64,000 nucleotides of DNA from assembly GCA_019694165.1 (NCBI GenBank), contig JAIBCL010000009.1, forward strand, positions 124,001 through 188,000, read 5' to 3'. Below are positions 1 to 64,000 of the stretch, in pieces. This DNA comes from Verrucomicrobiaceae bacterium. Its GTDB lineage: Bacteria > Verrucomicrobiota > Verrucomicrobiia > Verrucomicrobiales > Verrucomicrobiaceae. The position numbers and the translations under genes are program-made. Under the pieces are notes generated by a model. That model was not told where the DNA came from. It made no database searches and worked only from the letters and a program-made list of their open reading frames with translations. Position 1 is the stretch's first letter; each line of letters opens with the position of its first letter.

Positions 1-246
1 AAGCACGGCGTCCGCCCTGTCCTTCGAGGCGACCTGATAGGCGCCATCCAACTGCAATTGCTTGATCACCGCATTGGTCACCAGCGCGGAGAGACGCGGC
101 TCCAGCGTGTCGTTTTGCGCGGCGGGCACGGCGAGCTTGCCCACCTTCTCCATGTGCGCCGGCTTCGAATTGCCGATGTGGTAACCCGCGCAGTTGGAGA
201 GGAAAAGAGCGGCGGTGGAGAGAACGAGGGCGTGGAGGAGCTTCAT
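1..246 (-). CDS. LptE-like LPS-assembly lipoprotein, C-terminus off window
   Basis: The minus-strand frame begins at ATG 246 and runs off the left edge. It starts with a short hydrophobic signal ending in LSNC, a lipobox that puts the lipidated Cys at residue 19. The next residues (GYHIG, then a short KVGKLAVP strand and NDTLEPRLSALVTNAV) match the start of LptE/LptE-like lipoproteins, which form the outer-membrane LPS translocon with LptD. Transcription comes from the BamD/TPR-like gene 46 bp upstream on the same strand, so the two probably form an outer-membrane biogenesis unit. The C-terminal half is missing from this window, so the family call rests on the N-terminus only. Confidence 0.72.
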   Translation of the reverse strand, partial: MKLLHALVLSTAALFLSNCAGYHIGNSKPAHMEKVGKLAVPAAQNDTLEPRLSALVTNAVIKQLQLDGAYQVASKDRADAVL

Positions 247-292
247 GGAGGAGAGTGATCGGGCGGATAATACCTGCGCGGCAGAATGCGCA

Positions 293-1627
293 TCAGGGCT
301 TCTTCTCGGCCGGCGGCGGCGGTGCGGGTGGCGGTGGCACGGCGGGAGCGCCTTCACCCGAACCAGGCGGCGGCGGCACAGGCAGGAGCAGCGGCTTGTT
401 CGAGTCCGTGCCGGCCGGCGGCAGCAGGGAGCCGGGCGCGGGCGTGGTGTCCGCTCCCTGACGCACTGGCAGCTTCGGCTCCTGCAGCGGTATGGGCTGG
501 AAACCGTCGTCGGCACGCATCTTTGGCTTTTCGCTGAGCTTGGCGAGTTCCGGCGAGGGCGGCCCCACATAATCTTCGCGCGAGCGCAGGTCCACGGCGG
601 CAGGCACGGTGAAATCACTGCCGCCTTTGTTTTTAGAGGCGGTCATCGCCGCCGGATCAATACGGGCCAGCTCGGAGAGACGCGTACGGGCCTCGGTAGA
701 GGCCTCGGAGGTACCAAACTTCAGCGCTTCATTGTAATAGATGGCGGCAGCCTTGGTCTTGCCCTGCTTCTCGTAGAATTTTGCAATTTTGAGCGACTCC
801 GCGGCTTGCGCCGTGTCCACCTGCTGCAGCATGGCCTGCGCTTCGGGAGCGCGCTCACCGGTCGGATTCGTGGCGACGTAGGTCGTGAGTGCGTCACGCG
901 TCGAGGTGAGATTCCCGCTGTCCTGGCTCTTCTGGGCCGCGACATTGCTGATGGAGCCGATGCGGAACTGTGCCTCAGCGGCCTGCGGAGTGTTCGGGTA
1001 ATTGTCCACCACGCCCTGGTAAGCGGCGATCGCCAGCGGCTTCTCGCCCTTTTCCTGCTGGATCTCCGCGATGCTGAACTGCGCCAGCGGTGCGAGCTTC
1101 CCGAAGGGTGCGTTTTTGATGACCTTTTGGTACATGTCGATCACATCCTTGGCACCGAGCTTCATGGGGATGACCATGAAATTCTTCTGCTTCTTTCCAC
1201 CGCGGGCCTCCTCGGCGATCTCATACTGCTGACGGATGGCGTCCGAGAAGCGCGCGCTCTGCCGGTAACGGTCGATAAACGACTGAAACGCGTCGAAGGC
1301 ATCCTGGAGCTGCCCGGTGCGACGCACGCCGGCGGCCTTGGAGAAGGCGGCCTCCGCTGCGCTGTCGGTGAAGGGATACTGCTTCACGATGGTGCTGTAG
1401 ATGCCCACCGCCTTGCTGTTGTCGCCCGCGGCTTCCGCAGCCTTGGCCTCGCGCAACATGGCCGAGGCCGTGCCCTCCTGGACTTGCTTCTCGGATGCCG
1501 ACGGAGCTTTCTTCTCCCCTTTCTTGAAAAAGTCGAGGAAACCAAAAGCAGGAGTCTGTGTCACCAGGAGACCCGCCGCGGACATGGCGGCGAGAGCGGG
1601 CAGACGGCGGAATGCTGGGGCGATCAT
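293..1627 (-). CDS. Secreted TPR protein, BamD/YbgF-like
   Basis: 444 aa. An Ala/Leu-rich signal peptide (about residues 1-29, AFG cleavage) is followed by repeated helical pairs spaced like tetratricopeptide repeats (EAAGDNSKAVGIYSTIVKQY, then YPNTPQAAEAQFRIG). Such repeats occur in BamD and YbgF periplasmic or outer-membrane assembly proteins. The last ~110 residues are Pro-rich and low in complexity, ending APPPPAEKKP. It lies just upstream of the LptE-like gene on the same strand, which supports an envelope-assembly role. There is no lipobox Cys, so it is probably a soluble periplasmic protein rather than a classical BamD lipoprotein. Confidence 0.75.
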   Translation of the reverse strand: MIAPAFRRLPALAAMSAAGLLVTQTPAFGFLDFFKKGEKKAPSASEKQVQEGTASAMLREAKAAEAAGDNSKAVGIYSTIVKQYPFTDSAAEAAFSKAAGVRRTGQLQDAFDAFQSFIDRYRQSARFSDAIRQQYEIAEEARGGKKQKNFMVIPMKLGAKDVIDMYQKVIKNAPFGKLAPLAQFSIAEIQQEKGEKPLAIAAYQGVVDNYPNTPQAAEAQFRIGSISNVAAQKSQDSGNLTSTRDALTTYVATNPTGERAPEAQAMLQQVDTAQAAESLKIAKFYEKQGKTKAAAIYYNEALKFGTSEASTEARTRLSELARIDPAAMTASKNKGGSDFTVPAAVDLRSREDYVGPPSPELAKLSEKPKMRADDGFQPIPLQEPKLPVRQGADTTPAPGSLLPPAGTDSNKPLLLPVPPPPGSGEGAPAVPPPPAPPPPAEKKP

Positions 1628-1788
1628 CCGGCGATAGTAAGAGCAGGTTCAGAATGCGTCAAGCTTGGGGGATGATGGGATGGGCGGGTGGTGCATTGCA
1701 GATGGCGGGTCGTGAATGACGGTGGATCGAGGTTGTGAAAGGGGCGAACCACAATCCAGCGCCACTCTCATCCACTACCATCGCCACC

Positions 1789-2892
1789 TCACAGGGCCCC
1801 GACCACTGCATCTCCCATCTCCCTCGTGCCCACCTTCCGCGTGCCCGCGGCACCGGTGAAGATGTCCCCCGTGCGCAGTCCAGACTCGATGACGGTTCTC
1901 ACCGCCGCCTCGATGGCCGCGGCTTCTTTCTCCATGCCGAGCGCGAAGCGCAACAGCAGTGCGGCGGAGAGTATCTGCGCGATGGGATTGGCGATGCCCT
2001 TCCCGGCGATGTCCGGGGCAGTGCCGCCGCTGGGCTCGAAGAGGCCGAAATAGGTGCCGTCGGCGCGCGGCTTCCCGAGGCTGGCGCTGGCAAGCATGCC
2101 GAGCGAGCCGGTGATGGCGCCCATCTCATCGCTGAGGATGTCACCAAACAAATTCTCGGTGACGAACACGTCGATTTCGCGTGGCATCTTGATGAGCTGC
2201 ATGGCGGCGTTATCGACGTACATGTGCGCCAGTTCCACGTCAGGATACTGTGTGGCGATTTCCTTCATCGTCTCGCGCCAGAGCACGGAGTTGCGCACCA
2301 CATTTGCCTTGTCCACGGAGAGGAGCTTCTTTTTGCGCGCGCGCGCCGCCTTGAACGCCACATGGGCGATGCGCACGATCTCGCTCTTCTTATAGACCAT
2401 CTCGTCCACGGCGAGCACGTCGCCGTCGGGCAGGTTCTCGGTGCGCTTCGGGCCGAAATAGAGGCCGCCGGTCAGCTCCCGCACACAGAGCACGTCGAAG
2501 CCTCCGGCCACGATGTCAGGCCGGACCGGCGATGATGAAGTCAGCTCGGGATAGCAGATGGCCGGGCGCAGATTGGCGAAGAGGCCGAAGTGCTTGCGGA
2601 TGGGCAGCAGCGCAGCGCGCTCGGGCTGCTCGTCGGGCGGGAGCTTCTCCCACTTCGGGCCGCCGACGGAGCCGAACAGAATGGCATCGCTCGCCTCGCA
2701 CGCCGCGACGGTCTCGGCCGGCAGGGCTTTGCCCTTCGCATCGATGGCCGCGCCGCCGACGAGCTGTTCCGAGTACTCGAATATCACGCCTCCCGTGGAC
2801 GAAATCTTCGCCATCACCTTGAGCGCCTCCGCCATCACCTCCGGTCCGATCCCATCGCCCGGGAGAACTGCAATCTTGTATGCTTTTGCCAT
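1789..2892 (-). CDS. leuB: 3-isopropylmalate dehydrogenase
   Basis: 367 aa, a normal LeuB length. It catalyses NAD-dependent oxidative decarboxylation of 3-isopropylmalate in leucine synthesis. The N-terminus has the hallmark [15 protein letters not shown]. The substrate-binding [11 protein letters not shown] motif and the metal/NAD segment [11 protein letters not shown] with GSLGMLAS and [14 protein letters not shown] are all present. I place the start at ATG 2892 ([12 protein letters not shown]); an upstream in-frame ATG would add 11 residues unlike the family. It stands alone, divergent from the histidine phosphatase gene, with no other leu genes in view. Confidence 0.95.
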
Positions 2893-3032
2893 GTGTGTGG
2901 GTAGCAAGCCGAGCGCGCCATGCAAGCGTGAGCTGCACCACTACAGCGGGCCGGACAGACGACGGCCCGGGCCGTCATGCGGCCTGGCTCCGCGGGAAGT
3001 TGATTGCGCAATCCGTGCATCGCATTCCTTGT

Positions 3033-3722
3033 GTGCGGGTGAAATCTCATCTGCCCGGTCATCCCACGCAGCTCTGCTTCATCCGCCACGGCGAGGTGGA
3101 GGAGCGCTACCACAAAATCTTCGGCGGCAGCCGCATCGACATGGCGCTCTCCGCGCGCGGTCTCGCCCAGGGGGAAGCCGTCGCGCGCTGGCTGGCGGAC
3201 ACCCATCTCGACGCCATCTACGCCAGTCCGATGACGCGCGTGCGCCAGACGATGGCTCCGCTGCTGAAGCAACGCGGACTCACCCCGGCCATCGTGCCCG
3301 ACCTGCGTGAAATGGATTTCGGCGACTGGACGGGCTTCCGCTGGGACGAGGTACAGCAGCGTTTTGGGGTCAGCGCCTTCGACTGGCTGGAGATCATCGA
3401 GGATGGCGGCATCCCGAATGGCGAGACGGCCGAGCATTTGATGAACCGCGTAAGGCCCGCCCTGCTCCAGGTATTGCGTGACAATCCAAACCGCACCGCC
3501 GCCGTCTTCTGCCACGGCGGCATCATCCGGGTAATGCTGGCGCTGCTGCTCGACATGCCGTTGAAGCGCATGGCACACTTCAACATCGAGTATGGCAGCA
3601 TCAGCGTCGTGGAAATCCAGCCCGGAAAAAAGCACGCGGTGGAGATCGAACTGATGAATTTTTGTCCGCCGCTGGATTCGCAAGGAACCGGCGGCAGCGT
3701 GGCGCGGCCGACACGGGCGTGA
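3033..3722 (+). CDS. Histidine phosphatase (phosphoglycerate mutase-like)
   Basis: About 229 aa. The catalytic RHGE sits near the N-terminus (LCFIRHGEV), and the second-half catalytic His is in FCHGGIIRVML. LREMDFGDWTG and the LDAIYASPMTRVRQT block place it with the CobC/GpmB-type branch, which dephosphorylates small phosphoesters; the substrate is not readable. No ATG lies at a sensible place. GTG 3033 (or GTG 3039) gives a normal N-terminus, whereas an ATG at 2880 would overlap leuB and add about 50 unrelated residues. It converges on the sulfatase gene. Confidence 0.82.
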   Translation: MRVKSHLPGHPTQLCFIRHGEVEERYHKIFGGSRIDMALSARGLAQGEAVARWLADTHLDAIYASPMTRVRQTMAPLLKQRGLTPAIVPDLREMDFGDWTGFRWDEVQQRFGVSAFDWLEIIEDGGIPNGETAEHLMNRVRPALLQVLRDNPNRTAAVFCHGGIIRVMLALLLDMPLKRMAHFNIEYGSISVVEIQPGKKHAVEIELMNFCPPLDSQGTGGSVARPTRA

Positions 3723-3774
3723 CTGGCACACGGCGAACAACGGGACGCATGCCTGCGGCGAAAAACGCCGGCTG

Positions 3775-3797
3775 CAGCGGCGCTCACTGCGCCGCTG
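3775..3797. terminator. Hairpin between convergent genes, possible bidirectional terminator
   Basis: A perfect 9-bp inverted repeat, CAGCGGCGC / GCGCCGCTG, with a 5-nt loop lies between the histidine phosphatase stop (3722) and the convergent sulfatase, overlapping the last codons of the latter. A short A5/T5 tract lies about 10 bp to the left. The location fits a shared terminator, but no U-tract directly abuts the stem. Confidence 0.35.
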
Positions 3798-5244
3798 ACT
3801 TCAGCCGCGCTTTCTTCTCTTTCTTTTTCGCCTTCCTCTCGTCGCCGCCGCCGCCGCCTTCCGCGCCGCCTTTGCCGCCGATGTCTTCGTGATTGGCGGC
3901 CGGCATGGTCTTGGCCAGCTCGGCTTTTGTGCCGGCGTACTGCGGGTCGGCGGCGAGGTTTTTCCACTCTTCGGGGTCGAGGGCTTCGTTGTACAGTTCT
4001 TCTTCGCCGTTGGCATAGCGGATGTAGCGCCAGCCTTCGCTGCGCACGGCGTGGTTGTTGAAGAGATAGGTGGTCATGGCGTTCTGCTCCCACGGGGCGG
4101 CGGGATTTTGCAGCAGGGATTTGATGCTCTTGCCCTCGACGTGCGCGGGCGCGGGGATGCCGCAGAGGTCCATGAGCGTGGGATAGATGGTCATGAAATC
4201 GACGGTGCGCTCGCACACGCTGCCGGGCTTCGTCACGCCGGGCACCACCCAGAGCAGCGGCGCGCGCGTGGTGTTCTCCCACAACGCGAATTTGCGCCAA
4301 TGGTCCTTCTCCCCGAGGTGCCAGCCGTGATCGCACCAGAAGACGATGATGGTGTTGTCCTTGCAGGCGGACTTGTCGTAGGCATCCAGCAGGCGGCCGA
4401 TGTTCATGTCCGTGTAGGCGATGGCGGCGAGGTAGCCCTGGATGGCCTCCTTCCAGCGGCCGGAGGCGACGATGTTTGCGTGGTCACCCTCGGGTCTGGC
4501 CATTTTCACACCGGATGGCGGTACGTCTGCCAGATCGTCCTTCAGATAGGGGGGCAGGTCGATCTTGTCGGCGGGAAACATGTCGTACCACTTCTGCGGC
4601 ACGTTCCAGGGCATGTGCGGCTTGTGCAGGCCGACGGCGAGGAAGAAGGGTTTGTCGTGCGCCTCGCCGAGCTGATGGATGCCATAGTCCGTGATCTTGT
4701 AGTCCGGCAAATCGGAGTCCTCGCAATCCAGCGGTGCGAATTTGATGCCGCCGACGCCGTCGTCCTTTGCTTTTTTCGAGAGGTTCTTCTCCGCCTTGCC
4801 CGCGCCTTCGTTCTCAAGGTAGTCATCCCATTCGCTGCGGCGCTTGTAGCTCTCGTGGTAGATCTTGCCCGCGCCGCACACGAAGTAGCCGGCCTTCCGG
4901 AACTGCGTGGTGAGCGGCTTGTCCTCGGGGATGGCCAGGCGCCAGTCATTGTTGTTGTTGTACACGCCGGTCGTTGACGGGCGCATCCCGCTCATCAGCG
5001 CGGCCCGGGATGGATTGCACACCGGCGCGGCGCAATAGCTGCGGGTGAAGGCCGTGCCCATCTTCGCGAGGCGGTCGATGTTCGGCGTCTTCACCTGCTC
5101 GCGGTGGTGCAGGTAGCCCACCCAGTCACGCAGGTCATCAATGGCGATGAAGAGAACATTGGGCTTCTTGGCATCTGCATGGAGCGCAGTGCAGGGAGTC
5201 AGGAGCAAAACGGCGGCGGCGAGTGCGAGAGCGGGTGCTTTCAT
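3784..5244 (-). CDS. Secreted sulfatase, iduronate-2-sulfatase-like
   Basis: 486 aa from ATG 5244, which starts a clean signal peptide (MKAPALALAAAVLLL...HADA). The formylglycine motif CNPSR is at about 76-80 (C76 is the residue matured to formylglycine), with the metal-binding DD pair at 36-37 and the sulfatase blocks KTPNIDRLAKMG, HDKPFFLAVGLHKPHMP and FWCDHGWHLGEKDHW. These match family S1 sulfatases of the iduronate-2-sulfatase/K01136 type, which remove sulfate from sugars. The C-terminus adds a Gly/Lys-rich tail (GGKGG...KAKKKEKK). The glucuronate isomerase gene lies 124 bp upstream on the same strand, consistent with sulfated-uronate degradation. A maturase gene is not in the window. 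Confidence 0.92.
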   Translation of the reverse strand: MKAPALALAAAVLLLTPCTALHADAKKPNVLFIAIDDLRDWVGYLHHREQVKTPNIDRLAKMGTAFTRSYCAAPVCNPSRAALMSGMRPSTTGVYNNNNDWRLAIPEDKPLTTQFRKAGYFVCGAGKIYHESYKRRSEWDDYLENEGAGKAEKNLSKKAKDDGVGGIKFAPLDCEDSDLPDYKITDYGIHQLGEAHDKPFFLAVGLHKPHMPWNVPQKWYDMFPADKIDLPPYLKDDLADVPPSGVKMARPEGDHANIVASGRWKEAIQGYLAAIAYTDMNIGRLLDAYDKSACKDNTIIVFWCDHGWHLGEKDHWRKFALWENTTRAPLLWVVPGVTKPGSVCERTVDFMTIYPTLMDLCGIPAPAHVEGKSIKSLLQNPAAPWEQNAMTTYLFNNHAVRSEGWRYIRYANGEEELYNEALDPEEWKNLAADPQYAGTKAELAKTMPAANHEDIGGKGGAEGGGGGDERKAKKKEKKARLKSAAQ

Positions 5245-5368
5245 GCGCGGAGAAACGCAGGCCGCGAAGGCGCTTTGCAAGGAAATGTGCGGCGGCAGGC
5301 ACGTCCATTCGTCGGCCGCGCGCGCCCACGAAGGCCAGCCACCGCCGCGGACTGACGTCAGACACGCG

Positions 5369-6769
5369 TCACTCGAGGCGCAGAAAGCTGCGCGCATTTT
5401 CATAGCAGATGTTCTTCACCATGCCGCCCACCAGGTCGTAGTCGGCGGGCACCTCACCGGACTCGATGTCCTTGCCGATGAGATTGCAGAGCGTGCGACG
5501 GAAGTACTCGTGACGAGGGAAGGACATGAACGAGCGGGAGTCGGTGAGCATGCCGATGAAGCGGGAGAGCAGGCCGAGATTGCTGAGCGCGTTCATCTGC
5601 CACTCCATGCCTTCCTTTTGATCCACAAACCACCAGCCGCTGCCGAACTGAACCTTCCCCGCGATGGAGCCGTCGGCGAAGTTGCCGGCCATGGTGCCGA
5701 AGACGTAGTTGTCCGCCGGATTCACATTGTAGAGCACGGTGCGGGGGAGCGAGTCCTCGCTGTCGAGCCGGTCCAGGAAACGGCTGAGCGCGGCGGCCTG
5801 GGGCCAGTCGCCGATGCTGTCGCAACCCACATCAGCGCCGATCTTGCGTGCAAGCCGTGAGTTGTTGTTGCGGATGGGGCCGAGGTGGAGCTGCATCGTC
5901 CAGCCCTTCCTCGCATTGAGCTGTCCGATGAAGAGCATCACGTTCGAGGCGAACTCGTCATGCTCCTGCTCCGTGGGCGCCTTTCCGCGCCGCGCCTTGT
6001 TGAAGATGTTCGACGCGCGCACTGCGGGAATGAAACTCCCGTGCGCATGATTCAGCCCGTGGTCGGAAAGGCGGCAGCCGTGCTCGTGAAAGTAGTCGTG
6101 CCGGCGCTCGAGCGCGCGCAGCAGGCAGTCGAAATCCTTCACCTCGATGCCGCTGGCCTCGCCCAGGCTGTCGCACCACGCGTTCCAGGCTGCGGGCTGA
6201 TGCACTGCCAGCGCCTTGTCCGGCCTGAAGGTGGGAAACACGCCCGTTCCGAATGCATCGTCCCGGCACCTCGCGTGTGCCGCCAGGTCATCGACTGGAT
6301 CGTCGGTGGTGCACAGTGCGCGGATGGCGAACTTCTTGAGGATGCCCCGCGTGCTGAACTCCGGGCGCGAGAGCATCTCGGAGGTCTGCTCCCAGATGGC
6401 CGGAGCCGTCTTTTCGTTGAGCAGCTCGTCGATGCCGAAGTAGCGCTTTAGCTCCAGGTGCGTCCAGTGATAGAGCGGATTGCGCAGCGTGTGGGGCACC
6501 GTGCGCGCCCAGGCCATGAATTTCTCGCGCGGATCGGCCCTGCCGGTGATGAGTTCCTCCGGCACGCCGTTGCAGCGCATCGCCCGCCACTTGTAGTGAT
6601 CCCCCTCCAGCCAGATCTCGTGGAGGTTGTTGAACCTGCGGTTCCGGGCGATGTCGTTCGGCGGCAGGTGATTGTGGTAGTCGAGGATCGGCTCGTCCTT
6701 CGCATAATCGTGGTAGAGCCTGCGTGCGGCCCGGGTGGAGAGGAGGAAATCGTCGTGGATGAAAGCCAT
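5369..6769 (-). CDS. uxaC: Glucuronate (uronate) isomerase
   Basis: 466 aa, the standard UxaC length. It interconverts D-glucuronate and D-fructuronate (and D-galacturonate and D-tagaturonate). Family blocks are visible: DYHNHLPPNDIARNRRF with the metal-binding HNH, CTTDDPVDDLAAH, FPTFRPDKALAVH, the MQLHLGPIRNNN segment, and SRSFMSFPRHEYFRRTLCNLIG near the C-terminus. The start is ATG 6769 (MAFIHDDFLL); nine residues upstream in frame look noncoding. It stands between the sulfatase and a CxxCH dehydrogenase-like gene on the same strand, suggesting a uronate-polysaccharide use cluster. No dedicated regulator is adjacent. Confidence 0.94.
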   Translation of the reverse strand: MAFIHDDFLLSTRAARRLYHDYAKDEPILDYHNHLPPNDIARNRRFNNLHEIWLEGDHYKWRAMRCNGVPEELITGRADPREKFMAWARTVPHTLRNPLYHWTHLELKRYFGIDELLNEKTAPAIWEQTSEMLSRPEFSTRGILKKFAIRALCTTDDPVDDLAAHARCRDDAFGTGVFPTFRPDKALAVHQPAAWNAWCDSLGEASGIEVKDFDCLLRALERRHDYFHEHGCRLSDHGLNHAHGSFIPAVRASNIFNKARRGKAPTEQEHDEFASNVMLFIGQLNARKGWTMQLHLGPIRNNNSRLARKIGADVGCDSIGDWPQAAALSRFLDRLDSEDSLPRTVLYNVNPADNYVFGTMAGNFADGSIAGKVQFGSGWWFVDQKEGMEWQMNALSNLGLLSRFIGMLTDSRSFMSFPRHEYFRRTLCNLIGKDIESGEVPADYDLVGGMVKNICYENARSFLRLE

Positions 6770-6937
6770 GGCCCGCACCTTGCGCACACGTCGCATTTTG
6801 CCAAGAGGAATGGTAATGGCGGCGCCTGGCGCACTTGCACCGGCCTCCGATGATCACGGAGCGGTTGTGCGCCCCTCCTCGCCAGCTTCCTCGGGCCGGA
6901 GAATGCGGCGGGCGGCCAGATCTTCCTGCTCTCCGTG

Positions 6938-9900
6938 CTACTTCACCGCCTCGATGAAGTCGAGCAGATCGGCCATGCCTTGCGGGTCGAGGCCGGCTTC
7001 GATGCCTTCGGGCATGAGGCTCTGGCCGGAGGAACTGCTGCCCTTGATGTTGGCACGCTGAACGTTCACCTCGGCACCGCCCATGAGCTTGAGCGTCATG
7101 CTGCTGGCGTCGTCCTTCGTCACGATGCCGCTGAGCGTCTGGCCGTCTTTGGTGTTCACGGTGTAGGCGATGAACTGTGGCGCGACTTCCTTGTGAGGTT
7201 CGAGGATGGCGGTGAACAAAGCCTCGCGCCCCTTGGTCTTCACGGTCACGAGATCGGGGCCGACCTGGATGCCCTGGCCGTTCGCGCGATGGCACGCGAT
7301 GCAGCGTGCCGCATACTGCTGCGCGCCCCGTGTGGCATCGCCCTTCATCGTGAGCGCGGGCTTCAATTTGGCGACGACTTCTTCGCGGGACGGCGGGATG
7401 ACGGAGGCGAGCACGGTTTTGGCGAGTGACGCGACCTTGTCGTTCTTGTGATGCACGAGCGCCTGCACCTGCGTGGCGCTGAAATCGGCGGGCTTCATCA
7501 CGTTCGCTTCGAGCAAGGCAATCGCGCGATCATCGCGCGCGAGGAAGGCGTCGAGCGTGGCGGCTTTGGTTTTCGCGCCATAGTGCGGCCAGTGGTCGAG
7601 CAGGAGCTTCGTGGTCTTCGCCGACGAATGCTGCGCGAGCGTTTTCAGAGCGGCGGACTGGATCGCATCGGGCTGCCCTTCGCCAAGGCACTGTTCCAGC
7701 GCCTTCGCGGCGTCGGCAGATGAGGTGAGGCCGAGGAGTTCGATGGCTTCGAGGCGGGCGGCCTCGGTGGCTTTTGTGTCGGCGGTTGTGACCGCAGCCG
7801 TGGCGAAGACGGCGGCGAGTTTGTGGCTGGTGTCAGCCTTCTCGATGCTGGTGCCAGCGCGTTTGAAACCGGTGGCCAGGGCACGGATGGCATTCTTAAG
7901 CGCAGAGCCTGACAGAGAGCTGACTTTGCTCACGATGGTCGAAGTGCTGTCACCGTGCATCGGCATCGAGGCGAGGATTTCGATGAGCGACACCGGCGTA
8001 TCGGCTGCGCTCTCGTTCAACAGCCTCAAGGCCACGTCGTGGATGACCGTGGCGCGCGCGCTCGCCACGGCAGCGACCAATCCTGCGTTGCTGGACGAAG
8101 TGCGTACGACATCGGTCAGAGCATTCACGATCTTCTCGTCGAGCGCATCGGCATTCGAGCCGTACTTCTGATAGCCCAGCGTTCCGAGTGTCAGCGCCGC
8201 CTGATAGCGTGTGCGAGGCAATCGGTCCTTCGCGGTGAGTTTGACGATGACAGGCACAAGCTGGTCGGCGGCTTTCGGCGAGGCAGCGATGAAGTCCTCC
8301 GAGAGACTGCACGCACGCTCGGCGACCTTGGCATCGGAATCTCCCAGTGCCTTGGACAAAGCGTCGTTGCTCAAGGCTCCCGCACCTTTGAGGGCGCCGA
8401 GCGCGTATATCTTCGCCAGCGCGTTGTTGCCTTCGAGCACCTTCTCCAGCAGCGGAATGGCGGATTTGTCGTTGCGTTCGTAAAGCAGGCGTTGGGCGGT
8501 GTCGCGGTGCCAGCCGTTCGGGTGGCCGAGTGCGTTGACAAGTTCCTCGGTGCTCATGTCGGCGAGGTTCACGCCTTTGCCGCGACGGTCGGCGCCGGGT
8601 TTCCATCCATCCTTCACGATGCGGTAGATGCGGCCGCGGTCTTTGCCGCTGTTGAGGTCGAGGTGCTTTTTGATCTCGTCGGGGATGCTCCACGGGTGCT
8701 CGATCACCTCGCGATACATGTCGATGATGTTCATGCAGCCGTCGGGCGCGTTGGCGAAGTTCACCACACGCACCCATGTATCCTTGCTGGCGGCGAATTC
8801 GAAGCCGCGCTCGTCAGCGGGGCGCTCGCCTTCGAGCGAGATGCCGTCAGCCGTGGGGCGGATGATTTTGCGATGTACGAGCTGGCCGCCGGCATCGCCA
8901 CTGAAGCTGTTGTTCAGGAATTCGGGTCCATAGGCGTCGCCGCGAAAGATGGTGGTGCCGGTCGCGCCGGTGAAGTAACCGCTCACGCGTCCGCCGCCTT
9001 CGACCGCGCCTTTCACGACGCCGGCGATGCGCCAGCGCGTGCGGATGATGCGCCACGGCTCGTCGGGGCTGATGCGGAAGACTTCCGCCGCGCCGCCATC
9101 GACGGCGATGCTTTGGCGCGACGGTGGCATCTGGAAGTAGGGATCGCGGCCCGCATACTTGTCGTCGTAAACCCAGTATTGCAGGTGGTCGGAGTTCGAG
9201 CAGCCGAACTTGCGGCCGTAGTTGTCAAAGCTCATGCCATACTGTGCGCCGCCGGCTTCAAGCCCGAACTCGAAGGTGCGCGGATCAAACCAAAAGTCTT
9301 TGCCGCCGAGTTCCACGCCTTTGAGATCGGGCCGCTTCAGGCAGGTCATAACGCCACGGTTTCCGCCGCCGGCGAGGATGTGGATGCGGTTGTCCTGCCC
9401 CCACATCGGGCTGTTCGCGAGGCCTTGCACATTGAGCAGCTTCAAGCCCGTGCCGAAGCCGGTGAATACTTTTTCGCGCACGTCGGCTTTGCCGTCGCCA
9501 TTCGTGTCCTTGAAGAACCAAAGGTCCGGCGTGGCGATCACGAACACGCCGCCATTGGCGCAAATGAGGCCGGTGGGCCAGGCGAGATCGTCAGCGAAGA
9601 CGGTGCTCGTTTCAAAATGGCCGTCACCGTCTTTGTCTTCGAGCATCGACACGCGGCCAAGGTGCGGCGTGACATCACGCATCTCGCTGTAGTCGATCAT
9701 CTCACAGGCGAACATGCGCCCGCGTTCGTCGTAGCTGATCGCCACGGGAGAGCGCACCTGCGGTTCGTTGGCGGCGAGTTCGAGATGGAATCCCTTCTTC
9801 ACCTGCCAGGTCGCGATGGCGTCCTTTGGCTCCACGGCCGGGTAGCGCGGCAGATCCTTCGCGGGATCGACGGTGACGGCACCTTTGGTCTCACCGTATG

Positions 9901-10006
9901 ACTTTGCGTAGGTGGATTTGGATTGAATGGCGTCGGCGGCGGAGACGTGTCCGGCGAGGACGCAAAGGACGGAAGCGGCGAGAGGGACGGCTTTGGCTGG
10001 GTGCAT
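6938..10006 (-). CDS. Secreted PVC-type CxxCH heme protein with dehydrogenase-like propeller and HEAT repeats
   Basis: 1022 aa from ATG 10006, which opens a signal peptide ending HVSAADA. The architecture is that common in Planctomycetota/Verrucomicrobiota: an N-terminal 'putative membrane-bound dehydrogenase' propeller (about 45-430, with FHLELAANEPQVRSPVAISYDERG and LEDKDGDGHFE), a HEAT/armadillo-like helical middle (about 480-870), and a C-terminal cytochrome-like domain with heme motif CIACH at about 902-906 plus the MPEGIEAGL ending typical of the putative heme-binding domain. Its substrate is unknown; a periplasmic sugar or alcohol oxidation role is usually assumed. It lies 168 bp upstream of uxaC on the same strand. 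Confidence 0.9.
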   Translation of the reverse strand: MHPAKAVPLAASVLCVLAGHVSAADAIQSKSTYAKSYGETKGAVTVDPAKDLPRYPAVEPKDAIATWQVKKGFHLELAANEPQVRSPVAISYDERGRMFACEMIDYSEMRDVTPHLGRVSMLEDKDGDGHFETSTVFADDLAWPTGLICANGGVFVIATPDLWFFKDTNGDGKADVREKVFTGFGTGLKLLNVQGLANSPMWGQDNRIHILAGGGNRGVMTCLKRPDLKGVELGGKDFWFDPRTFEFGLEAGGAQYGMSFDNYGRKFGCSNSDHLQYWVYDDKYAGRDPYFQMPPSRQSIAVDGGAAEVFRISPDEPWRIIRTRWRIAGVVKGAVEGGGRVSGYFTGATGTTIFRGDAYGPEFLNNSFSGDAGGQLVHRKIIRPTADGISLEGERPADERGFEFAASKDTWVRVVNFANAPDGCMNIIDMYREVIEHPWSIPDEIKKHLDLNSGKDRGRIYRIVKDGWKPGADRRGKGVNLADMSTEELVNALGHPNGWHRDTAQRLLYERNDKSAIPLLEKVLEGNNALAKIYALGALKGAGALSNDALSKALGDSDAKVAERACSLSEDFIAASPKAADQLVPVIVKLTAKDRLPRTRYQAALTLGTLGYQKYGSNADALDEKIVNALTDVVRTSSSNAGLVAAVASARATVIHDVALRLLNESAADTPVSLIEILASMPMHGDSTSTIVSKVSSLSGSALKNAIRALATGFKRAGTSIEKADTSHKLAAVFATAAVTTADTKATEAARLEAIELLGLTSSADAAKALEQCLGEGQPDAIQSAALKTLAQHSSAKTTKLLLDHWPHYGAKTKAATLDAFLARDDRAIALLEANVMKPADFSATQVQALVHHKNDKVASLAKTVLASVIPPSREEVVAKLKPALTMKGDATRGAQQYAARCIACHRANGQGIQVGPDLVTVKTKGREALFTAILEPHKEVAPQFIAYTVNTKDGQTLSGIVTKDDASSMTLKLMGGAEVNVQRANIKGSSSSGQSLMPEGIEAGLDPQGMADLLDFIEAVK

Positions 10007-10270
10007 GGCAGAGAGGAATAAGGTGAAGGGACTGCGGCTTCTGATGCGGAAGTGGCTGAGTCCAGTACGGAAGTGACGGGCGGTCCGTAGCATGGACTTC
10101 CTGCCTCGTTGGAAGTCGTGGTCCGGGGAAAGGCTTGCCGCGTGAGGACGGGAGGCTCGGGGAGTCCCTGGCGCTGGCGCACGCTGACCTGGGTCTTCCT
10201 CCGAAGTTCACGCCAGTGATGTATCGCTTGCACGATTCGTGGTCGCGGGCATCTTTCGCGCCCTTCGTCG

Positions 10271-10347
10271 CGGGGCGTAGCTCAGCCTGGTAGAGCGCTT
10301 GCTTTGGGAGCAAGAAGTCGTGAGTTCGAATCTCGCCGCCCCGACCA
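10271..10347 (+). tRNA. tRNA-Pro (anticodon UGG)
   Basis: A complete cloverleaf can be drawn. The acceptor CGGGGCG pairs with CGCCCCG. The D-arm is GCTC/GAGC. The anticodon stem CTTGC/GCAAG encloses loop TTTGGGA, giving anticodon TGG. The T-arm GTGAG/CTCGC encloses TTCGAAT. Discriminator A is followed by an encoded CCA (10345-10347). It stands alone between the CxxCH protein and the YbjN-like gene. Confidence 0.97.
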
Positions 10348-10408
10348 CCTCCGCATCAAGCGGAGGGCCAGCCAGCCGACTTCCTGAACTTCAGATTCTC
10401 CGACCGCC

Positions 10409-10927
10409 GTGTCCGCGCTCCATGCCGCTGTGTTGAATACCTTCAAGACCCGGGGCTGGACCTACCGCAAGGTCGAGGGGCAGGAGGTTGTCGAGTCGGG
10501 GTTTGAGGCGCACCACGCGAAGGTGATGCTGCATGTGCAGTGCTTCGGAGAGTCCGGCATCATGAGCGTGGTGGCGGGCGCGTCCTTTGCAGTGCCTCAC
10601 ACGCATCACGCCGCGGCGTCGGAGCTGCTGATGCGGGTCAACAAGACGCTGAACGTGGGCAATTTCGAACTCGACTGGGATCATGGGCAGGTGTTCTTCA
10701 GGGTGACCAACGTGTTCCCGCGCCATCGGGCTGATGAACAGATCATCGCGGCGCTCGTCCATGCGGCGGTGGCCGAGGTGGACCGCATCACGCCATTCCT
10801 CGGCGAGCTGTGCCGGACTCCGGCGGGTGAACTGCTGCTGCTGAACATTCCCGAATTGCTCCGGCGCGAGGAACTGCTGCCCCCTGCGCCGGATCCCGGA
10901 GCGGGCGGGCCGGAACCTGGCACATGA
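10409..10927 (+). CDS. YbjN-domain protein (type III chaperone-like fold)
   Basis: 172 aa from a GTG start; no in-frame ATG exists near the N-terminus. The pattern of a short helix (HAAVLNTFKTRGWTYRKVEG), a beta-rich core ending in VPHTHHAAASELLMRVNKTL, then NVGNFELDWDHGQVFFRVTNVFP and a long C-terminal helix is that of YbjN/secretion-chaperone-like proteins. Their role is poorly defined; E. coli YbjN affects stress responses and motility. The last ~20 residues are Pro/Gly-rich. It begins just downstream of tRNA-Pro and heads a co-directional series running through accA. Confidence 0.7.
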   Translation: MSALHAAVLNTFKTRGWTYRKVEGQEVVESGFEAHHAKVMLHVQCFGESGIMSVVAGASFAVPHTHHAAASELLMRVNKTLNVGNFELDWDHGQVFFRVTNVFPRHRADEQIIAALVHAAVAEVDRITPFLGELCRTPAGELLLLNIPELLRREELLPPAPDPGAGGPEPGT

Positions 10928-11069
10928 CGAGTTGTCGAGGCTGGCCGGGCCGGAAGCGGAAGCAACGCGCGCAGCAGCCAAGCCAGGGGAATCAGGCGAT
11001 GACGGCGCTCTGGCTCGTGGCGAAGAAATCGCTCGCTGCTTCCTTCAATGCCATTACTGTCGCCGCTCC

Positions 11070-11594
11070 ATGCACTCGGAGTCCGACATCCAATACGCAC
11101 TCGAGATGACGACGGTCCTGCACGAACCGGATCGGCGGATCGACACGTTTGGAAACACGCAGTTCGAGTTCCAGCTCGTCTCCGAGCTGATGGACCAGGT
11201 GAATCAGGTGCGCATCCGCAACGGGCGCATCGAGGCGCAGAAGCCGGTGATCTTGCGTCCGGACGGCTTCAGTGGATTCGATTTCGAGGGGTTTGGTCCT
11301 GAGGCGGAGAAGTTCGGCGCCTGGCTGCGGGAACACGCGCACCGCATCGCGCTGTTTCAGTATGGATTTCAATTCAAGAAGAGCGACATGAGCGAACAGA
11401 TCGTGCATGAGCCGCTGGACGAGGTATGCGGGAAGCTGGTGGAGCAGACGCGCGTCTCGGGAAATCCGATGCGCGCGGTGATCCAGGGTGTGGACGATGC
11501 GTGGGAGATCTGCCTGCTGAAGTTCACGGTGGAGATGATCGCCAAGTCACGGGGCATCAATGAATTCGACTTCAAGCGGCGCGGTCTGCTCTGA
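11070..11594 (+). CDS. Conserved protein of unknown function
   Basis: 174 aa from ATG 11070 (MHSESDIQYALEMTTVLHEP). I do not recognise a family. The protein is soluble, acidic and mixed alpha/beta, with no signal peptide or membrane segment; it reads RRIDTFGNTQFEFQLVSELM, then an EAQKPVILRPDGF stretch and a helical C-terminal half. An upstream in-frame start would add 46 residues of low-quality sequence. Its stop lies 22 bp before the LysM protein start, so the two are likely co-transcribed. Confidence 0.6.
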   Translation: MHSESDIQYALEMTTVLHEPDRRIDTFGNTQFEFQLVSELMDQVNQVRIRNGRIEAQKPVILRPDGFSGFDFEGFGPEAEKFGAWLREHAHRIALFQYGFQFKKSDMSEQIVHEPLDEVCGKLVEQTRVSGNPMRAVIQGVDDAWEICLLKFTVEMIAKSRGINEFDFKRRGLL

Positions 11595-11616
11595 AGGCGG
11601 CGCACGGGACGGGACG

Positions 11617-12552
11617 ATGGTCAGGACGCAACTGAAGCTGCTGGTGTTTCTCCTCGCCGTGGGCATCACGGCCGGGTGTGCGGCGCTGGCGTGGTGGGTG
11701 TTTGAAAAGGAACTGAAACGGGAGTCGGAAATCACCGCTGACATCAAGAAGGCGCACAAGAACGTGGTGGCACCGCCCGACCCCGGGGCGCGGCGATTCG
11801 ACGCGGCGGTGGACATGATCCGCCACGGTCAGATCGACGAGGGGCGGGACGCGCTCTACAAACTGCTCGTGCAGTTCCCCGAATCGCCGACTTGCGCGGA
11901 GGCAAAACGCATCATCGGAGAGATCAATCTCGATTCGTTTTTTTCCCCCAACCAGATGGCCGGGAAGAAGGACTACATCGTACAGCCCGGGGATTCGCTG
12001 GCGCTCATCGCCACGCGGAATCAGACGAGCGTGGACATGATCATGCGCATGAACGGGCTGGTGGGGAACACGCTCCATCCGGGGGATCACCTCATCGTCG
12101 TGCCGCTGAATTTTGACGTGGTGGTGGACGTCTCGGCGAAGTCAGTGTCCTTGCTGCGCACGGTTGGCGCCCGGCAATACTTCTTCAAGGAGTACACGGC
12201 CTTCGACGTGCGCCTGCCACCAGGCATGCGTGCGCCGGTGGAGATGGAGGTCGGAGTAAAACAGGCGATGGCCGAGGGCAAGGCGGTCACGCCGACCGAT
12301 CCGCGCTACATCGAGGCGGAAAAGTGGGTGCCGGGATCGAAGGCCGGCGTGGCGCTGCGCACGGTGCCGGTGGCCAGGGCCGTGGTGGTCACGGAGACGA
12401 AACCAACGGTGAAAGGGAAGGGAACGCCAAAGGGAGGCGATGCCGTGGAGCAGGCGGCCGCGCCGGATTCAGGTGTGTTTCTCGCGCCCGATGATCTTGA
12501 GGAACTCTTTGCGCTGGTGCGCAAAGGCTCGAAACTCCGCATCGTGCGCTGA
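11617..12552 (+). CDS. Membrane-anchored LysM-domain protein
   Basis: 311 aa from ATG 11617. A single N-terminal membrane segment (LLVFLLAVGITAGCAALAWWVF, about residues 8-29) leads to a short helical region with the TPR-like phrase RHGQIDEGRDALYKLLVQFP, then a LysM domain of about 45 residues (YIVQPGDSLALIATRN ... GNTLHPGDHLIVVP). LysM binds peptidoglycan GlcNAc-X-GlcNAc. The C-terminal part, with a Lys/Gly linker KGKGTPKGG, has no recognised domain. It is anchored in the inner membrane facing the periplasm and followed 29 bp later by accA. Confidence 0.8.
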   Translation: MVRTQLKLLVFLLAVGITAGCAALAWWVFEKELKRESEITADIKKAHKNVVAPPDPGARRFDAAVDMIRHGQIDEGRDALYKLLVQFPESPTCAEAKRIIGEINLDSFFSPNQMAGKKDYIVQPGDSLALIATRNQTSVDMIMRMNGLVGNTLHPGDHLIVVPLNFDVVVDVSAKSVSLLRTVGARQYFFKEYTAFDVRLPPGMRAPVEMEVGVKQAMAEGKAVTPTDPRYIEAEKWVPGSKAGVALRTVPVARAVVVTETKPTVKGKGTPKGGDAVEQAAAPDSGVFLAPDDLEELFALVRKGSKLRIVR

Positions 12553-12581
12553 CGAAGGGCCGACGCGAAGAACAAACGACT

Positions 12582-13538
12582 ATGAAACAGGTGCTGGAAT
12601 TTGAAAAACCACTGGTGAAGCTGCGCGACGAGATCGACGAACTGAAGAAGAAGCAGGTCGCGAAACCAAATGACAAGCTGGCCGGACAGATCGCGGACAT
12701 GGAAAAACGCGCGCATTCGCTGCTGATGGACATACATTCCCGCCTCACCCCCTGGCAGCGCGTGCAAATTTCCCGTCACATCAACCGGCCATTCATGCTC
12801 GACTACGCGCGGCTGTGCTGCGACGATTTTGTGGAACTGCACGGCGACCGGCATGTGGGCGATGACAATGCGATGCCTGCCGGTTTTGCGACATGGGGAG
12901 AGCACCGAGTGGTGCTCATCGGCCACCAGAAAGGCCGCGACACCAAGGAGAATCTGCTGCGAAACTTCGGCAGCGCGCACCCGGAAGGCTACCGAAAGGC
13001 GCTGCGTCTGATGCGCATGGCGGAGAAGTTCTCACTGCCGATCGTGTCGCTGATCGACACACCCGGGGCATTCCCGGGAATCGGTGCGGAAGAGCGGAAC
13101 ATCGCGGAGGCCATCGCCTTCAATTTGCGGGAGATGATGCTGTTGCGCACGCCGGTGGTGGCGGTGGTGATAGGAGAAGGTGGTTCCGGCGGCGCGCTCG
13201 GCATCGGGATCGCCGATCGCGTCCTCATGATGGAAAACGCGTATTATTCGGTGATCAGTCCGGAAGGTTGCGCTGCGATCCTTTGGAAACACCGTGAGCA
13301 TGCCCCTGAGGCGGCGCAGGCGCTGAAGCTTAGCGCGCAGGACCTGAAGCGGCTGGGAATCATCGACGGCATCATCCCGGAGCCTGCCGGAGGTGCGCAT
13401 CACGATCATGCGGCTGCGGCTGCGGCACTGAAGGCGGCTGTGAGCAAGGCGTTGGCGGAACTCGTGCCACTTGGCGCGGACCAGCTTCTCGGCAGGCGCT
13501 ACGAGAATTTCCGCAAGATGGGAGAGGTGGCGCATTGA
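12582..13538 (+). CDS. accA: Acetyl-CoA carboxylase carboxyltransferase subunit alpha
   Basis: 318 aa, the usual length. With AccD it transfers the carboxyl group from biotin-AccB to acetyl-CoA, giving malonyl-CoA for fatty-acid synthesis. Typical blocks are the N-terminal LEFEKPLVKLRDEIDELK coiled segment, ELHGDRHVGDDNAMPAGFA, GHQKGRDTKENLLRNFG, SLIDTPGAFPGIGAEERN and the oxyanion-forming GEGGSGGALGIG. ATG 12582 is the only sensible start. It sits in a co-directional series of envelope and unknown genes; accD is not in the window. Confidence 0.97.
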   Translation: MKQVLEFEKPLVKLRDEIDELKKKQVAKPNDKLAGQIADMEKRAHSLLMDIHSRLTPWQRVQISRHINRPFMLDYARLCCDDFVELHGDRHVGDDNAMPAGFATWGEHRVVLIGHQKGRDTKENLLRNFGSAHPEGYRKALRLMRMAEKFSLPIVSLIDTPGAFPGIGAEERNIAEAIAFNLREMMLLRTPVVAVVIGEGGSGGALGIGIADRVLMMENAYYSVISPEGCAAILWKHREHAPEAAQALKLSAQDLKRLGIIDGIIPEPAGGAHHDHAAAAAALKAAVSKALAELVPLGADQLLGRRYENFRKMGEVAH

Positions 13539-13639
13539 CGCGGCGGGCAGGGCGAGGCAGGGGCGGTGCCAACATTTGCGTGGCCGCGCTGGAATTGTCC
13601 GCCAATGCCCCTATCATCGCCTCGAACACCAATGCAGCC

Positions 13640-14518
13640 ATGAACACCCGATTCGTCTCTCACCTGCTGGCAGCCGGCCTGCTGGCCGGAATGATCCCCG
13701 CTTCAAGTCACGGCGACCAAAAGCGCAACAAGACGAAAATCGATCCTGTCGAGGAAGTGCGCCGGCCCATTATCCCGGAGGATCTCGTCGGCGACGAGCA
13801 TGTGCGCGAGGAATTTGGCGTCAACGAGTTCACCACGCCGTCCATCCGGAAGCTGTTCGAAATGCTGGATGCCCTCGGGACGCTTTCGTATGAGAAGCTG
13901 CATCGCAAGATATCGGATCAACCGCCGTCAGATCGCGTGCAGATTTCGCTGGGCCTGGGGGCGCTGATCGCGGACGGTTTTCTGGTGGTTCAGTGCGAGA
14001 AGGTGGAGGCGATGGACGATGTGGGACGCGCGCTGCTGAAGTACGCGAAGTCGCTCGGAGCCGGGGCGCGGATGAACAAGCATACGCAGAGTCTCTTTGA
14101 CCACAGCGTGAAGGGAAACTGGAAGCAACTGCGCACGGAGTTGGCGCTGACCCAGGCAGACGTAGAAGGCGAAATGGTGACCCTTCGCGACGTCGATATT
14201 GCGCACCTCGTGAGCCTGGGCGGCTGGTTGCGCGCCTTTCAGATCGCGACGCAGTCGGTGACGGACACCTACCAGCCGGAGAAATCACGCCAACTGGGAC
14301 GCCGTGACATCGTGGAATACTACCTGATGAGCGTCGAGTCCCTTCACCCGGATTTGCAGAAACTCCCGCCCATCAAGAAACTGCGCAAAGGCCTGGAGGA
14401 ACTGCTGCCAATGGTCGATGTGCCTGAGGGCAAAGTGCTGACCATGGAGGAAGTCAAGGCGCTCAGGGGGAAGGCGGATCAACTGGCGCGAATAGTCACG
14501 GGGCATTCCGCTGACTGA
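13640..14518 (+). CDS. Secreted conserved protein of unknown function
   Basis: 292 aa from ATG 13640, which opens a signal peptide (MNTRFVSHLLAAGLLAGMIP, cleaved near SSHGD). The mature part is mostly helical: FGVNEFTTPSIRKLFEMLDA, a glycine-rich hydrophobic stretch LGLGALIADGFLVVQ, and a basic C-terminal helix series. I do not recognise the family. It follows accA by 101 bp on the same strand. A longer frame starting at 13535 overlaps accA and lacks a signal peptide, so I reject that start. Confidence 0.65.
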   Translation: MNTRFVSHLLAAGLLAGMIPASSHGDQKRNKTKIDPVEEVRRPIIPEDLVGDEHVREEFGVNEFTTPSIRKLFEMLDALGTLSYEKLHRKISDQPPSDRVQISLGLGALIADGFLVVQCEKVEAMDDVGRALLKYAKSLGAGARMNKHTQSLFDHSVKGNWKQLRTELALTQADVEGEMVTLRDVDIAHLVSLGGWLRAFQIATQSVTDTYQPEKSRQLGRRDIVEYYLMSVESLHPDLQKLPPIKKLRKGLEELLPMVDVPEGKVLTMEEVKALRGKADQLARIVTGHSAD

Positions 14519-14543
14519 CAAACAGCCTTATAGATCTCACTGT

Positions 14544-15008
14544 ATGATGGCGAAGTTGTCTTCCGAACAGAAAAAGCAGGTCGAGGCATGGGCCGCCGGC
14601 GGTGCGACCTTGAACGACATTCAGAGCCGGCTGAAATCTGAATTCGGCATCACGCTCACCTATTTGGACGCACGTATGTTGCTCATCGATCTTGGTGTGA
14701 AACTTATCGAGAAGCCTCGCCCGGTGGAGAAGGCTGCCGAGGTTCTTGCTCCCAGTCAGGAGCGGGAAAGTGCTCCTGACGTCGGCCTTGGCGGCGGCGG
14801 GCGGGTCTCTGTCTCGGCTGACGAGGTCGCCATACCCGGCGCGATGGTGAGCGGCAAAGCCGTGTTTAGTGATGGGAAAACGGTTGCTTGGTTCGTGGAC
14901 GGCAACGGGCGTCTCGGTCTGAACGCGCCTGAGCCAGGCTACCGTCCGCCACCGGACGACATACCGGTGTTCGAGCAACAACTCGACGCCTTGCTGGCGA
15001 GAATGTGA
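14544..15008 (+). CDS. Small protein with HTH-like N-terminus, unknown function
   Basis: 154 aa, two parts. Residues 1-52 (KQVEAWAAGGATLNDIQSRL ... LTYLDARMLLIDLGV) form three or four short helices like a helix-turn-helix or resolvase-like unit. After a Gly-rich linker, residues ~95-140 form a small beta unit (SGKAVFSDGKTVAWFVDGNG) followed by a Pro-rich PEPGYRPPPDDIPVFEQQL end. I recall similar two-part proteins in Verrucomicrobiota without a known role. It lies 25 bp after the preceding secreted protein, so co-transcription is likely. DNA binding is only an inference. Confidence 0.6.
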   Translation: MMAKLSSEQKKQVEAWAAGGATLNDIQSRLKSEFGITLTYLDARMLLIDLGVKLIEKPRPVEKAAEVLAPSQERESAPDVGLGGGGRVSVSADEVAIPGAMVSGKAVFSDGKTVAWFVDGNGRLGLNAPEPGYRPPPDDIPVFEQQLDALLARM

Positions 15009-15033
15009 ACGTTTGGGGCAACTGCCACCAACG

Positions 15034-15543
15034 TCAAATGCCGAAGCCCGTATTCGTCCCCAGGGGGCGGCTGATGGCTATGCGCGGTTTTTGGGCCGCA
15101 ACGAAGTCGCTCCGTTCGTTTGACGGTGCACTCAATCCTCCAGACACGGGCTGGGGGTCGTCTGCCAGAACCAGAATTTCGTCCTTGAAAGTAAGGAATC
15201 GGGCTGCCCGCAGACACTCCGAGTCGGTCAATCCAGGGACGCTGACGCGGACGGTGGAAATGTCTGCCATGTCCCTCTCAATGCGCCCTGTCAGTCGCTC
15301 AATGGTACGCTTTACATTGCCAGGGATGACTGCGTACTGGCCCGAAGCGTTGGCCAGGGCGGCTGCTTCGACCAAGCGACGGGCGTTTGTTTTGTCGTGG
15401 GAATCAATGATGGAGCGGAGCACCAAAGGGGCCTTTTGGTAGTCAGTAGGAGCTTGGCCCGTCACCAGATAATCGTGCAACTGGCCGATTCCGAAGAGGC
15501 CGAAGACGAAGGTGAATAGGAATGACCAGAACTTGAATGACAC
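15034..15543 (-). CDS. Single-span membrane protein of unknown function
   Basis: 169 aa from ATG 15543. A hydrophobic segment at residues 4-20 (KFWSFLFTFVFGLFGIGQL) is either an anchor or an uncleaved signal; the rest is soluble and mixed (TGRIERDMADISTVRVSVPGL). No family recognised. It is convergent with the HTH-like gene (26-bp gap). Base composition here and upstream is more AT-rich than the neighbours. Confidence 0.55.
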   Translation of the reverse strand: MSFKFWSFLFTFVFGLFGIGQLHDYLVTGQAPTDYQKAPLVLRSIIDSHDKTNARRLVEAAALANASGQYAVIPGNVKRTIERLTGRIERDMADISTVRVSVPGLTDSECLRAARFLTFKDEILVLADDPQPVSGGLSAPSNERSDFVAAQKPRIAISRPLGTNTGFGI

Positions 15544-15680
15544 GGGAAGGGTGTGACCGGAGTCACGGTTGTCGGTAGTTTAGAACAAAGTTATGGAAAT
15601 TACAACAAATATCCTAAAAACGGTACATTTTGTGCCAGTTCCGACCTCATTGTTTACAACTGTTGATCTTTGACCGTGGC

Positions 15681-15709
15681 AAACCCATCCCCCTGACTCG
15701 GGAGGGTTT
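15681..15709 (-). terminator. Imperfect hairpin downstream of PH-domain gene
   Basis: AAACCC-A-TCCC pairs with GGGA-GGGTTT around an 8-nt loop, just past the stop of the PH-domain gene at 15721 in its direction of transcription. There is no clear U-tract after it. The surrounding 15544-15720 gap is AT-rich and otherwise holds only the likely promoter of the 15034-15543 gene. Confidence 0.35.
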
Positions 15710-15720
15710 ACTTGGAACGA

Positions 15721-16479
15721 CTACTCGTCGGCCACTGCTCGTTGGAGTTCTCGGACGATTTCCTTCACCTCATGGGCGTTGCGAATGTCCTTGAATTGTA
15801 CCTCCACGCCCGCAGTACCTGCTGACGAGAAATCTAGGCTGCCCACGCCCAGCAAGCCCGTCAACCAGGCCTCGTGAACGTCAATCGCCCGGATGTCGCA
15901 GATACGCACCTCCTTGGAACTCCGTCCGATGACTCCCCACACCACCTCCACGCGCTCGTTTGTCACATAGTAGTCGCGAGAGAACCGGGCGACAGCTGTA
16001 CATGCGAGCGTAAGACATGCCAGACCGGCCCCGCTCAGGAAATAGCGCCAGCCGAACTGGAAGCCCAGCCCAGACGCGATTCCGAGCAAAAAAAACAGGG
16101 TAAACGGCTTCGTGAAAGCCCACCAAGAGGGATGTCCATGATAGTGGATGCGCTCTCCACTGGCGGTGTAGCCTGACTCGTCCATGTCATCCAGGGAGGG
16201 TTCGCTTCCAGACGTCTCGGGTTCCTGGTCATCGGACGCAGGGCCATCGGCCCTTAGTTCCCGATAGTACGGGCGGTCGATCCTTGTGTTTGAGCCACCC
16301 GAGCGGGGCGGATGCATGCCGTCAATCAACTCGCCCACCTTATGGCTGCTCCCCGTCCTCACATCGAAGCAAAAATCACCCCTCGCCACTGATCCGCGTT
16401 CTACGAGCAAATACAGGTCCTCCCTAGAGAGCAGCATCTCAAAGGTCGGATTGTTCTGAATTCGGAAGCGGGCGGACAT
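15721..16479 (-). CDS. Membrane protein with bacterial PH domain (YdbS/YdbT-like)
   Basis: 252 aa. The N-terminal ~70 residues look like a GYF_2-type input domain (FRIQNNPTFEMLLSREDLYLLVERG). An acidic linker follows, then YHGHPSWWAFTKPFTLFFLLGIASG with two membrane segments (about 125-165). The C-terminal region is a bPH_2-type fold: FSRDYYVTNERVEVVWGVIGRSSKEVRICDIRAIDV and GVGSLDFSSAGTAGVEVQFKDI. bPH_2 proteins are membrane-associated, with poorly defined roles. The gene is alone on its strand between an unknown membrane protein and an AraC regulator. Confidence 0.75.
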   Translation of the reverse strand: MSARFRIQNNPTFEMLLSREDLYLLVERGSVARGDFCFDVRTGSSHKVGELIDGMHPPRSGGSNTRIDRPYYRELRADGPASDDQEPETSGSEPSLDDMDESGYTASGERIHYHGHPSWWAFTKPFTLFFLLGIASGLGFQFGWRYFLSGAGLACLTLACTAVARFSRDYYVTNERVEVVWGVIGRSSKEVRICDIRAIDVHEAWLTGLLGVGSLDFSSAGTAGVEVQFKDIRNAHEVKEIVRELQRAVADE

Positions 16480-16630
16480 GACACGGCGAAGGGATGACTG
16501 ATTTCAGTAGAACAGAATCACCTGGGCATGGCAATCCTGTCGAACCGCATTTTGCGCCGCCCACGCAAAATGGAGCCTTTTTGCCAGCCAATCTCTCACT
16601 GGAGGTCAAGGGACTGGGGGCGAAGCGACC

Positions 16631-17497
16631 TCAGGCTCGGGCTACCGACACCGGCGATTTCTCATGCCATGCCTTGAACACACGCGAGAAGTGCGCGGCG
16701 GATTTGTAGCCGAGTTCGCTCGCCACGGACTTCACCTGCGCGCCGGGTTCGCGGAGAAGGATCACGGATTGGGACATCTTCAGGCGCGTGAGGCAGGTAA
16801 GGGGAGTCTCTTCGTCGTAGCGGCGGAACAATCGCGTGAAGTAGGCGGCCGAGACGTGACAGTGCTTCGCCGCTTCCTCGATGCTCGCGAGCACGGGATA
16901 GTTTCGCAGCAGATGACCGCGGCAGCGGAGATAGGTCGCATACGCTGGATCAAGATTCGTCACGGCGGGCTGGCGACCATCGGCACATAAAACGAGCGCG
17001 TGTTCCAGCGCCGCCGTCGCGCAACGCAGCCCAAGCGAGCCAGCGCGCAGTGCGTGATCGATCGCCTCTTCGAGCAGCGCCACAATCCGGCCGCCATCGA
17101 GCAAGCGAATCACCGTGCCGGGTGCGAGTGACAGCTCCTTCAGCAGTCGTGCGGCGCGTTTGCCGGTGAAGTTGAAAAAGTACTTTACCATCGGCTCGTC
17201 AGGATCGGATCGGATGACATGCGACGTCGCGGGATCGAAGAAGAACGCATGTCCCGTGCCGAGCGGATGACTCTTGCCACCCAGCACCACGCTGCCCTTG
17301 CCTCGTGCGACGAACTCGAACGCCAGAAACGGAAACCGCTCGCGCTCGATCACGAAATCCCCCGCGCACCATTCGCAGCCGCCGCCAACGAGGCACAGTT
17401 CATCTGTATTGCGACGCTCCTTCCAGTCCGGCAAAAAGAAGCGCCGCGTGCGCAGCACCTGCTTCGAGAAATAGTCGGCTTGTTGGGTGGTGCTCAT
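16631..17497 (-). CDS. AraC-family transcriptional regulator
   Basis: 288 aa. The N-terminal cupin-like sensing half (FPFLAFEFVARGKGSVVLGG, HAFFFDPATSH) is joined to a C-terminal double HTH: first SIEEAAKHCHVSAAYFTRLF, then VKSVASELGYKSAAHFSRVF. It is divergent from the isomerase/aldolase/sialidase operon with only 94 bp between the starts, the usual layout for a local sugar-responsive activator. The inducer is unknown, presumably an intermediate of the pathway encoded opposite. Confidence 0.92.
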   Translation of the reverse strand: MSTTQQADYFSKQVLRTRRFFLPDWKERRNTDELCLVGGGCEWCAGDFVIERERFPFLAFEFVARGKGSVVLGGKSHPLGTGHAFFFDPATSHVIRSDPDEPMVKYFFNFTGKRAARLLKELSLAPGTVIRLLDGGRIVALLEEAIDHALRAGSLGLRCATAALEHALVLCADGRQPAVTNLDPAYATYLRCRGHLLRNYPVLASIEEAAKHCHVSAAYFTRLFRRYDEETPLTCLTRLKMSQSVILLREPGAQVKSVASELGYKSAAHFSRVFKAWHEKSPVSVARA

Positions 17498-17591
17498 GGC
17501 CCGAGGTCAGGAATCGTCATGCAGGCGGCAAAGATGCGCAATGGAAGGTGTTTGATTGTTTTCGCCCGCCCGCCACGATGATCTCCCGACC

Positions 17592-19199
17592 ATGAAACCG
17601 ACCAACCGCACGATTTATCTCGTCGCCAGTGGCGACCTGCGCCTTGCCGCCAATCAAACTTGCTGGGCTGCTCAGGCGGCGATGGAGACCGCACTCGGTG
17701 CGGCGCTGAAGGCCGAGGGTTTCACCGTCAAACGCGCGCATCCGTTCGACAAAACGAAGAAGCACGGCTTCATCGACTCGCAAAAGATGGGCATCGAGGT
17801 CTTCCGCGGCATCGACCCCGACGCACCGCTCATCGTGGCCGAGGCGGTGTGGCAATATTCGCATCACGTGCTAGCCGGATTGACGACGCATCGCGGGCCG
17901 ATCCTGACGGTGGCGAATTGGAGCGGCCAGTGGCCGGGTCTCGTGGGCCTGCTAAATTTGAATGCCTCGCTCACAAAGGCGGGGGTGCGCTACTCGACGC
18001 TGTGGAGCGAGGATTTCAAAGACAGCTTCTTCAAGAACGGCCTGCGCGAGTGGTTGCAGACCGGCGCCGTGACGCATGATCAAAGCCATGTGCGTGATTT
18101 GTCGCTGCTGAAGCTGCCCGATGACGATCTGCGCGTCGGTCGCGATTTCTCCCGTCGATTCCAACGCGAGAAGGCGATCATCGGCGTCTTCGATGAAGGC
18201 TGCATGGGCATGTTCAATGCCATCGTGCCGGATCATCTTCTGCATCCGACGGGCGTCTTCAAAGAGCGCCTCAGCCAGTCCACTCTCTTCGCCGCGATGC
18301 AAAACGTGAACGATGCCGATGCGGCGGCGGTGTATGGGTGGCTGAAGAAGAAAGGGCTGCGATTTGTCTTCGGCACGAACGACGCAACTGACCTCACCGA
18401 GAGTCAGGTGCTGCTCCAGTGCAAAATGTATGTGGCCGCTGTGCGGCTCGCCGATGAGTTCGGCTGCGCGGCGATCGGCATCCAGTATCAGCAAGGTCTC
18501 AAAGACCTCACACCCGCGAGCGATCTCGTCGAAGGCATGTTGAACAACTCGGATCGCCCGCCGGTGAAGTCAGCCGATGGAAAGCGTGTGCTCTTCGAGG
18601 GCGAAGCAGTGCCGCATTTCAATGAGGTGGATGAATGCGCAGGGCTCGATGGCCTGGTGACGTATCGCCTGTGGCGCGAACTCGGCTTTTCGCCGGAGAA
18701 TACGCTTCACGATCTGCGCTGGGGCGCTGGCTACAAAGGCGACTACGTCTGGGTGCTCCTTATCAGTGGTGCCGCTCCGCCCGCGCACTTCATCGGTGGA
18801 TGGAAAGGCGCGAGCAGCGAGCGACAGCCCGCGATGTATTTCCGACTCGGCGGCGGCACACTGAAGGGCGTCAGCAAGCCAGGCCACATCGTGTGGAGTC
18901 GCGTCTTTGTGATGAACGACGAATTGCACTGCGACATCGGCGTCGCGGAAGTCGTGAAGCTGCCAGACGAAGAAACAAATCGCCGCTGGAAGGAGACCAC
19001 GCCGCAATGGCCGATCATGCACGCGGTGATGAAAGGTGTGTCGCGCGATCAAATGATGGCTCGCCACAAGAGTAATCACATCCAGGTCGTGTATGCACCG
19101 AATGAAAAACAAGCGCACCGCGCCGCTCGCATCAAAGCTGCCGCGATGAGCGGCCTCGGGCTGCAGGTGCATCTGTGTGGTGACGTGAAGCTTGCCTGA
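17592..19199 (+). CDS. L-fucose/L-arabinose isomerase-superfamily protein
   Basis: 535 aa from ATG 17592 ([20 protein letters not shown]). Overall size and layout (N-terminal Rossmann-like part, a [17 protein letters not shown] metal-site-like segment near the middle, and a C-terminal [20 protein letters not shown] beta region) suit the FucI/AraA superfamily, which interconverts aldoses and ketoses using Mn2+. It is not close to classical FucI or AraA, so the substrate cannot be named. It is the first gene of an operon, 9 bp before a DapA/NanA-type aldolase gene and divergent from an AraC regulator. Confidence 0.72.
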
Positions 19200-19208
19200 T
19201 TCCATTCC

Positions 19209-20135
19209 ATGATCCCATCCCCACTCACCGGCATCGTTCCGCCTCTCGTCACGCCATTGTCTGATCGCGACACGCTTGATGTCGCCGGTCTTGAGCGATT
19301 GGTCGAGCGACTCATCAATGGTGGCGTCAGCGGCCTGTTCATCATCGGAACGACAGGCGAAGGACCGAGCCTGAGCTATCGGCTGCGTCGCGAGCTAATC
19401 GATCACACGTGCAAGTTTGCGAAGGGCAGGGTGCCGGTGCTCGTTGGCATCACGGACACGGCGTTTGTCGAGTCGGTGAACATCGCCAAGCACGCAGCCG
19501 ATGCCGGGGCGGACGCGCTGGTTGCTGCGCCGCCATATTATTTGCCGGAAGGTCAGCCGGAGCTGCTCGAATACATCCATCACCTGCTGCCTGAGCTGCC
19601 GCTGCCGTTTTATCTCTACAACATGCCGTCGCTGACCAAGGTCAGCTTTGAGGTCGATACCGTGCACGCGCTTCTCGACGATCCGCGCATCCACGGCATC
19701 AAAGACAGCTCGGGCAACATGACGTATTTCCATCGTCTCTGCCGGCAGCTCGTGGATCGCCCAGACTGGACCGTGCTCATGGGGCCGGAGGAGCTGCTGC
19801 TCGATGCCGTGCTCGCCGGTGGTCACGGCGGCGTGAATGGCGGCGCGAATCTGTTTCCGCAGCTCTATGTCGCACTGCATCGCGCGGCACAAAGCGGTGA
19901 TATGGCCCGCGCTCGTGCGCTTCACGCGCTGGTGATGGATGTGTCCACGAACCTCTATCAAGTGGGCCGTCACTCGTCGGCAATCATCAAAGGACTCAAG
20001 TGCGCGCTCTCGATCGAAGGCGTGTGCGACGACTTCATGGCCGAGCCGTTCCATCGCTTCCGCGACGAGCAACGCCGCCGCATCGAACAGGTGCTCGCCG
20101 AATTGAAGGAGAAGATCGCGGCAGCCGTTCAGTGA
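19209..20135 (+). CDS. DapA/NanA-family aldolase (dihydrodipicolinate synthase family)
   Basis: 308 aa TIM barrel. The substrate-carboxylate motif GTTGEG is at 48-52, the catalytic Tyr is in YLYNMP (Y137), and the Schiff-base Lys is in GIKDSSGN (K165). Family members cleave or make pyruvate adducts: sialic acid lyase, KDG/KDPG-type aldolases, or DapA. The operon context (sugar isomerase before, FG-GAP and sialidase after, AraC opposite) argues for sugar-acid or sialic-acid-like catabolism rather than lysine synthesis. The gene starts 9 bp after the isomerase. Confidence 0.9.
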   Translation: MIPSPLTGIVPPLVTPLSDRDTLDVAGLERLVERLINGGVSGLFIIGTTGEGPSLSYRLRRELIDHTCKFAKGRVPVLVGITDTAFVESVNIAKHAADAGADALVAAPPYYLPEGQPELLEYIHHLLPELPLPFYLYNMPSLTKVSFEVDTVHALLDDPRIHGIKDSSGNMTYFHRLCRQLVDRPDWTVLMGPEELLLDAVLAGGHGGVNGGANLFPQLYVALHRAAQSGDMARARALHALVMDVSTNLYQVGRHSSAIIKGLKCALSIEGVCDDFMAEPFHRFRDEQRRRIEQVLAELKEKIAAAVQ

Positions 20136-20153
20136 ATTCCACCCGCCAAAATC

Positions 20154-22067
20154 ATGCGTTCCCGTTTTCTGTCCTTCCTCTGCGTTTTGTCATCGCTGCC
20201 CGCCTGCGCTGAACCGCTCCAGCGCCTGCAATACAACAACCCGGGCCTCGTCGTCGATCTCGGCGTTGGCTTGTGGGCGTGGCCGCTGCCGATGGACTTC
20301 GATGGCGATGGTGATCTCGACCTCGTCGTGAGCTGCCCGGACAAGCCTTACAACGGCACCTACTTCTTTGAGAACGCGAGTCCGAAGGGCACGAAGATGC
20401 CAGTCTTCAAACCGGGCAAACGCATTAGCAAGGGCATGACCAATGCGCGCATCAGCTATGTGAATGGCAAGCCGATCGTCATGACGCCAGGTGTGACGTA
20501 TCCCGACTTCAAGAACACGGGCTTCGACAAAGGTGTGAAGTTGGCGATCTCGGCAACGGCTTTCCATCCGAACAAACTGCGCGCGAACGAATGGCACTTC
20601 GCTGACTTCGACGGCGATGGAGTGCAAGACCTCATCATCGGCGCGGAAGACTGGACGAACTACGGCTGGGACAACAACTACGATGAGAACGGCCACTGGA
20701 CTGCCGACCTGCTGCGGGGTTTCGTTTACTTCCTGAAGAACACGGGCACGCTGGAGAAGCCGGCCTTCGACAAGCCGAAGACGCTGGCCGCGGCCGGCAC
20801 ACAGATTGATGGCTTCGGCATGCCTTCGCCATGTCTCGCAGACTACGATGGCGATGGCGATCTCGATTTGATCACCGGTGAGTTCATTGATGGCTTCACC
20901 TTCTACAAGAACGAAGGCACGAAGGAGAAATACAAGTTCGCGCGCGGTGTGCGCTTGCAGCACGACGGCAAGTTCATCCACATGGACCTGGAGATGATCA
21001 CACCCACCTCGATTGATTGGGATGGTGACGGCGATGTCGATCTGATTTGCGGCGATGAAGACGGTCGCGTGGCGCTGATCGAGAACACAGGCAAGCTCGT
21101 CGATGGCGTTCCGCAGATTTTGCCGCCAGTGTATTTCCAGCAAGAGGCTGAAGACGTGAAGGTGGGTGCGTTGTGCTCACCTGCGGGCATTGATTGGGAT
21201 GGCGACGGCGATGATGACATTGTCACCGGCAGCAGCGCTGGTTACATCACTTTCATCGAGAACCTCAGTGGGCCGAAGGTCGCATCACCGAAGTGGGCCG
21301 CACCGAGGCATCTTGAAGCCGATGGTAAAGCGATCCGCGTCATGGCTGGACCCAACGGCAGCATTCAAGGTCCCGCTGAGTGCAAGTGGGGCTACACTAC
21401 GGTGAGCGTCGCTGACTGGGATGGCGATGGCTTGCCCGACATCATGTGCAACTCGATCTGGGGCAAGGTTCACTGGTATCGCAATGTCGGCACACGCACC
21501 GCACCGAAGCTGGCCGCTGCGCAGCCGATCGAGGTCGAATGGAATGGCAAGCAGCCTGAACTCGCGTGGGGCTGGATGAAGCCGGAGGGCAATGCCTTGC
21601 TCACTCAGTGGCGCACCACGCCGGTGATCGTGGACTTCGATGGCGATGGCAAACTCGACCTCGTCATGCTCGATCACGAAGGCTACCTGGCCTTCTTCAA
21701 GCGCACGACTGATAGCAAGCTCAGCACTCCGCAGCGCGTGCTCGCCAGTGAAAAGGGAGAAGCGCTGAAGTTCAGCGGCGGTCCCGCAGGCAAGTCCGGT
21801 CGTCGCAAGCTCACGCTCTTCGACTGGAATGGCGACGGCAAACTCGACATCCTAATCAACAGCCAGAACGCCGAACTGTGGCAGCAGGTCGAGCAACGTA
21901 ATGGCAAGTGGCTCTTCAAGAACGTCGGTAACCTCAGCGAGACCAATCTCGCTGGCCACGACACGTCACCTACTACCGTGGACTTCGACGGCGATGGCGT
22001 GCGCGACTTGCTGCTCGGTGCGGAAGACGGGCGCTTCTACACGCTCAAGAATCCGCGCTCGAAGTAA
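20154..22067 (+). CDS. Secreted FG-GAP/VCBS-repeat beta-propeller protein
   Basis: 637 aa with signal peptide MRSRFLSFLCVLSSLPACA. About nine calcium-binding-type repeats are visible, with loops such as DFDGDGDLDLVV, DFDGDGVQDLIIG, DYDGDGDLDLITG, DWDGDGDVDLICG and DWNGDGKLDILIN, spaced as in an integrin-like propeller. Its role is not clear; such proteins in PVC bacteria are thought to bind glycans. It is the third gene of the sugar operon (18 bp after the aldolase). Confidence 0.88.
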   Translation: MRSRFLSFLCVLSSLPACAEPLQRLQYNNPGLVVDLGVGLWAWPLPMDFDGDGDLDLVVSCPDKPYNGTYFFENASPKGTKMPVFKPGKRISKGMTNARISYVNGKPIVMTPGVTYPDFKNTGFDKGVKLAISATAFHPNKLRANEWHFADFDGDGVQDLIIGAEDWTNYGWDNNYDENGHWTADLLRGFVYFLKNTGTLEKPAFDKPKTLAAAGTQIDGFGMPSPCLADYDGDGDLDLITGEFIDGFTFYKNEGTKEKYKFARGVRLQHDGKFIHMDLEMITPTSIDWDGDGDVDLICGDEDGRVALIENTGKLVDGVPQILPPVYFQQEAEDVKVGALCSPAGIDWDGDGDDDIVTGSSAGYITFIENLSGPKVASPKWAAPRHLEADGKAIRVMAGPNGSIQGPAECKWGYTTVSVADWDGDGLPDIMCNSIWGKVHWYRNVGTRTAPKLAAAQPIEVEWNGKQPELAWGWMKPEGNALLTQWRTTPVIVDFDGDGKLDLVMLDHEGYLAFFKRTTDSKLSTPQRVLASEKGEALKFSGGPAGKSGRRKLTLFDWNGDGKLDILINSQNAELWQQVEQRNGKWLFKNVGNLSETNLAGHDTSPTTVDFDGDGVRDLLLGAEDGRFYTLKNPRSK

Positions 22068-22083
22068 CTCACCTCTCACACTC

Positions 22084-23139
22084 ATGAAAACGCTTCTCCT
22101 TTCCTGCCTTGCACTTGTGCCTGTGATCGCTTCGGCCGCCGATCCCGCGCTTCTCAAAACCGAATACATCTACGACACGGGACCTTATCCCTCGATCCAT
22201 GCGACGACGATCGTCGAGACGCCAACGGGTCTTGTTTCAGCATGGTTCGGCGGCACGGCGGAGAAAAACCCGGATGTGTGCATCTGGGTCTCCCGGCTTG
22301 TGGATGGCAAGTGGACCGAGAGTATCGAGACCGCCAACGGCGTGCAGCCGGACGGCACGAGGCATCCGACGTGGAACCCCGTGCTGTTTCAGCCGAAGGA
22401 CGCACCGCTCATGCTCTTCTACAAGGTGGGTCCTTCGCCCAGCACTTGGTGGGGAGAGCTGAAGACGAGCGCCGACGGCGGCAAGTCGTGGTCGGCAGCA
22501 CAGAAGCTGCCCAAAGGCATCTTCGGCCCGATCAAGAACAAGCCCGTTCAACTCGCGAATGGCGACATTCTCTGCCCCACGAGCAACGAGACCGACACGA
22601 AGCCCAGCGCCTGGGCCATCTACTTCGAGCGCACCGCCGATCTCGGCAAAACATGGACTCGCACCGAGCTGCTGCACGACGGCCTGAAGATCAGCGCCAT
22701 TCAGCCGAGCCTTCTCTTCCTCGGCGGCGACAAGCTGCAAGCCGTGGGCCGTACGAAGCAGAGCAAAGTCTTCCAAATCACCTCTGAGGATGGAGGCAAG
22801 ACCTGGGGTGAGATTGCGCTCACCGACCTGCCGAATCCGAATTCCGGCATCGACGCTGTGACGCTCGCCGATAGTCGCCATCTGCTGATCTACAACCACA
22901 CCACCAAAGGTCGCAGCCCGCTGAATCTCGCCGTAAGTAAGGACGGCAAAACCTGGGAAGCCGCGCTGATCTTTGAAGACGAGCCGAAGAAAGAGTTCAG
23001 CTATCCGGCCATCATTCAGACCAAGGACGGCCTCGTTCACATCACCTACACCTGGCAGCGAAAGAAGGCGAAGCACGTCGTGCTCGATCCCGCCAAGCTC
23101 ACCGCGAAGCCCATCGTGAACGGCCAATGGCCGCAGTGA
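22084..23139 (+). CDS. Secreted sialidase/BNR-repeat protein
   Basis: 351 aa from ATG 22084, with signal peptide ending ASAAD. Three Asp-box repeats are visible (SADGGKSW, SEDGGKTW, SKDGKTW), and the fold is a six-bladed sialidase propeller (YPSIHATTIVETPTGLVSAWFGGTAEKNPDVCIW near the N-terminus). Related PVC proteins are annotated as exo-alpha-sialidase, though many are probably other glycosidases. It lies 16 bp downstream of the FG-GAP gene and completes the operon. Confidence 0.88.
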   Translation: MKTLLLSCLALVPVIASAADPALLKTEYIYDTGPYPSIHATTIVETPTGLVSAWFGGTAEKNPDVCIWVSRLVDGKWTESIETANGVQPDGTRHPTWNPVLFQPKDAPLMLFYKVGPSPSTWWGELKTSADGGKSWSAAQKLPKGIFGPIKNKPVQLANGDILCPTSNETDTKPSAWAIYFERTADLGKTWTRTELLHDGLKISAIQPSLLFLGGDKLQAVGRTKQSKVFQITSEDGGKTWGEIALTDLPNPNSGIDAVTLADSRHLLIYNHTTKGRSPLNLAVSKDGKTWEAALIFEDEPKKEFSYPAIIQTKDGLVHITYTWQRKKAKHVVLDPAKLTAKPIVNGQWPQ

Positions 23140-23201
23140 GGTTTTGTTCTCATCGAATCCAAACCCTTCCAACTCAGTCGAGAGCCCTCGAATCCACCAC
23201 G

Positions 23202-23411
23202 ATGCCTGGAACCCTGCTCACGGTCTTTTTCGTCGCCACATGCTCGCTCGCTTTGGCCGATGCGAATCTCGAAATCCTCAAGCCAGGCTCGCTGGCAGCA
23301 GCGAATCCGACGTTGAGTGTGGCGTCGCGGGGGAATGTGATCATTTACAGGGAGACTGGCTGCTACGGCGGCTTGCCGGCGAATCATGGGCGGCGGCAGT
23401 GGTACGAATAG
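23202..23411 (+). pseudogene. Truncated sialidase-like secreted protein remnant
   Basis: 69 residues: a signal peptide (MPGTLLTVFFVATCSLALADA), then NVIIYRETGCYGGLPANHG, which is close to the YRxxGRYGGWPANHG start of a second BNR/sialidase-like family seen in PVC bacteria, then a stop at RRQWYE. A complete member would run for several hundred residues. The following 23412-23663 (252 bp) carries no continuation that I can recognise in any frame, so this is probably a decayed copy. It begins 62 bp after the intact sialidase. Confidence 0.6.
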
Positions 23412-23663
23412 ATGGTTGCGGGACCTTGTTTCAGTTCGCGGCTGGTTGTGCACTTTGTCCAAGGCTTCGACCTCACCGGACTCGACGGTCTGATCCCGGG
23501 TCGCTACAGCGGACGACGTTGCATTGTGCTCGAGGAGCAGCCTGCCGAGCCTGAACCAAATCAAGCCAAAGGCTGCAAGCCCCGGTCCGCTGACAGGCCA
23601 GGAGGCCCATTCTTCGGGGCCTGACTGCCGAGGCACCATGCGGCACATCGTGGCGGGAGAGCG

Positions 23664-24146
23664 CTACGGTTTCACGCCGGCTTCTTTGAACAGCGCACGC
23701 AGCGAGGGGCCATCGGTGTAGTGAAAGTCGGCAATCTTCCACACGCCGTCCTGCTGGATGAGATCGACTTTCGTGGATTTCTTGTCGTCGTAGTTCATGA
23801 AGGTGACAAGGACGGTGGTCATGCCCTTGGCAGTCACGGGTTTGTTGACGACGAGCTTCTTGATCTCGAGGTCCTGGGAACCGTAAAGCGGGGCGAAGTC
23901 GAGTACGCCCGGCTCGTTGTTCTTCCGCGATGTTGCGACGTCCTTTTCAATGAGGGAAGCCAGTTCCTTGGTGAAATAGTGATCAAGCAGCTTGCGACTC
24001 ATGTGCTCGCCGAAGGGATCGGCGCCATTTTTCTCGGACTGGTAGAGTTCCGTAACCAGTGCATCCGCCGAAGGAGCCGGCTTGTCAGCGGCGTGAACGG
24101 TCAAAACCAGGAGAAGGAACAATGTGGAAAGTGGGTGAGCGCGCAT
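23664..24146 (-). CDS. Secreted DUF3828-like protein
   Basis: 160 aa from ATG 24146 with signal peptide MRAHPLSTLFLLLVLTVHAA. The pattern ALVTELYQ...LSRKLLDHYF, LASLIEKDVATSR, GVLDFAPLYGSQDLEI and IQQDGVWKIADFHY matches DUF3828/YbjP-like periplasmic proteins of unknown role. It is on the same strand as the two genes before it, with an 89-bp gap. Confidence 0.65.
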   Translation of the reverse strand: MRAHPLSTLFLLLVLTVHAADKPAPSADALVTELYQSEKNGADPFGEHMSRKLLDHYFTKELASLIEKDVATSRKNNEPGVLDFAPLYGSQDLEIKKLVVNKPVTAKGMTTVLVTFMNYDDKKSTKVDLIQQDGVWKIADFHYTDGPSLRALFKEAGVKP

Positions 24147-24235
24147 GGCGGATGCTATGCCGCAAATTGCCGGATTGTCGAGCGCTGAGGACGCGAAGCG
24201 ACAACGCACATGGGAGGGCGGCCAGGGACATGCCG

Positions 24236-24631
24236 CTACGAGGCGCCGGACTGGAGCACGTAGAGCGGGAGACGGCTGAGTGTCTGGCCGTCCACTTTCA
24301 GCTCGAAGTAATACTCACCGGCTTCCTTGAGTTCGAACCCGAGCAGATTCCAAATGTGCATGTTCGTCTGGGAGCGCTCGTTGGCGATCTGCACGTCGAT
24401 CTTCTGAATCATCGGTTTCATGACCGGCCGCATGTCGGGATCACAGAAATGCACCTGGATGGTATGCTGGCCTTCCTCACCCAGGTCGAAGCGCAGGCGG
24501 ATGGCGATGGCGCAGAGCGGATGCTTGCAGGGAAAACTAGAGGCGGCAATGGTGTCGAAAGAACCAAGCACATTGAGCTTGCCGCCCGACACAGTGGCAG
24601 CATCGCAGAGGGTGAAAATTTCCAGGTTCAC
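24236..24631 (-). CDS. DUF6941-like conserved protein
   Basis: 131 aa from GTG 24631. The sequence VNLEIFTLCDAATVSGGKLN ... GSFDTIAASSFPCKHPLCAIAIRLRF and the beta-rich C-terminus ending RLPLYVLQ match a family common in PVC bacteria and labelled DUF6941, of unknown function. The GTG overlaps the stop of the upstream zinc-ribbon gene as GTGA (24628-24631), so the pair is probably translationally coupled. The start is supported by this overlap and by loss of family-like sequence upstream. Confidence 0.68.
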   Translation of the reverse strand: MNLEIFTLCDAATVSGGKLNVLGSFDTIAASSFPCKHPLCAIAIRLRFDLGEEGQHTIQVHFCDPDMRPVMKPMIQKIDVQIANERSQTNMHIWNLLGFELKEAGEYYFELKVDGQTLSRLPLYVLQSGAS

Positions 24632-26757
24632 TCCACTTTTTTTCTCGGCTTCTTGATGTCCTTGCCACCCGCCGGTTTCTGTGAGCCGCCTCCGCCGGCG
24701 GGGGCGGCAGCCGGTTTGGCGGCGGCTTGGTAGCTGTACCAGTTTAGCTGCGGCACATCTGCCAGCTCGACCCACTTCATCTCGCCGAGGGTCTTCCAGC
24801 GCAGTTCGACGATGACGTATGATGCCACTGTCTCCCAACTGATCCGCTTGGCTAGGTCCGAGGCCAGGGGCGTGCCCTTCGGCACGAAAACGAAGCCTAC
24901 GTAGGAAGGATACGGCGGTTGGATTTCGAAGCAGTCCTTGGATTCGAGATCGGGCACGTCATCATCGAAATAGTGCGTGCGACGGATGCCGACGTGGAAT
25001 TGGGCGGGCATGTCATGGTATCCACTGAGGAACTGCTTGAGCAGATCGTCGCGGAACTCCACGAACGCCAGCCAGTCCACCTTGAAGACAGTGCCTTCTT
25101 TTTGCAGCATGACGGGGATGGGATACTGCCAGAGCTTGCTAGCCACGCTGAAGACGCAATGGGCGCCGCCGCCTGTCTCGGGCGTGGGGTCGTAGCGCAG
25201 GAACTGCACCTCATCCACGGCGATGGCACCGGGATCGGTCTTGGCGTAGTAGCGCTCCATCAGCGGCTGTATGGCTGCCGCCCCGAGCGTGTGCGGAAGG
25301 CGTTCTTTCAGACTCTTCGCCGCGAAGAAGGACTTCAAGGCAGCGGCGGCCGGTGCGGCTTCTGGCTTCATTTCCTGGAGACCGCCGATCGTCTCGATGG
25401 GAGGCGTGGACAGCGGCTCGGAAGACGTGGGCACCGCAGTGATGGCGGGAGCCGACGGTTCAACAGCGGGCGGCGGGAACGGCGATGGTTGAGATCTGCT
25501 GGGCGCGCGCATTAACGCGGCATCGGTTCCGTCGTCTTCCACGATGGTGGCCCGCGGCACCGCCGGCATCACCACGGTGCCGGGTGATGTGCCAGGTTTC
25601 ACTTCGGCGGGAGGCTCGTCGCTGCCCGGCGGCTTAGACGGCGAAAAACCCGGTGGCACCGACTGGCGCCCCTGTCCTGCCGCAGGCGGATTCAAGGGAC
25701 CACCAGAACCCGCAGACATTTTCACGGCAGGCGTTTCCTCGGTGGCGGGCTTCTCCTGAGCATTCTTGTCGCGCGGATCAAAGACTTGCGGGCTTTTCCC
25801 GCCGCTTGGTTCCTCAGACTTCGGAACCTGGGCCGTTGATGCCTGGGTCGCGCTTGACGCGGATTTTTCGGTATCGGCAGACGGTTCGGGGGCGATCTCT
25901 TTCTTCGAGTGGAAATAGCGCGCCGCCAGCTCTTTCAACGGCTCCTGAAACATCCAGCAGGCGACGCCCAGGCCGCCGATCAACAACACTGCGGCCAGCG
26001 CCGCGACGAGCCGGCCACCGCGCTTCCGCTTGCCACCGAGCTGAAAATCTGCCGCCGGTTTCGGCCTCGCGACGGATGCTGGCATCGCTGGCCTCTCTCC
26101 GACGGGATCCAGCGTCGGCGGCTTCGCCTCGCCATGGGAATGGAGCACCTGCGGCTCGCTGGAGGACCCACGCAGAATTGTCGCCATCGGATCCTCGGGA
26201 TCGCGCGTCGGCATCGTCGGAAGCGGCGGCTGCGAGGAACCGGGCAGCGTCCACTGCGGTCCACCCGTGCTACCTCCTGGGCCGGCTCCAGATGCCGGCA
26301 GGGAAACCGAACCCGGCTGGTTGAGCAAACTCGCCCCCAGCGAAGGTGGTGACTGGCCCGGCGGCCGGCGGGGCGGGAGCTGCGCGGGCAAATGGGGAGT
26401 AGCCTCCGGCACATGCGCAACGACAGGAGGTGGCGCGGCAGGCAGCTGAGTCGCGGGGGGCAGAAGCGACGGTGAATTCCAACCGCCGGCACCGGATTCC
26501 ATTGCCGGCACCTGCCTCTCGACGGGCGGCGGAATCGTCGCCACCGGCATTTGCGGCGGAAAAGGCGGCATCGTTGGTGGAGCCATCGCCGGCATGGGTG
26601 GGACCTGCAGCGCCTCCTGCCTGGATGCTGGTGCCGGAGGCGAAGTAACGGTGGCTCCGCATCGTGGACACGGACCGCTCACACCCGCAAGCTGCACGGG
26701 CACCGTGAGCGGTGCCTGACAGGCGGTGCATTGAAAATGAAGAACGTCTTGGCTCAT
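24628..26757 (-). CDS. Zinc-ribbon, Pro-rich single-span membrane protein of unknown function
   Basis: 709 aa. Residues ~10-35 form a zinc ribbon (CTACQAPLTVPVQLAG then CPRCG). A Pro/Gln-rich disordered stretch follows to ~235, then a basic-flanked membrane segment (LVAALAAVLLIGGLGVACWMF, about 250-270), a second long low-complexity region to ~470, and a folded C-terminal domain (RERLPHTLGAAAIQPLMERYY-like helix; DPTPETGGGAHCVFSVASK; RISWETVASYVIVELRW). The layout, cytosolic zinc ribbon and periplasmic C-domain, is like other PVC membrane proteins; no function known. It is coupled to the DUF6941-like gene by a GTGA overlap. Confidence 0.65.
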   Translation of the reverse strand: MSQDVLHFQCTACQAPLTVPVQLAGVSGPCPRCGATVTSPPAPASRQEALQVPPMPAMAPPTMPPFPPQMPVATIPPPVERQVPAMESGAGGWNSPSLLPPATQLPAAPPPVVAHVPEATPHLPAQLPPRRPPGQSPPSLGASLLNQPGSVSLPASGAGPGGSTGGPQWTLPGSSQPPLPTMPTRDPEDPMATILRGSSSEPQVLHSHGEAKPPTLDPVGERPAMPASVARPKPAADFQLGGKRKRGGRLVAALAAVLLIGGLGVACWMFQEPLKELAARYFHSKKEIAPEPSADTEKSASSATQASTAQVPKSEEPSGGKSPQVFDPRDKNAQEKPATEETPAVKMSAGSGGPLNPPAAGQGRQSVPPGFSPSKPPGSDEPPAEVKPGTSPGTVVMPAVPRATIVEDDGTDAALMRAPSRSQPSPFPPPAVEPSAPAITAVPTSSEPLSTPPIETIGGLQEMKPEAAPAAAALKSFFAAKSLKERLPHTLGAAAIQPLMERYYAKTDPGAIAVDEVQFLRYDPTPETGGGAHCVFSVASKLWQYPIPVMLQKEGTVFKVDWLAFVEFRDDLLKQFLSGYHDMPAQFHVGIRRTHYFDDDVPDLESKDCFEIQPPYPSYVGFVFVPKGTPLASDLAKRISWETVASYVIVELRWKTLGEMKWVELADVPQLNWYSYQAAAKPAAAPAGGGGSQKPAGGKDIKKPRKKVE

Positions 26758-27154
26758 GTCTCGGTGCGTGCGGGGGGACGGTCACAGGCCCGTCGTGAAG
26801 AACGACGGGAAAAAATATGCTTGATGGGTGCCGGCTGCAACGACTGCCAGAAGATGACGACTGCATAGTTCGGGCTGCGGCGAAAAAGTCAACGCGGAAT
26901 CCCGCCGGGAGGGCAGAGCATGCGCACGAATGGTCAAGCGAGGGAGTCTCCCACGGATTCACGAAGGTCCGCTGATCGCTTCGATCGTGCGATTTGTGGG
27001 CCTTCGTGGATGGATGGGAAGATTCGTAACGTCCGTGTTTTCAGTGTCATTTCGTGCGCAAACCCTGGCGCGAGGGTTGCATTCCGGCGCATTCTCGCCG
27101 ATGGACGATGCCCCTTTTGCCCGGCGGGCGCGAGGGCATCACAGAAATCTCTCC
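26758..27154. other. 397-bp gene-free region with long stem-loop, upstream of epimerase
   Basis: This is the divergent interval between the zinc-ribbon gene and the epimerase. A 14-bp stem (26957-26970 with 26998-27011, all positions pairing in RNA with two G-U pairs) encloses a 27-nt loop holding a smaller GATCG-CTT-CGATC hairpin (26974-26986). At 27022-27058 there is a degenerate 10-nt periodicity (TCCGTGTTTT / CAGTGTCATT / TCGTGCGCAA). No confident promoter or small gene is visible. Confidence 0.55.
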
Positions 27155-28129
27155 ATGAACATCCTGGTCACAGGTGGCGCCGGCTTCATCGGCTCCCACA
27201 CGGTAGAGCGTCTGCTCCGCGACGGAGCGGGTCGCGTCTTCATTCTCGACAGTTTCAACGACTACTACGATCCCGCCATCAAGCGGGTGAATGCCAGCGG
27301 CTTCGCCGATCGCGTGACCGTGCACGAGGGCGACATCACCGACCGCACCTGGGTGGACCGTGTCTTTGACGAAGGCCGCTTTGACGCCGTCATCCACCTC
27401 GCCGCGCGCGCCGGCGTGCGCCCTTCCATTCTCGACCCCGAGTTGTACATCGACACGAACATCAAGGGCACCTTTCATCTTCTTGAAGCCTGCAAGCGCA
27501 CTGGTTGCCACCGCTTCGTATTTGCCAGCAGTTCGTCGGTTTACGGCGTGAACAAGAAGGTGCCCTTCGCCGAGGAGGACCCTATCCTGCAGACCATCAG
27601 TCCGTACGCGATGACCAAGATGGCCGGCGAGCAAATGTGCTCGAACTACGCCCACCTCGACGCCATCCGCTGCGTCTGCCTGCGCTTCTTCACTGTGTAT
27701 GGCCCGCGCCAGCGCCCTGACCTTGCCATCTCCAAATTTACGCGCCTCATCCACGAGGACCAGCCCATCGACCGCTACGGCAAGGGCGACACCGCGCGCG
27801 ACTACACGTTCATCAGCGACATCGTGGACGGCATCATCGGTGCGCTCGACTACACCGCGCGTGGCGACGTGCCGGCATGTGACATCTTCAACCTCGGCGG
27901 CTCGCAGACCGTGAAGCTCAACGATCTCATCGCCGCCATCGAAAAGGCCATCGGCAAAAAAGCTGCGATCAACGAGATGCCCGAGCAGCCCGGCGATGTG
28001 CCGCTGACCTCCGCCGACGTGAGCAAGGCTGCGCGCCTGCTGAACTTCAAGCCCACGACCCATATTGACACTGGCATCCCTTCCTTCGTGGAGTGGTGGC
28101 TGGACATGCGGCGGCGCGGACTGCGGTGA
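27155..28129 (+). CDS. NAD-dependent epimerase, UDP-glucuronate 4-epimerase-like
   Basis: 324 aa from ATG 27155. The extended-SDR hallmarks are the N-terminal NAD motif VTGGAGFIGSH, the active-site YAMTK (YxxxK) with upstream SSSSVYG, and RFFTVYGPRQRPDLAISKF, which with FNDYYDPAIK is typical of the UDP-glucuronate 4-epimerase/GAE group that makes UDP-galacturonate for surface polysaccharides. UDP-glucose 4-epimerase or a dehydratase remains possible. It stands alone on the plus strand, 397 bp after the divergent zinc-ribbon gene. Confidence 0.88.
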   Translation: MNILVTGGAGFIGSHTVERLLRDGAGRVFILDSFNDYYDPAIKRVNASGFADRVTVHEGDITDRTWVDRVFDEGRFDAVIHLAARAGVRPSILDPELYIDTNIKGTFHLLEACKRTGCHRFVFASSSSVYGVNKKVPFAEEDPILQTISPYAMTKMAGEQMCSNYAHLDAIRCVCLRFFTVYGPRQRPDLAISKFTRLIHEDQPIDRYGKGDTARDYTFISDIVDGIIGALDYTARGDVPACDIFNLGGSQTVKLNDLIAAIEKAIGKKAAINEMPEQPGDVPLTSADVSKAARLLNFKPTTHIDTGIPSFVEWWLDMRRRGLR

Positions 28130-28331
28130 TGCGGCCGCGAGGTGGCGGGCTGCTCTTGGCCTGCGTGATCGTTCCGCCCCGCGCGGACGGCTTCTCGCCC
28201 ACCTTCCGGCTGCTGTGCGGCGTCCGCCATTCGCCGTAGGCCCGAAGAAGGATACCCGTGCGGCCGGACCGCGTGCACGATGGGTGCCGCTGAAGCAAAA
28301 CCGACATCCACCCTGTAGCCCCGTCCCATCC

Positions 28332-28760
28332 ATGAAATCTCAGTTCCCCGTCTCGGCGCCCACCTCTGATTCGTTCAACTTGCGTCTTCGCTTCGAGGAG
28401 GCGCCCGCGCCGGGCGGCGGCCAGATGCCGGCTGAGCAGGAGCGCATTTTCGTGATACTGGCGCATCTGTTCCCCATCATTATCTGGCCGTGGAAGCGCA
28501 AGGCCAGCCCGCTCGTGGCCGCACACGGGCGTGAGGCGTTGAACTTCGCGATCACGATGGTCATCGCGGCATTCGCCATCAGCTTCGTGCTTGGTTTCGT
28601 CTGCGCATTGATTCTCGGCGCTCAGGTGGCGGCTGTGCTTACAAGCGCTTTCTCGGGACTGATCGGCATCTTCTGTTTTGTTTTCGTCATACTCGCGATC
28701 ATGGGAGCGCAGCAGGGCAAACTGCCGCGCTACCCTTTCACCTGGCGCTTCATCCGGTGA
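28332..28760 (+). CDS. DUF4870 (Tic20-like) membrane protein
   Basis: 142 aa from ATG 28332. After a soluble ~35-residue N-terminus comes the DUF4870/Tic20-like core: QERIFVILAHLFPIIIWPWKR, then HGREALNFAITMVIAAFAIS, with three or four membrane segments ending near MGAQQGKLPRYPFTWRFI. The function of this family in bacteria is unknown. It follows the epimerase by 202 bp on the same strand. Confidence 0.82.
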   Translation: MKSQFPVSAPTSDSFNLRLRFEEAPAPGGGQMPAEQERIFVILAHLFPIIIWPWKRKASPLVAAHGREALNFAITMVIAAFAISFVLGFVCALILGAQVAAVLTSAFSGLIGIFCFVFVILAIMGAQQGKLPRYPFTWRFIR

Positions 28761-28977
28761 AGCTTGCGGATGAGTCCCGCTTCAAGGAATCAGGAAAGCC
28801 GGCGGGACACCAGTCACCCGCTGACGAGGATCAGATCGCACTTTGTCGTCGCCGACGGCTTGTTGCTCGCTTGATGGGCCGCACATCGGCGTCACGCCGG
28901 TGGCTTTCGATGTCCATTGGGGGCTGAACAGGACTGCGGCTTGTGGTTCGGCGGTGCGTCCGCCGTACCGACAGCGA

Positions 28978-29013
28978 CAAAAAAACACCGCATCCACCGG
29001 GAGGCGGATGCGG
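28978..29013 (-). terminator. Rho-independent terminator of EF-hand gene
   Basis: On the minus strand, CCGCATCC-x-CC pairs with GG-x-GGATGCGG across a four-base loop (28988-29013), followed directly by a T7 run (A7 on the plus strand at 28979-28985). It lies 38 bp past the stop of the EF-hand gene. It is the best intrinsic terminator in the window. The remaining 28761-28977 holds nothing I can identify. Confidence 0.85.
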
Positions 29014-29051
29014 CGCGGTGAGTGGCCGTGTGTTCGGGCCGGGGTCCGGGC

Positions 29052-29345
29052 TTACTTGTTCTTCTTTTTGCCGCCCGCCTTGAATTCATCAAGCGTCAGG
29101 CTGCCATCCTTGTCCTTGTCCTTGGCCTCGAACATTTTGGTCATGGCCTCGGTCTTGTCAGCTTTGGCACCCTTCAGGAATTCCTCTTTGGTGAGCTTCC
29201 CGTCATTGTTGGCGTCCTTCTTCTTGAAGACCGCTTCCTGGTCGGGCTTGGCCTTGCCGGCTTCGGCGGGCTTCTTGGCGTCGTCGGCCGAGTAGCTGAC
29301 GGCGGCGATGCCGAGGACAGCGACGAGTGTGATGATCGATTTCAT
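29052..29345 (-). CDS. Secreted EF-hand protein
   Basis: 97 aa from ATG 29345 with signal peptide MKSIITLVAVLGIAAVSYSA. Two canonical EF-hand loops, DANNDGKLTKEE and DKDKDGSLTLDE, with all acidic positions present, indicate Ca2+ binding outside the cytoplasm. The rest is Lys-rich (KKPAEAGKAKPDQ; C-terminal GGKKKNK). It stands alone, with a strong terminator after it. The 260 bp before it (29346-29605) separates it from the divergent ABC transporter gene and shows no further feature. Confidence 0.88.
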   Translation of the reverse strand: MKSIITLVAVLGIAAVSYSADDAKKPAEAGKAKPDQEAVFKKKDANNDGKLTKEEFLKGAKADKTEAMTKMFEAKDKDKDGSLTLDEFKAGGKKKNK

Positions 29346-29605
29346 AATACGGTGTGTGTGTTTCTTGTGGTTCTGTTTGAAGGCGCACTGCCGGAACACG
29401 TCCGGCTTCACGCTCGGAGTGGCATAAACGTGATGCCGCCCGCGCAGTTTCAGCATTTCGTTTTCTTTTTCATGCACCTGCCGGGCTGCCTTGATGGCGG
29501 ACGCGCCGGCAGTGCAGGGCGGCGGATGCTGCGTCGCAGCGGGCGGCAGGCACTTTTCGCTGCTTCCATCTTTACTCCGAGCACGCCCCGCCCAGAGTCC
29601 GCGCC

Positions 29606-31357
29606 ATGCTAGAACTAGTCGGCATCTCCCATCAGATCGCGCGCAAGAAGCAGGAGCCTCTTGTGATCCTCAACCAGGTGAGCTTCACCGCGCCAGCGGG
29701 CCACCTGATGGCCATCCTCGGGCCCACGCTCAGCGGCAAGACCACCCTCATGAACATCCTGGACGGACAGGTGAAACCCTCGCACGGCGCCATGGTCTGG
29801 CACGGCAAGGACATCGCCAGGAATCCCATCCACCCGAACGAGGTGGGCTTCGTGCCGCAGGCCGACGACGTGCTGCACGACGCGCTCACCGTGCAGGAGA
29901 ACATCGTCAGCGCCGTGCTGCTGCGCGTGGCCGGGCTGCCGAAGCAGGAAGCCGTGGGCCGCGCGGCCCACCTCATGGTGGTGGCCGGGCTGGAGATGAT
30001 CTCCGGCCAGCGCGCCGCCACGCTCTCCGTCGCGCAGCGCCGCCGGTTGAAGCTGGCCGTGGCCCTCGTAAGTAATCCCACAATGGTGCTTTGTGATGAA
30101 TTCACCGACGGCCTCGACGCGAAGTCCGAGCGCGAACTCACCGCCTTGCTCCAGATGGTGGCCGGCGACAATCCGCGCCGCCTCGTGATCAATGCCACGC
30201 AGAACCTCTCGAACCTCGCCGCCTACAACACCGTAGTGCTGCTCAACGAAGGCAACGTTTGCTTCCACGGCCCCGCGCGCGCGCTGCCGCACTACTTCAG
30301 CGTCAAGCAGTTGGAGGAAATCTACTCGCGCATGGCCAAGCGGCCCGCTCACCGTTGGGGCGAGTCCTGGGACAAGCACCGCGACACCTACTACAACGCC
30401 TTCAAGATGGGCGGCGATACCGACGCGCTCGCGCCTGCTTCCGAGGATGATGAAAAGACATCGCCCGGGCGCACGCGCGAGTCTGAGGACTCCGGGGTGG
30501 ATGCTGCTGATGCCGGCCTGCCACCGGGAAGTGGTGATCGTGCGCCGGCTGCTGCCGCGCTGCCAGCGTTTGGATCGCAATTGCAGCATTTGCTCAAGCG
30601 GCGCTGGACTGTCTTCCGCCGCACGCCTGCGGACTGGCTGGCCCATGCCTCCATGCTCGTCGGTTTCCCGCTTTTGGCCGTGCTGATGATGTGGCGCTCG
30701 AAAGGCCGCTTCATCCCCGGCGGGGAGGCGGCGCAGGTTGCGTATGCGACCTCGATGGCCGTCTTCCTCCAGGTGCTCCTCATCATCGCGATGGCTGCGC
30801 GGAATGGTGCGCGCGAGGTGGCCGGCGAGCGCGCTCTTTTCCTGCGCGAGAAGCTCGGCGGCCTGCGATCTTCCGCCTACGTGCTCGGGAAACTGCTCTA
30901 TCTCGCTCCGCTCTGCATTGCACAAGGGGCGTGCATGGCGCTCCTCGCCGACATGCTGACCGGCGGGCTGCCCGGCAATGGCGGCGTGCGGCTCGGGCTT
31001 CTCGTGGCCGCGGCCATCGCGTTCACGCTCGTCTGCCTGGGCATCTCGGCCTGCTCGCGCTCGAGGCATGGTGCAGGCGTCGCAGCGCTGCTGCTCCTCC
31101 TGGCGCAGGTGCCGCTCTCCGGAGCGCTGCTGCCGCTGCCAGCGGTGTTCGAAACTGTCGTGCATCCGCTCGTCACCGCTCACGCCGCCTGGTCTGGCAG
31201 TCTCGATACACTGAATCCCAGTGATGTGATTACTGCCTTCGACAAGCTCAATGGCACCTGGCTGGTCTCGCCCTCGAAGGCGTTCGCCATCCTGGCCGTC
31301 CATGCCATCGTGGGGCTCGCCATGCTCGTCGCGGGTGTCGGCAGGCAGAAGGTTTGA
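29606..31357 (+). CDS. ABCG-type half transporter (ATPase plus permease)
   Basis: 583 aa. The ABC domain (1-~230) has Walker A GPTLSGKTT, Q-loop VPQADDVLHDALTVQEN and Walker B MVLCDEFTDGLD. The permease half (about 320-583) has an ABC2-type bundle of about six membrane segments, as in eukaryotic-like ABCG proteins. Two catalytic features are degenerate: the signature is LSVAQ rather than LSGGQ, and the H-loop His is replaced (INATQNLS, where ABCG has TIHQPS). The region from ~280 to 320 is a low-complexity linker. The substrate is unknown; no partner gene adjoins it. Confidence 0.85.
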   Translation: MLELVGISHQIARKKQEPLVILNQVSFTAPAGHLMAILGPTLSGKTTLMNILDGQVKPSHGAMVWHGKDIARNPIHPNEVGFVPQADDVLHDALTVQENIVSAVLLRVAGLPKQEAVGRAAHLMVVAGLEMISGQRAATLSVAQRRRLKLAVALVSNPTMVLCDEFTDGLDAKSERELTALLQMVAGDNPRRLVINATQNLSNLAAYNTVVLLNEGNVCFHGPARALPHYFSVKQLEEIYSRMAKRPAHRWGESWDKHRDTYYNAFKMGGDTDALAPASEDDEKTSPGRTRESEDSGVDAADAGLPPGSGDRAPAAAALPAFGSQLQHLLKRRWTVFRRTPADWLAHASMLVGFPLLAVLMMWRSKGRFIPGGEAAQVAYATSMAVFLQVLLIIAMAARNGAREVAGERALFLREKLGGLRSSAYVLGKLLYLAPLCIAQGACMALLADMLTGGLPGNGGVRLGLLVAAAIAFTLVCLGISACSRSRHGAGVAALLLLLAQVPLSGALLPLPAVFETVVHPLVTAHAAWSGSLDTLNPSDVITAFDKLNGTWLVSPSKAFAILAVHAIVGLAMLVAGVGRQKV

Positions 31358-31491
31358 TGCCTCGGGCGGGCACGGCTAATCGCGCGCATACACATCAGGC
31401 TGCCCCGGCGGCGGATGTGCATTTCCGATAGTGCCCCGTGCGAAAAGGCCCTTCACGGCGGGCGTTCCTGTCGCTAGCATCTCCGACCACC

Positions 31492-34400
31492 ATGAAACGC
31501 CTCGCCATCGCCGCAGCACTCCTGCTTTCGACCTTCATCCCTCATCTCTCATCGCAGGCAGCCGAGCCGCTTCGCATCTTCATCCGCTCGGGTCCGAAGT
31601 CCCACGCGCCTGGCTGCCACGATCATCCGGCCTTCCTGCGCGACTGGGTGCCGATGCTGAACGCGCGCGGTGCGAAGTGCACAGGCGGTGATGAGTTCCC
31701 CACGAAGGAACAGCTCGCGCAGACGGACGTGCTGATCATTCATCGCGATGGCGGCGGCAATTTGACGGCGGAACAAAAGGAGCTGCTCAACGACTACACG
31801 AAGCGCGGCGGCGGCATCGTGGTCATCCACGCAGGCTGCGTGGCGGACAAACCGGAAGGCAGCGACTACTACAAGAAGCTGATCGGCGGCTCGTGGCGCA
31901 GGCCCGACACGAAGTGGCTGGAAGCGCCGATGCATCTCTACTTCACCGACCGCGAGAACCCGGTCACGAAGGACATGTCGAACTTCATGATGGAGGACGA
32001 GATCTACTACGACATGGATGTGGATCCCGCCGTCCGCGTGCTCGCCGGAGCCTACACGCCGAAGCCGAAGGACACCGGCGGCAAGGGCAACAAGGAAGCG
32101 CAGGCCCGCGCCGCCGAAGCCGTGGCGAAGAAGAAGGGCGTGAACATTTACGACATCCAGCCGCAAATTTGGATGTGGGAGCCCGGTGCTTATCGCGCGT
32201 TCGTCTGCATCCCCGGCCACGTTTACGAGAACTTCAATCGCTCCAACTTCCGCGCCATGCTGCTGCGAGGCATCGCGTGGGCGGGCAAGCGCGAGAACGC
32301 GGACGAACTCTGCAAGCCCGAGGAACTCGGCGACGCGCTGCGCTATGTGGATGGCGGGCCGACGCGCCCGGAAAAGGCGGCGGAGAAGCTCGAAGTGCAT
32401 CCCGAGTTCAATATCTCGCTCGTCGCTTCCGAGCCGCTGATCAACAAGCCGATGAACATCGACTGGGATGAAAAGGGTCGCCTCTGGGTGGTCGAGACAC
32501 CCGAGTATCCGAATGGTCGTCGCGAACTGAACGTTGAGGCTTGGAAAGACAGCGGCTCGTGGACCAAGAAGCTCGATCGCGATCCGATCGACCGCATTTC
32601 GTGGCTCGAAGACACGAACGGCGACGGCGTGATGGACAAGAAGCACGTCTTTGCCGACAAGCTGGAACTCGCGACGAGCTTCGTGTTCTACAAGAACGGC
32701 GTCATCGTCTGCTCCGCGCCCGACATCTGGAACCTCCAGGACACCGACGGCGACGGCGTGTGCGACAAGCGCGAGAAGCTCTACACCGGTCTCGGCATCC
32801 GCGACACACACGCGGTGATCAACAACATGCGCTGGGGCATGGATGGCTGGATCTACGCAACGCATGGTTACAGCTCAGGCGAAGTGACCTCGCCCGATGG
32901 CTCGAAGAAGTTCGGCACCGACGGCAGCGGCGTCGTTCGCTTCAAGCCCGATGGCAGCGCCTTCGAGCAATACTCCTCACGCGGCGGCAACACCTGGGGC
33001 CTCGACATCACCTGGGACGGCCAGGTCTTCTTCACACAGCCCACCAGCGGCACCGTCTTCTTCCACGTCGTGCTGCCTGAGTATGTGCTGGCCAAAGGCA
33101 AGATCCCCGGCACGACCTCCTGGAAAGGCATGATGGAGCACCAGAAGAGCTACCCGCTCATGTCCTGGCCCGAGCAGGCGTATGTGCAAATCGATCTCGT
33201 GGGCGAATTCACCGCCGCCGCCGGCTGCGCCATCTATGAAGGCGGCGCGTGGCCAGCGAAATGGAACTACAGCTACTTCACCACCGAACCCACGCTCAAC
33301 ATCGTGCATCACGAGTTCGTCGAGAAAGACGGCGTGACCTACAAGTCGCACAAGGAAGCCGGGCGCGAAGAAACCGAGTTCATTCGCAGCAAAGACCTCT
33401 GGTTCCGTCCCATCGAGACACGCGTCGGCCCCGACGGCGCGCTGTATGTGATCGACTTCTACAACCAAGCCGTCATCCACAACGACACGCGTGGCCCGAT
33501 TCACGGGCCTGCGAATGCGGCGGTGCGGCCTGATCGGGATCATTACTTTGGGCGCATCTGGAAGGTGAATCACAAGGAGGCGAAGAAGTTGGAGGTCGCC
33601 AAGCTCGACAAAACAAACCCTGCCGCTCTAAAAGAAGCCGCACAGTCAAACGCGAACGGTCCAACGCGCGAACTTGCGCTTCGCTTGTTGAATGAGGCAA
33701 CGAACACGACCGGCAAAGCCGCTGCCGGACTTTCCATCGAAGGCAACATGCCTGATGTTGGAAGCACGGCGCTTCGTGCGTTCCAGAGTTCGATGGAACG
33801 AGGCGGTTTGAATGACTCCATTTTCATTCCGCACTTAATCGATGAGTTCGTTGCTGCTCGCGATGACTGGACTCGCTCTGCATTCATTGCTGGTGCAGAA
33901 CAGCACGCGAGTCGGTTTATCGACGCTTGTTTGAAACACGATGCGCCGGCACGGCTTGAAGGTTTCGTGCAAACGTTGATTCCTTCAGTCAAGGAGAGCG
34001 GAGTAGAACATCTGATATCCGTATGCACGACCGCACCCGCCAAAGCCGATCCTTTGAAGATCATCATCCTCCAAGGCATCGCGCGTGAGTTGAACGACAT
34101 CCCCGCGCTCACGCCGGAACTCACGGCGGCGTTGAAGAAACTTCTCGCCCAGCCCGCGCTCGCCCCGGCAGCCCTGCCGCTCGCAGTGAAGTGGGACAAG
34201 GGTGGCGCGCTGGCTGATGTGATCAAAACTCAGATCGCGAGTCTCAGCACAACACTTGGCAAGAAGGACGCACCATTGCCCGACCGCATCGGCGCGGCCA
34301 AGGCGCTGATTCAACTGGGTGGCGAGGCAGGCAAAGTTGGAGTCCAGGCTTTAGCCGACCCTTCGACCCCTGACGAACTCTCGCGCGAAATCATCGCCGT

Positions 34401-36534
34401 CCTGGACTCGACCGGCAACGCCGCTCCGCTGGTTGCCTCGCTGAGTCGGCTAAAGCCTGCACTCCAACAGACCGCTTTCGATGCCGTCCTCAAACGCCCC
34501 GAAGCCACTCAAGCGCTGCTCACTTCCATCGCGGATGGCAAGGTCGATCCGAAGCTCCTCGGCCCTGGCAATCTCGCGCGTCTCCGCACGCATCCGAACA
34601 AAGCCGTCGCCAAGCGCGCAGCCGCTATGATGGACAAGCTCAACCCGAACGCGAAGAAGCGCGCTGAGTTGATCGCGCAGTTCACGCCGATCGTGGAGCA
34701 GCCAGGCGATACCGTGAAAGGCAAGGCGCTCTTCACCGCCGCGTGCGCCGTTTGCCACAAGCTCGGCGACATCGGCAAGGACGTGGCCCCGCCGCTCACC
34801 GGCATGGGCGCTCATGGTCCTGCGGAACTCATCATCCATGTGCTCGATCCGAACCGTGAAGTCGATCCGAGCTTCTACTCTTGGAACATCACGAAGAACA
34901 ACGGCGAAACTCTCGCTGGAGTGATCGCTTCCGAGAACAGTGCGGGCGTCACCTTGCGCAATCAGGCGGGTGACTTCGAAGTGAAGAAGTCCGACATCAA
35001 GGAGCGCGTCAACACGAAGATGTCTCTCATGCCCGAGGGTCTCGAAGGCCTCGGCGCGGAGAACATCCGCGACATCCTCGCCTTCATCGTCGGCGATGCC
35101 GCCAAGCACTTCCGCGTGATCCCGTTGACCGATGCCTTCACCGCCGACAGTCGCGACGGACTCTTCGCCAGCGCTGATCCGAAGGGCGGTCAGGTGAAGC
35201 TCGTGAAGTTCGGCAACGTCACCGTCGAAGGCATACCGTTCGCCGTCGTTGATTCAGCGAAGAGCAGCACCGGCGCGAACCTCATCGTGCTCAAAGGCGG
35301 CCCCGGACCTGATGTTCACGGGCAGTCGTTCCCCGCGAAAGTCGAGGTCGCGCTCAACGTCGAGACCAAGCGCCTCCAGCTTCTCAGCGGCATCAGCGGC
35401 TGGGGCTGGCCCTACGGTCAGGACAAAGCCACCGCCATGCTCGCGACCGTGGTCTATGCCAGCGGCGAGCGTGAAGTGTTTGATCTGAAGAACGGCATCG
35501 AGTTCGCCGACTACATCCGCCCCGTCGAAGTGCCGGGCTCGAAGTTTGTCGAAGACCTCTGCAACGGCGGTCAGGTGCGCCTCGTCACGCTGAAGCTCAC
35601 GAAGAAAGGCATCGCGAAGTCCTTGATCCTCGAGAGCCCGAAGGACAATCGCACGACGCCTGTGGTTGTCGCGGTCACGGCTGACATCGAAGGCCGTGTA
35701 GAAGCGAAGGGCGAACCAGCGGCGGCACCTGCTCCTGGTCAAGCCAAGGGCAAAGGCAAAGGAAAGGGCAAGGGTAAAGCCGAGGCCGCGCAGAATGGTC
35801 CCGCCGCTCCTGACTCACCGAAGCAAGGCGCTGGTGGCGACGGCCCGCTCGCACCGACCACACCGGCGAATTGGGAAGCAGGCAAGACGAAGGTGCTCGT
35901 GATCGGCGGCGGTTCTTCTCACAACTTCGCGAAGTTCTTCGGCGACACCGACGTGGCCACGCTCAAGGGCGCGGGTTACACCGTTCACTACACCGAAGAC
36001 CGTGACCAAGCCGCCGACCTCCTCGCCGAAGCCGACGTGGCCGTCATCAGCGTGAACCGCAAGTTCTTCGACACCGCCCGCTATCGCAAAGCCCTCATGG
36101 ATCGTGTGAACGCCGGCAAAGGTGTCATCATGCTGCACCCAGGCACCTGGTATGGCTTCGCTGCCTGGCCGGAACTCAACGCCCAAGTCGTCGGCGGCGG
36201 TGCCCGCGGTCACGACAAGCTCGGCGATTTCAAAGTCAACGTCACCCGCCGCGATCACGCCATCATGGTCGGCGTGCCCGACAGCTTCGCCGTCACCGAC
36301 GAACTGTATTATGTGAATGCCGAAGGCGTCCCCGAAGGCACCAACAAGATCGAAGTCCTGGCCGAGACGACTCCGAGCATCAAATACAACAAGCCTCACC
36401 CAAGCGTCTGGATCACCGATCATCCGAAGGCTCGCATCGTCGGCATCGCCCTTGGTCATGATGATCGCGTGCATGATCTCGCGCCCTTCAAAGCCATCCT
36501 CACCAACTCGGTGAAGTGGGTGGTAGGGAAGTGA
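31492..36534 (+). CDS. Giant secreted ThuA / dehydrogenase / CxxCH heme / ThuA fusion
   Basis: 1680 aa from ATG 31492 (signal peptide ending SSQAAE). Domains in order: ThuA-like glutamine-amidotransferase fold (~24-280; IFIRSGPKSHAPGCHDH, GGGIVVIHAG); 'membrane-bound dehydrogenase' propeller (~300-700; FNISLVASEPLINKPMNIDW, SWLEDTNGDGVMD); HEAT-like helical region (~700-1050); cytochrome-like domain with CAVCH at 1085-1089; a beta region (~1200-1410); a GKGKGKGKGK linker near 1420; and a second ThuA-like domain (~1467-1680; VLVIGGGSSHNFAKFF, GVIMLHPGTWYGFAAWPEL). ThuA domains are linked to trehalose/sugar oxidation. Related CxxCH proteins usually carry one ThuA domain at most, so two in one chain is notable. 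It stands alone. Confidence 0.88.
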   Translation: MKRLAIAAALLLSTFIPHLSSQAAEPLRIFIRSGPKSHAPGCHDHPAFLRDWVPMLNARGAKCTGGDEFPTKEQLAQTDVLIIHRDGGGNLTAEQKELLNDYTKRGGGIVVIHAGCVADKPEGSDYYKKLIGGSWRRPDTKWLEAPMHLYFTDRENPVTKDMSNFMMEDEIYYDMDVDPAVRVLAGAYTPKPKDTGGKGNKEAQARAAEAVAKKKGVNIYDIQPQIWMWEPGAYRAFVCIPGHVYENFNRSNFRAMLLRGIAWAGKRENADELCKPEELGDALRYVDGGPTRPEKAAEKLEVHPEFNISLVASEPLINKPMNIDWDEKGRLWVVETPEYPNGRRELNVEAWKDSGSWTKKLDRDPIDRISWLEDTNGDGVMDKKHVFADKLELATSFVFYKNGVIVCSAPDIWNLQDTDGDGVCDKREKLYTGLGIRDTHAVINNMRWGMDGWIYATHGYSSGEVTSPDGSKKFGTDGSGVVRFKPDGSAFEQYSSRGGNTWGLDITWDGQVFFTQPTSGTVFFHVVLPEYVLAKGKIPGTTSWKGMMEHQKSYPLMSWPEQAYVQIDLVGEFTAAAGCAIYEGGAWPAKWNYSYFTTEPTLNIVHHEFVEKDGVTYKSHKEAGREETEFIRSKDLWFRPIETRVGPDGALYVIDFYNQAVIHNDTRGPIHGPANAAVRPDRDHYFGRIWKVNHKEAKKLEVAKLDKTNPAALKEAAQSNANGPTRELALRLLNEATNTTGKAAAGLSIEGNMPDVGSTALRAFQSSMERGGLNDSIFIPHLIDEFVAARDDWTRSAFIAGAEQHASRFIDACLKHDAPARLEGFVQTLIPSVKESGVEHLISVCTTAPAKADPLKIIILQGIARELNDIPALTPELTAALKKLLAQPALAPAALPLAVKWDKGGALADVIKTQIASLSTTLGKKDAPLPDRIGAAKALIQLGGEAGKVGVQALADPSTPDELSREIIAVLDSTGNAAPLVASLSRLKPALQQTAFDAVLKRPEATQALLTSIADGKVDPKLLGPGNLARLRTHPNKAVAKRAAAMMDKLNPNAKKRAELIAQFTPIVEQPGDTVKGKALFTAACAVCHKLGDIGKDVAPPLTGMGAHGPAELIIHVLDPNREVDPSFYSWNITKNNGETLAGVIASENSAGVTLRNQAGDFEVKKSDIKERVNTKMSLMPEGLEGLGAENIRDILAFIVGDAAKHFRVIPLTDAFTADSRDGLFASADPKGGQVKLVKFGNVTVEGIPFAVVDSAKSSTGANLIVLKGGPGPDVHGQSFPAKVEVALNVETKRLQLLSGISGWGWPYGQDKATAMLATVVYASGEREVFDLKNGIEFADYIRPVEVPGSKFVEDLCNGGQVRLVTLKLTKKGIAKSLILESPKDNRTTPVVVAVTADIEGRVEAKGEPAAAPAPGQAKGKGKGKGKGKAEAAQNGPAAPDSPKQGAGGDGPLAPTTPANWEAGKTKVLVIGGGSSHNFAKFFGDTDVATLKGAGYTVHYTEDRDQAADLLAEADVAVISVNRKFFDTARYRKALMDRVNAGKGVIMLHPGTWYGFAAWPELNAQVVGGGARGHDKLGDFKVNVTRRDHAIMVGVPDSFAVTDELYYVNAEGVPEGTNKIEVLAETTPSIKYNKPHPSVWITDHPKARIVGIALGHDDRVHDLAPFKAILTNSVKWVVGK

Positions 36535-36550
36535 AGCGGGCGGCGGAAGC

Positions 36551-38803
36551 TTACTTCGCCGCCACTTTTCCGCTGCCGACGGGCACGAAGTGTTCGATGT
36601 AGCCGATCATCATTTCGTCCTGGGTCTGCTGGCCCCAGCGCACGGTGGCTGTGGGATCCGGGTTCGCCGGATTGCCGGCGCTGTTGTCATACACGGCGGT
36701 GATCTTGAGGATGGTGCCGCGGGGCAGTGTGCGATACTGGCCGAGTGTGTAGCGGAGCTGCCAGTTGAAGTCGTAGCGCGGGATGTCGAGCAGAGTCTCG
36801 GTGGAGCCATCTGGTTTCACGACCTCGTATTTGAACGACTTCCCCCGAAGGTGCAGATGGGCGAGGAATCCCATGACATTCATGTCGAAGGGGATGGTGC
36901 GCGTTTCGACCTCGACGTGATTGGCGTCTCCGGGCGGGATGTTCAGCGCTCGGCGAGGCAGGCCGGTGGTCTGGACCATGTAGCGCGGCGGTGATTTGGC
37001 GAAGACCAGGCCCATGCGGAGCTGATCCTGCGTGGCCTTGCCCGAGGGTGTGTAGTGGATTTGAAAGCTGACCACGGATCCCGCCGGCAGCTTCCGCGCG
37101 AAGCCGTCGGGATAGATTTCCTTTGAGTTTCCCGGCACGTAGGCTGCCCAGTAGCCGCCAGCTCCTTCGTCGCGGTCCTTCACATGTTGAGTGCCTTTCG
37201 GGTGCACGCTGACAATGACGTGGTGCACCACCTTCCGGTCCGTGGGCATGATCTCATAGGCCTGCACCCACTTGTCCTCGGTGAGCGTGGTCTGGGTGTT
37301 CACCACCTGATAAGGCATCGTGCCCTCGGCCTTGATGTGGATGGGGCGCGGCAGTTGCACGATGTAATCCGGCTGCCCGATGCTCCAGCCGGAGGGCCAC
37401 TGATGCGGGACGGGCGCGTCCTTCGGATCGCCCTCGGCACGCGGCGAGTCGAGCCAGGCGAGCAGGGCCGCCTTGTCCTTCTCGTCCAGGGAGCAGTCAT
37501 TTGCCCACGGACTTTCCTTTTCACCTGGCTGTTTCGCGGCGAACCAAGGCGGCATCGCGCCGCGCGTGACCTGCTTCTTGATCATGCCGGCGTGTTCGAT
37601 CACATCGGCATACGTTTCGAGACTGAATGGCGCGAGGCCTTCGGCTCGATGGCACTCGACGCAGTGGCCGGCGACGATGCGGCTGATCTCGCGATGCCAG
37701 GTCGGCGTGGCGGGCGCGGATGTGCTGGTCGTGGTTCGCAAATCCAACGCGCAGCCGGGAGCGGTGGTGGCCGTGACGACGGGTGCGGCGGAGCGCAGCA
37801 CGGCATCGAGCGCCGGGCGCAGGTAAGACTCGGAGGGCGCGTCCTTGGCGTAGCCGAGACCGTACTGGTCATTGATGGCACCGCGATAGACGAGCGTGCG
37901 GGCGGCGTCGAGCACGAAGACTTCGGTCGTCGTCGTGGCGCCGAGTGCGGCGGCCAGCACACCGTCCACGTCATGCACGACGGCGGAGGTGAGCCCGGCG
38001 CCATTGATGAATTTGCTGATGTTTTCCGGCTTCTCGCCGGCCACGGGAGCGACGAGCAGGAAGCCGACATTCCGTGCGCCGTATTCCTTCTCGATGCGCG
38101 CGAGCTCCGGGGCGAGCTTCAGGCTGACAGGGCAGCTTGTGCCGAAGAGGGCGATGACCAGCGCCTTGTTCTTCTGGAAGTCACCGAGCTTCACGCCCGT
38201 GCCCATGGTGTCTGTCAGCGCGATGTCGGGAATCATGCGGCCCACACCTTGCTCGCTGCCTTTGAGCTGTTTCGGGCGCTCTTGCAGCGAGGCCGCCTGC
38301 TCCGGAGTGGCGGCGGGCGACTCGGCGGCGCCGTTGCGACGCTTCAGCCACTTCTCGGGAATCGTCGCGCCGATGACCTTGAGCGACTCCTCGAGCGTGA
38401 CGGCACCGTCTTTGTTCAGATCAAGCCGGTCAAAGATCTCGCCGCTCGTGAGTTCCTCCGGAGAAAGGCGGGCATCCCCGTTTTTGTCGAGCGCACGGAA
38501 GATCACGCCCGTGCGGTTCTCACCCGCCGACGGAGCGGTCGTGTCCGGGGCGATCGCGCCCTTGAGCTTGCCGAGGGCATCGAGGGCCTCCTGTTTGGTG
38601 ACCCTGCCGTCGTGATCAAGGTCGAGCTTGGGCAGCACCGGCGAGCCGTTGAGTTCATCACCGGAGAGCACGCCGTCCTTGTTCGCATCGAAGTGATCGA
38701 ACCGCGCCTCAAGAGCGCCGAGACCGCGCCCCGACTGCTGCGTTAACGCGATGCCGCTGCTGACAAGACCAGTGGCGAGAATGACGAGGAGCCTGATGTT
38801 CAT
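36551..38803 (-). CDS. Secreted EF-hand / redoxin / CxxCH / copper-monooxygenase-like fusion
   Basis: 750 aa with an N-terminal signal (MNIRLLVILATGLVSSGIA). Four EF-hand loops lie in residues ~35-145 (DANKDGVLSGDE, DLDHDGRVTKQE, DKNGDARLSPEE, DLNKDGAVTLEE). A thioredoxin-fold redoxin follows (~190-330; ALFGTSCPVSLK). A heme-type motif CVECH is at 381-385 with the family phrase GAMPPWFA. The C-terminal half resembles copper type II ascorbate-dependent monooxygenases, with candidate Cu ligands HH at 527-528 (VVHHVIVSVHP), then HYTP and LAHLHLRGKSF. The reaction is unknown. It converges with the giant ThuA gene, the two stops 16 bp apart. Confidence 0.82.
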   Translation of the reverse strand: MNIRLLVILATGLVSSGIALTQQSGRGLGALEARFDHFDANKDGVLSGDELNGSPVLPKLDLDHDGRVTKQEALDALGKLKGAIAPDTTAPSAGENRTGVIFRALDKNGDARLSPEELTSGEIFDRLDLNKDGAVTLEESLKVIGATIPEKWLKRRNGAAESPAATPEQAASLQERPKQLKGSEQGVGRMIPDIALTDTMGTGVKLGDFQKNKALVIALFGTSCPVSLKLAPELARIEKEYGARNVGFLLVAPVAGEKPENISKFINGAGLTSAVVHDVDGVLAAALGATTTTEVFVLDAARTLVYRGAINDQYGLGYAKDAPSESYLRPALDAVLRSAAPVVTATTAPGCALDLRTTTSTSAPATPTWHREISRIVAGHCVECHRAEGLAPFSLETYADVIEHAGMIKKQVTRGAMPPWFAAKQPGEKESPWANDCSLDEKDKAALLAWLDSPRAEGDPKDAPVPHQWPSGWSIGQPDYIVQLPRPIHIKAEGTMPYQVVNTQTTLTEDKWVQAYEIMPTDRKVVHHVIVSVHPKGTQHVKDRDEGAGGYWAAYVPGNSKEIYPDGFARKLPAGSVVSFQIHYTPSGKATQDQLRMGLVFAKSPPRYMVQTTGLPRRALNIPPGDANHVEVETRTIPFDMNVMGFLAHLHLRGKSFKYEVVKPDGSTETLLDIPRYDFNWQLRYTLGQYRTLPRGTILKITAVYDNSAGNPANPDPTATVRWGQQTQDEMMIGYIEHFVPVGSGKVAAK

Positions 38804-38907
38804 GGAGGGAAGAATTGGGGAAGTGCCGTGTCTAACGCGGGATGCGCAGACTGGTTACGCAGTAATTCATCGTGGTGAGCGAAGTGGGTGGGGACGGCTG
38901 GTGGCGG

Positions 38908-38976
38908 GCGGCAGGCACCGTGGATCTGCGGGGCCGGCGCGAGTGCTCAAATGTGAACGCCACGAGTGCCTGCCGC
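38908..38976. repeat. Long inverted repeat in 326-bp gene-free interval
   Basis: GCGGCAGGCAC (38908-38918) is exactly complementary to GTGCCTGCCGC (38966-38976); inside it GTGG pairs with CCAC after a small internal loop, leaving a 36-nt terminal loop. It lies in the 38804-39129 interval, downstream of the GTPase gene and upstream of the EF-hand/redoxin gene, both read leftward. No U-tract follows it in that direction, so it may be a leader structure, an operator or a weak terminator. I see nothing else in this interval. Confidence 0.5.
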
Positions 38977-39129
38977 ACGCCATGCCAAACCCTGCCAAGG
39001 GATGCGTGCGAGCCCCGGCCGAATCGAACAGCGTGGCGACCCCGCGTGATAGTCGTCCGGCGGCCGACGGTCCGATGCCGGAGCTGTTTGCCGCCGCATG
39101 TTGGGTTCACGTCCGGGCACGATTCGCGC

Positions 39130-39660
39130 CTACATCTGCCCGATGTTCAGCGCGAGCAGGGTCTCGATGAGGACGAGCACGTCGGCAGGCTTGCGCGCAT
39201 CGACGGCGAGCACGGGGACGCGGAGCGAGAACATGTCCAGCAGCTCGCGGTATTCCTCGAGACCGGGGTCTGACTTCACGTCGGTGCGGGTGACGCCGAT
39301 GACGAGCCGCTGATCCTTTATGACATCGGCGAAGGCGGTGGTGTAGGTCTTCACGTCGGCGAGAGGGTTGTTCCGGGCGTTGTCCATAAGCAGGATGAGG
39401 CCGCAGCCGCCTTTGGCGAGGATCTCCCACATGAAGTCGAACCTGTCCTGGCCCGGCGTGCCGTAGAGATGCACGCGGTCGCCATTGCGGAGGGTGATGC
39501 GGCCGTAGTCGAGCGCCACGGTGGTGTTCTCCTTGCGCTCGCGTGTCTCATCGCTGGCGCGCGCGTCCGTGACGATGGGCGCGATTTCGCTGAGGGAGCA
39601 GATGGCGGTGGTCTTCCCGGCGCCGACGGGGCCGGCAAAGATGATCTTGCGGTGGGTCAT
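39130..39660 (-). CDS. CvnD/MglA-type small GTPase
   Basis: 176 aa Ras-like protein. G1 is GPVGAGKTT (10-18). A switch-I region has paired Thr at 46-47 (ENTTVALDYGRITL). The G3 segment YGTPGQDRFDFMW lacks the usual DxxG Asp, as in the MglA and conservon CvnD families. G4 is the unusual TRTD (124-127) instead of NKxD, and G5 is not canonical. This matches COG2229 GTPases, whose partners are Roadblock/LC7 regulators. Those are encoded a few genes upstream (40963-41334 and 41424-41975). It starts 9 bp after the hemerythrin gene and ends the cluster. It probably cycles nucleotide as an output switch. Confidence 0.9.
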   Translation of the reverse strand: MTHRKIIFAGPVGAGKTTAICSLSEIAPIVTDARASDETRERKENTTVALDYGRITLRNGDRVHLYGTPGQDRFDFMWEILAKGGCGLILLMDNARNNPLADVKTYTTAFADVIKDQRLVIGVTRTDVKSDPGLEEYRELLDMFSLRVPVLAVDARKPADVLVLIETLLALNIGQM

Positions 39661-39669
39661 GTCACACGC

Positions 39670-40242
39670 TCAGCGTCCGAACTGCCACCACTTCTTCGCC
39701 GCATTGCCCTCGGCCGGGCTGCTCTCCTGGGGCGGAGATGCCAGGGGCGGCTCGGTCTTCTCGTCCGCCGACGGTGGCGCGGCAGGTGGCGGTGTCTCCG
39801 CAGGAGGAGGAGCCGGCGCGGCCGCCGGTGCGCCGTCTTCTCCGGAAACGTGACGCAGATTGGCGTCGATGCCCTGGATGTGCTGCACGAGCCAGGAGGT
39901 GAGCGTCTTGTACATGCGCGTGGCGATCTCGGAGGAGTCGCCACCGGCTTCGAGTTCGCTCCGGAAGCCCAGGAAGGCCTCGATGAACTGGGCGTGCGCC
40001 TGCTTGTTGCGCGCGGCCACCGGACACTTGAGGCGCTCCATGCAGTCCTCTTCCTTGCAGAAGTGCCACTCGGTGTAGTACTGGAGCAGGTTGACGATTT
40101 TCTTCATCGACTGCGCGGTCTGCCCGCTCTCGATGGCGTCGGCGAGATCGTTGATGATGTCGATGAGGTACTTGTGCTGGTTGTCGATGGCCCGGTTCCC
40201 GGTGCAAAGGGCATCGCTCCAGGCGACTTTCATGCTGCTCAT
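39670..40242 (-). CDS. Hemerythrin-domain protein with a substituted iron ligand
   Basis: 190 aa. The hemerythrin four-helix domain (~6-132) keeps the di-iron ligands H23 (NQHKYL), H60 and E64 (WHFCKEED), H83 (AHAQF), H121 and D126 (QHIQGID). The position four residues before H83, normally His in the HxxxH pair, is Asn79. So six of seven ligands remain, and metal or O2 binding may be altered. The C-terminal ~50 residues are Pro/Ala-rich, ending KKWWQFGR, a possible docking tail. It lies 43 bp after the protoglobin gene and 9 bp before the GTPase gene. In single-domain form it would sense or buffer O2, NO or redox state. Confidence 0.88.
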   Translation of the reverse strand: MSSMKVAWSDALCTGNRAIDNQHKYLIDIINDLADAIESGQTAQSMKKIVNLLQYYTEWHFCKEEDCMERLKCPVAARNKQAHAQFIEAFLGFRSELEAGGDSSEIATRMYKTLTSWLVQHIQGIDANLRHVSGEDGAPAAAPAPPPAETPPPAAPPSADEKTEPPLASPPQESSPAEGNAAKKWWQFGR

Positions 40243-40285
40243 GGCGGTGTGTGTGTGACGAACGGTTCTTGTGCGTGCGGCGCGC

Positions 40286-40900
40286 CTAGCGGACCGGACA
40301 GGGCCCGAGGATGCGGCGGTATTCTTGAATCTTCTTCTGCACTTCCAAGGCCACCATGCGTGTGAGCACAGGATCCTTCAGGCCGGACTCCTTCACGGCG
40401 TGCAGGTACTCGTGGTGATAGGCCTCCACCGTCAGCGCGGCGAGGCAACTGGTGGCGCGGAGGAAGGCCTGGATGAGACGCTCCGCGCTGGCTTCCTCGA
40501 AAATCTCGAACGCCTTGGCCACCAGCAGCGACTGGAGACGTCCGAACATGGACATCACATAGACATGCTCCACATGGTGCTGCACATGGACGAGGCCGAC
40601 GAGCCAGTGCCATGTCCAGAAGCGGTCGTCGTAGTCGCCGGTGATGACGGACTCAAACCACTGGCGCAGCGTGCCTTCGCGCACGGCGCGGTCCTGGCCT
40701 AGATTGCGGAAGATGGCCGCCGTGTGCTCACAGGCGAAGAGCGTGTCGTAAAAGGCCGAGGCGATCTCCGCCGCGCACGGCACGAGGCTCTCCGCGGCGT
40801 GGCGCAGCACCTCGGCGTCGTCGTCAGAGAAGCCGGTGAGCGCCCGTGCCTTTTCGAGCACGGGTCGCCAGGGCGCGTCGGATGCTGTGCCGGGGGCCAT
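40286..40900 (-). CDS. Protoglobin (globin-coupled-sensor-type globin domain)
   Basis: 204 aa, a single globin domain with no attached output domain. The sensor-globin pattern is visible: DDAEVLRHAAESLVP, the distal region AFYDTLF, and the F-helix WLVGLVHVQHHVEHVYV with proximal heme ligand H105. Protoglobins and the globin part of globin-coupled sensors bind O2, NO or CO at heme and usually control kinases, cyclases or chemotaxis in the same polypeptide. Here the output must be in trans; the neighbours are Roadblock, hemerythrin, GTPase and kinase genes. The start is ATG 40900, 62 bp after the first Roadblock gene. Confidence 0.88.
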   Translation of the reverse strand: MAPGTASDAPWRPVLEKARALTGFSDDDAEVLRHAAESLVPCAAEIASAFYDTLFACEHTAAIFRNLGQDRAVREGTLRQWFESVITGDYDDRFWTWHWLVGLVHVQHHVEHVYVMSMFGRLQSLLVAKAFEIFEEASAERLIQAFLRATSCLAALTVEAYHHEYLHAVKESGLKDPVLTRMVALEVQKKIQEYRRILGPCPVR

Positions 40901-40962
40901 GTGTCCTGGTCCGGGTGGTTGCGCGTTCGTGGTCCGGCCGCGGTGCGCGATGCGCAGGCGGC

Positions 40963-41334
40963 TTAGATGATGCGCGCGATCTCGTCCGCCGCGCGCTTCA
41001 TGTCGAGAAAGACGAGGCCGAGCTTGGCCTTCGGCGTGGTGAGGGTGGTGAGCACGCCTTCGCGTCCGGCGGAGAGCATCACGACATTGCCTTTCTCGCC
41101 TTTGATGAAGACCTGGTCGAGGCCGCCACGCTCCAGCTCCTTCGCCGTTCGCTCGCCCATCGCGAGGAGTGCCGCTGACATGGCGGCCACGCGGTCCTCA
41201 TCGAGGCCGGCGGGGAAGTTCGAGGCGATCATGAGTCCGTCGGTGGACACGACGGCGGATGCCTCAATGTCGCCGCTGGAGGACGAGAGGCCGTTGAGGA
41301 TGGTCTTGAGTGCGTCGGCTTTGGATGCTGGCAT
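40963..41334 (-). CDS. Roadblock/LC7 domain protein (MglB/CvnB-like)
   Basis: 123 aa, a canonical single Roadblock/LC7 domain: an N-terminal helix LKTILNGLSSSSGDI, strands EASAVVSTDGLMIAS, the long central helix DRVAAMSAALLAMGERTAKELERG, strands QVFIKGEKGNVVMLSAG and VLTTLTTPKAKLGLVFLDM, and a C-terminal helix. Such proteins dimerise and act as GAPs, GEFs or platforms for MglA/CvnD-type GTPases. The partner is presumably the GTPase at 39130-39660. It sits between the divergent Roadblock gene and the protoglobin gene. Confidence 0.93.
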   Translation of the reverse strand: MPASKADALKTILNGLSSSSGDIEASAVVSTDGLMIASNFPAGLDEDRVAAMSAALLAMGERTAKELERGGLDQVFIKGEKGNVVMLSAGREGVLTTLTTPKAKLGLVFLDMKRAADEIARII

Positions 41335-41423
41335 GGCGTTGTTTCGGGATGAAATGGTTGAACGCTTGCCAGACTAACCGCACGTCGCTGCTGAATGCTG
41401 GCTGCGGATTGGCATTCAGTGCT

Positions 41424-41975
41424 TCAAAAATGCCCGAACTTTTTCTCCAGCAACCGCCCGCAGCGTTTCAAAACCAGGCCCGTGATGCGGCGGTAAGTGC
41501 AGCGCTCACGGGCATAAGCCACGAGGAAGAAGCGGCGGTCGAGACGCGGAAAGTAGCGCACCACCGCCAGCCCGCCGTTGGTGCCGAGCAGCGTCATCTC
41601 ATCCACGCCCGAGACGATGCCGGCGTGCTGCGCGCGCTCCGCCACGTATTCGAAGACGGCGCCGATGGCCGCCATGATGTCGCCATTGGGCAGCCGGCTC
41701 GCCTCGGCGATGACCAGGCCGTCTGAGGAGGCTATGGTCAGCCCGTCGAGCCGGCCGAGGGCAAGCAGGTCCTCCAGCTCGCGGGTGATCATCTTGGCAA
41801 AACCGCCCGGCTCCGCCTCCATCTCGGCCTGCACCTTGCGCATCACGGCCTCGGACTCCTCGGCGCGCCGGCCCACGCCGCGGTAATACTCGCTGCTCTC
41901 CAGATCGAGCCCGCGCACGAAGGATGGCGGAGCGTCGCGTTCCGGTTCCGTGGCGATGTCCGGGGCTGGTGTCAT
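41424..41975 (-). CDS. Divergent Roadblock/LC7-like protein with N-terminal helical extension
   Basis: 183 aa. After a ~65-residue charged N-terminal region (SSEYYRGVGRRAEESEAVMRKVQ, likely a coiled helix) comes a Roadblock-like fold: MITRELEDLLALGRLDGLTIASSDGLVIAEASRL, AAIGAVFEYVAERA, MTLLGTNGGLAVVRYF and RRFFLVAYARER. It is more diverged than its downstream paralogue and could form heterodimers with it. Its ATG overlaps the kinase stop as ATGA (41972-41975), indicating translational coupling with the kinase. Confidence 0.75.
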   Translation of the reverse strand: MTPAPDIATEPERDAPPSFVRGLDLESSEYYRGVGRRAEESEAVMRKVQAEMEAEPGGFAKMITRELEDLLALGRLDGLTIASSDGLVIAEASRLPNGDIMAAIGAVFEYVAERAQHAGIVSGVDEMTLLGTNGGLAVVRYFPRLDRRFFLVAYARERCTYRRITGLVLKRCGRLLEKKFGHF

Positions 41976-43396
41976 GATGCGGAGGGGCTGGCAGTCGTCG
42001 ATTTGCCAGACTTCGGGCGCAAGGCATCGAGCACGAACTCGAAGGCCCAGGTGAGCTGGTCGCTGGTTTGATAACGGTCCGCGGGATCAGGCGCGATCAT
42101 TTTGTGAATCAATCCGGCGGTCCAGTCGAGAATGTCGCGGCGCAGTTCATTGATGAGCGGTGGCGGACGCTCGAGAATTTTGTACATGAGCTGCTCCAGG
42201 TCCGGTGCTTCATACGGTGCCTTTCCAGCCAGAGCGTGCCAGAGCGTAAGGCCGAGGCTGTACTGATCCGAGCGGAAGTCCTGCCCTTTGCGCAGCAGCC
42301 GCTCGGGAGCCATGTAAAGGCATGTGCCCCAGCCTTTCGATGCGTCATCGCCCGAGTGGCAGGCCAGGCCGAAGTCGATGAGCTTCGCCACGCCGAAGCG
42401 GTCGTGCAGGATGTTGCCGGGCTTCACATCGAGGTGCAGGATGCCGCGCGCGGCGGCTTCCGCGAGCGCGCGGGCCACCGCCAGGCCCGTTTCGAGCACC
42501 AGCGTTTCGTCGAGCGGCACGCCCTTGCTCAACGGGCGGTGAAACTGCCCGTCGGAGAGCAGCTCCATCACGAAATAGGGCCGCCCTTCCACGCTGCCGA
42601 TGGAGTGCACCGGCACGATGTGCGGATGTGTGAGCGTGGCCGCACGGCGTGCCTCGCGCACCATCGACTCCACATTCTCACGGCTGGCCGCGCGCTCCTC
42701 CGAGATGATCTTCACGGCCACGTTCCGCTGCAGGCTCTGATCGAAGGCGCGGTAGGTCACCCCCATGCCGCCGCGTCCCAGCTCGCGCTCCATGATGAAG
42801 TGGCCGATGCGTGCCGGCACCACCTGCCGTGTGTTGCAGCGCGGGCAGACGATGCGTGCCAAAGGTCCCAGCTCCGCATCGATGGAAAACGCCACGCGGC
42901 AGTTGCAGCACACGGGCTCCGTCACGCTCTCCAGCACATCGTCGCGGCCACCCTCGATCACCGCATCTTGTTTCTTGCGCAGCACCAGGGACTTCGTCGA
43001 AGGGCGCTGTCCCTGACGCGTGGATGACGTTGATCCGACAGTGCCGGATGGGACCACCAGATCCGCCTGCGGTTTTGCCGGCGGGGGGATTTCATGCTCC
43101 GGCTGGTTCATCGCCCCTGCCGTTGCAGCCTCCTTCTGCTTTTCCTCTGTCTGAGTGGCTTCCGCCGGGGAAGCGGCCCGGATGGAAGTGCCGTCGTTGC
43201 GCTGTCCGGCTGCGCGCAGTGAGTCCGTCACCTCCGGCGCGGACAAGGACGCTCCATTCCGCAGCCGCAACGCCGTCGCGGCCGCGCCGCGCCCAGCGCG
43301 GAGCGACTCGCGGTCAGCGGCCGTTTTCAGCACGAGCACGCCGCCGTTCATGGGCGTGTCAGGGGCTGCTGGCTGGTGCTGGCTCGTGTGATTCAT
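41972..43396 (-). CDS. Soluble zinc-ribbon Ser/Thr protein kinase (non-RD)
   Basis: 474 aa. The Ala/Gln-rich N-terminus is disordered (1-~155). A zinc ribbon follows (C163/C166 and C184/C187). The kinase domain (~197-460) has GRGGMGVTY, VAVK with catalytic K229, HLDVKPGN (321-328, D323), DFG (341-343) and APE (363-365). The usual HRD Arg is Leu, making it a non-RD kinase not dependent on activation-loop phosphorylation. There is no membrane segment, unlike the other kinase at 61354. It heads the Roadblock/protoglobin/hemerythrin/GTPase series and is coupled to the first Roadblock gene by an ATGA overlap. Its target is unknown. Confidence 0.92.
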   Translation of the reverse strand: MNHTSQHQPAAPDTPMNGGVLVLKTAADRESLRAGRGAAATALRLRNGASLSAPEVTDSLRAAGQRNDGTSIRAASPAEATQTEEKQKEAATAGAMNQPEHEIPPPAKPQADLVVPSGTVGSTSSTRQGQRPSTKSLVLRKKQDAVIEGGRDDVLESVTEPVCCNCRVAFSIDAELGPLARIVCPRCNTRQVVPARIGHFIMERELGRGGMGVTYRAFDQSLQRNVAVKIISEERAASRENVESMVREARRAATLTHPHIVPVHSIGSVEGRPYFVMELLSDGQFHRPLSKGVPLDETLVLETGLAVARALAEAAARGILHLDVKPGNILHDRFGVAKLIDFGLACHSGDDASKGWGTCLYMAPERLLRKGQDFRSDQYSLGLTLWHALAGKAPYEAPDLEQLMYKILERPPPLINELRRDILDWTAGLIHKMIAPDPADRYQTSDQLTWAFEFVLDALRPKSGKSTTASPSAS

Positions 43397-43507
43397 CGCG
43401 ATACGCCGGTATCCCGGTGGAAGTCGATGCGCGAAGCCTCCGGGACTTCACAGCTCAAAGAGCCCCATAACCGGCTTTTTGACAAGCCGTGAAGCGTTTG
43501 CGCCCCG

Positions 43508-43936
43508 CTACTTCACCACGGCCTTGCCCGCAGCCTTCCAGGCGTTGAGACCGCCTTTGAGGACGTGGATTTCCTTGAAGCCGAGTTCGCCCATGATCAC
43601 GGCGGTGAGCCGTGCGCGCTCGCCGATGGCGCAGTACACGAGGCTGGGCTTCGTGTGATCGAGCGCGTCGAGCCGCTCGCGCAGATTCGCGCGGTAGTAG
43701 TTTGTGAGTTGTGCGCCGGGAATGTGCCCCTCCTCGGCCCATTCTGTCTCGACACGCATGTCGAGGATGAGGAGTCCGGGCTTCGTCTTCAGGAGGGTCT
43801 CCGTTTCATCCACGGTCACTTCCCGAGCGCTCGCGGGCAGCTTCGTCTCCGGCGGCGCGGTGGGCTGCACGGTTGAGGGCTCGCGCGAGCAGGCGGCGAG
43901 TGCGAGCACGAAGCAGGACGCGATCAGTCCTCTCAC
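43508..43936 (-). CDS. Rhodanese-domain lipoprotein
   Basis: 142 aa from GTG 43936. Signal peptide MRGLIASCFVLALAACS has a lipobox LAAC. The rhodanese domain has LLILDMRVETEWAEEGHIPGA and the active-site loop YCAIGERAR with the catalytic Cys (CxxGxR). It may transfer sulfane sulfur or respond to redox in the periplasm. The start overlaps the stop of the upstream glycosyltransferase as GTGA (43933-43936). The kinase start is 111 bp further on. Confidence 0.88.
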   Translation of the reverse strand: MRGLIASCFVLALAACSREPSTVQPTAPPETKLPASAREVTVDETETLLKTKPGLLILDMRVETEWAEEGHIPGAQLTNYYRANLRERLDALDHTKPSLVYCAIGERARLTAVIMGELGFKEIHVLKGGLNAWKAAGKAVVK

Positions 43937-45177
43937 GCGGCGGCCTCCTCGGGCGCGGGTTCGAGTTCGCCCATGGCTTCGAGATAGATGTTCTCGAGGT
44001 TCGCGATCTGCTGTTCCGCGCCGAAGTTTTCACGCACGGAGGCGGCGGCATTCACGGACATCTGCGCGTAGAGCGCGTGATCGTGCGCCAGCTTCATGAT
44101 CGCGTTTGTCACCGCGCCGGAGTCGCGCTCGGGCACCAGGAGGCCGTCGCTGCCGTCGGTGACGGCCTCGGGGATGCCGCCGTGATGGGTGGCGATGACG
44201 GGCAGGCCGGTGGCCATGGCCTCGAGCATCGAGTTTGGGATGCCCTCCTGGTCATTGTCGGGCGTCTGCTCGCTGGCGTGTAGAAAAACATGCGCCTGGT
44301 GGTACTCGTGCACGAGCTGCTCCTGCGTGAGCCAGCCGCGAAACTCGACGTGCCGGTGAAGCGATTTTTCGGCGACGAATTGCCTGAGCTGATCCAGCAT
44401 CGGGCCGTCGCCGCAGATGATGTACTTCGCGCCGGGCAGGAGCGTGGCCACGCTGTCCATGGCGTCGAGCGTGGTGAGCAGGCCCTTCTTCGGAATGAGC
44501 CTGCAAGCCTGAACCAGACGCCAGTGCCCGTCCGGAGGCGCCTCGTGCGCGACGGCTTCCAGGTGGTCCATCGGGATGGGCGTGCGGTTCAGCCGCAGCT
44601 TGTCCACCGGGCAGCCGAGATCGGCGAGCTGCTGGAGCAGCGAGTGGCTCCGCGCCATTACGAGCCTGGCCTCGGCAAAGACGTCCTGCAACTTCTTGAG
44701 GTAGTCCTTTTCCTCCATGTGCTTTGCCACGTCCACGCCGTGGAAGGAGACCACCCACGGGCCGCCCCAGTCGCGCAGCATCGGCAGGAAGCCCGCCGCC
44801 TTGTGCCCGTAATAGACGTGCACGAGATCGGGCCGGTCCTCTTCGAGCCGCTCGACGAGGTCCCACGGATGGCACGGGCCGATGAACTTGCTGATCGCGC
44901 GCGGCGGCGGCCATTTCTTGATGACGTGCTTGTACCAGAAGCGCAGCAGGAAATTGCCGCGCGGGCGGTGGTGCTGCTTCGTGAGCAGGCGGATGTGAGG
45001 GAAGGGAAACATCCCCTCGTTCTCCAGCCACTGCGCATACACCGTGGTGCGCACGCGCTGCAGGCCGGTGATCTGCCGGTAAATGCTCTGCATCTCCGGC
45101 TTCAAGTAGGTGCCGCAGAGGCTGATGACGTGCGGACGGTTGTCGGCTGCTTCGGGCGCGGATTCGTCTTCAGGCAT
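43933..45177 (-). CDS. GT4-family glycosyltransferase
   Basis: 414 aa from ATG 45177. The C-terminal half has the GT-B donor-binding pattern: RLVQACRLIPKKGLLTTLDAM, YIICGDGPMLDQL and the EGIPNSMLEAMATGLPVIATHHGGIPEAV motif with the E-x7-E pattern. The N-terminal acceptor half begins VISLCGTYLKPEMQSIYRQITGL, a phrase shared with the next gene upstream, and includes PWVVSFHGVDVAKHM. It probably adds a sugar to a surface polysaccharide or lipid. It overlaps the upstream glycosyltransferase by 8 bp and the downstream rhodanese by 4 bp. Confidence 0.92.
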   Translation of the reverse strand: MPEDESAPEAADNRPHVISLCGTYLKPEMQSIYRQITGLQRVRTTVYAQWLENEGMFPFPHIRLLTKQHHRPRGNFLLRFWYKHVIKKWPPPRAISKFIGPCHPWDLVERLEEDRPDLVHVYYGHKAAGFLPMLRDWGGPWVVSFHGVDVAKHMEEKDYLKKLQDVFAEARLVMARSHSLLQQLADLGCPVDKLRLNRTPIPMDHLEAVAHEAPPDGHWRLVQACRLIPKKGLLTTLDAMDSVATLLPGAKYIICGDGPMLDQLRQFVAEKSLHRHVEFRGWLTQEQLVHEYHQAHVFLHASEQTPDNDQEGIPNSMLEAMATGLPVIATHHGGIPEAVTDGSDGLLVPERDSGAVTNAIMKLAHDHALYAQMSVNAAASVRENFGAEQQIANLENIYLEAMGELEPAPEEAAA

Positions 45178-46330
45178 GGCGGGCGAGGGCTGCGGCTTCG
45201 AAATAAATATCTTCGAGCCTAGCAATCTGCGCGGTGGATTCAAAGCTTTCTCTGATGTCCGCCGCTGCCGCCGCGCCCATGCGCGGCCAGAGGCCTGGCT
45301 CGGCGGTCAGACGCTGCATCGCCGCGTGCAGTGCATCGCGATCCCGCTCCGCCACGAGGATGCCCGTCGCTCCATCGCGCACGGCCTCGGGGATGCCGCC
45401 GTGCTTGGTGGCCAGCGTCGGCAGGCCCGTGGCCATGGCCTCGAGCATTGAGTTCGGGATGCCCTCCTGATTCCCGTCGGCCATCAGCCGGCTCGGGTGG
45501 ACGAAGACATGCGCACGGTGGTAGAGCTGGCACAGCGCCGGTCCTTTGAGGAATCCGGCAAAGGTCACCTGGTGCGCCAGACCGAGGTCGTCGCGCAGTT
45601 TTTCCAATGCACCGAGCAGCGGTCCCTCGCCCGCGATGGTGAAACGTGCGGCGGGCTTGTCGTGCGCGAAGCGGGCAAAGGCATGGAGCGCATCGTCGAT
45701 GCCTTTTTTCTCCACCAGCCGGCACGCCTGCACGAAGTGCCACGCGCCATCCGCCGGACCCTGCCTCTCGCCCACAGGAAATGCATCGAGCGGGATGCCC
45801 GTGCGGTTCATGCGCAGCCGGTCCTCCGGGCAGCCGAGGGCCAGCAGCCGCTCGCGCAACGAGAACGAGCGCGCCAGCACCAGCGTCGTCGTGCGCAAAA
45901 GCTCACGCAGGCGCAGCTCGTAGGCCGGGTCATGCCTTCGCGTCTGCACGTCCATGCCGTGGAAGGAGACGATGCTCGGCTTCTTCCAGTGTGCGAGGAA
46001 GGGCAGCAAATGGACTCCAGTGTGGCCGAAGTAAACATGCAGCACATCCGGCCGCCTCCGCCGCAGGATGCCCTCCAGAGCGCGATACTCACCGCGATAC
46101 ACGATGGGCGGCTCTCGCTTCACGTACTTGAGCCAGAAGCGTCGGATGAAATGGCTCCGCGCCTCCGGCAGCACCATCACATCCTCCGGCGGCATCATGA
46201 ACACATCCGCGTGCCGCCACTCCCGCGTGATCACGAAGGTACGCCAACGGCGCAAGCCCGTGATCTGCCGGTAGATGTGCAGCATCTCCGGCTTCAAAAA
46301 CGTGGTGCAGTAACTGGCGACGACTGGCAT
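45170..46330 (-). CDS. GT4-family glycosyltransferase, tandem paralogue
   Basis: 386 aa. It shares with the next gene the N-terminal KPEMLHIYRQITGLRR phrase, the SFHGMDVQ segment, and the C-terminal EGIPNSMLEAMATGLPTLATKHGGIPEAV donor site, so the two arose by tandem duplication. Donor and acceptor cannot be read. It is the first gene of the minus-strand series; 46331-46549 upstream holds the likely shared divergent promoter region and a triplicated 10-mer. Confidence 0.92.
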   Translation of the reverse strand: MPVVASYCTTFLKPEMLHIYRQITGLRRWRTFVITREWRHADVFMMPPEDVMVLPEARSHFIRRFWLKYVKREPPIVYRGEYRALEGILRRRRPDVLHVYFGHTGVHLLPFLAHWKKPSIVSFHGMDVQTRRHDPAYELRLRELLRTTTLVLARSFSLRERLLALGCPEDRLRMNRTGIPLDAFPVGERQGPADGAWHFVQACRLVEKKGIDDALHAFARFAHDKPAARFTIAGEGPLLGALEKLRDDLGLAHQVTFAGFLKGPALCQLYHRAHVFVHPSRLMADGNQEGIPNSMLEAMATGLPTLATKHGGIPEAVRDGATGILVAERDRDALHAAMQRLTAEPGLWPRMGAAAAADIRESFESTAQIARLEDIYFEAAALARHA

Positions 46331-46425
46331 CTATTTGCGAAGGGGTTCCCGTTCCGACTACAATGATTCCAGCCGCCGCGCAAGCAGGGGATCGTCCGTC
46401 CACACTCGCGGTGTGCCGGGCCAGC

Positions 46426-46455
46426 CGTATGAGGCAGTATGAGGCCGTATGATGA
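46426..46455. repeat. Triplicated decamer upstream of glycosyltransferase series
   Basis: CGTATGAGGC, AGTATGAGGC and CGTATGATGA follow each other without gaps, three copies of a 10-bp unit (one helical turn). They lie about 95-125 bp upstream of both the glycosyltransferase start at 46330 and the lactonase start at 46550, a plausible regulator-binding position for either. No known operator is recognised. Confidence 0.5.
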
Positions 46456-46549
46456 GCGGGGCGCGGCTGCCGGCACCGGGCCTGCTTGATACTCCCGCTT
46501 GTGATCTCCGGTCCTCGCGCACACACTGGCACACCTCCATCTCCATCCG

Positions 46550-47554
46550 ATGAAAACCACACCTGTTCTATCCGCCTTCGCCATCTGCGCCGCCAGCATC
46601 GTCATCGCCGCCGAGCCGGTGCCGCCGTTCAGCGGGTCCATCGAGCGGCTTGATCCGAAGTTGGACACCCTCATCGCCCCGGAGGCGAAGATCGAGGTGC
46701 TGGCCTCGGGCTTCAATTGGGCCGAAGGCCCCGTGTGGTACCAGGGCGGCATCGTCTTTTCAGATGTGCCGGAGAACACGGCTTTCATGTGGAAAGAAGG
46801 CCAGACGGAGGCGGCGGTCTTTCTCAAGCCGAGCGGCGCCACGAAGCCCGAGGGAGGCCAGGGTTCTAACGGTCTGGCCGTCGATGCGCGGGGCAATCTC
46901 ATCCTCTGCCAGCATGGCGACCGACGTGTGGCGCGACTGGAGCGCGACGGGAAATTCACCACGCTCGCCGGCCGGCTCGGAGATCACTTGTTCAACAGCC
47001 CGAACGACCTCGTTGTCGCCAGCAACGGCGACATCTTCTTCACCGATCCGCCGTATGGCCTCAAAGACAAGGCCTCGCGGGAGATCGAGGAGAATGGCGT
47101 TTATCACCTCGGCAAAGGCGGTGTGCTGCGGATGGTCGTCAAAGATCTCACGTTTCCGAACGGCATCGCTCTCAGCCCCGATGAGAAAACATTGTTCGTC
47201 GCCGTGTCCGATCCCGCCGCCACGCGTGTGATGGCCTACGACCTCGCCGCGGATGGCAGCGCTGCCAATGCGCGGGTGTTCTTCGACGCCCAGCCGCTCA
47301 AGAAGCCCGGCCTCAAAGGCGGCTGTGACGGCATGAAGGTCGATGCGCAGGGCAATGTGTGGACCACCGGACCAGGCGGCGTTCTGGTCATTTCCAAAGA
47401 AGGCAAACACCTCGGCACCATCCTCACCGGCCAGGCCACCGCAAACTGCGCGTGGGGCGACGACGGCGGCACGCTCTATGTCACCGCCGACATGTTCCTG
47501 CTCCGCGTGAAGACGCTGGTGAAAGGCGCGGGTTTCCGGCCTTCCCGGAAGTGA
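46550..47554 (+). CDS. Secreted SMP-30/gluconolactonase-family protein
   Basis: 334 aa with signal peptide MKTTPVLSAFAICAASIVIAA. A six-bladed propeller with metal-site phrases NWAEGPVWYQGGIVFSDVPE (metal-binding Glu), LFNSPNDLVVASNGDIFFTDPPYGL and FPNGIALSPDEKTLFVAVSD is typical of the SMP-30/gluconolactonase group, which hydrolyses sugar lactones. The periplasmic location fits an oxidised-sugar pathway. It is divergent from the glycosyltransferase series and convergent with trpF. Confidence 0.9.
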   Translation: MKTTPVLSAFAICAASIVIAAEPVPPFSGSIERLDPKLDTLIAPEAKIEVLASGFNWAEGPVWYQGGIVFSDVPENTAFMWKEGQTEAAVFLKPSGATKPEGGQGSNGLAVDARGNLILCQHGDRRVARLERDGKFTTLAGRLGDHLFNSPNDLVVASNGDIFFTDPPYGLKDKASREIEENGVYHLGKGGVLRMVVKDLTFPNGIALSPDEKTLFVAVSDPAATRVMAYDLAADGSAANARVFFDAQPLKKPGLKGGCDGMKVDAQGNVWTTGPGGVLVISKEGKHLGTILTGQATANCAWGDDGGTLYVTADMFLLRVKTLVKGAGFRPSRK

Positions 47555-47572
47555 GTACCCAGCCCATGGTGC

Positions 47573-48220
47573 TCATGCGGGCCGCGCTTCCTCGATGAAG
47601 CGGCGCACGAGCTTGAGGTCTTTTTCGCCAGGCGCGGACTCGACCCCGCTGGCGACATCGACGGCGTGAGGGTGCGTTTGCTCCACAGCGCTGCGGACGT
47701 TTTCCGGCGTGAGGCCGCCGGCGAGAATGATGTGCTTGTCGGGATACAGGTCGCGGGCTTCGCGGGCGAGTTCCCACGGGAATGCCGTGCCGGCGCCGCC
47801 GTAGAGGCCGGGATTGAAGGAATCGAGGAGAATGCAGGGCGTGGGATAGCCGGCGATGGCCGCCAGGCTCTCCCGGCTGCGAACTTGCAGGGCCTTGATC
47901 ACCTCGACCCCGCGATCCATGAGCGCGGCCACGGTGTGCGGGGTCTCGTCACCATGAAGCTGGATGGCATGGAAGAGCTTCGTGGCAATGATTTCATCGA
48001 GCAAGGCCGCCGCGGGATTGACGACGACGGCGACGAGAAAGGCATGATCCCGCAATGCAGGCAGCCACCGGGTGGCGTCCGCCAGCGGAACGAAGCGCTT
48101 CGAGCGCTCCCAGAGATTGATGCCGAGTGCATCGGCTCCGGCCGTGGCGATGTCAGCCGCCTGATCGGCCCGGGTGATGCCGCAAATCTTGACGGCTGGC
48201 TGGGTGGTGGAGCCAAACAT
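47573..48220 (-). CDS. trpF: Phosphoribosylanthranilate isomerase
   Basis: 215 aa TIM barrel for the third step of tryptophan synthesis. Active-site Cys and flanks are in VKICGITRADQA; the phosphate-binding and catalytic blocks are AIQLHGDETPH, LLDSFNPGLYGGAGTAF, ILAGGLTPENV and VDVASGVESAPGEKDL. It starts 3 bp after a pseudo-receiver gene on the same strand, so the two are probably co-transcribed. No other trp gene is in view. Confidence 0.96.
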   Translation of the reverse strand: MFGSTTQPAVKICGITRADQAADIATAGADALGINLWERSKRFVPLADATRWLPALRDHAFLVAVVVNPAAALLDEIIATKLFHAIQLHGDETPHTVAALMDRGVEVIKALQVRSRESLAAIAGYPTPCILLDSFNPGLYGGAGTAFPWELAREARDLYPDKHIILAGGLTPENVRSAVEQTHPHAVDVASGVESAPGEKDLKLVRRFIEEARPA

Positions 48221-48223
48221 GAT

Positions 48224-48670
48224 TCAGACGGCCGGGGTGGAAGAGCGCGCTGGCAACAGCTTCTCGGTGAGAGAAAGGAGCATGTCGAGACGCGGCGGCA
48301 TCTCCAGACTGCCCTTGATGCGGGCGTCGCGCTGGATGTTTTGAAATGCGGGGCGGTCTTGCGGGCGCAACAGGTAAATCACCGGCGGGGCGGTGTGACT
48401 GCCCGGATGGGCGAGCGGATAGGCCCGGGTCAGAAGCCGGTCGAGGAGATCGCCGCTGACGACGGGCAGCGGCAGCGAAAAGATGAACAGGGCGTACTCT
48501 TTGCGCAGCGCCATCTCAAAGGCGTGCTCGGCAACCGGCGTGTCATCCACCTCGCACAGGCGGAAAGCGGTGAGCGCCTCTCGGATCACACGGCGGAACG
48601 GCAGGCTCTCCTCCACGAGCAGGACGCGCGGCGGGGCAGGGGCGGCTGACGGAACCTGGCCGGTGGACAT
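48224..48670 (-). CDS. Pseudo-receiver (degenerate response-regulator domain) protein
   Basis: 148 aa from ATG 48670. The first ~125 residues follow the REC layout: RVLLVEESLPFRRVIREALTAF for strand 1/helix 1, YALFIFSLPLPVVSGDLLDRL at the phosphorylation-site strand, and a Lys-rich end. The acidic pair is partly lost (EE for DD), and the phospho-acceptor Asp position reads Ser (FSLPLP, where receivers have LDLxMP), so it probably cannot be phosphorylated. No output domain. It ends 3 bp before trpF. The start is uncertain; a longer frame lacks REC-like sequence. Confidence 0.62.
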   Translation of the reverse strand: MSTGQVPSAAPAPPRVLLVEESLPFRRVIREALTAFRLCEVDDTPVAEHAFEMALRKEYALFIFSLPLPVVSGDLLDRLLTRAYPLAHPGSHTAPPVIYLLRPQDRPAFQNIQRDARIKGSLEMPPRLDMLLSLTEKLLPARSSTPAV

Positions 48671-48826
48671 GGCGCGGACTAATGCGGCGGATGGCTGCGC
48701 GATCAACCTGCAAAGTCGGCCTCGGACCCGCGCCGCCGCACATCCATGTGCGGCGAACCAAGAATGGCCGCTCGTTCGCCAACGCGCGAGAAGCATCGGC
48801 CTCGCGCCCGTGCAAGCATCCCTTGC

Positions 48827-49252
48827 ATGAAAAGACACGAACCCGTATCCAAAATCATGAGCACCGGACTCATCACGCTGCACCACGGCGATCCGGTTTC
48901 GAAGGCCCGCAAGCTCATTCAGGACCATGGAGTGCATCACATCCCCGTCGTCTCGGGGCATGAGCTGATGGGTCTGATCAGCGCCTCCGATGTGTTGCGC
49001 GTCAGCTTCGGCGAAGCGTTCGGCACGGATCAGCGCGCGGTGGATGCCACTCTGGATCACACGATGTCCATCGAGCAACTGATGGTGAAAAACCCCCGCA
49101 CGCTGCGCAAGGACGCCTCGGTGCGTGATGCGGCCGAGATTCTCTCAAAAGGCGACTTCCACTCCATCCCCATCGTGGACACGGATCAAAAGACGCTCGT
49201 CGGCATGGTCACGAGCACGGATCTGATCCGCTATCTGCTCGAGCAGTTCTAG
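48827..49252 (+). CDS. Two-CBS-domain protein
   Basis: 141 aa from ATG 48827 (MKRHEPVSKIMSTG). Two CBS motifs are visible: KIMSTGLITLHHGDPVSKARKLI ... HHIPVVSGHELMGLISASDVL, and QLMVKNPRTLRKDASVRDAAEIL ... HSIPIVDTDQKTLVGMVTSTDLI. Such tandem CBS (Bateman) units bind adenine nucleotides and regulate partner proteins. The partner is not in view. It converges on the lactonase gene with a 4-bp overlap of stops. Confidence 0.9.
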   Translation: MKRHEPVSKIMSTGLITLHHGDPVSKARKLIQDHGVHHIPVVSGHELMGLISASDVLRVSFGEAFGTDQRAVDATLDHTMSIEQLMVKNPRTLRKDASVRDAAEILSKGDFHSIPIVDTDQKTLVGMVTSTDLIRYLLEQF

Positions 49253-50109
49253 CCGCCGAACACCTCGCACGGCACGCCTTGCGCACCGGGCCGGCAGACG
49301 AAGAGGCTGCCGGCCGGGGGCGCATCGCCGGCCTTGCCGAGTCCGGTGGTGACGTAAAGGTCACCAAGGTCCGCGCCGCCGAAGGCGCAGGCCGTTGTCT
49401 CAATGCACGGGAAGTCTATCCCGTGCTCGACGGCCCGTGTGCGAGGGTTGATGCAGAGCACCCGTCCGCCGTGACAGAATGCGATCCAGAGACGGTCGTG
49501 CGCATCAATCGTCATGCCGTCGGGAACACCGGCGAAATCCACGCAGTCGATGGCGACGCGTTCGTTCGAGATCGCGCCCGTGTCATTGTCGAAGTCAAAG
49601 GCGATGACGTTTCTCCGCGGTGTGTCGATGTAGTACATGGTGCGCTTGTCACGGGTCCAGACCAGGCCGTTGGAGACGGTGACCGGGCCAAATTTTTTCT
49701 CCACGCGGCCGTCCGTGTGAAGACACCAAAGGGATCCGGTGGCGGTGCGCTGAGGGCCGAGATGCATCGTGCCTGCCCAGAAGCGGCCTGCGGGATCGCA
49801 CTTGCCGTCGTTGAATCGATTCGTCACGATGCCGGCTTCGGGGGAGCACATGAGGGTGCTCTCGCCAGTTATTTCATCGAGCGAGAAGATGCCGTGATCC
49901 CCCGCCCACACAAGTCCGCCCGATGCGCGGGGCACCACGGTGCCAACGCGCTGGCCCACATTCCAAATTCTCTCGGCTCCATCCGCCGGGTCGAACGAGA
50001 TGATTTTCCAGGCTTCGATATCGACGTAGAGCAGCCTGCCGCCATGCCAGACGGGTCCTTCCCCCCATTTTGAAATGTGCGTGCCGACGGGTGTGGGGCT
50101 TGTGTGCAT
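49249..50109 (-). CDS. Cytoplasmic SMP-30/gluconolactonase-family protein
   Basis: 286 aa without a signal peptide. SMP-30 metal ligands are in WGEGPVWHGGRLLYVDIEAW (Glu), GIVTNRFNDGKCDPAGRFWAGTM, TVSNGLVWTRDKRTMYYIDTP (Asn) and GVPDGMTIDAHDRLWIAFCHG (Asp). The N-terminus starts MHTSPTPVGTHISKWGEGP. Enzymes of this type hydrolyse sugar lactones. On the minus strand it follows panD (10 bp) and the SDR, so a sugar-oxidation pair (SDR dehydrogenase plus lactonase) is possible. Confidence 0.9.
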   Translation of the reverse strand: MHTSPTPVGTHISKWGEGPVWHGGRLLYVDIEAWKIISFDPADGAERIWNVGQRVGTVVPRASGGLVWAGDHGIFSLDEITGESTLMCSPEAGIVTNRFNDGKCDPAGRFWAGTMHLGPQRTATGSLWCLHTDGRVEKKFGPVTVSNGLVWTRDKRTMYYIDTPRRNVIAFDFDNDTGAISNERVAIDCVDFAGVPDGMTIDAHDRLWIAFCHGGRVLCINPRTRAVEHGIDFPCIETTACAFGGADLGDLYVTTGLGKAGDAPPAGSLFVCRPGAQGVPCEVFGG

Positions 50110-50119
50110 GGCGGGGGAT

Positions 50120-50470
50120 CTACTTGACCTTTGTCGTCACAATGCGGTTCTTCGCATCAAGCAGAAGCCTGCGTGGCTTGACTGTCTTCTTATGAAGCGC
50201 CCACGCCATGATGGTGACGAGATGGCCCGTGTTGATGAGATGGGCGGCCGCGCCGTTGATCACGATCTCGCCGGACTTGGCTTTGCCCGGGATCACGTAT
50301 GTCTCAAGCCGCGCTCCGGTGCTGATGGAGGTGACGAGCACCTTTTCACCGTCCCATAGGTCGGCCGCCTTCATCAGGTCCGTGGGTATGGTGATGCTGC
50401 CTTCGTAATTGACGTTGGCATCGGTGATGGTGGCGCGGTGGATCTTGGATTTGAGCAGGGTTCTGAGCAC
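50120..50470 (-). CDS. panD: Aspartate 1-decarboxylase
   Basis: 116 aa from GTG 50470, which puts V/MLRTLLKSKIHRATIT at the N-terminus exactly as in the family. An upstream TTG would add 11 unrelated residues. The self-cleavage site is YEGS, which makes the pyruvoyl cofactor at Ser; downstream ITIPTDLMKAADLWDGEKVLVT and the GEIVINGAAAHLINTGHLV block are canonical. It decarboxylates aspartate to beta-alanine for pantothenate. It lies between the SDR (68 bp upstream) and the SMP-30 gene (10 bp downstream). Confidence 0.95.
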   Translation of the reverse strand: MLRTLLKSKIHRATITDANVNYEGSITIPTDLMKAADLWDGEKVLVTSISTGARLETYVIPGKAKSGEIVINGAAAHLINTGHLVTIMAWALHKKTVKPRRLLLDAKNRIVTTKVK

Positions 50471-50538
50471 GGGCCAGTGTGCGTGATCGGGGGCGGTGGT
50501 CAAGCCTGCAGGCGGAGTGCTGCCGCGCGCCGATCGTG

Positions 50539-51291
50539 TCAGTAGGTGGCGCGCCCGCCCGAGAGATCAAACACGGCGCCCGTCGTGAAGGAACAGTCTT
50601 CGCTGCTCAGCCATGCGACGAGCGCGCCGGCCTCCTCGACCTTGCCAAAGCGGTTCATGGGTATTTTTGAGAGCATGTAGTCGATGTGCTTCTGGCCCAC
50701 CTGCTTGAGGATGTCGGTTTCAATCACGGCCGGCGTCACGCAGTTGACGACAATGTTCGAGGTCGCGAGTTCTTTTCCCAGCGATTTCGTCAGTGCAATG
50801 ACGCCCGCCTTCGCCGCACTGTAGTGAGATGCGTTGGGATTGCCTTCCTTCCCGGCGATGGAGGCGATGTTCACGATGCGGCCCCAGCCGGCCTGAAGCA
50901 TGTGCGGCACGACCGCACGGCAGCACAGGTACGGGCCGATGAGATCAATCTCCACCACCTTGCGCCATTCGGCCACGGGCAGCTCCCACAGCCTGGCGGT
51001 GCTGCCGGCGACACCTGCGTTGTTCACCAGGATGTGAATGCCGCCGAGTGCATCGGCCGTCTTTGCGGCGGCTGCATTTACGGACTCCTCGCTCGTCACG
51101 TCCACCTGCGCGACATGCACGGGTCCGGTCTTTGACAGCTCCAGGGCCGCCTCCGCCATGGCGTCGGCATCCAGGTCCCACAGGCTGACGCCAGCCCCCG
51201 ATTGCAGCAAGCGGGTGGCGATGGCGCGTCCGATGCCGCGGGCCCCGCCGGTGACCACGGCTACTTTGTTTTTCAAATCGATCTGATTCAT
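50539..51291 (-). CDS. Short-chain dehydrogenase/reductase
   Basis: 250 aa from ATG 51291. Classical SDR motifs: the NAD(P) site VVTGGARGIGRAIA, DVTSEES, NNAG (ILVNNAGVAG), the catalytic Ser-Tyr-Lys set (IVNIASIAGKEG ... HYSAAKAGV), and the C-terminal GAVFDLSGGRATY. It is near FabG/KduD-type members, so 3-oxoacyl-ACP or sugar (2-dehydro-sugar-acid) reduction are both possible. The minus-strand neighbours panD and an SMP-30 lactonase favour sugar oxidation. It is divergent from gltX. Confidence 0.9.
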   Translation of the reverse strand: MNQIDLKNKVAVVTGGARGIGRAIATRLLQSGAGVSLWDLDADAMAEAALELSKTGPVHVAQVDVTSEESVNAAAAKTADALGGIHILVNNAGVAGSTARLWELPVAEWRKVVEIDLIGPYLCCRAVVPHMLQAGWGRIVNIASIAGKEGNPNASHYSAAKAGVIALTKSLGKELATSNIVVNCVTPAVIETDILKQVGQKHIDYMLSKIPMNRFGKVEEAGALVAWLSSEDCSFTTGAVFDLSGGRATY

Positions 51292-51357
51292 GAAGACCGA
51301 CCATGAAACAAGGCGGTGAAACTCGCCAGCGGAATTCAAGTCACGTCCACGATCCAC

Positions 51358-51399
51358 CATTCGTCATTCGACATTCCTTGTTCGCCATCCATCATTGCC
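51358..51399. repeat. Heptanucleotide tandem repeats upstream of gltX
   Basis: Six consecutive 7-mers, CATTCGT, CATTCGA, CATTCCT, TGTTCGC, CATCCAT and CATTGCC, end five bases before the gltX ATG. The array matches in unit length the one at 59789-59837 upstream of another plus-strand gene. It is visible sequence structure; any function is unknown. Confidence 0.6.
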
Positions 51400-51404
51400 C
51401 GCCC

Positions 51405-52730
51405 ATGCCCAACTCTCCTGTTCGCGTCCGCTTTGCTCCGTCGCCCACCGGTTACCTTCACGTCGGCGGCGCACGCACGGCATTGTTCAACTGGCTTTTC
51501 GCTCGCAATCGTGGCGGCAAGTTCGTCCTTCGTATCGAGGACACTGACGACGCCCGCAACACGGAGGCCGCGCGCGAGGCAATCTTCGGCGGTCTTCGCT
51601 GGCTCGGGCTCGACTGGGACGAAGGCCCGGAGGTCGGCGGTGACTTCGGGCCGTATTACCAAAGTCAGCGGAAAGCGATCTATGATTCGTATCTGGCGAA
51701 ACTCGAGACCGCGGGCCGCACCTACACGGAGGAGAATGGCGCGGTGCGTTTCAAATTCAGCCGCCAGCCCATCGTCGTGACCGATCTGGTCTGCGGCGAC
51801 GTGCATTTCGCCGCCACGGAAGAACCCGACATGACCATCCGTCGCCCGGACGGATCCTACATTTTCCACTTCGTGAACGTGGTGGACGACATCGAGATGA
51901 AGATCACGCATGTCATCCGCGGCGAGGATCACCTCTCGAACACCTGGAAGCACATCGACCTCATGCACGCGTTCGGCGTGCATCCGCCGCGCTATGCGCA
52001 TATCCCCCTGATCCTGAACCCCGGCGGGTCGAAGATGAGCAAGCGCGATGAAGGCTCCGCCATCGAGAGCTACGTGAATGAAGGCTACCTGCCTGATGCG
52101 CTGTTCAATTACCTTTGCCTCGTCGGCTGGACGCCGCGCGCGGAAGATGAAAAACTCGACCGCCAGAAGCTGGTGTCGCTGTTTGATGCCAGCGAGATTC
52201 ACAGCGCCAACGCGCGCTGGGACATGACGAAGTGCAAGTGGTTCAACGCACAATACCTCCGGGAAGCATCGCCAGATGCACTGCTCGATGCGGCGCGGCC
52301 ATTCTTGAAAGCCGCCGGCTACGATGCCGAAGCCTTTGCTCACGCATCGGCAGCGCTGCAGAGCGTGAAGGAAAAAGTCAGCCTGCTCGGTGAACTGCCC
52401 GGGTGGGTGCACTTCTTCTTCCGCGAGGATTATCCATTTGAAGATGACGCCGTCGCCAGGCTGAAGGCGAAACCGGACAACAAAGCCCTGCTGCAAGCCG
52501 TGGCAGCCGTCCTGTCATCTGCCGGCGAATGGAACGAAGCCTCGGTTCATGCTGCCATCGATCAAGTGGCCGCGCAGAACAGTGTGAAACCCGGCGCCAT
52601 CATGCCGCTGCTGCGCTTTGCCTTGAGCGGCCAGACCCGTGGTCCGGGTGTCACCACCATCGCTCATCTCGTCGGCAAGGAGAGCACCGTCCGGCGGATC
52701 GCGAGAGCCTGCGCGGAAGTGCTGCCGTAG
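51405..52730 (+). CDS. gltX: Glutamate-tRNA ligase
   Basis: 441 aa from ATG 51405. It charges tRNA-Glu. Class I signatures are RFAPSPTGYLHVGGARTALF (HVGG for HIGH) and the KMSKR loop (GGSKMSKRDEGS). Other family blocks are FVLRIEDTD, DMTIRRPDGSYIFHFVNVVDDI, THVIRGEDHLSNTWKHI and the helical C-terminal anticodon-binding part. The start is set by family N-termini; frames further upstream run into heptad repeats. It is divergent from the SDR. Confidence 0.96.
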   Translation: MPNSPVRVRFAPSPTGYLHVGGARTALFNWLFARNRGGKFVLRIEDTDDARNTEAAREAIFGGLRWLGLDWDEGPEVGGDFGPYYQSQRKAIYDSYLAKLETAGRTYTEENGAVRFKFSRQPIVVTDLVCGDVHFAATEEPDMTIRRPDGSYIFHFVNVVDDIEMKITHVIRGEDHLSNTWKHIDLMHAFGVHPPRYAHIPLILNPGGSKMSKRDEGSAIESYVNEGYLPDALFNYLCLVGWTPRAEDEKLDRQKLVSLFDASEIHSANARWDMTKCKWFNAQYLREASPDALLDAARPFLKAAGYDAEAFAHASAALQSVKEKVSLLGELPGWVHFFFREDYPFEDDAVARLKAKPDNKALLQAVAAVLSSAGEWNEASVHAAIDQVAAQNSVKPGAIMPLLRFALSGQTRGPGVTTIAHLVGKESTVRRIARACAEVLP

Positions 52731-52837
52731 GGCGCGAGGCGAAGGCAGGTCCCGTTTGCAGCGGGATATCGTGCGGTCTCAGGTGTCCGCGCAACTCCCC
52801 ATGCTCCGTTTGACAATCGCTTTGTCGGCCCGCACAG

Positions 52838-53281
52838 TTGCCGCCGTTCGTGCGCGCGAAATCACATCGCTTCTCCGGCGTGATCTTGATGATCCTGCTG
52901 CTGACGGCCCAGACCATGGGCTGGTGTCGCGCCTATGTATGCGAGTGCTTCGGCACGCCTGAGGTGACGATGCTGGACCATTGTCATTGCTGGTCGAATC
53001 AAGACCACGAACACGAAAACCCGTCCGAGCCATGCAATCACCAGTGCGGCGAGCATCGCGATCATCATCAAGTGCTCGGCTCGCGTCTCAATGCCACGTC
53101 ACCACGCGGCGAACGCGAGAATGAGAAGACCAACGATCCGGCGTTTTCATTGGCACCGTTGCCGGCGATAGAACCCGTCTTTCAATTATCCGCACGCCAT
53201 GTGGCGCTGCTTGATCGCGCGAATCACGCACGATCAGATATCAGCCGCCGTCCACGATTGACGGTGGCCCTGCTCATTTGA
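52838..53281 (+). CDS. Cys/His-rich small membrane or secreted protein opening the metal-efflux locus
   Basis: 147 aa from TTG 52838; GTG 52850 is an alternative. A hydrophobic segment (GVILMILLLTAQTMGWC) near the N-terminus is followed by a dense metal-ligand region, residues ~30-77: C30, C35, C37, C49, C51, C66 and C70 with H48, H50, H57, H59, H68, H73, H76 and H77. The C-terminal half is ordinary. No family recognised. Its place just before the TolC-like, adaptor and RND genes suggests periplasmic metal capture or sensing. Start codon and boundaries are less certain than for neighbours. Confidence 0.55.
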   Translation: MPPFVRAKSHRFSGVILMILLLTAQTMGWCRAYVCECFGTPEVTMLDHCHCWSNQDHEHENPSEPCNHQCGEHRDHHQVLGSRLNATSPRGERENEKTNDPAFSLAPLPAIEPVFQLSARHVALLDRANHARSDISRRPRLTVALLI

Positions 53282-53510
53282 AGCGACTGCGGCGCTGAGC
53301 CGCGACTACTGCGACCCGGCACATCGAGCCGCGAGCATACCCCGAACAGAAGGGCCGATGCCCGCGGCCACAACCGAGCCATTCTCGCCTGGCGCAGTGA
53401 GGCGGGGCGATCCTTCACCCGCGACCTTCTGCGTCTTCAGTTCAACCACCGAAACCAGGCCTCGCCGCAATCGCTGAGGCCGTGCGTGTCACGAACATTC
53501 TCGATCCGTC

Positions 53511-54764
53511 ATGATCTCCATTCGCTTCATCCTTCTTCTGATTCTTGCCTCCATCACCCAATCGCAAGCCGCCTCGATCATCACGCTCGATGGCGTGCCG
53601 ATGCAGGTACGAACGCACAATCCTCAGCTCGCGGCAGCGCGCCTCCGTGTCGAAGAAGCGCGGGCGCGATTGCTCGGCAGCGGGAGGCTTTCTAATCCGG
53701 AGATCGGCTTCGATCTGAAGCATGACTACCGCTTTGCGGAAGGCTCGGTCGGCATCGGATTTGATCAAAAGTTCCCGCTGACTGCCAGGCTGCGGCTGGA
53801 GAAGGTGGTGTCGGAGAAACTCATCGTCGCTGCGACGCTAGAGGTGTCCGATGCGGAGCGGAAGCTGATCGCGGAGTCGCAGTCGCTGGTGGTGAAACTT
53901 CTCTCCATCGAGCAGCAGCGCGCTTTGAGAAAGCAGCAGAGCGAACTGGCAAAGAAGCTCAGCGAGTTCGTGTCGGGCCGTGTGAAAGCGGGCGAAATCT
54001 CACCGCTCGATGCCGCGCAGGCGCAGGTGGACAGCCAGCGCATCCTTCTGGAAGGCAGCAAGCTGGAGAAGGAGCGCGTGTCGTCGATTGGCGCGTTGAA
54101 GTCGCTGCTGGGGCTGAGCGCTGAATCGGAATTGAAGATCAGCGGCGCGATGCCAGCGATGACGATGCCGCCGCGTGCTGCGTGGGAAAAGCGGGCGGAC
54201 TATCAGTTGTCGCGCGTGAACGAAGATGCCGCGCAATCGGAGATCGAACTCGCTCGCGCGAAGAAGTGGGCGGACGCGAGCGCGGGCCTCTTCCTCGAAG
54301 GCGAGCGGATGGAAGACGCGCCGGATGGCCTCACGCGATCCGGCTTCTTCGGTCTGCGTTTCTCGCTGCCGCTGCCGCTTTGGAACAATAACGAAGGCGA
54401 GATCGCCGAGAAGACCGCCGCTGCTCAACGCGCTGCGCTGCAAACGAAGGCCATCGCCTCCGAGATTTCCAACGAAGCCGCTGCTGCTCGCGCCGAAATG
54501 GAAGCAAGTGCGAAGCTTGCCAGCGAAACACGCGAGAAACTGCTGCCTCTCATCACCGAGCAAACGGAGAAGCTCGACAAAGCCTACGAGTCGGGCCAGA
54601 CCGATCTCATCACCGTGCTGCGCGCGCGCGATCAGCGTCTGCAAATGGAAGCCGCCGTGCTGGATGCCACGCGTGATTTTCACCTCGCCCGCATTCGCTA
54701 CGAAGCGGCCACCGGCAAACACGCACCGGCTCAGACCTCATCGCCAGCCCGCTCTGGCAAGTGA
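53511..54764 (+). CDS. TolC-family outer-membrane factor (CusC/CzcC-like)
   Basis: 417 aa with signal peptide MISIRFILLLILASITQSQA. Two halves of long helices (AARLRVEEARARLLGSGRLSNPEIGFD at the start; EISNEAAAARAEMEASAKLASETREKL, GQTDLITVLRARDQRLQ in the second half) match the repeated coiled-coil plus beta-barrel plan of TolC/CzcC. It forms the outer-membrane exit of the tripartite heavy-metal pump with the next two structural genes. It starts 229 bp after the Cys/His-rich gene. Confidence 0.9.
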   Translation: MISIRFILLLILASITQSQAASIITLDGVPMQVRTHNPQLAAARLRVEEARARLLGSGRLSNPEIGFDLKHDYRFAEGSVGIGFDQKFPLTARLRLEKVVSEKLIVAATLEVSDAERKLIAESQSLVVKLLSIEQQRALRKQQSELAKKLSEFVSGRVKAGEISPLDAAQAQVDSQRILLEGSKLEKERVSSIGALKSLLGLSAESELKISGAMPAMTMPPRAAWEKRADYQLSRVNEDAAQSEIELARAKKWADASAGLFLEGERMEDAPDGLTRSGFFGLRFSLPLPLWNNNEGEIAEKTAAAQRAALQTKAIASEISNEAAAARAEMEASAKLASETREKLLPLITEQTEKLDKAYESGQTDLITVLRARDQRLQMEAAVLDATRDFHLARIRYEAATGKHAPAQTSSPARSGK

Positions 54765-54798
54765 CCCAGCTCTTCACTTTCTTACCCCTTCTTTTGTC

Positions 54799-55941
54799 AT
54801 GAAATCCTATCTCTTTTTTCTGCTTCTCAGTTCCCTCGCCGTTCCTCGATGGTCGGCTGCGGCTGCGTCGGGCCGGAAGGACAACACCATCATTCTCGAC
54901 CAAACCAGCGTCTCCAATCTCGGCATCGAGACCATCGAAGCCGAAGAGACGACGTTTGAACAAACGGTCTTCGCACTTGGCCGCATCGAAGTTTTGCCGG
55001 GAAAAAAAGCCGTCGTCAGCAGTCGCATTCCCGGCCGTGCGTATTCCGTGCTCGCGCTGCCAGACCAGAAGGTGGACGAGAACGAGGAGCTGATGTGGGT
55101 GGAGAGCCGCCAGCCGGGCGATCCGCCGCCGCGTGTGATGCTGGAAGCGCCGATGTCGGGCATCATTGCCAAAGTGAACATCGCGGTGGGCCAACCGGTG
55201 ACGCCGGACGATTCGCTGATCGAGATCGTCGATCTCAGCACCATCGAGGCCGACGCCCGTGTGCCGGAGCATCTGGCGTCGAAACTCAAGAAGGGGCTCA
55301 AGGCGCACATCCACATGCCCGGATTTCCCGACAAGGTCTTCGAAGCGGAACTCGCTCACGTCGGCGCTTACGCAGACGCCGAGAGCGGCACGATCGAGGC
55401 TGCGTTTCACGTGCCAAACGAAGAACTCCTGCTGCGTCCCGGCATGAGGGCGGAGTTCAGCATCGTCACCGGCTCACGCGAAAATGTGATGTCCATCCCG
55501 CGCGCCGCCGTGCAGGGCGATGTGGCTTCGCGCTTCGTTTACATCAAGGACTACGATCTGGAGCACGCATTCGTGAAAGTGCCGGTCGTACTCGGCGAGG
55601 AGAATCACGAGTTCGTCGAAGTGAAAAAAGGACTGCTGCCCGGCGACGAAGTCGTGACGAAGGGTGCTTACTCGCTCGCTTTCGCGGGCAAAGGCAGCGT
55701 CTCGCTCAAAGAAGCGCTCGACGCCGCGCACGGTCATCCGCACAACGAAGACGGCACCGAGATGACGAAGGAGCAGCAGGCTGCAGCGAGCAAAGACGCG
55801 CACGATCATGCTCATGGCGAACACGAACACGGTGCCGAAGGCTGGACACAGATGACCACTTACTTCGCCGCGAGCACGGGATTCCTCTTCGTCCTGCTGG
55901 TCATTAGCGTGATCATGCGTCGGAAGGAGGTGGCGGCATGA
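54799..55941 (+). CDS. Periplasmic adaptor of metal efflux pump (CusB/CzcB-like) with C-terminal membrane segment
   Basis: 380 aa from ATG 54799 with signal peptide MKSYLFFLLLSSLAVP. The barrel-sandwich part (VLPGKKAVVSSRIPGRAYSVLALP, MLEAPMSGIIAKVNIAVGQPVTPDD) and beta-barrel region (VSIPRAAVQGD-type segment MSIPRAAVQGDVASRFVYI) follow the HlyD/CusB adaptor plan. Two unusual C-terminal additions are a His-rich tail (HGHPHNEDG, HDHAHGEHEHG) and a terminal membrane segment (FAASTGFLFVLLVISVIM). The His-rich tail may bind the exported metal. It lies 34 bp after the TolC-like gene. The RND gene follows only after the antisense toxin-antitoxin pair. Confidence 0.9.
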   Translation: MKSYLFFLLLSSLAVPRWSAAAASGRKDNTIILDQTSVSNLGIETIEAEETTFEQTVFALGRIEVLPGKKAVVSSRIPGRAYSVLALPDQKVDENEELMWVESRQPGDPPPRVMLEAPMSGIIAKVNIAVGQPVTPDDSLIEIVDLSTIEADARVPEHLASKLKKGLKAHIHMPGFPDKVFEAELAHVGAYADAESGTIEAAFHVPNEELLLRPGMRAEFSIVTGSRENVMSIPRAAVQGDVASRFVYIKDYDLEHAFVKVPVVLGEENHEFVEVKKGLLPGDEVVTKGAYSLAFAGKGSVSLKEALDAAHGHPHNEDGTEMTKEQQAAASKDAHDHAHGEHEHGAEGWTQMTTYFAASTGFLFVLLVISVIMRRKEVAA

Positions 55942-55952
55942 GTGCGCGACAG

Positions 55953-56363
55953 TCACTCGAATGGGTTGACGATCCGCACGCCCATCCTGGCGAAATCCAC
56001 CTCGTTGCGCGTCACGATCGTGAGACCGTGTTCGAGCGCGGTGGCTGCTATCAGGCTGTCAGCGGTCGGCAAAGTCTTCGGACAATTCATCGCTCCCCAG
56101 CGCATGGCTATCTCGAGCGTCACCGGAAGAATGAAATCCTCGTACTCAACGCACAGCCGCTCCAACCTCGCTTCCAGCGCCCTGGCCTCTGCCTTGTTCT
56201 TCAATCGATGCAAATCGACGCCGTTGCGCATCTCGCCCAGCGTGATCACGCTGAGGAATTGCCGCTCGCTTTGATGTGCGATGGACCACTGCCGTACTTT
56301 CGGATCGCAGCGATCCTTTCGCCCGATCTCGCTGATGACGTTTGTGTCGAGAAGCCAGGCCAT
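55953..56363 (-). CDS. PIN-domain toxin (VapC-type RNase)
   Basis: 136 aa. PIN active-site acids are visible: D6 in WLLDTNVISE, Glu in TLGEMRNGV, and the second Asp cluster in TADSLIAATAL. GLTIVTRNEVDF is typical near the C-terminus. It probably cleaves RNA, controlled by the antitoxin encoded just upstream. Its ATG overlaps the antitoxin stop by one base (TGATG). The pair is antisense to, and splits, the metal-efflux genes. Confidence 0.93.
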   Translation of the reverse strand: MAWLLDTNVISEIGRKDRCDPKVRQWSIAHQSERQFLSVITLGEMRNGVDLHRLKNKAEARALEARLERLCVEYEDFILPVTLEIAMRWGAMNCPKTLPTADSLIAATALEHGLTIVTRNEVDFARMGVRIVNPFE

Positions 56364-56611
56364 CAGAATTTGGGCACGCGGTGTTCGTTGGTATCTTTGG
56401 CCCGGCGAAGCTCAAAATCGTCCGGCCATGGCGGGCCTTCGTTCAAGAGGAACTCGATCAACGAAGGCTTGCGCTTCTTGGCCGGAGGCCGAAGTGCGTC
56501 ACGCAAGAGCCTGCGATGTTCCTCCTCCGATGAAACTCCATGTTCCGCAGCCCGGCGCCGCAGCCGTTTTACCGTGATCTCATCGACATTTCTGACCAGC
56601 AGTTGTGCCAT
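56363..56611 (-). CDS. FitA/VapB-like antitoxin (ribbon-helix-helix)
   Basis: 82 aa from ATG 56611. The N-terminal 40 residues (MAQLLVRNVDEITVKRLRRR ... EEEHRRLLRDAL) match FitA-type RHH antitoxins, with the LVRNVD strand that pairs for DNA binding. The C-terminal part, about 40 residues, presumably wraps the toxin. It overlaps the PIN toxin start by one base. A GTG/ATG further upstream would add residues unlike the family. Confidence 0.88.
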   Translation of the reverse strand: MAQLLVRNVDEITVKRLRRRAAEHGVSSEEEHRRLLRDALRPPAKKRKPSLIEFLLNEGPPWPDDFELRRAKDTNEHRVPKF

Positions 56612-56662
56612 GAGCAAGGATGCTAGCACTGATAACACGCGTCAAACCCCTTTTGTGCCGCC

Positions 56663-59600
56663 ATGCTGAACAAGCTCATCCGCTTTTCGCTGCATCACCG
56701 GCCCATCATCTTGATGGCGTCGCTGTTGCTGCTCGTGTTTGGCTATCAAACGGTGATCAATCTGCCGGTCGAAGTGCTGCCCGACATGACGAAGCCGACC
56801 GTCACCATTCTCACCGAGTGCCCTGGCCTCGCACCGGAGGAAGTTGAGACGCTCGTCACTCAACCGCTCGAAAGCGCGGTGCAGGGCGTGGGTGGACTCG
56901 ATCGCCTGCGTTCGAACTCTGACGTCGGTCTCTCGCTCGTGTTTGCCGAGTTTGGCTGGGGCACGGACATCTACCGCGCGCGTCAGCTTGTGCAGGAGCG
57001 GATGCAGAGCGTGCTCTCGACTTTGCCCTCGAACGCCACGCCCGGCATGACACCAGTGTCATCGCTGATGGGCGAAATTCTTCTCGTCGGTTTGCGCTGC
57101 ACGAAGAAGGCGGATGAGCCGGGCTACATCGCGCCGATGGATTTGCGCACGCTGGCGGACTGGACGGTGAAGCGTCGTTTGCAAAGCATCGGCGGCGTGG
57201 CGGAGGTGCTCACCATCGGCGGAGGCGTGAAGCAGATTCAGGTGCAGCCCGATCCGAACCGCATGGCGGCGAATGGCATCTCGTTTGCCGAACTCGAAGC
57301 GACCGTGAGCCGCTCGGCGAGCAACGCAACGAGCGGCTATCTCCAAGCCGGACCGAAAGAGATCATGGTGCGCAATCTCGGCATGACGACGAATCTCGAC
57401 GACATCGGCCGCACGGTGATCAAGACCGTCGGCGATCGTCCCGTGCTCGTCCGCGATCTGGCAAAGCTCGACTACGCGGTGCAGGTCATGCGCGGCGATG
57501 CGAGCGTGAACGGCACGATGGGCGTGGTGCTCAGCGTCGATAAAGCGCCGGGCTTTGACACGCTGAAGCTCACGCACCAGATCGAAGCGGCGCTCGAAGA
57601 ACTCAAGCCCACGCTGCCCGAGGGCGTGACCGTGGAACTCATGTTCCGACAGAGTGACTTCATCGAGCACGCCATCGGCAATCTCAAAGAAGCCATCCGC
57701 GACGGCGCGGTGATGGTGACCATCGTGCTGTTCCTCTTTTTGCTGAACTTCCGCACCACAGCCATCACGCTGACGGCGATGCCGCTCTCGTTCGCGATCA
57801 CAGTGCTCACGTTCAAGTGGTTCGATGTCTCGGTGAATTCGATGACGCTCGGTGGTCTCGCTGTTGCCATCGGCATGGTGGTCGATGATGCGATTGTGGA
57901 CGTGGAGAATGTCTTCCGCCGTCTCCGCGAGAATGCCGCGCTGCCAAAGCCGCATCCACGGCTCGATGTGATCGCGCGTGCCTCGGGTGAAGTGCGGAAC
58001 TCCATTCTCTACGCCACGCTGATCATCGTGCTCGTGTTCCTGCCGCTGCTCGGCCTGGAGGGACTCGAAGGCCGGCTCTTCGCGCCGATTGCCATCGCCA
58101 CCATCGTGTCGATGCTCGCCTCGTTTGTCGTGTCCCTCACCGTGATTCCGGTGCTGTGCTCGCTCTTGCTGCGGCCAAAGGAAGGCAAGGCTCATGGCGA
58201 TGGATTCATCGTGCGGACGATGAAGGCGGTCTTCAAACACACGGCCCTGCGCATCGCACTCGGTGCCCCTCAACTAGTGCTCGCGGTTGTCGGCATGTTG
58301 CTCGTCGCGGCGCTCATGCTGTATCCGATGATGGGAAAGGAATTCCTGCCCACGTTCAATGAAGGCAGCGCCACGATCTCCTTTGCCAACGCACCGGGAA
58401 CCTCGCTCCAGCAATCGAATGAGATCGGCGAGATCGGTGTGCGTCTTTTGCAAAGCATCCCCGAAGTGAAGAGCGTCGGCCGCCGCGCCGGTCGTGCCGA
58501 GCGTGATGATCACGTGATGCCGGTGAGCGTGAATGAATACGACGTGGAGTTTCACGACGGCGGTCGTCCGCGAGCGGAGGTCTTCAAAGAGATCCGCGAG
58601 AAGCTGCGCACCGTGCCCGGCACGTTCGTCAATGTCGGCCAGCCGATCGGTCATCGTTTGAGCCACATGCTCAGCGGCGTGAGCGCGAAGATCGCGGTGA
58701 AAATTTTCGGTCCCGATCTCGAAGTGCTGCGCGAAAAAGGCGCGCAGGTGCGCGACATCGCAAAGAGCATCCCCGGCCTCACGGACGTGAATTTGGAAGC
58801 GCAGGTGCCGATTCCGCAGCTCAAGATTCAGGTGAATCGCGAACGCGCACTCGCCTACGGCGTGCAGCCTGGCGCAGTGAATGAGCAAGTCAGCGCCTTG
58901 CTCGGTGGCCGCACCTTGGCCGAGCTGCGCGAAGGCCAGCGCACGCTCGATCTCGTGCTGCGCCTGCCGCTGGAATGGCGCGATTCACCGGAGAAGATCG
59001 GCGATCTCCTCATCGAGACCGGCACCAGCCGCCGCATTCCTTTGCGCCTCGTGGCCGATATGCGCGAGAGCAACGGCCCGAATGTCATCAATCGCGAGAA
59101 CACGCAGCGCCGCATCGTCATCGGCGCGAACACGAGCGAACGCGATCTCGGCTCGCTCGTCACCCGTTTGATGAGCGAGGTGAACGAAAAAGTGAAACTG
59201 CCTTCCGGCTATTACTTCAGCTTTGAGGGCGAGTTCCGCGCGCAGCAGGAGGCCGCGAAGCGCATCGCCTTCTACTCCGCGCTCGTTCTCGCGGTGATCG
59301 CGCTGCTGCTCTATGGCTACTTCCGCACGCCGGTCTTTGCCATTCAGGTGCTGTGCGACATCCCGCTCGCACTGATGGGCGGACTCGTGCTTACGTGGCT
59401 GCTGATCAACAACATCAGCATCGCCACCATGGTCGGCTTCATCGCCGTCGCCGGCGTCGCCGCGCGAAACAGCATCATGCTCATCAGCCACTACCTGCAC
59501 CTCATGCATCACGAGGGAGAAAACTTCACCCGCCAGATGATCGTGCGCGGCACGCTGGAGCGTCTCGTGCCCGTGCTCATGACCGCACTCAGCGCCGGCA

Positions 59601-59794
59601 TCGCGCTCATCCCGCTTGTCCTCGCCGCGCATGAGCCGGGAAAAGAAATCCTTCACCCGGTCGCCGTCGTTATTTGCGGAGGGCTCGTCACGAGCACGCT
59701 CTTCGGTCTCGTCGTCACGCCGGCTGTGTTCTGGCTCTTTGGCCGACGAGCGAGCGAAGTCGCCATCCGCAATGAAGCGCCCGCGTGTCAGTAG
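56663..59794 (+). CDS. Heavy-metal efflux RND transporter (CusA/CzcA family)
   Basis: 1043 aa, the usual HME-RND length. N-terminal segment FSLHHRPIILMASLLLLVFGYQTVINLPVEVLPDMTKP, a periplasmic pore domain, and the TM4 motif GGLAVAIGMVVDDAIVDVENVF (proton-relay Asp) are canonical; a second 6-TM block ends near VVTPAVFWLFGRR. It exports metal with the adaptor and TolC-like proteins encoded upstream. The metal (Cu/Ag versus Zn/Co/Cd) cannot be told from this reading. The start is ATG 56663, 51 bp beyond the antitoxin's start on the opposite strand. The last codons overlap a heptad repeat array. Confidence 0.95.
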   Translation: MLNKLIRFSLHHRPIILMASLLLLVFGYQTVINLPVEVLPDMTKPTVTILTECPGLAPEEVETLVTQPLESAVQGVGGLDRLRSNSDVGLSLVFAEFGWGTDIYRARQLVQERMQSVLSTLPSNATPGMTPVSSLMGEILLVGLRCTKKADEPGYIAPMDLRTLADWTVKRRLQSIGGVAEVLTIGGGVKQIQVQPDPNRMAANGISFAELEATVSRSASNATSGYLQAGPKEIMVRNLGMTTNLDDIGRTVIKTVGDRPVLVRDLAKLDYAVQVMRGDASVNGTMGVVLSVDKAPGFDTLKLTHQIEAALEELKPTLPEGVTVELMFRQSDFIEHAIGNLKEAIRDGAVMVTIVLFLFLLNFRTTAITLTAMPLSFAITVLTFKWFDVSVNSMTLGGLAVAIGMVVDDAIVDVENVFRRLRENAALPKPHPRLDVIARASGEVRNSILYATLIIVLVFLPLLGLEGLEGRLFAPIAIATIVSMLASFVVSLTVIPVLCSLLLRPKEGKAHGDGFIVRTMKAVFKHTALRIALGAPQLVLAVVGMLLVAALMLYPMMGKEFLPTFNEGSATISFANAPGTSLQQSNEIGEIGVRLLQSIPEVKSVGRRAGRAERDDHVMPVSVNEYDVEFHDGGRPRAEVFKEIREKLRTVPGTFVNVGQPIGHRLSHMLSGVSAKIAVKIFGPDLEVLREKGAQVRDIAKSIPGLTDVNLEAQVPIPQLKIQVNRERALAYGVQPGAVNEQVSALLGGRTLAELREGQRTLDLVLRLPLEWRDSPEKIGDLLIETGTSRRIPLRLVADMRESNGPNVINRENTQRRIVIGANTSERDLGSLVTRLMSEVNEKVKLPSGYYFSFEGEFRAQQEAAKRIAFYSALVLAVIALLLYGYFRTPVFAIQVLCDIPLALMGGLVLTWLLINNISIATMVGFIAVAGVAARNSIMLISHYLHLMHHEGENFTRQMIVRGTLERLVPVLMTALSAGIALIPLVLAAHEPGKEILHPVAVVICGGLVTSTLFGLVVTPAVFWLFGRRASEVAIRNEAPACQ

Positions 59795-59837
59795 CCAGTG
59801 TTCAGTGTTCAGTATTCAGTATTCAGTCGTCAGTATT
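59789..59837. repeat. Heptanucleotide tandem repeats downstream of the RND gene
   Basis: Seven consecutive 7-mers: CAGTAGC, CAGTGTT, CAGTGTT, CAGTATT, CAGTATT, CAGTCGT and CAGTATT. The first contains the RND stop codon. The array ends 29 bp before the next gene's start. It is distinct in sequence but equal in unit length to the array at 51358-51399. Confidence 0.75.
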
Positions 59838-59866
59838 CAAAAACCAAACCCACCTCCATCCCACCC

Positions 59867-60310
59867 ATGAAAACCAAACTCGCCACCCTCATCGTCACTT
59901 TCATCACCGCGGCTGCCTTCGGTCACGGCGGCGTCGAACTCGGCCCCAACGGCGGCCGCATTCTTGAGTTCAGTAAAAATGAATCCATGCACGGCGAAGT
60001 CACCGTCAAAGGCGACAAGTTCCACATCGCCGTGCTCGACAAGGACATGAAGCAGGTCGCAATGAAGGAACAGACACTCACTGCCACGAGCGGCGACCGC
60101 GACAAGCCCGTAAAGCTCGAAGTGACGAAGGATGACAAAGGTTTCCTCGTGCCTCTAGTCAAAGTTGGCGAATGGCTCATCGTGCAGTTCAAGGAGACGC
60201 CAAAGAGCAAAGCGATTACCGCACGCCTCGAGTTCAACACCGCCAAATGCAGCGAGTGCAAGAACCCCGAGTGGCTCTGCACATGCAAGTCGGAGGAGGG
60301 GAAAAAGTAA
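59867..60310 (+). CDS. Periplasmic Cys-rich protein of metal locus
   Basis: 147 aa from ATG 59867 with signal peptide MKTKLATLIVTFITAAAFG. The mature start HGGVELGPNGGRILEF resembles a small family found beside efflux systems; the core is a beta-sandwich-like region (KLEVTKDDKGFLVPLVKVGEWLIVQFKETP). The C-terminus has four Cys, C128, C131, C138 and C140 (CSECKNPEWLCTC), a likely metal site. It is the last gene of the efflux locus and converges with the pseudouridine synthase gene (8-bp gap). Confidence 0.72.
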   Translation: MKTKLATLIVTFITAAAFGHGGVELGPNGGRILEFSKNESMHGEVTVKGDKFHIAVLDKDMKQVAMKEQTLTATSGDRDKPVKLEVTKDDKGFLVPLVKVGEWLIVQFKETPKSKAITARLEFNTAKCSECKNPEWLCTCKSEEGKK

Positions 60311-60318
60311 CCTGCCGC

Positions 60319-61257
60319 TCACCGCATCGTTTTCACGGAATCCAAGACCGAACGATCGCCAAGCCAAGGCTCGAACTCGGACGGGATCGCCGCATCGAAG
60401 GTCAAAGGCTGCAGAGTGACCGGGTGCTCGAACGCGAGCTTCCAGGCGTGAAGCATCATTCGGCTGGACGGAATCGGCTGACGCGACGGGTGGCCGTAGA
60501 GTGGATCACCGAGGATCGGCGCGAACAGGCATTCCTTCATGTGAACGCGAATCTGATGTGTGCGGCCGGTGAGGAGACGGCAAAGGATGAGCGCACATCC
60601 TTGGTGCGTGCTCAGTTGCTTCCATTCGGTCACCGCGTCCTTGCCAGCACCGTCATAGAGCACGGCCATCCGTTTGCGATCCACGGGATGTCGGCCGATT
60701 TTGTTTTTGATGAGCGCGCCCTCTTCCTTGGGAACGCCTGCGACGGCGGCGAGATAGAATTTGCTGATGCGTCGGTCTGAGAACTGCTCCGTCAGCCGAG
60801 TGTGCGCGCGGTCATGCTTGGCCACGACCATGCAGCCGCTCGTTTCCTTGTCGAGCCGGTGAACGATGCCGGGCCGCATCTCACCGCCGATGCCTGAGAG
60901 ATCGTCGCAGTGATGAAGCAACGCGTTCACCAGCGTGCCATCGGGATTTCCGGCGGCGGGATGCACGACCAAGCCGGGGGACTTGTTGATGACGATGAGG
61001 TGCTCGTCCTCGAACAGCACGTCGAGGGGAATGTCCTGCGCCTTCACTTCAACTGGAGAGGCTTCGGGAATGACGAGGGAGACGGGGTCGCCGGCTTTCA
61101 AGATGGTGCTGGGCTTGGCGGGCTTCGCACTTACCGTGACGTGGCCGTCGCGGATCAGGTCCTGAAGGCGCGAGCGGGAGACCTCGGGCTGCTTTCGCTG
61201 GAGAAAGCGGTCGAGGCGTTCGCCGGAACCATCATCGCTGGTGATTAAGAAATGCAC
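60319..61257 (-). CDS. RluA-family pseudouridine synthase (RluD-like)
   Basis: 312 aa: S4 RNA-binding domain (RLDRFLQRKQPEVSRSRLQDLIRDGHVTVS) and catalytic domain with the motif HRLDKETSG, whose Asp is the catalytic residue, then GRTHQIRVHM and GDPLYGH. Family members isomerise uridines in 23S rRNA or tRNA; the S4-containing form is closest to RluD/RluC. It is divergent from the Ser/Thr kinase gene, with 97 bp between. Confidence 0.92.
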   Translation of the reverse strand: MHFLITSDDGSGERLDRFLQRKQPEVSRSRLQDLIRDGHVTVSAKPAKPSTILKAGDPVSLVIPEASPVEVKAQDIPLDVLFEDEHLIVINKSPGLVVHPAAGNPDGTLVNALLHHCDDLSGIGGEMRPGIVHRLDKETSGCMVVAKHDRAHTRLTEQFSDRRISKFYLAAVAGVPKEEGALIKNKIGRHPVDRKRMAVLYDGAGKDAVTEWKQLSTHQGCALILCRLLTGRTHQIRVHMKECLFAPILGDPLYGHPSRQPIPSSRMMLHAWKLAFEHPVTLQPLTFDAAIPSEFEPWLGDRSVLDSVKTMR

Positions 61258-61353
61258 CTGCGGAGCTTTGCGAACTTGGGGCCGCGAACAACTTTTTTGT
61301 CACCCAAGGGACCGAGACATTGAAGCGTATGGAGGTTTAACGTAAGCTACACA

Positions 61354-63729
61354 GTGGCACCCGTCCGAGAACAACAGTATCTCAGCACCTGCCCGTCGTG
61401 CGACACGCAGATCGACGTCACGGCCTTGGAGCCGTACACGAAGCTCAAGTGCCTGCATTGCGGGGAGATGGTGCGCGTGCGCCGGAAGTTCGACCACTTC
61501 GTCATCATCAAGCAAATCGGCGAAGGCGGCATGAGCCGGGTGTTCGAGGCGGAGGATGAGACGCTGGGCCGACGAGTGGCGTTGAAGATTCTGAACCGCC
61601 AGTACAGCCGCAATGCCGAGCGCATCGAGCAATTCCGCCGTGAGGCTCTGATCACGGCGAACGTGAACCATCCGAACGTGATCAAGCTCTACACGGTGGG
61701 CTACGACCAGGGCTACTTCTACATCGCCATGGAGCTGGTGGGCGGCGGCAGTCTGGAGCAGCGCATCCGCCAGGCGGGCCATCTGCCGGAGGCCGAGGTG
61801 CTGCGCATCGGCCACGAAGTGGCGGAGGGGTTGCGCGCGGCCCAGCGCGTGGGACTGGTGCATCGCGATGTGAAACCGGCGAACATCCTCTTCACCGAGA
61901 CGGGCACGGCGAAGGTGGTGGACTTCGGACTCGCGCTTTTCGTCGAGCGCGATGTGGATGATTCCGGCGAAATCTGGGCCACGCCCTACTACGTGGCGCC
62001 CGAGAAGGTGATCGAGAACAAGGAGGACCACCGCAGCGACATCTTCAGCCTCGGCGCGACGATGTATCATGCGCTGACAGGCAGGCCGCCGCACAAGGCG
62101 AACACAAACTCCATCCAGGAGCTGCGCATCATCAAATGCCGGCGCGTGACGCTTGAGGAGTCGGGGCTGAGCTTCGGCGCACGCACGCAGCATGTGGTGA
62201 ACCGCATGCTGGCCTTCAAGCCCGAGGACCGCTTCCCGAACTACGACGAAGCCATCGAGGAGCTGCGTTTCGCCGAAGGCCTCGTGGGCCGCTCGTTGCT
62301 GCGCAAGGGATCGCGAAAAAAGCGCGCGGCCCTCATCGCCGCTGCGGCGGTGGTCGCGGCGTTTGGCGTCGGCGTGGTGCTGCGCAACACGCGGGAGCGG
62401 AGGCTGAATTCCATCACCACCTCGCCGTCGGTCATTCAGAAGGAACTCGCCGGAGTGGGCGTCACGCTGCAGGCCGGCACGCAGACCACGGCCGACCGCT
62501 TCATCCACGCGCGCGAGGTGCTGCTGCAGGGGAAGTTTGCCGAGGCACGGCAGCGTTTTGATGAAATCCTGCGCTCCGGCGCACGCCAGCCCACGCTGAA
62601 CTGGACGCGGTTCAATGCCGCGCTCTGCGCCATCGTCACCGGCAAGAAGGATGATGCCGTCGAGATGTTCCGCCTGATCACCGCGGAGTCCGTGGTGCCG
62701 GCGACAGCGGGCGGGACCGATCTTTCCGCGTTCTTCGCGAAGCTCGGCGAGACAATGACCGCCACGCTTGGAAAAGGATCGCGCGGTGCAAAGGCTGACT
62801 TTGACGACACGAACGAGGAACTCATGGGCTGGCTGGCCGTGGGGCTGGCCGAGTGGCATTTCGGCCGGCCGCGCGAAGGGGCGAAGAGCATCACACGATT
62901 CCTGGCGGGCAAGCCCTCCGACAACACGCTGGAGTGGGTGCCGCGCTACCGCGTGCTGGTCGAGCCCTACATGCACGACATCGAGATCGTGCGCCGCTTG
63001 AAGCAGGACGAGAAACCCGCCACCGAGCAGGAGGCCCTGGCCGCGCTGGACGAAGTGCGCAAGGCGCGGGAAAGCCTCAAGACCTCCGGCAATCTCGAGT
63101 CTCTCGCCAAGATCGAGCGCGACCTGAACAAAGACATCGCGACCTTCCGCCTGGACGAGCAGCGCAAGGAAATGGCGGAGGCGGCGGCGCGCCGGAAGCG
63201 TGAGCTGAATCAGCTCAACGAACTCTCCGCCACGCTGCCGTCACTCGTGCAGGGCTACGACTACGGCGCGGTGATCCAGTTGCTCACGGACGTGCGGTTT
63301 GAGTCGCCGGAAGTGCAGTCGGCACTGGAAGGGAAGCGTTACCTCTACTCGAAGGCGCAGGAGTTTGTCACGCAGGTCATCGACGACATCAACCGCCAGG
63401 GCTACAAGGGCAAGATCGACCGCCGCGAGGCAGGCTCGCTCGAAGGCATGGTCACAGTGGCGGACGGCCGGCAGTTGCGCCTGAGCATCGAGCGCGGCGT
63501 CATCGCCGTGCCGCTTGAGACGGTGGACTCCGAGTCGCTCATCGACATGGCCCACTTCTTCTGCACGAAGGTGACGGACTCCACCGACTACTACCGCCGT
63601 CAGGAACTGATGGCCGCCTTCGCGCGCATCCAGGGATCACACGATGCGGCCACCATCGCCGCGCAGCTCATGGAGGAGAACCGCGAGTTTCGCACCCGCT
63701 GGATGCAAGTGCTGCAAGGCGGCATCTGA
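61354..63729 (+). CDS. Transmembrane zinc-ribbon Ser/Thr protein kinase
   Basis: 791 aa from GTG 61354. A zinc ribbon (CPSC at 13-16, CLHC at 33-36) precedes a kinase domain with GEGGMSRVF, ALK (K78), HRDVKPAN (170-177), DFG (VVDFGLA) and APE. One membrane segment at about 321-345 (AALIAAAAVVAAFGVGVVL) leads to a large periplasmic C-terminal part with helical, TPR-like content. The zinc-ribbon-plus-kinase plan matches that of the kinase at 41972, but this one is RD-type and membrane-anchored. It may sense the envelope; targets unknown. No neighbours in operon. Confidence 0.93.
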   Translation: MAPVREQQYLSTCPSCDTQIDVTALEPYTKLKCLHCGEMVRVRRKFDHFVIIKQIGEGGMSRVFEAEDETLGRRVALKILNRQYSRNAERIEQFRREALITANVNHPNVIKLYTVGYDQGYFYIAMELVGGGSLEQRIRQAGHLPEAEVLRIGHEVAEGLRAAQRVGLVHRDVKPANILFTETGTAKVVDFGLALFVERDVDDSGEIWATPYYVAPEKVIENKEDHRSDIFSLGATMYHALTGRPPHKANTNSIQELRIIKCRRVTLEESGLSFGARTQHVVNRMLAFKPEDRFPNYDEAIEELRFAEGLVGRSLLRKGSRKKRAALIAAAAVVAAFGVGVVLRNTRERRLNSITTSPSVIQKELAGVGVTLQAGTQTTADRFIHAREVLLQGKFAEARQRFDEILRSGARQPTLNWTRFNAALCAIVTGKKDDAVEMFRLITAESVVPATAGGTDLSAFFAKLGETMTATLGKGSRGAKADFDDTNEELMGWLAVGLAEWHFGRPREGAKSITRFLAGKPSDNTLEWVPRYRVLVEPYMHDIEIVRRLKQDEKPATEQEALAALDEVRKARESLKTSGNLESLAKIERDLNKDIATFRLDEQRKEMAEAAARRKRELNQLNELSATLPSLVQGYDYGAVIQLLTDVRFESPEVQSALEGKRYLYSKAQEFVTQVIDDINRQGYKGKIDRREAGSLEGMVTVADGRQLRLSIERGVIAVPLETVDSESLIDMAHFFCTKVTDSTDYYRRQELMAAFARIQGSHDAATIAAQLMEENREFRTRWMQVLQGGI

Positions 63730-63794
63730 AACACAGCCGCCGCGCGCCGTGGAAGCCTGCGGCCGAGAGACACAAACGGCGGGGCAGGGAACCG

Positions 63795-64000
63795 TCAGGA
63801 CAGCTTCCGCTTGAACGCCTCGTAGCCGATGCGTCGCACCACGCGCAGTTCGCCCGTGTCGGGATCGAACACATCGAGGTCGGGATGCGGCACGCCATTG
63901 AACGTGCTGGTCTTCACCATCGTGTAGTGCGCCATGTCGGTGAAGACGAGCTTCTGGCCGACCTCCAGCGGCCTGGGAAACGAGTATTCATTGACCACGT
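63795..64000 (-). CDS. nspC: Carboxynorspermidine decarboxylase, C-terminal end only
   Basis: The frame runs from the right edge to a TGA at 63795. The 67 visible residues (EYSFPRPLEVGQKLVFTDMA, HYTMVKTSTFNGVPHPDL) match the C-terminal end of NspC, the PLP enzyme that decarboxylates carboxynorspermidine or carboxyspermidine in polyamine synthesis. The N-terminal barrel lies outside the window. It converges with the kinase gene (65-bp gap). Confidence 0.82.
   Translation of the reverse strand, partial: VVNEYSFPRPLEVGQKLVFTDMAHYTMVKTSTFNGVPHPDLDVFDPDTGELRVVRRIGYEAFKRKLS

Follow-up and report, generated by a model that had tools for sequence, protein, structure and literature searches.

A near-universal Verrucomicrobiaceae protein with ThuA domains at both ends of a propeller, helical-repeat and heme core, a candidate for carbohydrate processing

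Why should a single polypeptide carry a ThuA domain at each end of a propeller, a helical scaffold and a cytochrome-type domain, and what would such a chain do? The question is raised by one gene of the window, the whole 64,000-nucleotide stretch analysed here. Its preliminary description recognised ThuA-like folds at both ends of a 1680-residue protein, around a propeller and HEAT core with a CAVCH heme motif, and proposed that separate gene fusions had assembled a sugar-oxidising periplasmic complex on one chain. The frame is open over 31438-36534 on the forward strand, upstream as far as a GTG at 31438, and the five relatives in whose loci the beginning of the gene is complete (L047, L048, L050, L051 and L052) all start at the counterpart of the ATG at 31492. 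From its signal peptide, judged by eye, the protein is probably exported; then follow ThuA domain 1, the DUF7133/TIGR02604 propeller, HEAT-like repeats, the TIGR02603 heme-c domain, a beta-rich domain, a linker and ThuA domain 2 (Table 1). AlphaFold gave a mean pLDDT of 60 for the C-terminal half and of 47, from 8 sequences, for the N-terminal half, where the propeller model is too poor for a structural comparison of active sites.

Table 1. Features of the double-ThuA gene and its product (positions of the window)
Feature	Residues	Positions	Strand	Basis
Whole gene	1680 aa + stop	31492..36534	+	ATG start; open frame
Signal peptide	1-23	31492..31560	+	by eye, from the sequence and aligned relatives
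ThuA domain 1	27-285	31570..32346	+	PF06283; best Foldseek match 4e5v, ThuA-like, E 6.4e-06
Beta-propeller DUF7133/TIGR02604	293-696	32368..33579	+	PF23500 E 2.5e-135; TIGR02604 E 8.5e-77
Helical HEAT/ARM-like repeats	about 759-1069	33766..34698	+	predicted helices, pLDDT mostly 70-90
Heme-c domain TIGR02603	1072-1199	34705..35088	+	E 1.2e-29; aligned with 7zs0, E 4.3e-07
CAVCH heme attachment motif	1085-1089	34744..34758	+	C, C, H in 47/47 rows
Met1180, probable distal heme ligand	1180	35029..35031	+	aligned with Met292 of Kustd1711
Beta-rich domain, uncatalogued	1203-1410	35098..35721	+	about 210 aa between heme and linker
Low-complexity K/G-rich linker	about 1421-1456	35752..35859	+	varies among relatives
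ThuA domain 2	1457-1680	35860..36531	+	PF06283; VIA-align Z 20.8 to 1t0b, rmsd 2.6 over 203 residues

The two ThuA domains stand at both ends of the chain as first described. Pfam PF06283 recognised two stretches (whole-protein E 1e-52, 179.9 bits, for a cut-off of 33.4) which, scored apart in the genome scan, reached 100.4 and 89.2 bits, and both domains match ThuA crystal structures. For ThuA 1, in a model poor as a whole, 4pxy and 4jqs were best Foldseek matches together with 4e5v; for ThuA 2, VIA-align gave Z scores of 19.8 for 4e5v and 19.3 for 4jqs besides the match to 1t0b. Failure of either ThuA call is ruled out by these profile scores and structure matches. The positions common to both groups are Asp79/Asp1515, His113/His1549, Asp169-Glu170/Asp1603-Glu1604, Trp227/Trp1640 and Trp263/Trp1676, conserved in at least 43 of 46 N-terminal rows, at least 41 of 44 C-terminal rows and 7 to 13 of the 13 stand-alone rows (His in 11, Asp in 7, Glu in 10). 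His1549, Asp1603 and Glu1604 are present in all 44 rows having ThuA 2.

A domain-architecture search recovered the layout in many species. Both ThuA domains lie in one full-length frame in 30 of 36 family genomes (the genome studied and 35 others), and an assembly artefact joining two genes, or a frame open by chance, is ruled out by the identical layout in many species. The whole protein or large pieces of it are held by 35 of these 36 genomes, the remaining one (G021, 76% complete) having an N-terminal ThuA fragment; the protein is cut by contig ends in G001 and G008, with a stop counted inside the G008 match, and split over contigs in G005, G014 and G028. With ThuA 2 alone as query, 64 of 68 family genomes match, among them all 47 with a completeness of 90% or more and a contamination of 5% or less; each matching genome has a single match, apart from G005, G007 and G359. 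An even sample of 288 genomes of the phylum was scored for the two best places per genome at E <= 1e-100, which makes its counts lower bounds, and at least 15 genomes matched, both ThuA domains being present in 14 of them; seven belong to the family, five to the order and three to the class. The double-ThuA protein is near-universal in Verrucomicrobiaceae and nearly always present once per genome, and its domain architecture is real, old and kept across the family.

The core between the ThuA domains also stands as first read. TIGR02604 scores 259 bits (cut-off 122.2), with its best stretch over residues 306-695, and TIGR02603 scores 103 bits (cut-off 68.15). The repeats, which match no Pfam family, are supported by predicted helices and by their resemblance to importin/armadillo-type solenoids (E about 1e-3). 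Conservation is low in their first half (33709-34191), at 55% identity to L047, whereas the heme domain reaches 95%.

The heme domain aligns with 7zs0-7zs2 of the cytochrome Kustd1711 at E 4.3e-07, and Cys1085, Cys1088, His1089 and Met1180 are invariant in the 47 full-length rows. In Kustd1711 the distal ligand is Met292, which was mutated, the hemes have His/Met ligands and potentials of about +350 mV, and a calcium bound by backbone carbonyls lies 6.9 A from the heme iron (PMC11791136). By this alignment Met1180 is probably the distal ligand, and the domain probably carries a His/Met heme c of high potential. TIGR02603 is named nowhere in PMC11791136, and its link with Kustd1711 is drawn in the present analysis.

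Between heme and linker, the beta-rich domain has Gly, Trp, Asp and Arg positions that do not vary across 31 relatives and is present as a single copy in the genome studied. No Pfam family was matched by more than one of the 31 members, no PDB sequence match was better than E 0.52, and the VIA-align matches, filled by ThuA structures, are uninformative on this middle part. The domain is dispensable, since L090, L091 and L096 are devoid of it.

How the two ThuA domains came to flank this core is answered in part by their phylogeny. A tree of 104 rows gathers the 47 N-terminal domains into one group and the 44 C-terminal domains into another (support 99), and places the two groups together with support 0; alternatives tying the N-terminal or the C-terminal group to stand-alone proteins fit equally (p-AU 0.583 and 0.59, with log-likelihoods about 4 higher). 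A single internal duplication is a possible origin of both domains. Separate fusion events had been proposed from the different join styles, direct for the N-terminal domain and through a low-complexity GKGK linker for the C-terminal one. The linker is present, as a simple lysine- and glycine-rich stretch, and its length and letters change between species, so that the argument is weak and linker style is ruled out as a sign of fusion history.

Members with a different ThuA content are more informative. Four have the N-terminal ThuA only (L085, L087, L094 and L096): L094 lies among double-ThuA members and therefore represents a ThuA loss, and the other three lie in a clade that includes one double member, L092. 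Conversely, a C-type ThuA stands alone in two proteins, L130 (on a contig of 386 kb) and L131 (on one of 5 kb), which have signal peptides by eye and fall inside the C-terminal group (support 99), a C-terminal group without them being not rejected (p-AU 0.495); their N-terminal stretch resembles, by eye, the linker end of the fused L097, L031 and L032. Because both N-terminal-only members and stand-alone exported C-type proteins exist, the C-terminal ThuA appears as an independent module that was joined or set free in evolution. A second ThuA-DUF7133 frame of 1572 aa (L008, contig C14) carries a ThuA of another clade, and therefore ThuA-DUF7133 fusions probably arose more than once. The trees for the sister relation of the two groups, for the N-terminal-only members and for the stand-alone C-type proteins used chosen subsets of 58, 34 and 53 rows, those of 58 and 53 rows being built without long-branch ThuA rows. 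Compared with L047, its closest relative, the protein is 62-69% identical over 31570-32091, the first two thirds of ThuA 1, and 93-97% identical over the propeller. By its ThuA 1 it groups with L024/L028 (support 98), by its ThuA 2 and propeller with L047. This mosaic suggests recombination in the ThuA 1 region, although the usual grouping is compatible with the AU test on ThuA 1 (p 0.4).

The genomic context is rich in related proteins. The genome studied has 50 DUF7133 matches in about 44 frames, 39 TIGR02603 matches (35 over cut-off) and 16 ThuA matches (15 over cut-off). In the window, a second DUF7133 propeller/TIGR02603 heme protein is encoded at 6938-10093 on the reverse strand (1051 aa), and its heme domain is the genome's best TIGR02603 match. 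The tail-to-tail neighbour at 36551-38803, also on the reverse strand (750 aa), has EF-hands and a redoxin domain, ends in Cu2_monoox_C and contains a heme-type motif, CVECH. None of ten neighbouring frames of the window was found in the loci of seven named relatives, five of which (L047, L048, L050, L051 and L052) had 8 kb on both sides, the gene itself serving as positive control.

What such a protein may do is best approached through Lac161_ORF7 (AGW45552), encoded on a cosmid assigned to Chthoniobacter and described with TIGR02604, HEAT_2 and the CxxCH domain TIGR02603. Purified from E. coli, it releases glucose from lactose with a Km of 1.8 mM and a kcat of 13.2 per s. The study proposed a new beta-galactosidase family for it and apparently left the role of its heme open (PMC5342196). 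Eighteen propeller homologues of Lac161_ORF7 in one planctomycete were described as distant relatives of a putative glycoside hydrolase family (PMC5352709). Lactose cleavage by Lac161_ORF7 points to glycoside cleavage rather than oxidation. With about even confidence, we consider that the double-ThuA protein is an exported carbohydrate-processing protein with a core of the Lac161_ORF7 kind, in which a glycoside-cleaving propeller is combined with an electron-transfer heme. After export, a glycosidic bond would be cleaved by the propeller and the sugar bound or processed further by the two ThuA domains, with the helical repeats as a scaffold that keeps the parts together; the His/Met heme c would pass on electrons from a coupled oxidation or connect the protein to the respiratory chain. 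Several points weigh against this reading: the genome holds dozens of such propellers, so that function here may differ from that of Lac161_ORF7; no conserved neighbour names a substrate; and the lactose result comes from one study with protein made in E. coli. Because of that origin, lactose cleavage leaves the conserved heme unexplained, and its ligands, conserved in 47 of 47 rows, would not be needed by a plain hydrolase.

This heme is one argument for an oxidative route, in which a glycoside would be oxidised, for instance to a 3-keto-glycoside, the heme would accept the electrons, and the keto-sugar would be cleaved or converted by a ThuA domain or another one. Besides the invariant ligands of a heme fused to the core, LacABC and DUF1080 proteins have been proposed to oxidise and then cleave lactose in the periplasm of other bacteria (PMC9007349), and ThuA is named, in the Pfam description, for trehalose use. 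However, Lac161_ORF7 freed glucose from lactose in a simple buffer assay without need of an electron acceptor (PMC5342196), and the propeller has no known cofactor; we consider this route unlikely.

An envelope glycan-binding scaffold is decidedly improbable. The ThuA domains would act as carbohydrate-binding modules only, the propeller would be structural and the heme would transfer electrons. ThuA-like folds do serve as glycan-binding domains in SGBP-lev and Agd3 (PMC7618045, PMC7229062), and ThuA 2 aligns in VIA-align with the levan utilisome chain 8aa2 (Z 13.9) and with Agd3 6nwz (Z 14.6). Nevertheless, the Agd3 domain is described as being without conserved ThuA-like surface residues (PMC7229062), whereas both domains here keep the His and the Asp-Glu pair, and Lac161_ORF7 is catalytic (PMC5342196).

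A more specific form of sugar oxidation would make the propeller a PQQ-dependent sugar dehydrogenase that uses external PQQ and passes electrons to the fused heme. A 40-row propeller profile gave weak matches to Asd/sGDH-type PQQ enzymes, behind a designed propeller (E 0.00046 for 2g8s, 0.0024 for 7cdy, 0.048 for 5min and 1c9u). The propeller alignment comprised 48 subfamily and 27 paralogue rows, after removal of L031, L106 and L128 (matched span of at least 520 residues) and of the duplicates L102 and L080. Asp655 and Arg688 are present in all 75 rows, and His440 in the 48 subfamily rows and in 13 of the 27 paralogue rows; Glu314 and Asp326 are, like Asp655, invariant acids. By motif placement, His440 may stand where the catalytic His144 of sGDH would be; a sub-profile search of the propeller matched chiefly designed Pizza propellers, and none of its alignments extends through His440. 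In a weak alignment, the 'RN' pair of 2g8s and 7cdy becomes 'GN' in the propeller: residue 499, which takes the place of the PQQ-contact Arg, is a Gly or a Ser throughout the 48 subfamily rows and Arg in 5 of 27 paralogue rows, and Asn500 is conserved. This 'RN' pair is presumably Arg430-Asn431 of the Coprinopsis enzyme CcPDH. Arg430 is kept in bacterial enzymes according to the CcPDH paper (PMC6881789).

The similarity to Asd/sGDH-type enzymes, the kept Asn and terminal Arg, the putative placement of His440 and the precedents of CcPDH, a PQQ-plus-heme fusion, and of E. coli, which depends on environmental PQQ (PMC6881789), all favour such a dehydrogenase. Against it, pqqC was found in none of 57 genomes (the one studied and 56 relatives). 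The 14 standard controls were silent for pqqC, and the phylum search therefore served as positive control: 8 of 288 genomes matched, 6 over cut-off, and none of the 15 that carry the double-ThuA protein did. As a second PQQ marker, pqqE (TIGR02109) was discarded: it is over cut-off in 0 of 57 genomes, and all 14 controls score below cut-off as well. PQQ-based sugar oxidation is unlikely because the PQQ-contact Arg is missing (48/48) and pqqC is absent (57 genomes), and the dehydrogenase fed by external PQQ appears very improbable. Of the sugar-oxidising complex on one chain proposed at the outset, the exported, sugar-linked heme protein is supported; the oxidation finds no support in the lactose cleavage of Lac161_ORF7, the weak PQQ likeness, the missing Arg or the lack of pqqC. 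Finally, a general envelope redox or assembly factor without action on sugars would fit a near-universal, nearly always single-copy protein without conserved neighbours, which looks like a core function, and ThuA-like folds are also known from enzymes of other kinds, dimethylformamidase among them (PMC7686228), but the relative with known biochemistry and the closest annotated folds both point to carbohydrates, which makes this factor very unlikely.

The label 'sugar-processing' thus appears well founded, and the glycoside-cleaving protein of the Lac161_ORF7 kind is the reading we retain. A bolder version of it, which we regard as unlikely, would make the protein a family-wide core envelope enzyme with a glycoside-cleaving propeller, two ThuA domains that bind the sugar or convert it, and a fused, calcium-tuned, high-potential heme that couples the reaction to respiration, the ThuA domains being exchanged or lost as units of specificity. 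If true, such a joined hydrolase-oxidase would be not yet described.

The double-ThuA form is a variant of a known propeller-HEAT-heme group for which one characterised member was found. In the open-access literature, no paper on the double-ThuA layout was among the matches listed. New here are its occurrence in nearly all genomes of the family, the assignment, from the Kustd1711 alignment, of Met1180 as probable distal heme ligand, the stand-alone exported relatives of the C-terminal ThuA and the members with the N-terminal ThuA only. PVC genomes hold dozens of heme-propeller proteins, against one biochemical report (Lac161_ORF7) among the matches listed. With an orthologue in 47 of 47 good genomes, nearly always once, the double-ThuA protein is therefore better suited to genetic study than the variable paralogues, and it permits concrete tests of glycoside cleavage, of heme ligands taken from a solved relative and of separable ThuA modules.

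Compared with known systems, both end domains share with the ThuA family (PF06283; 1t0b, 4jqs, 4e5v) the fold and the His, Asp-Glu and Trp positions, and differ in being fused and exported. The Kuenenia diheme cytochrome Kustd1711 (7zs0) aligns through its C-terminal heme domain over 114 residues, with CxxCH and distal Met; it differs in its two heme domains and has neither ThuA nor propeller. CcPDH (AA12-AA8; PMC6881789) likewise unites propeller and heme in one chain, but its heme is a heme b of another fold and its PQQ is verified, and the equivalent of its Arg430 is absent here. Lac161_ORF7, of the same phylum and likened by its described domain layout, has TIGR02604, HEAT and TIGR02603 in identical order; it differs by its size of 109 kDa and has no ThuA among the three domains listed for it (PMC5342196). 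The PVC-type heme-binding CxxCH proteins (TIGR02604 and TIGR02603; DUF7133), with dozens of paralogues in the genome, share the propeller and the heme domain, both over curated cut-offs; to these the double-ThuA protein adds a ThuA domain at each end and the beta-rich domain, and it is near-universal in its family.
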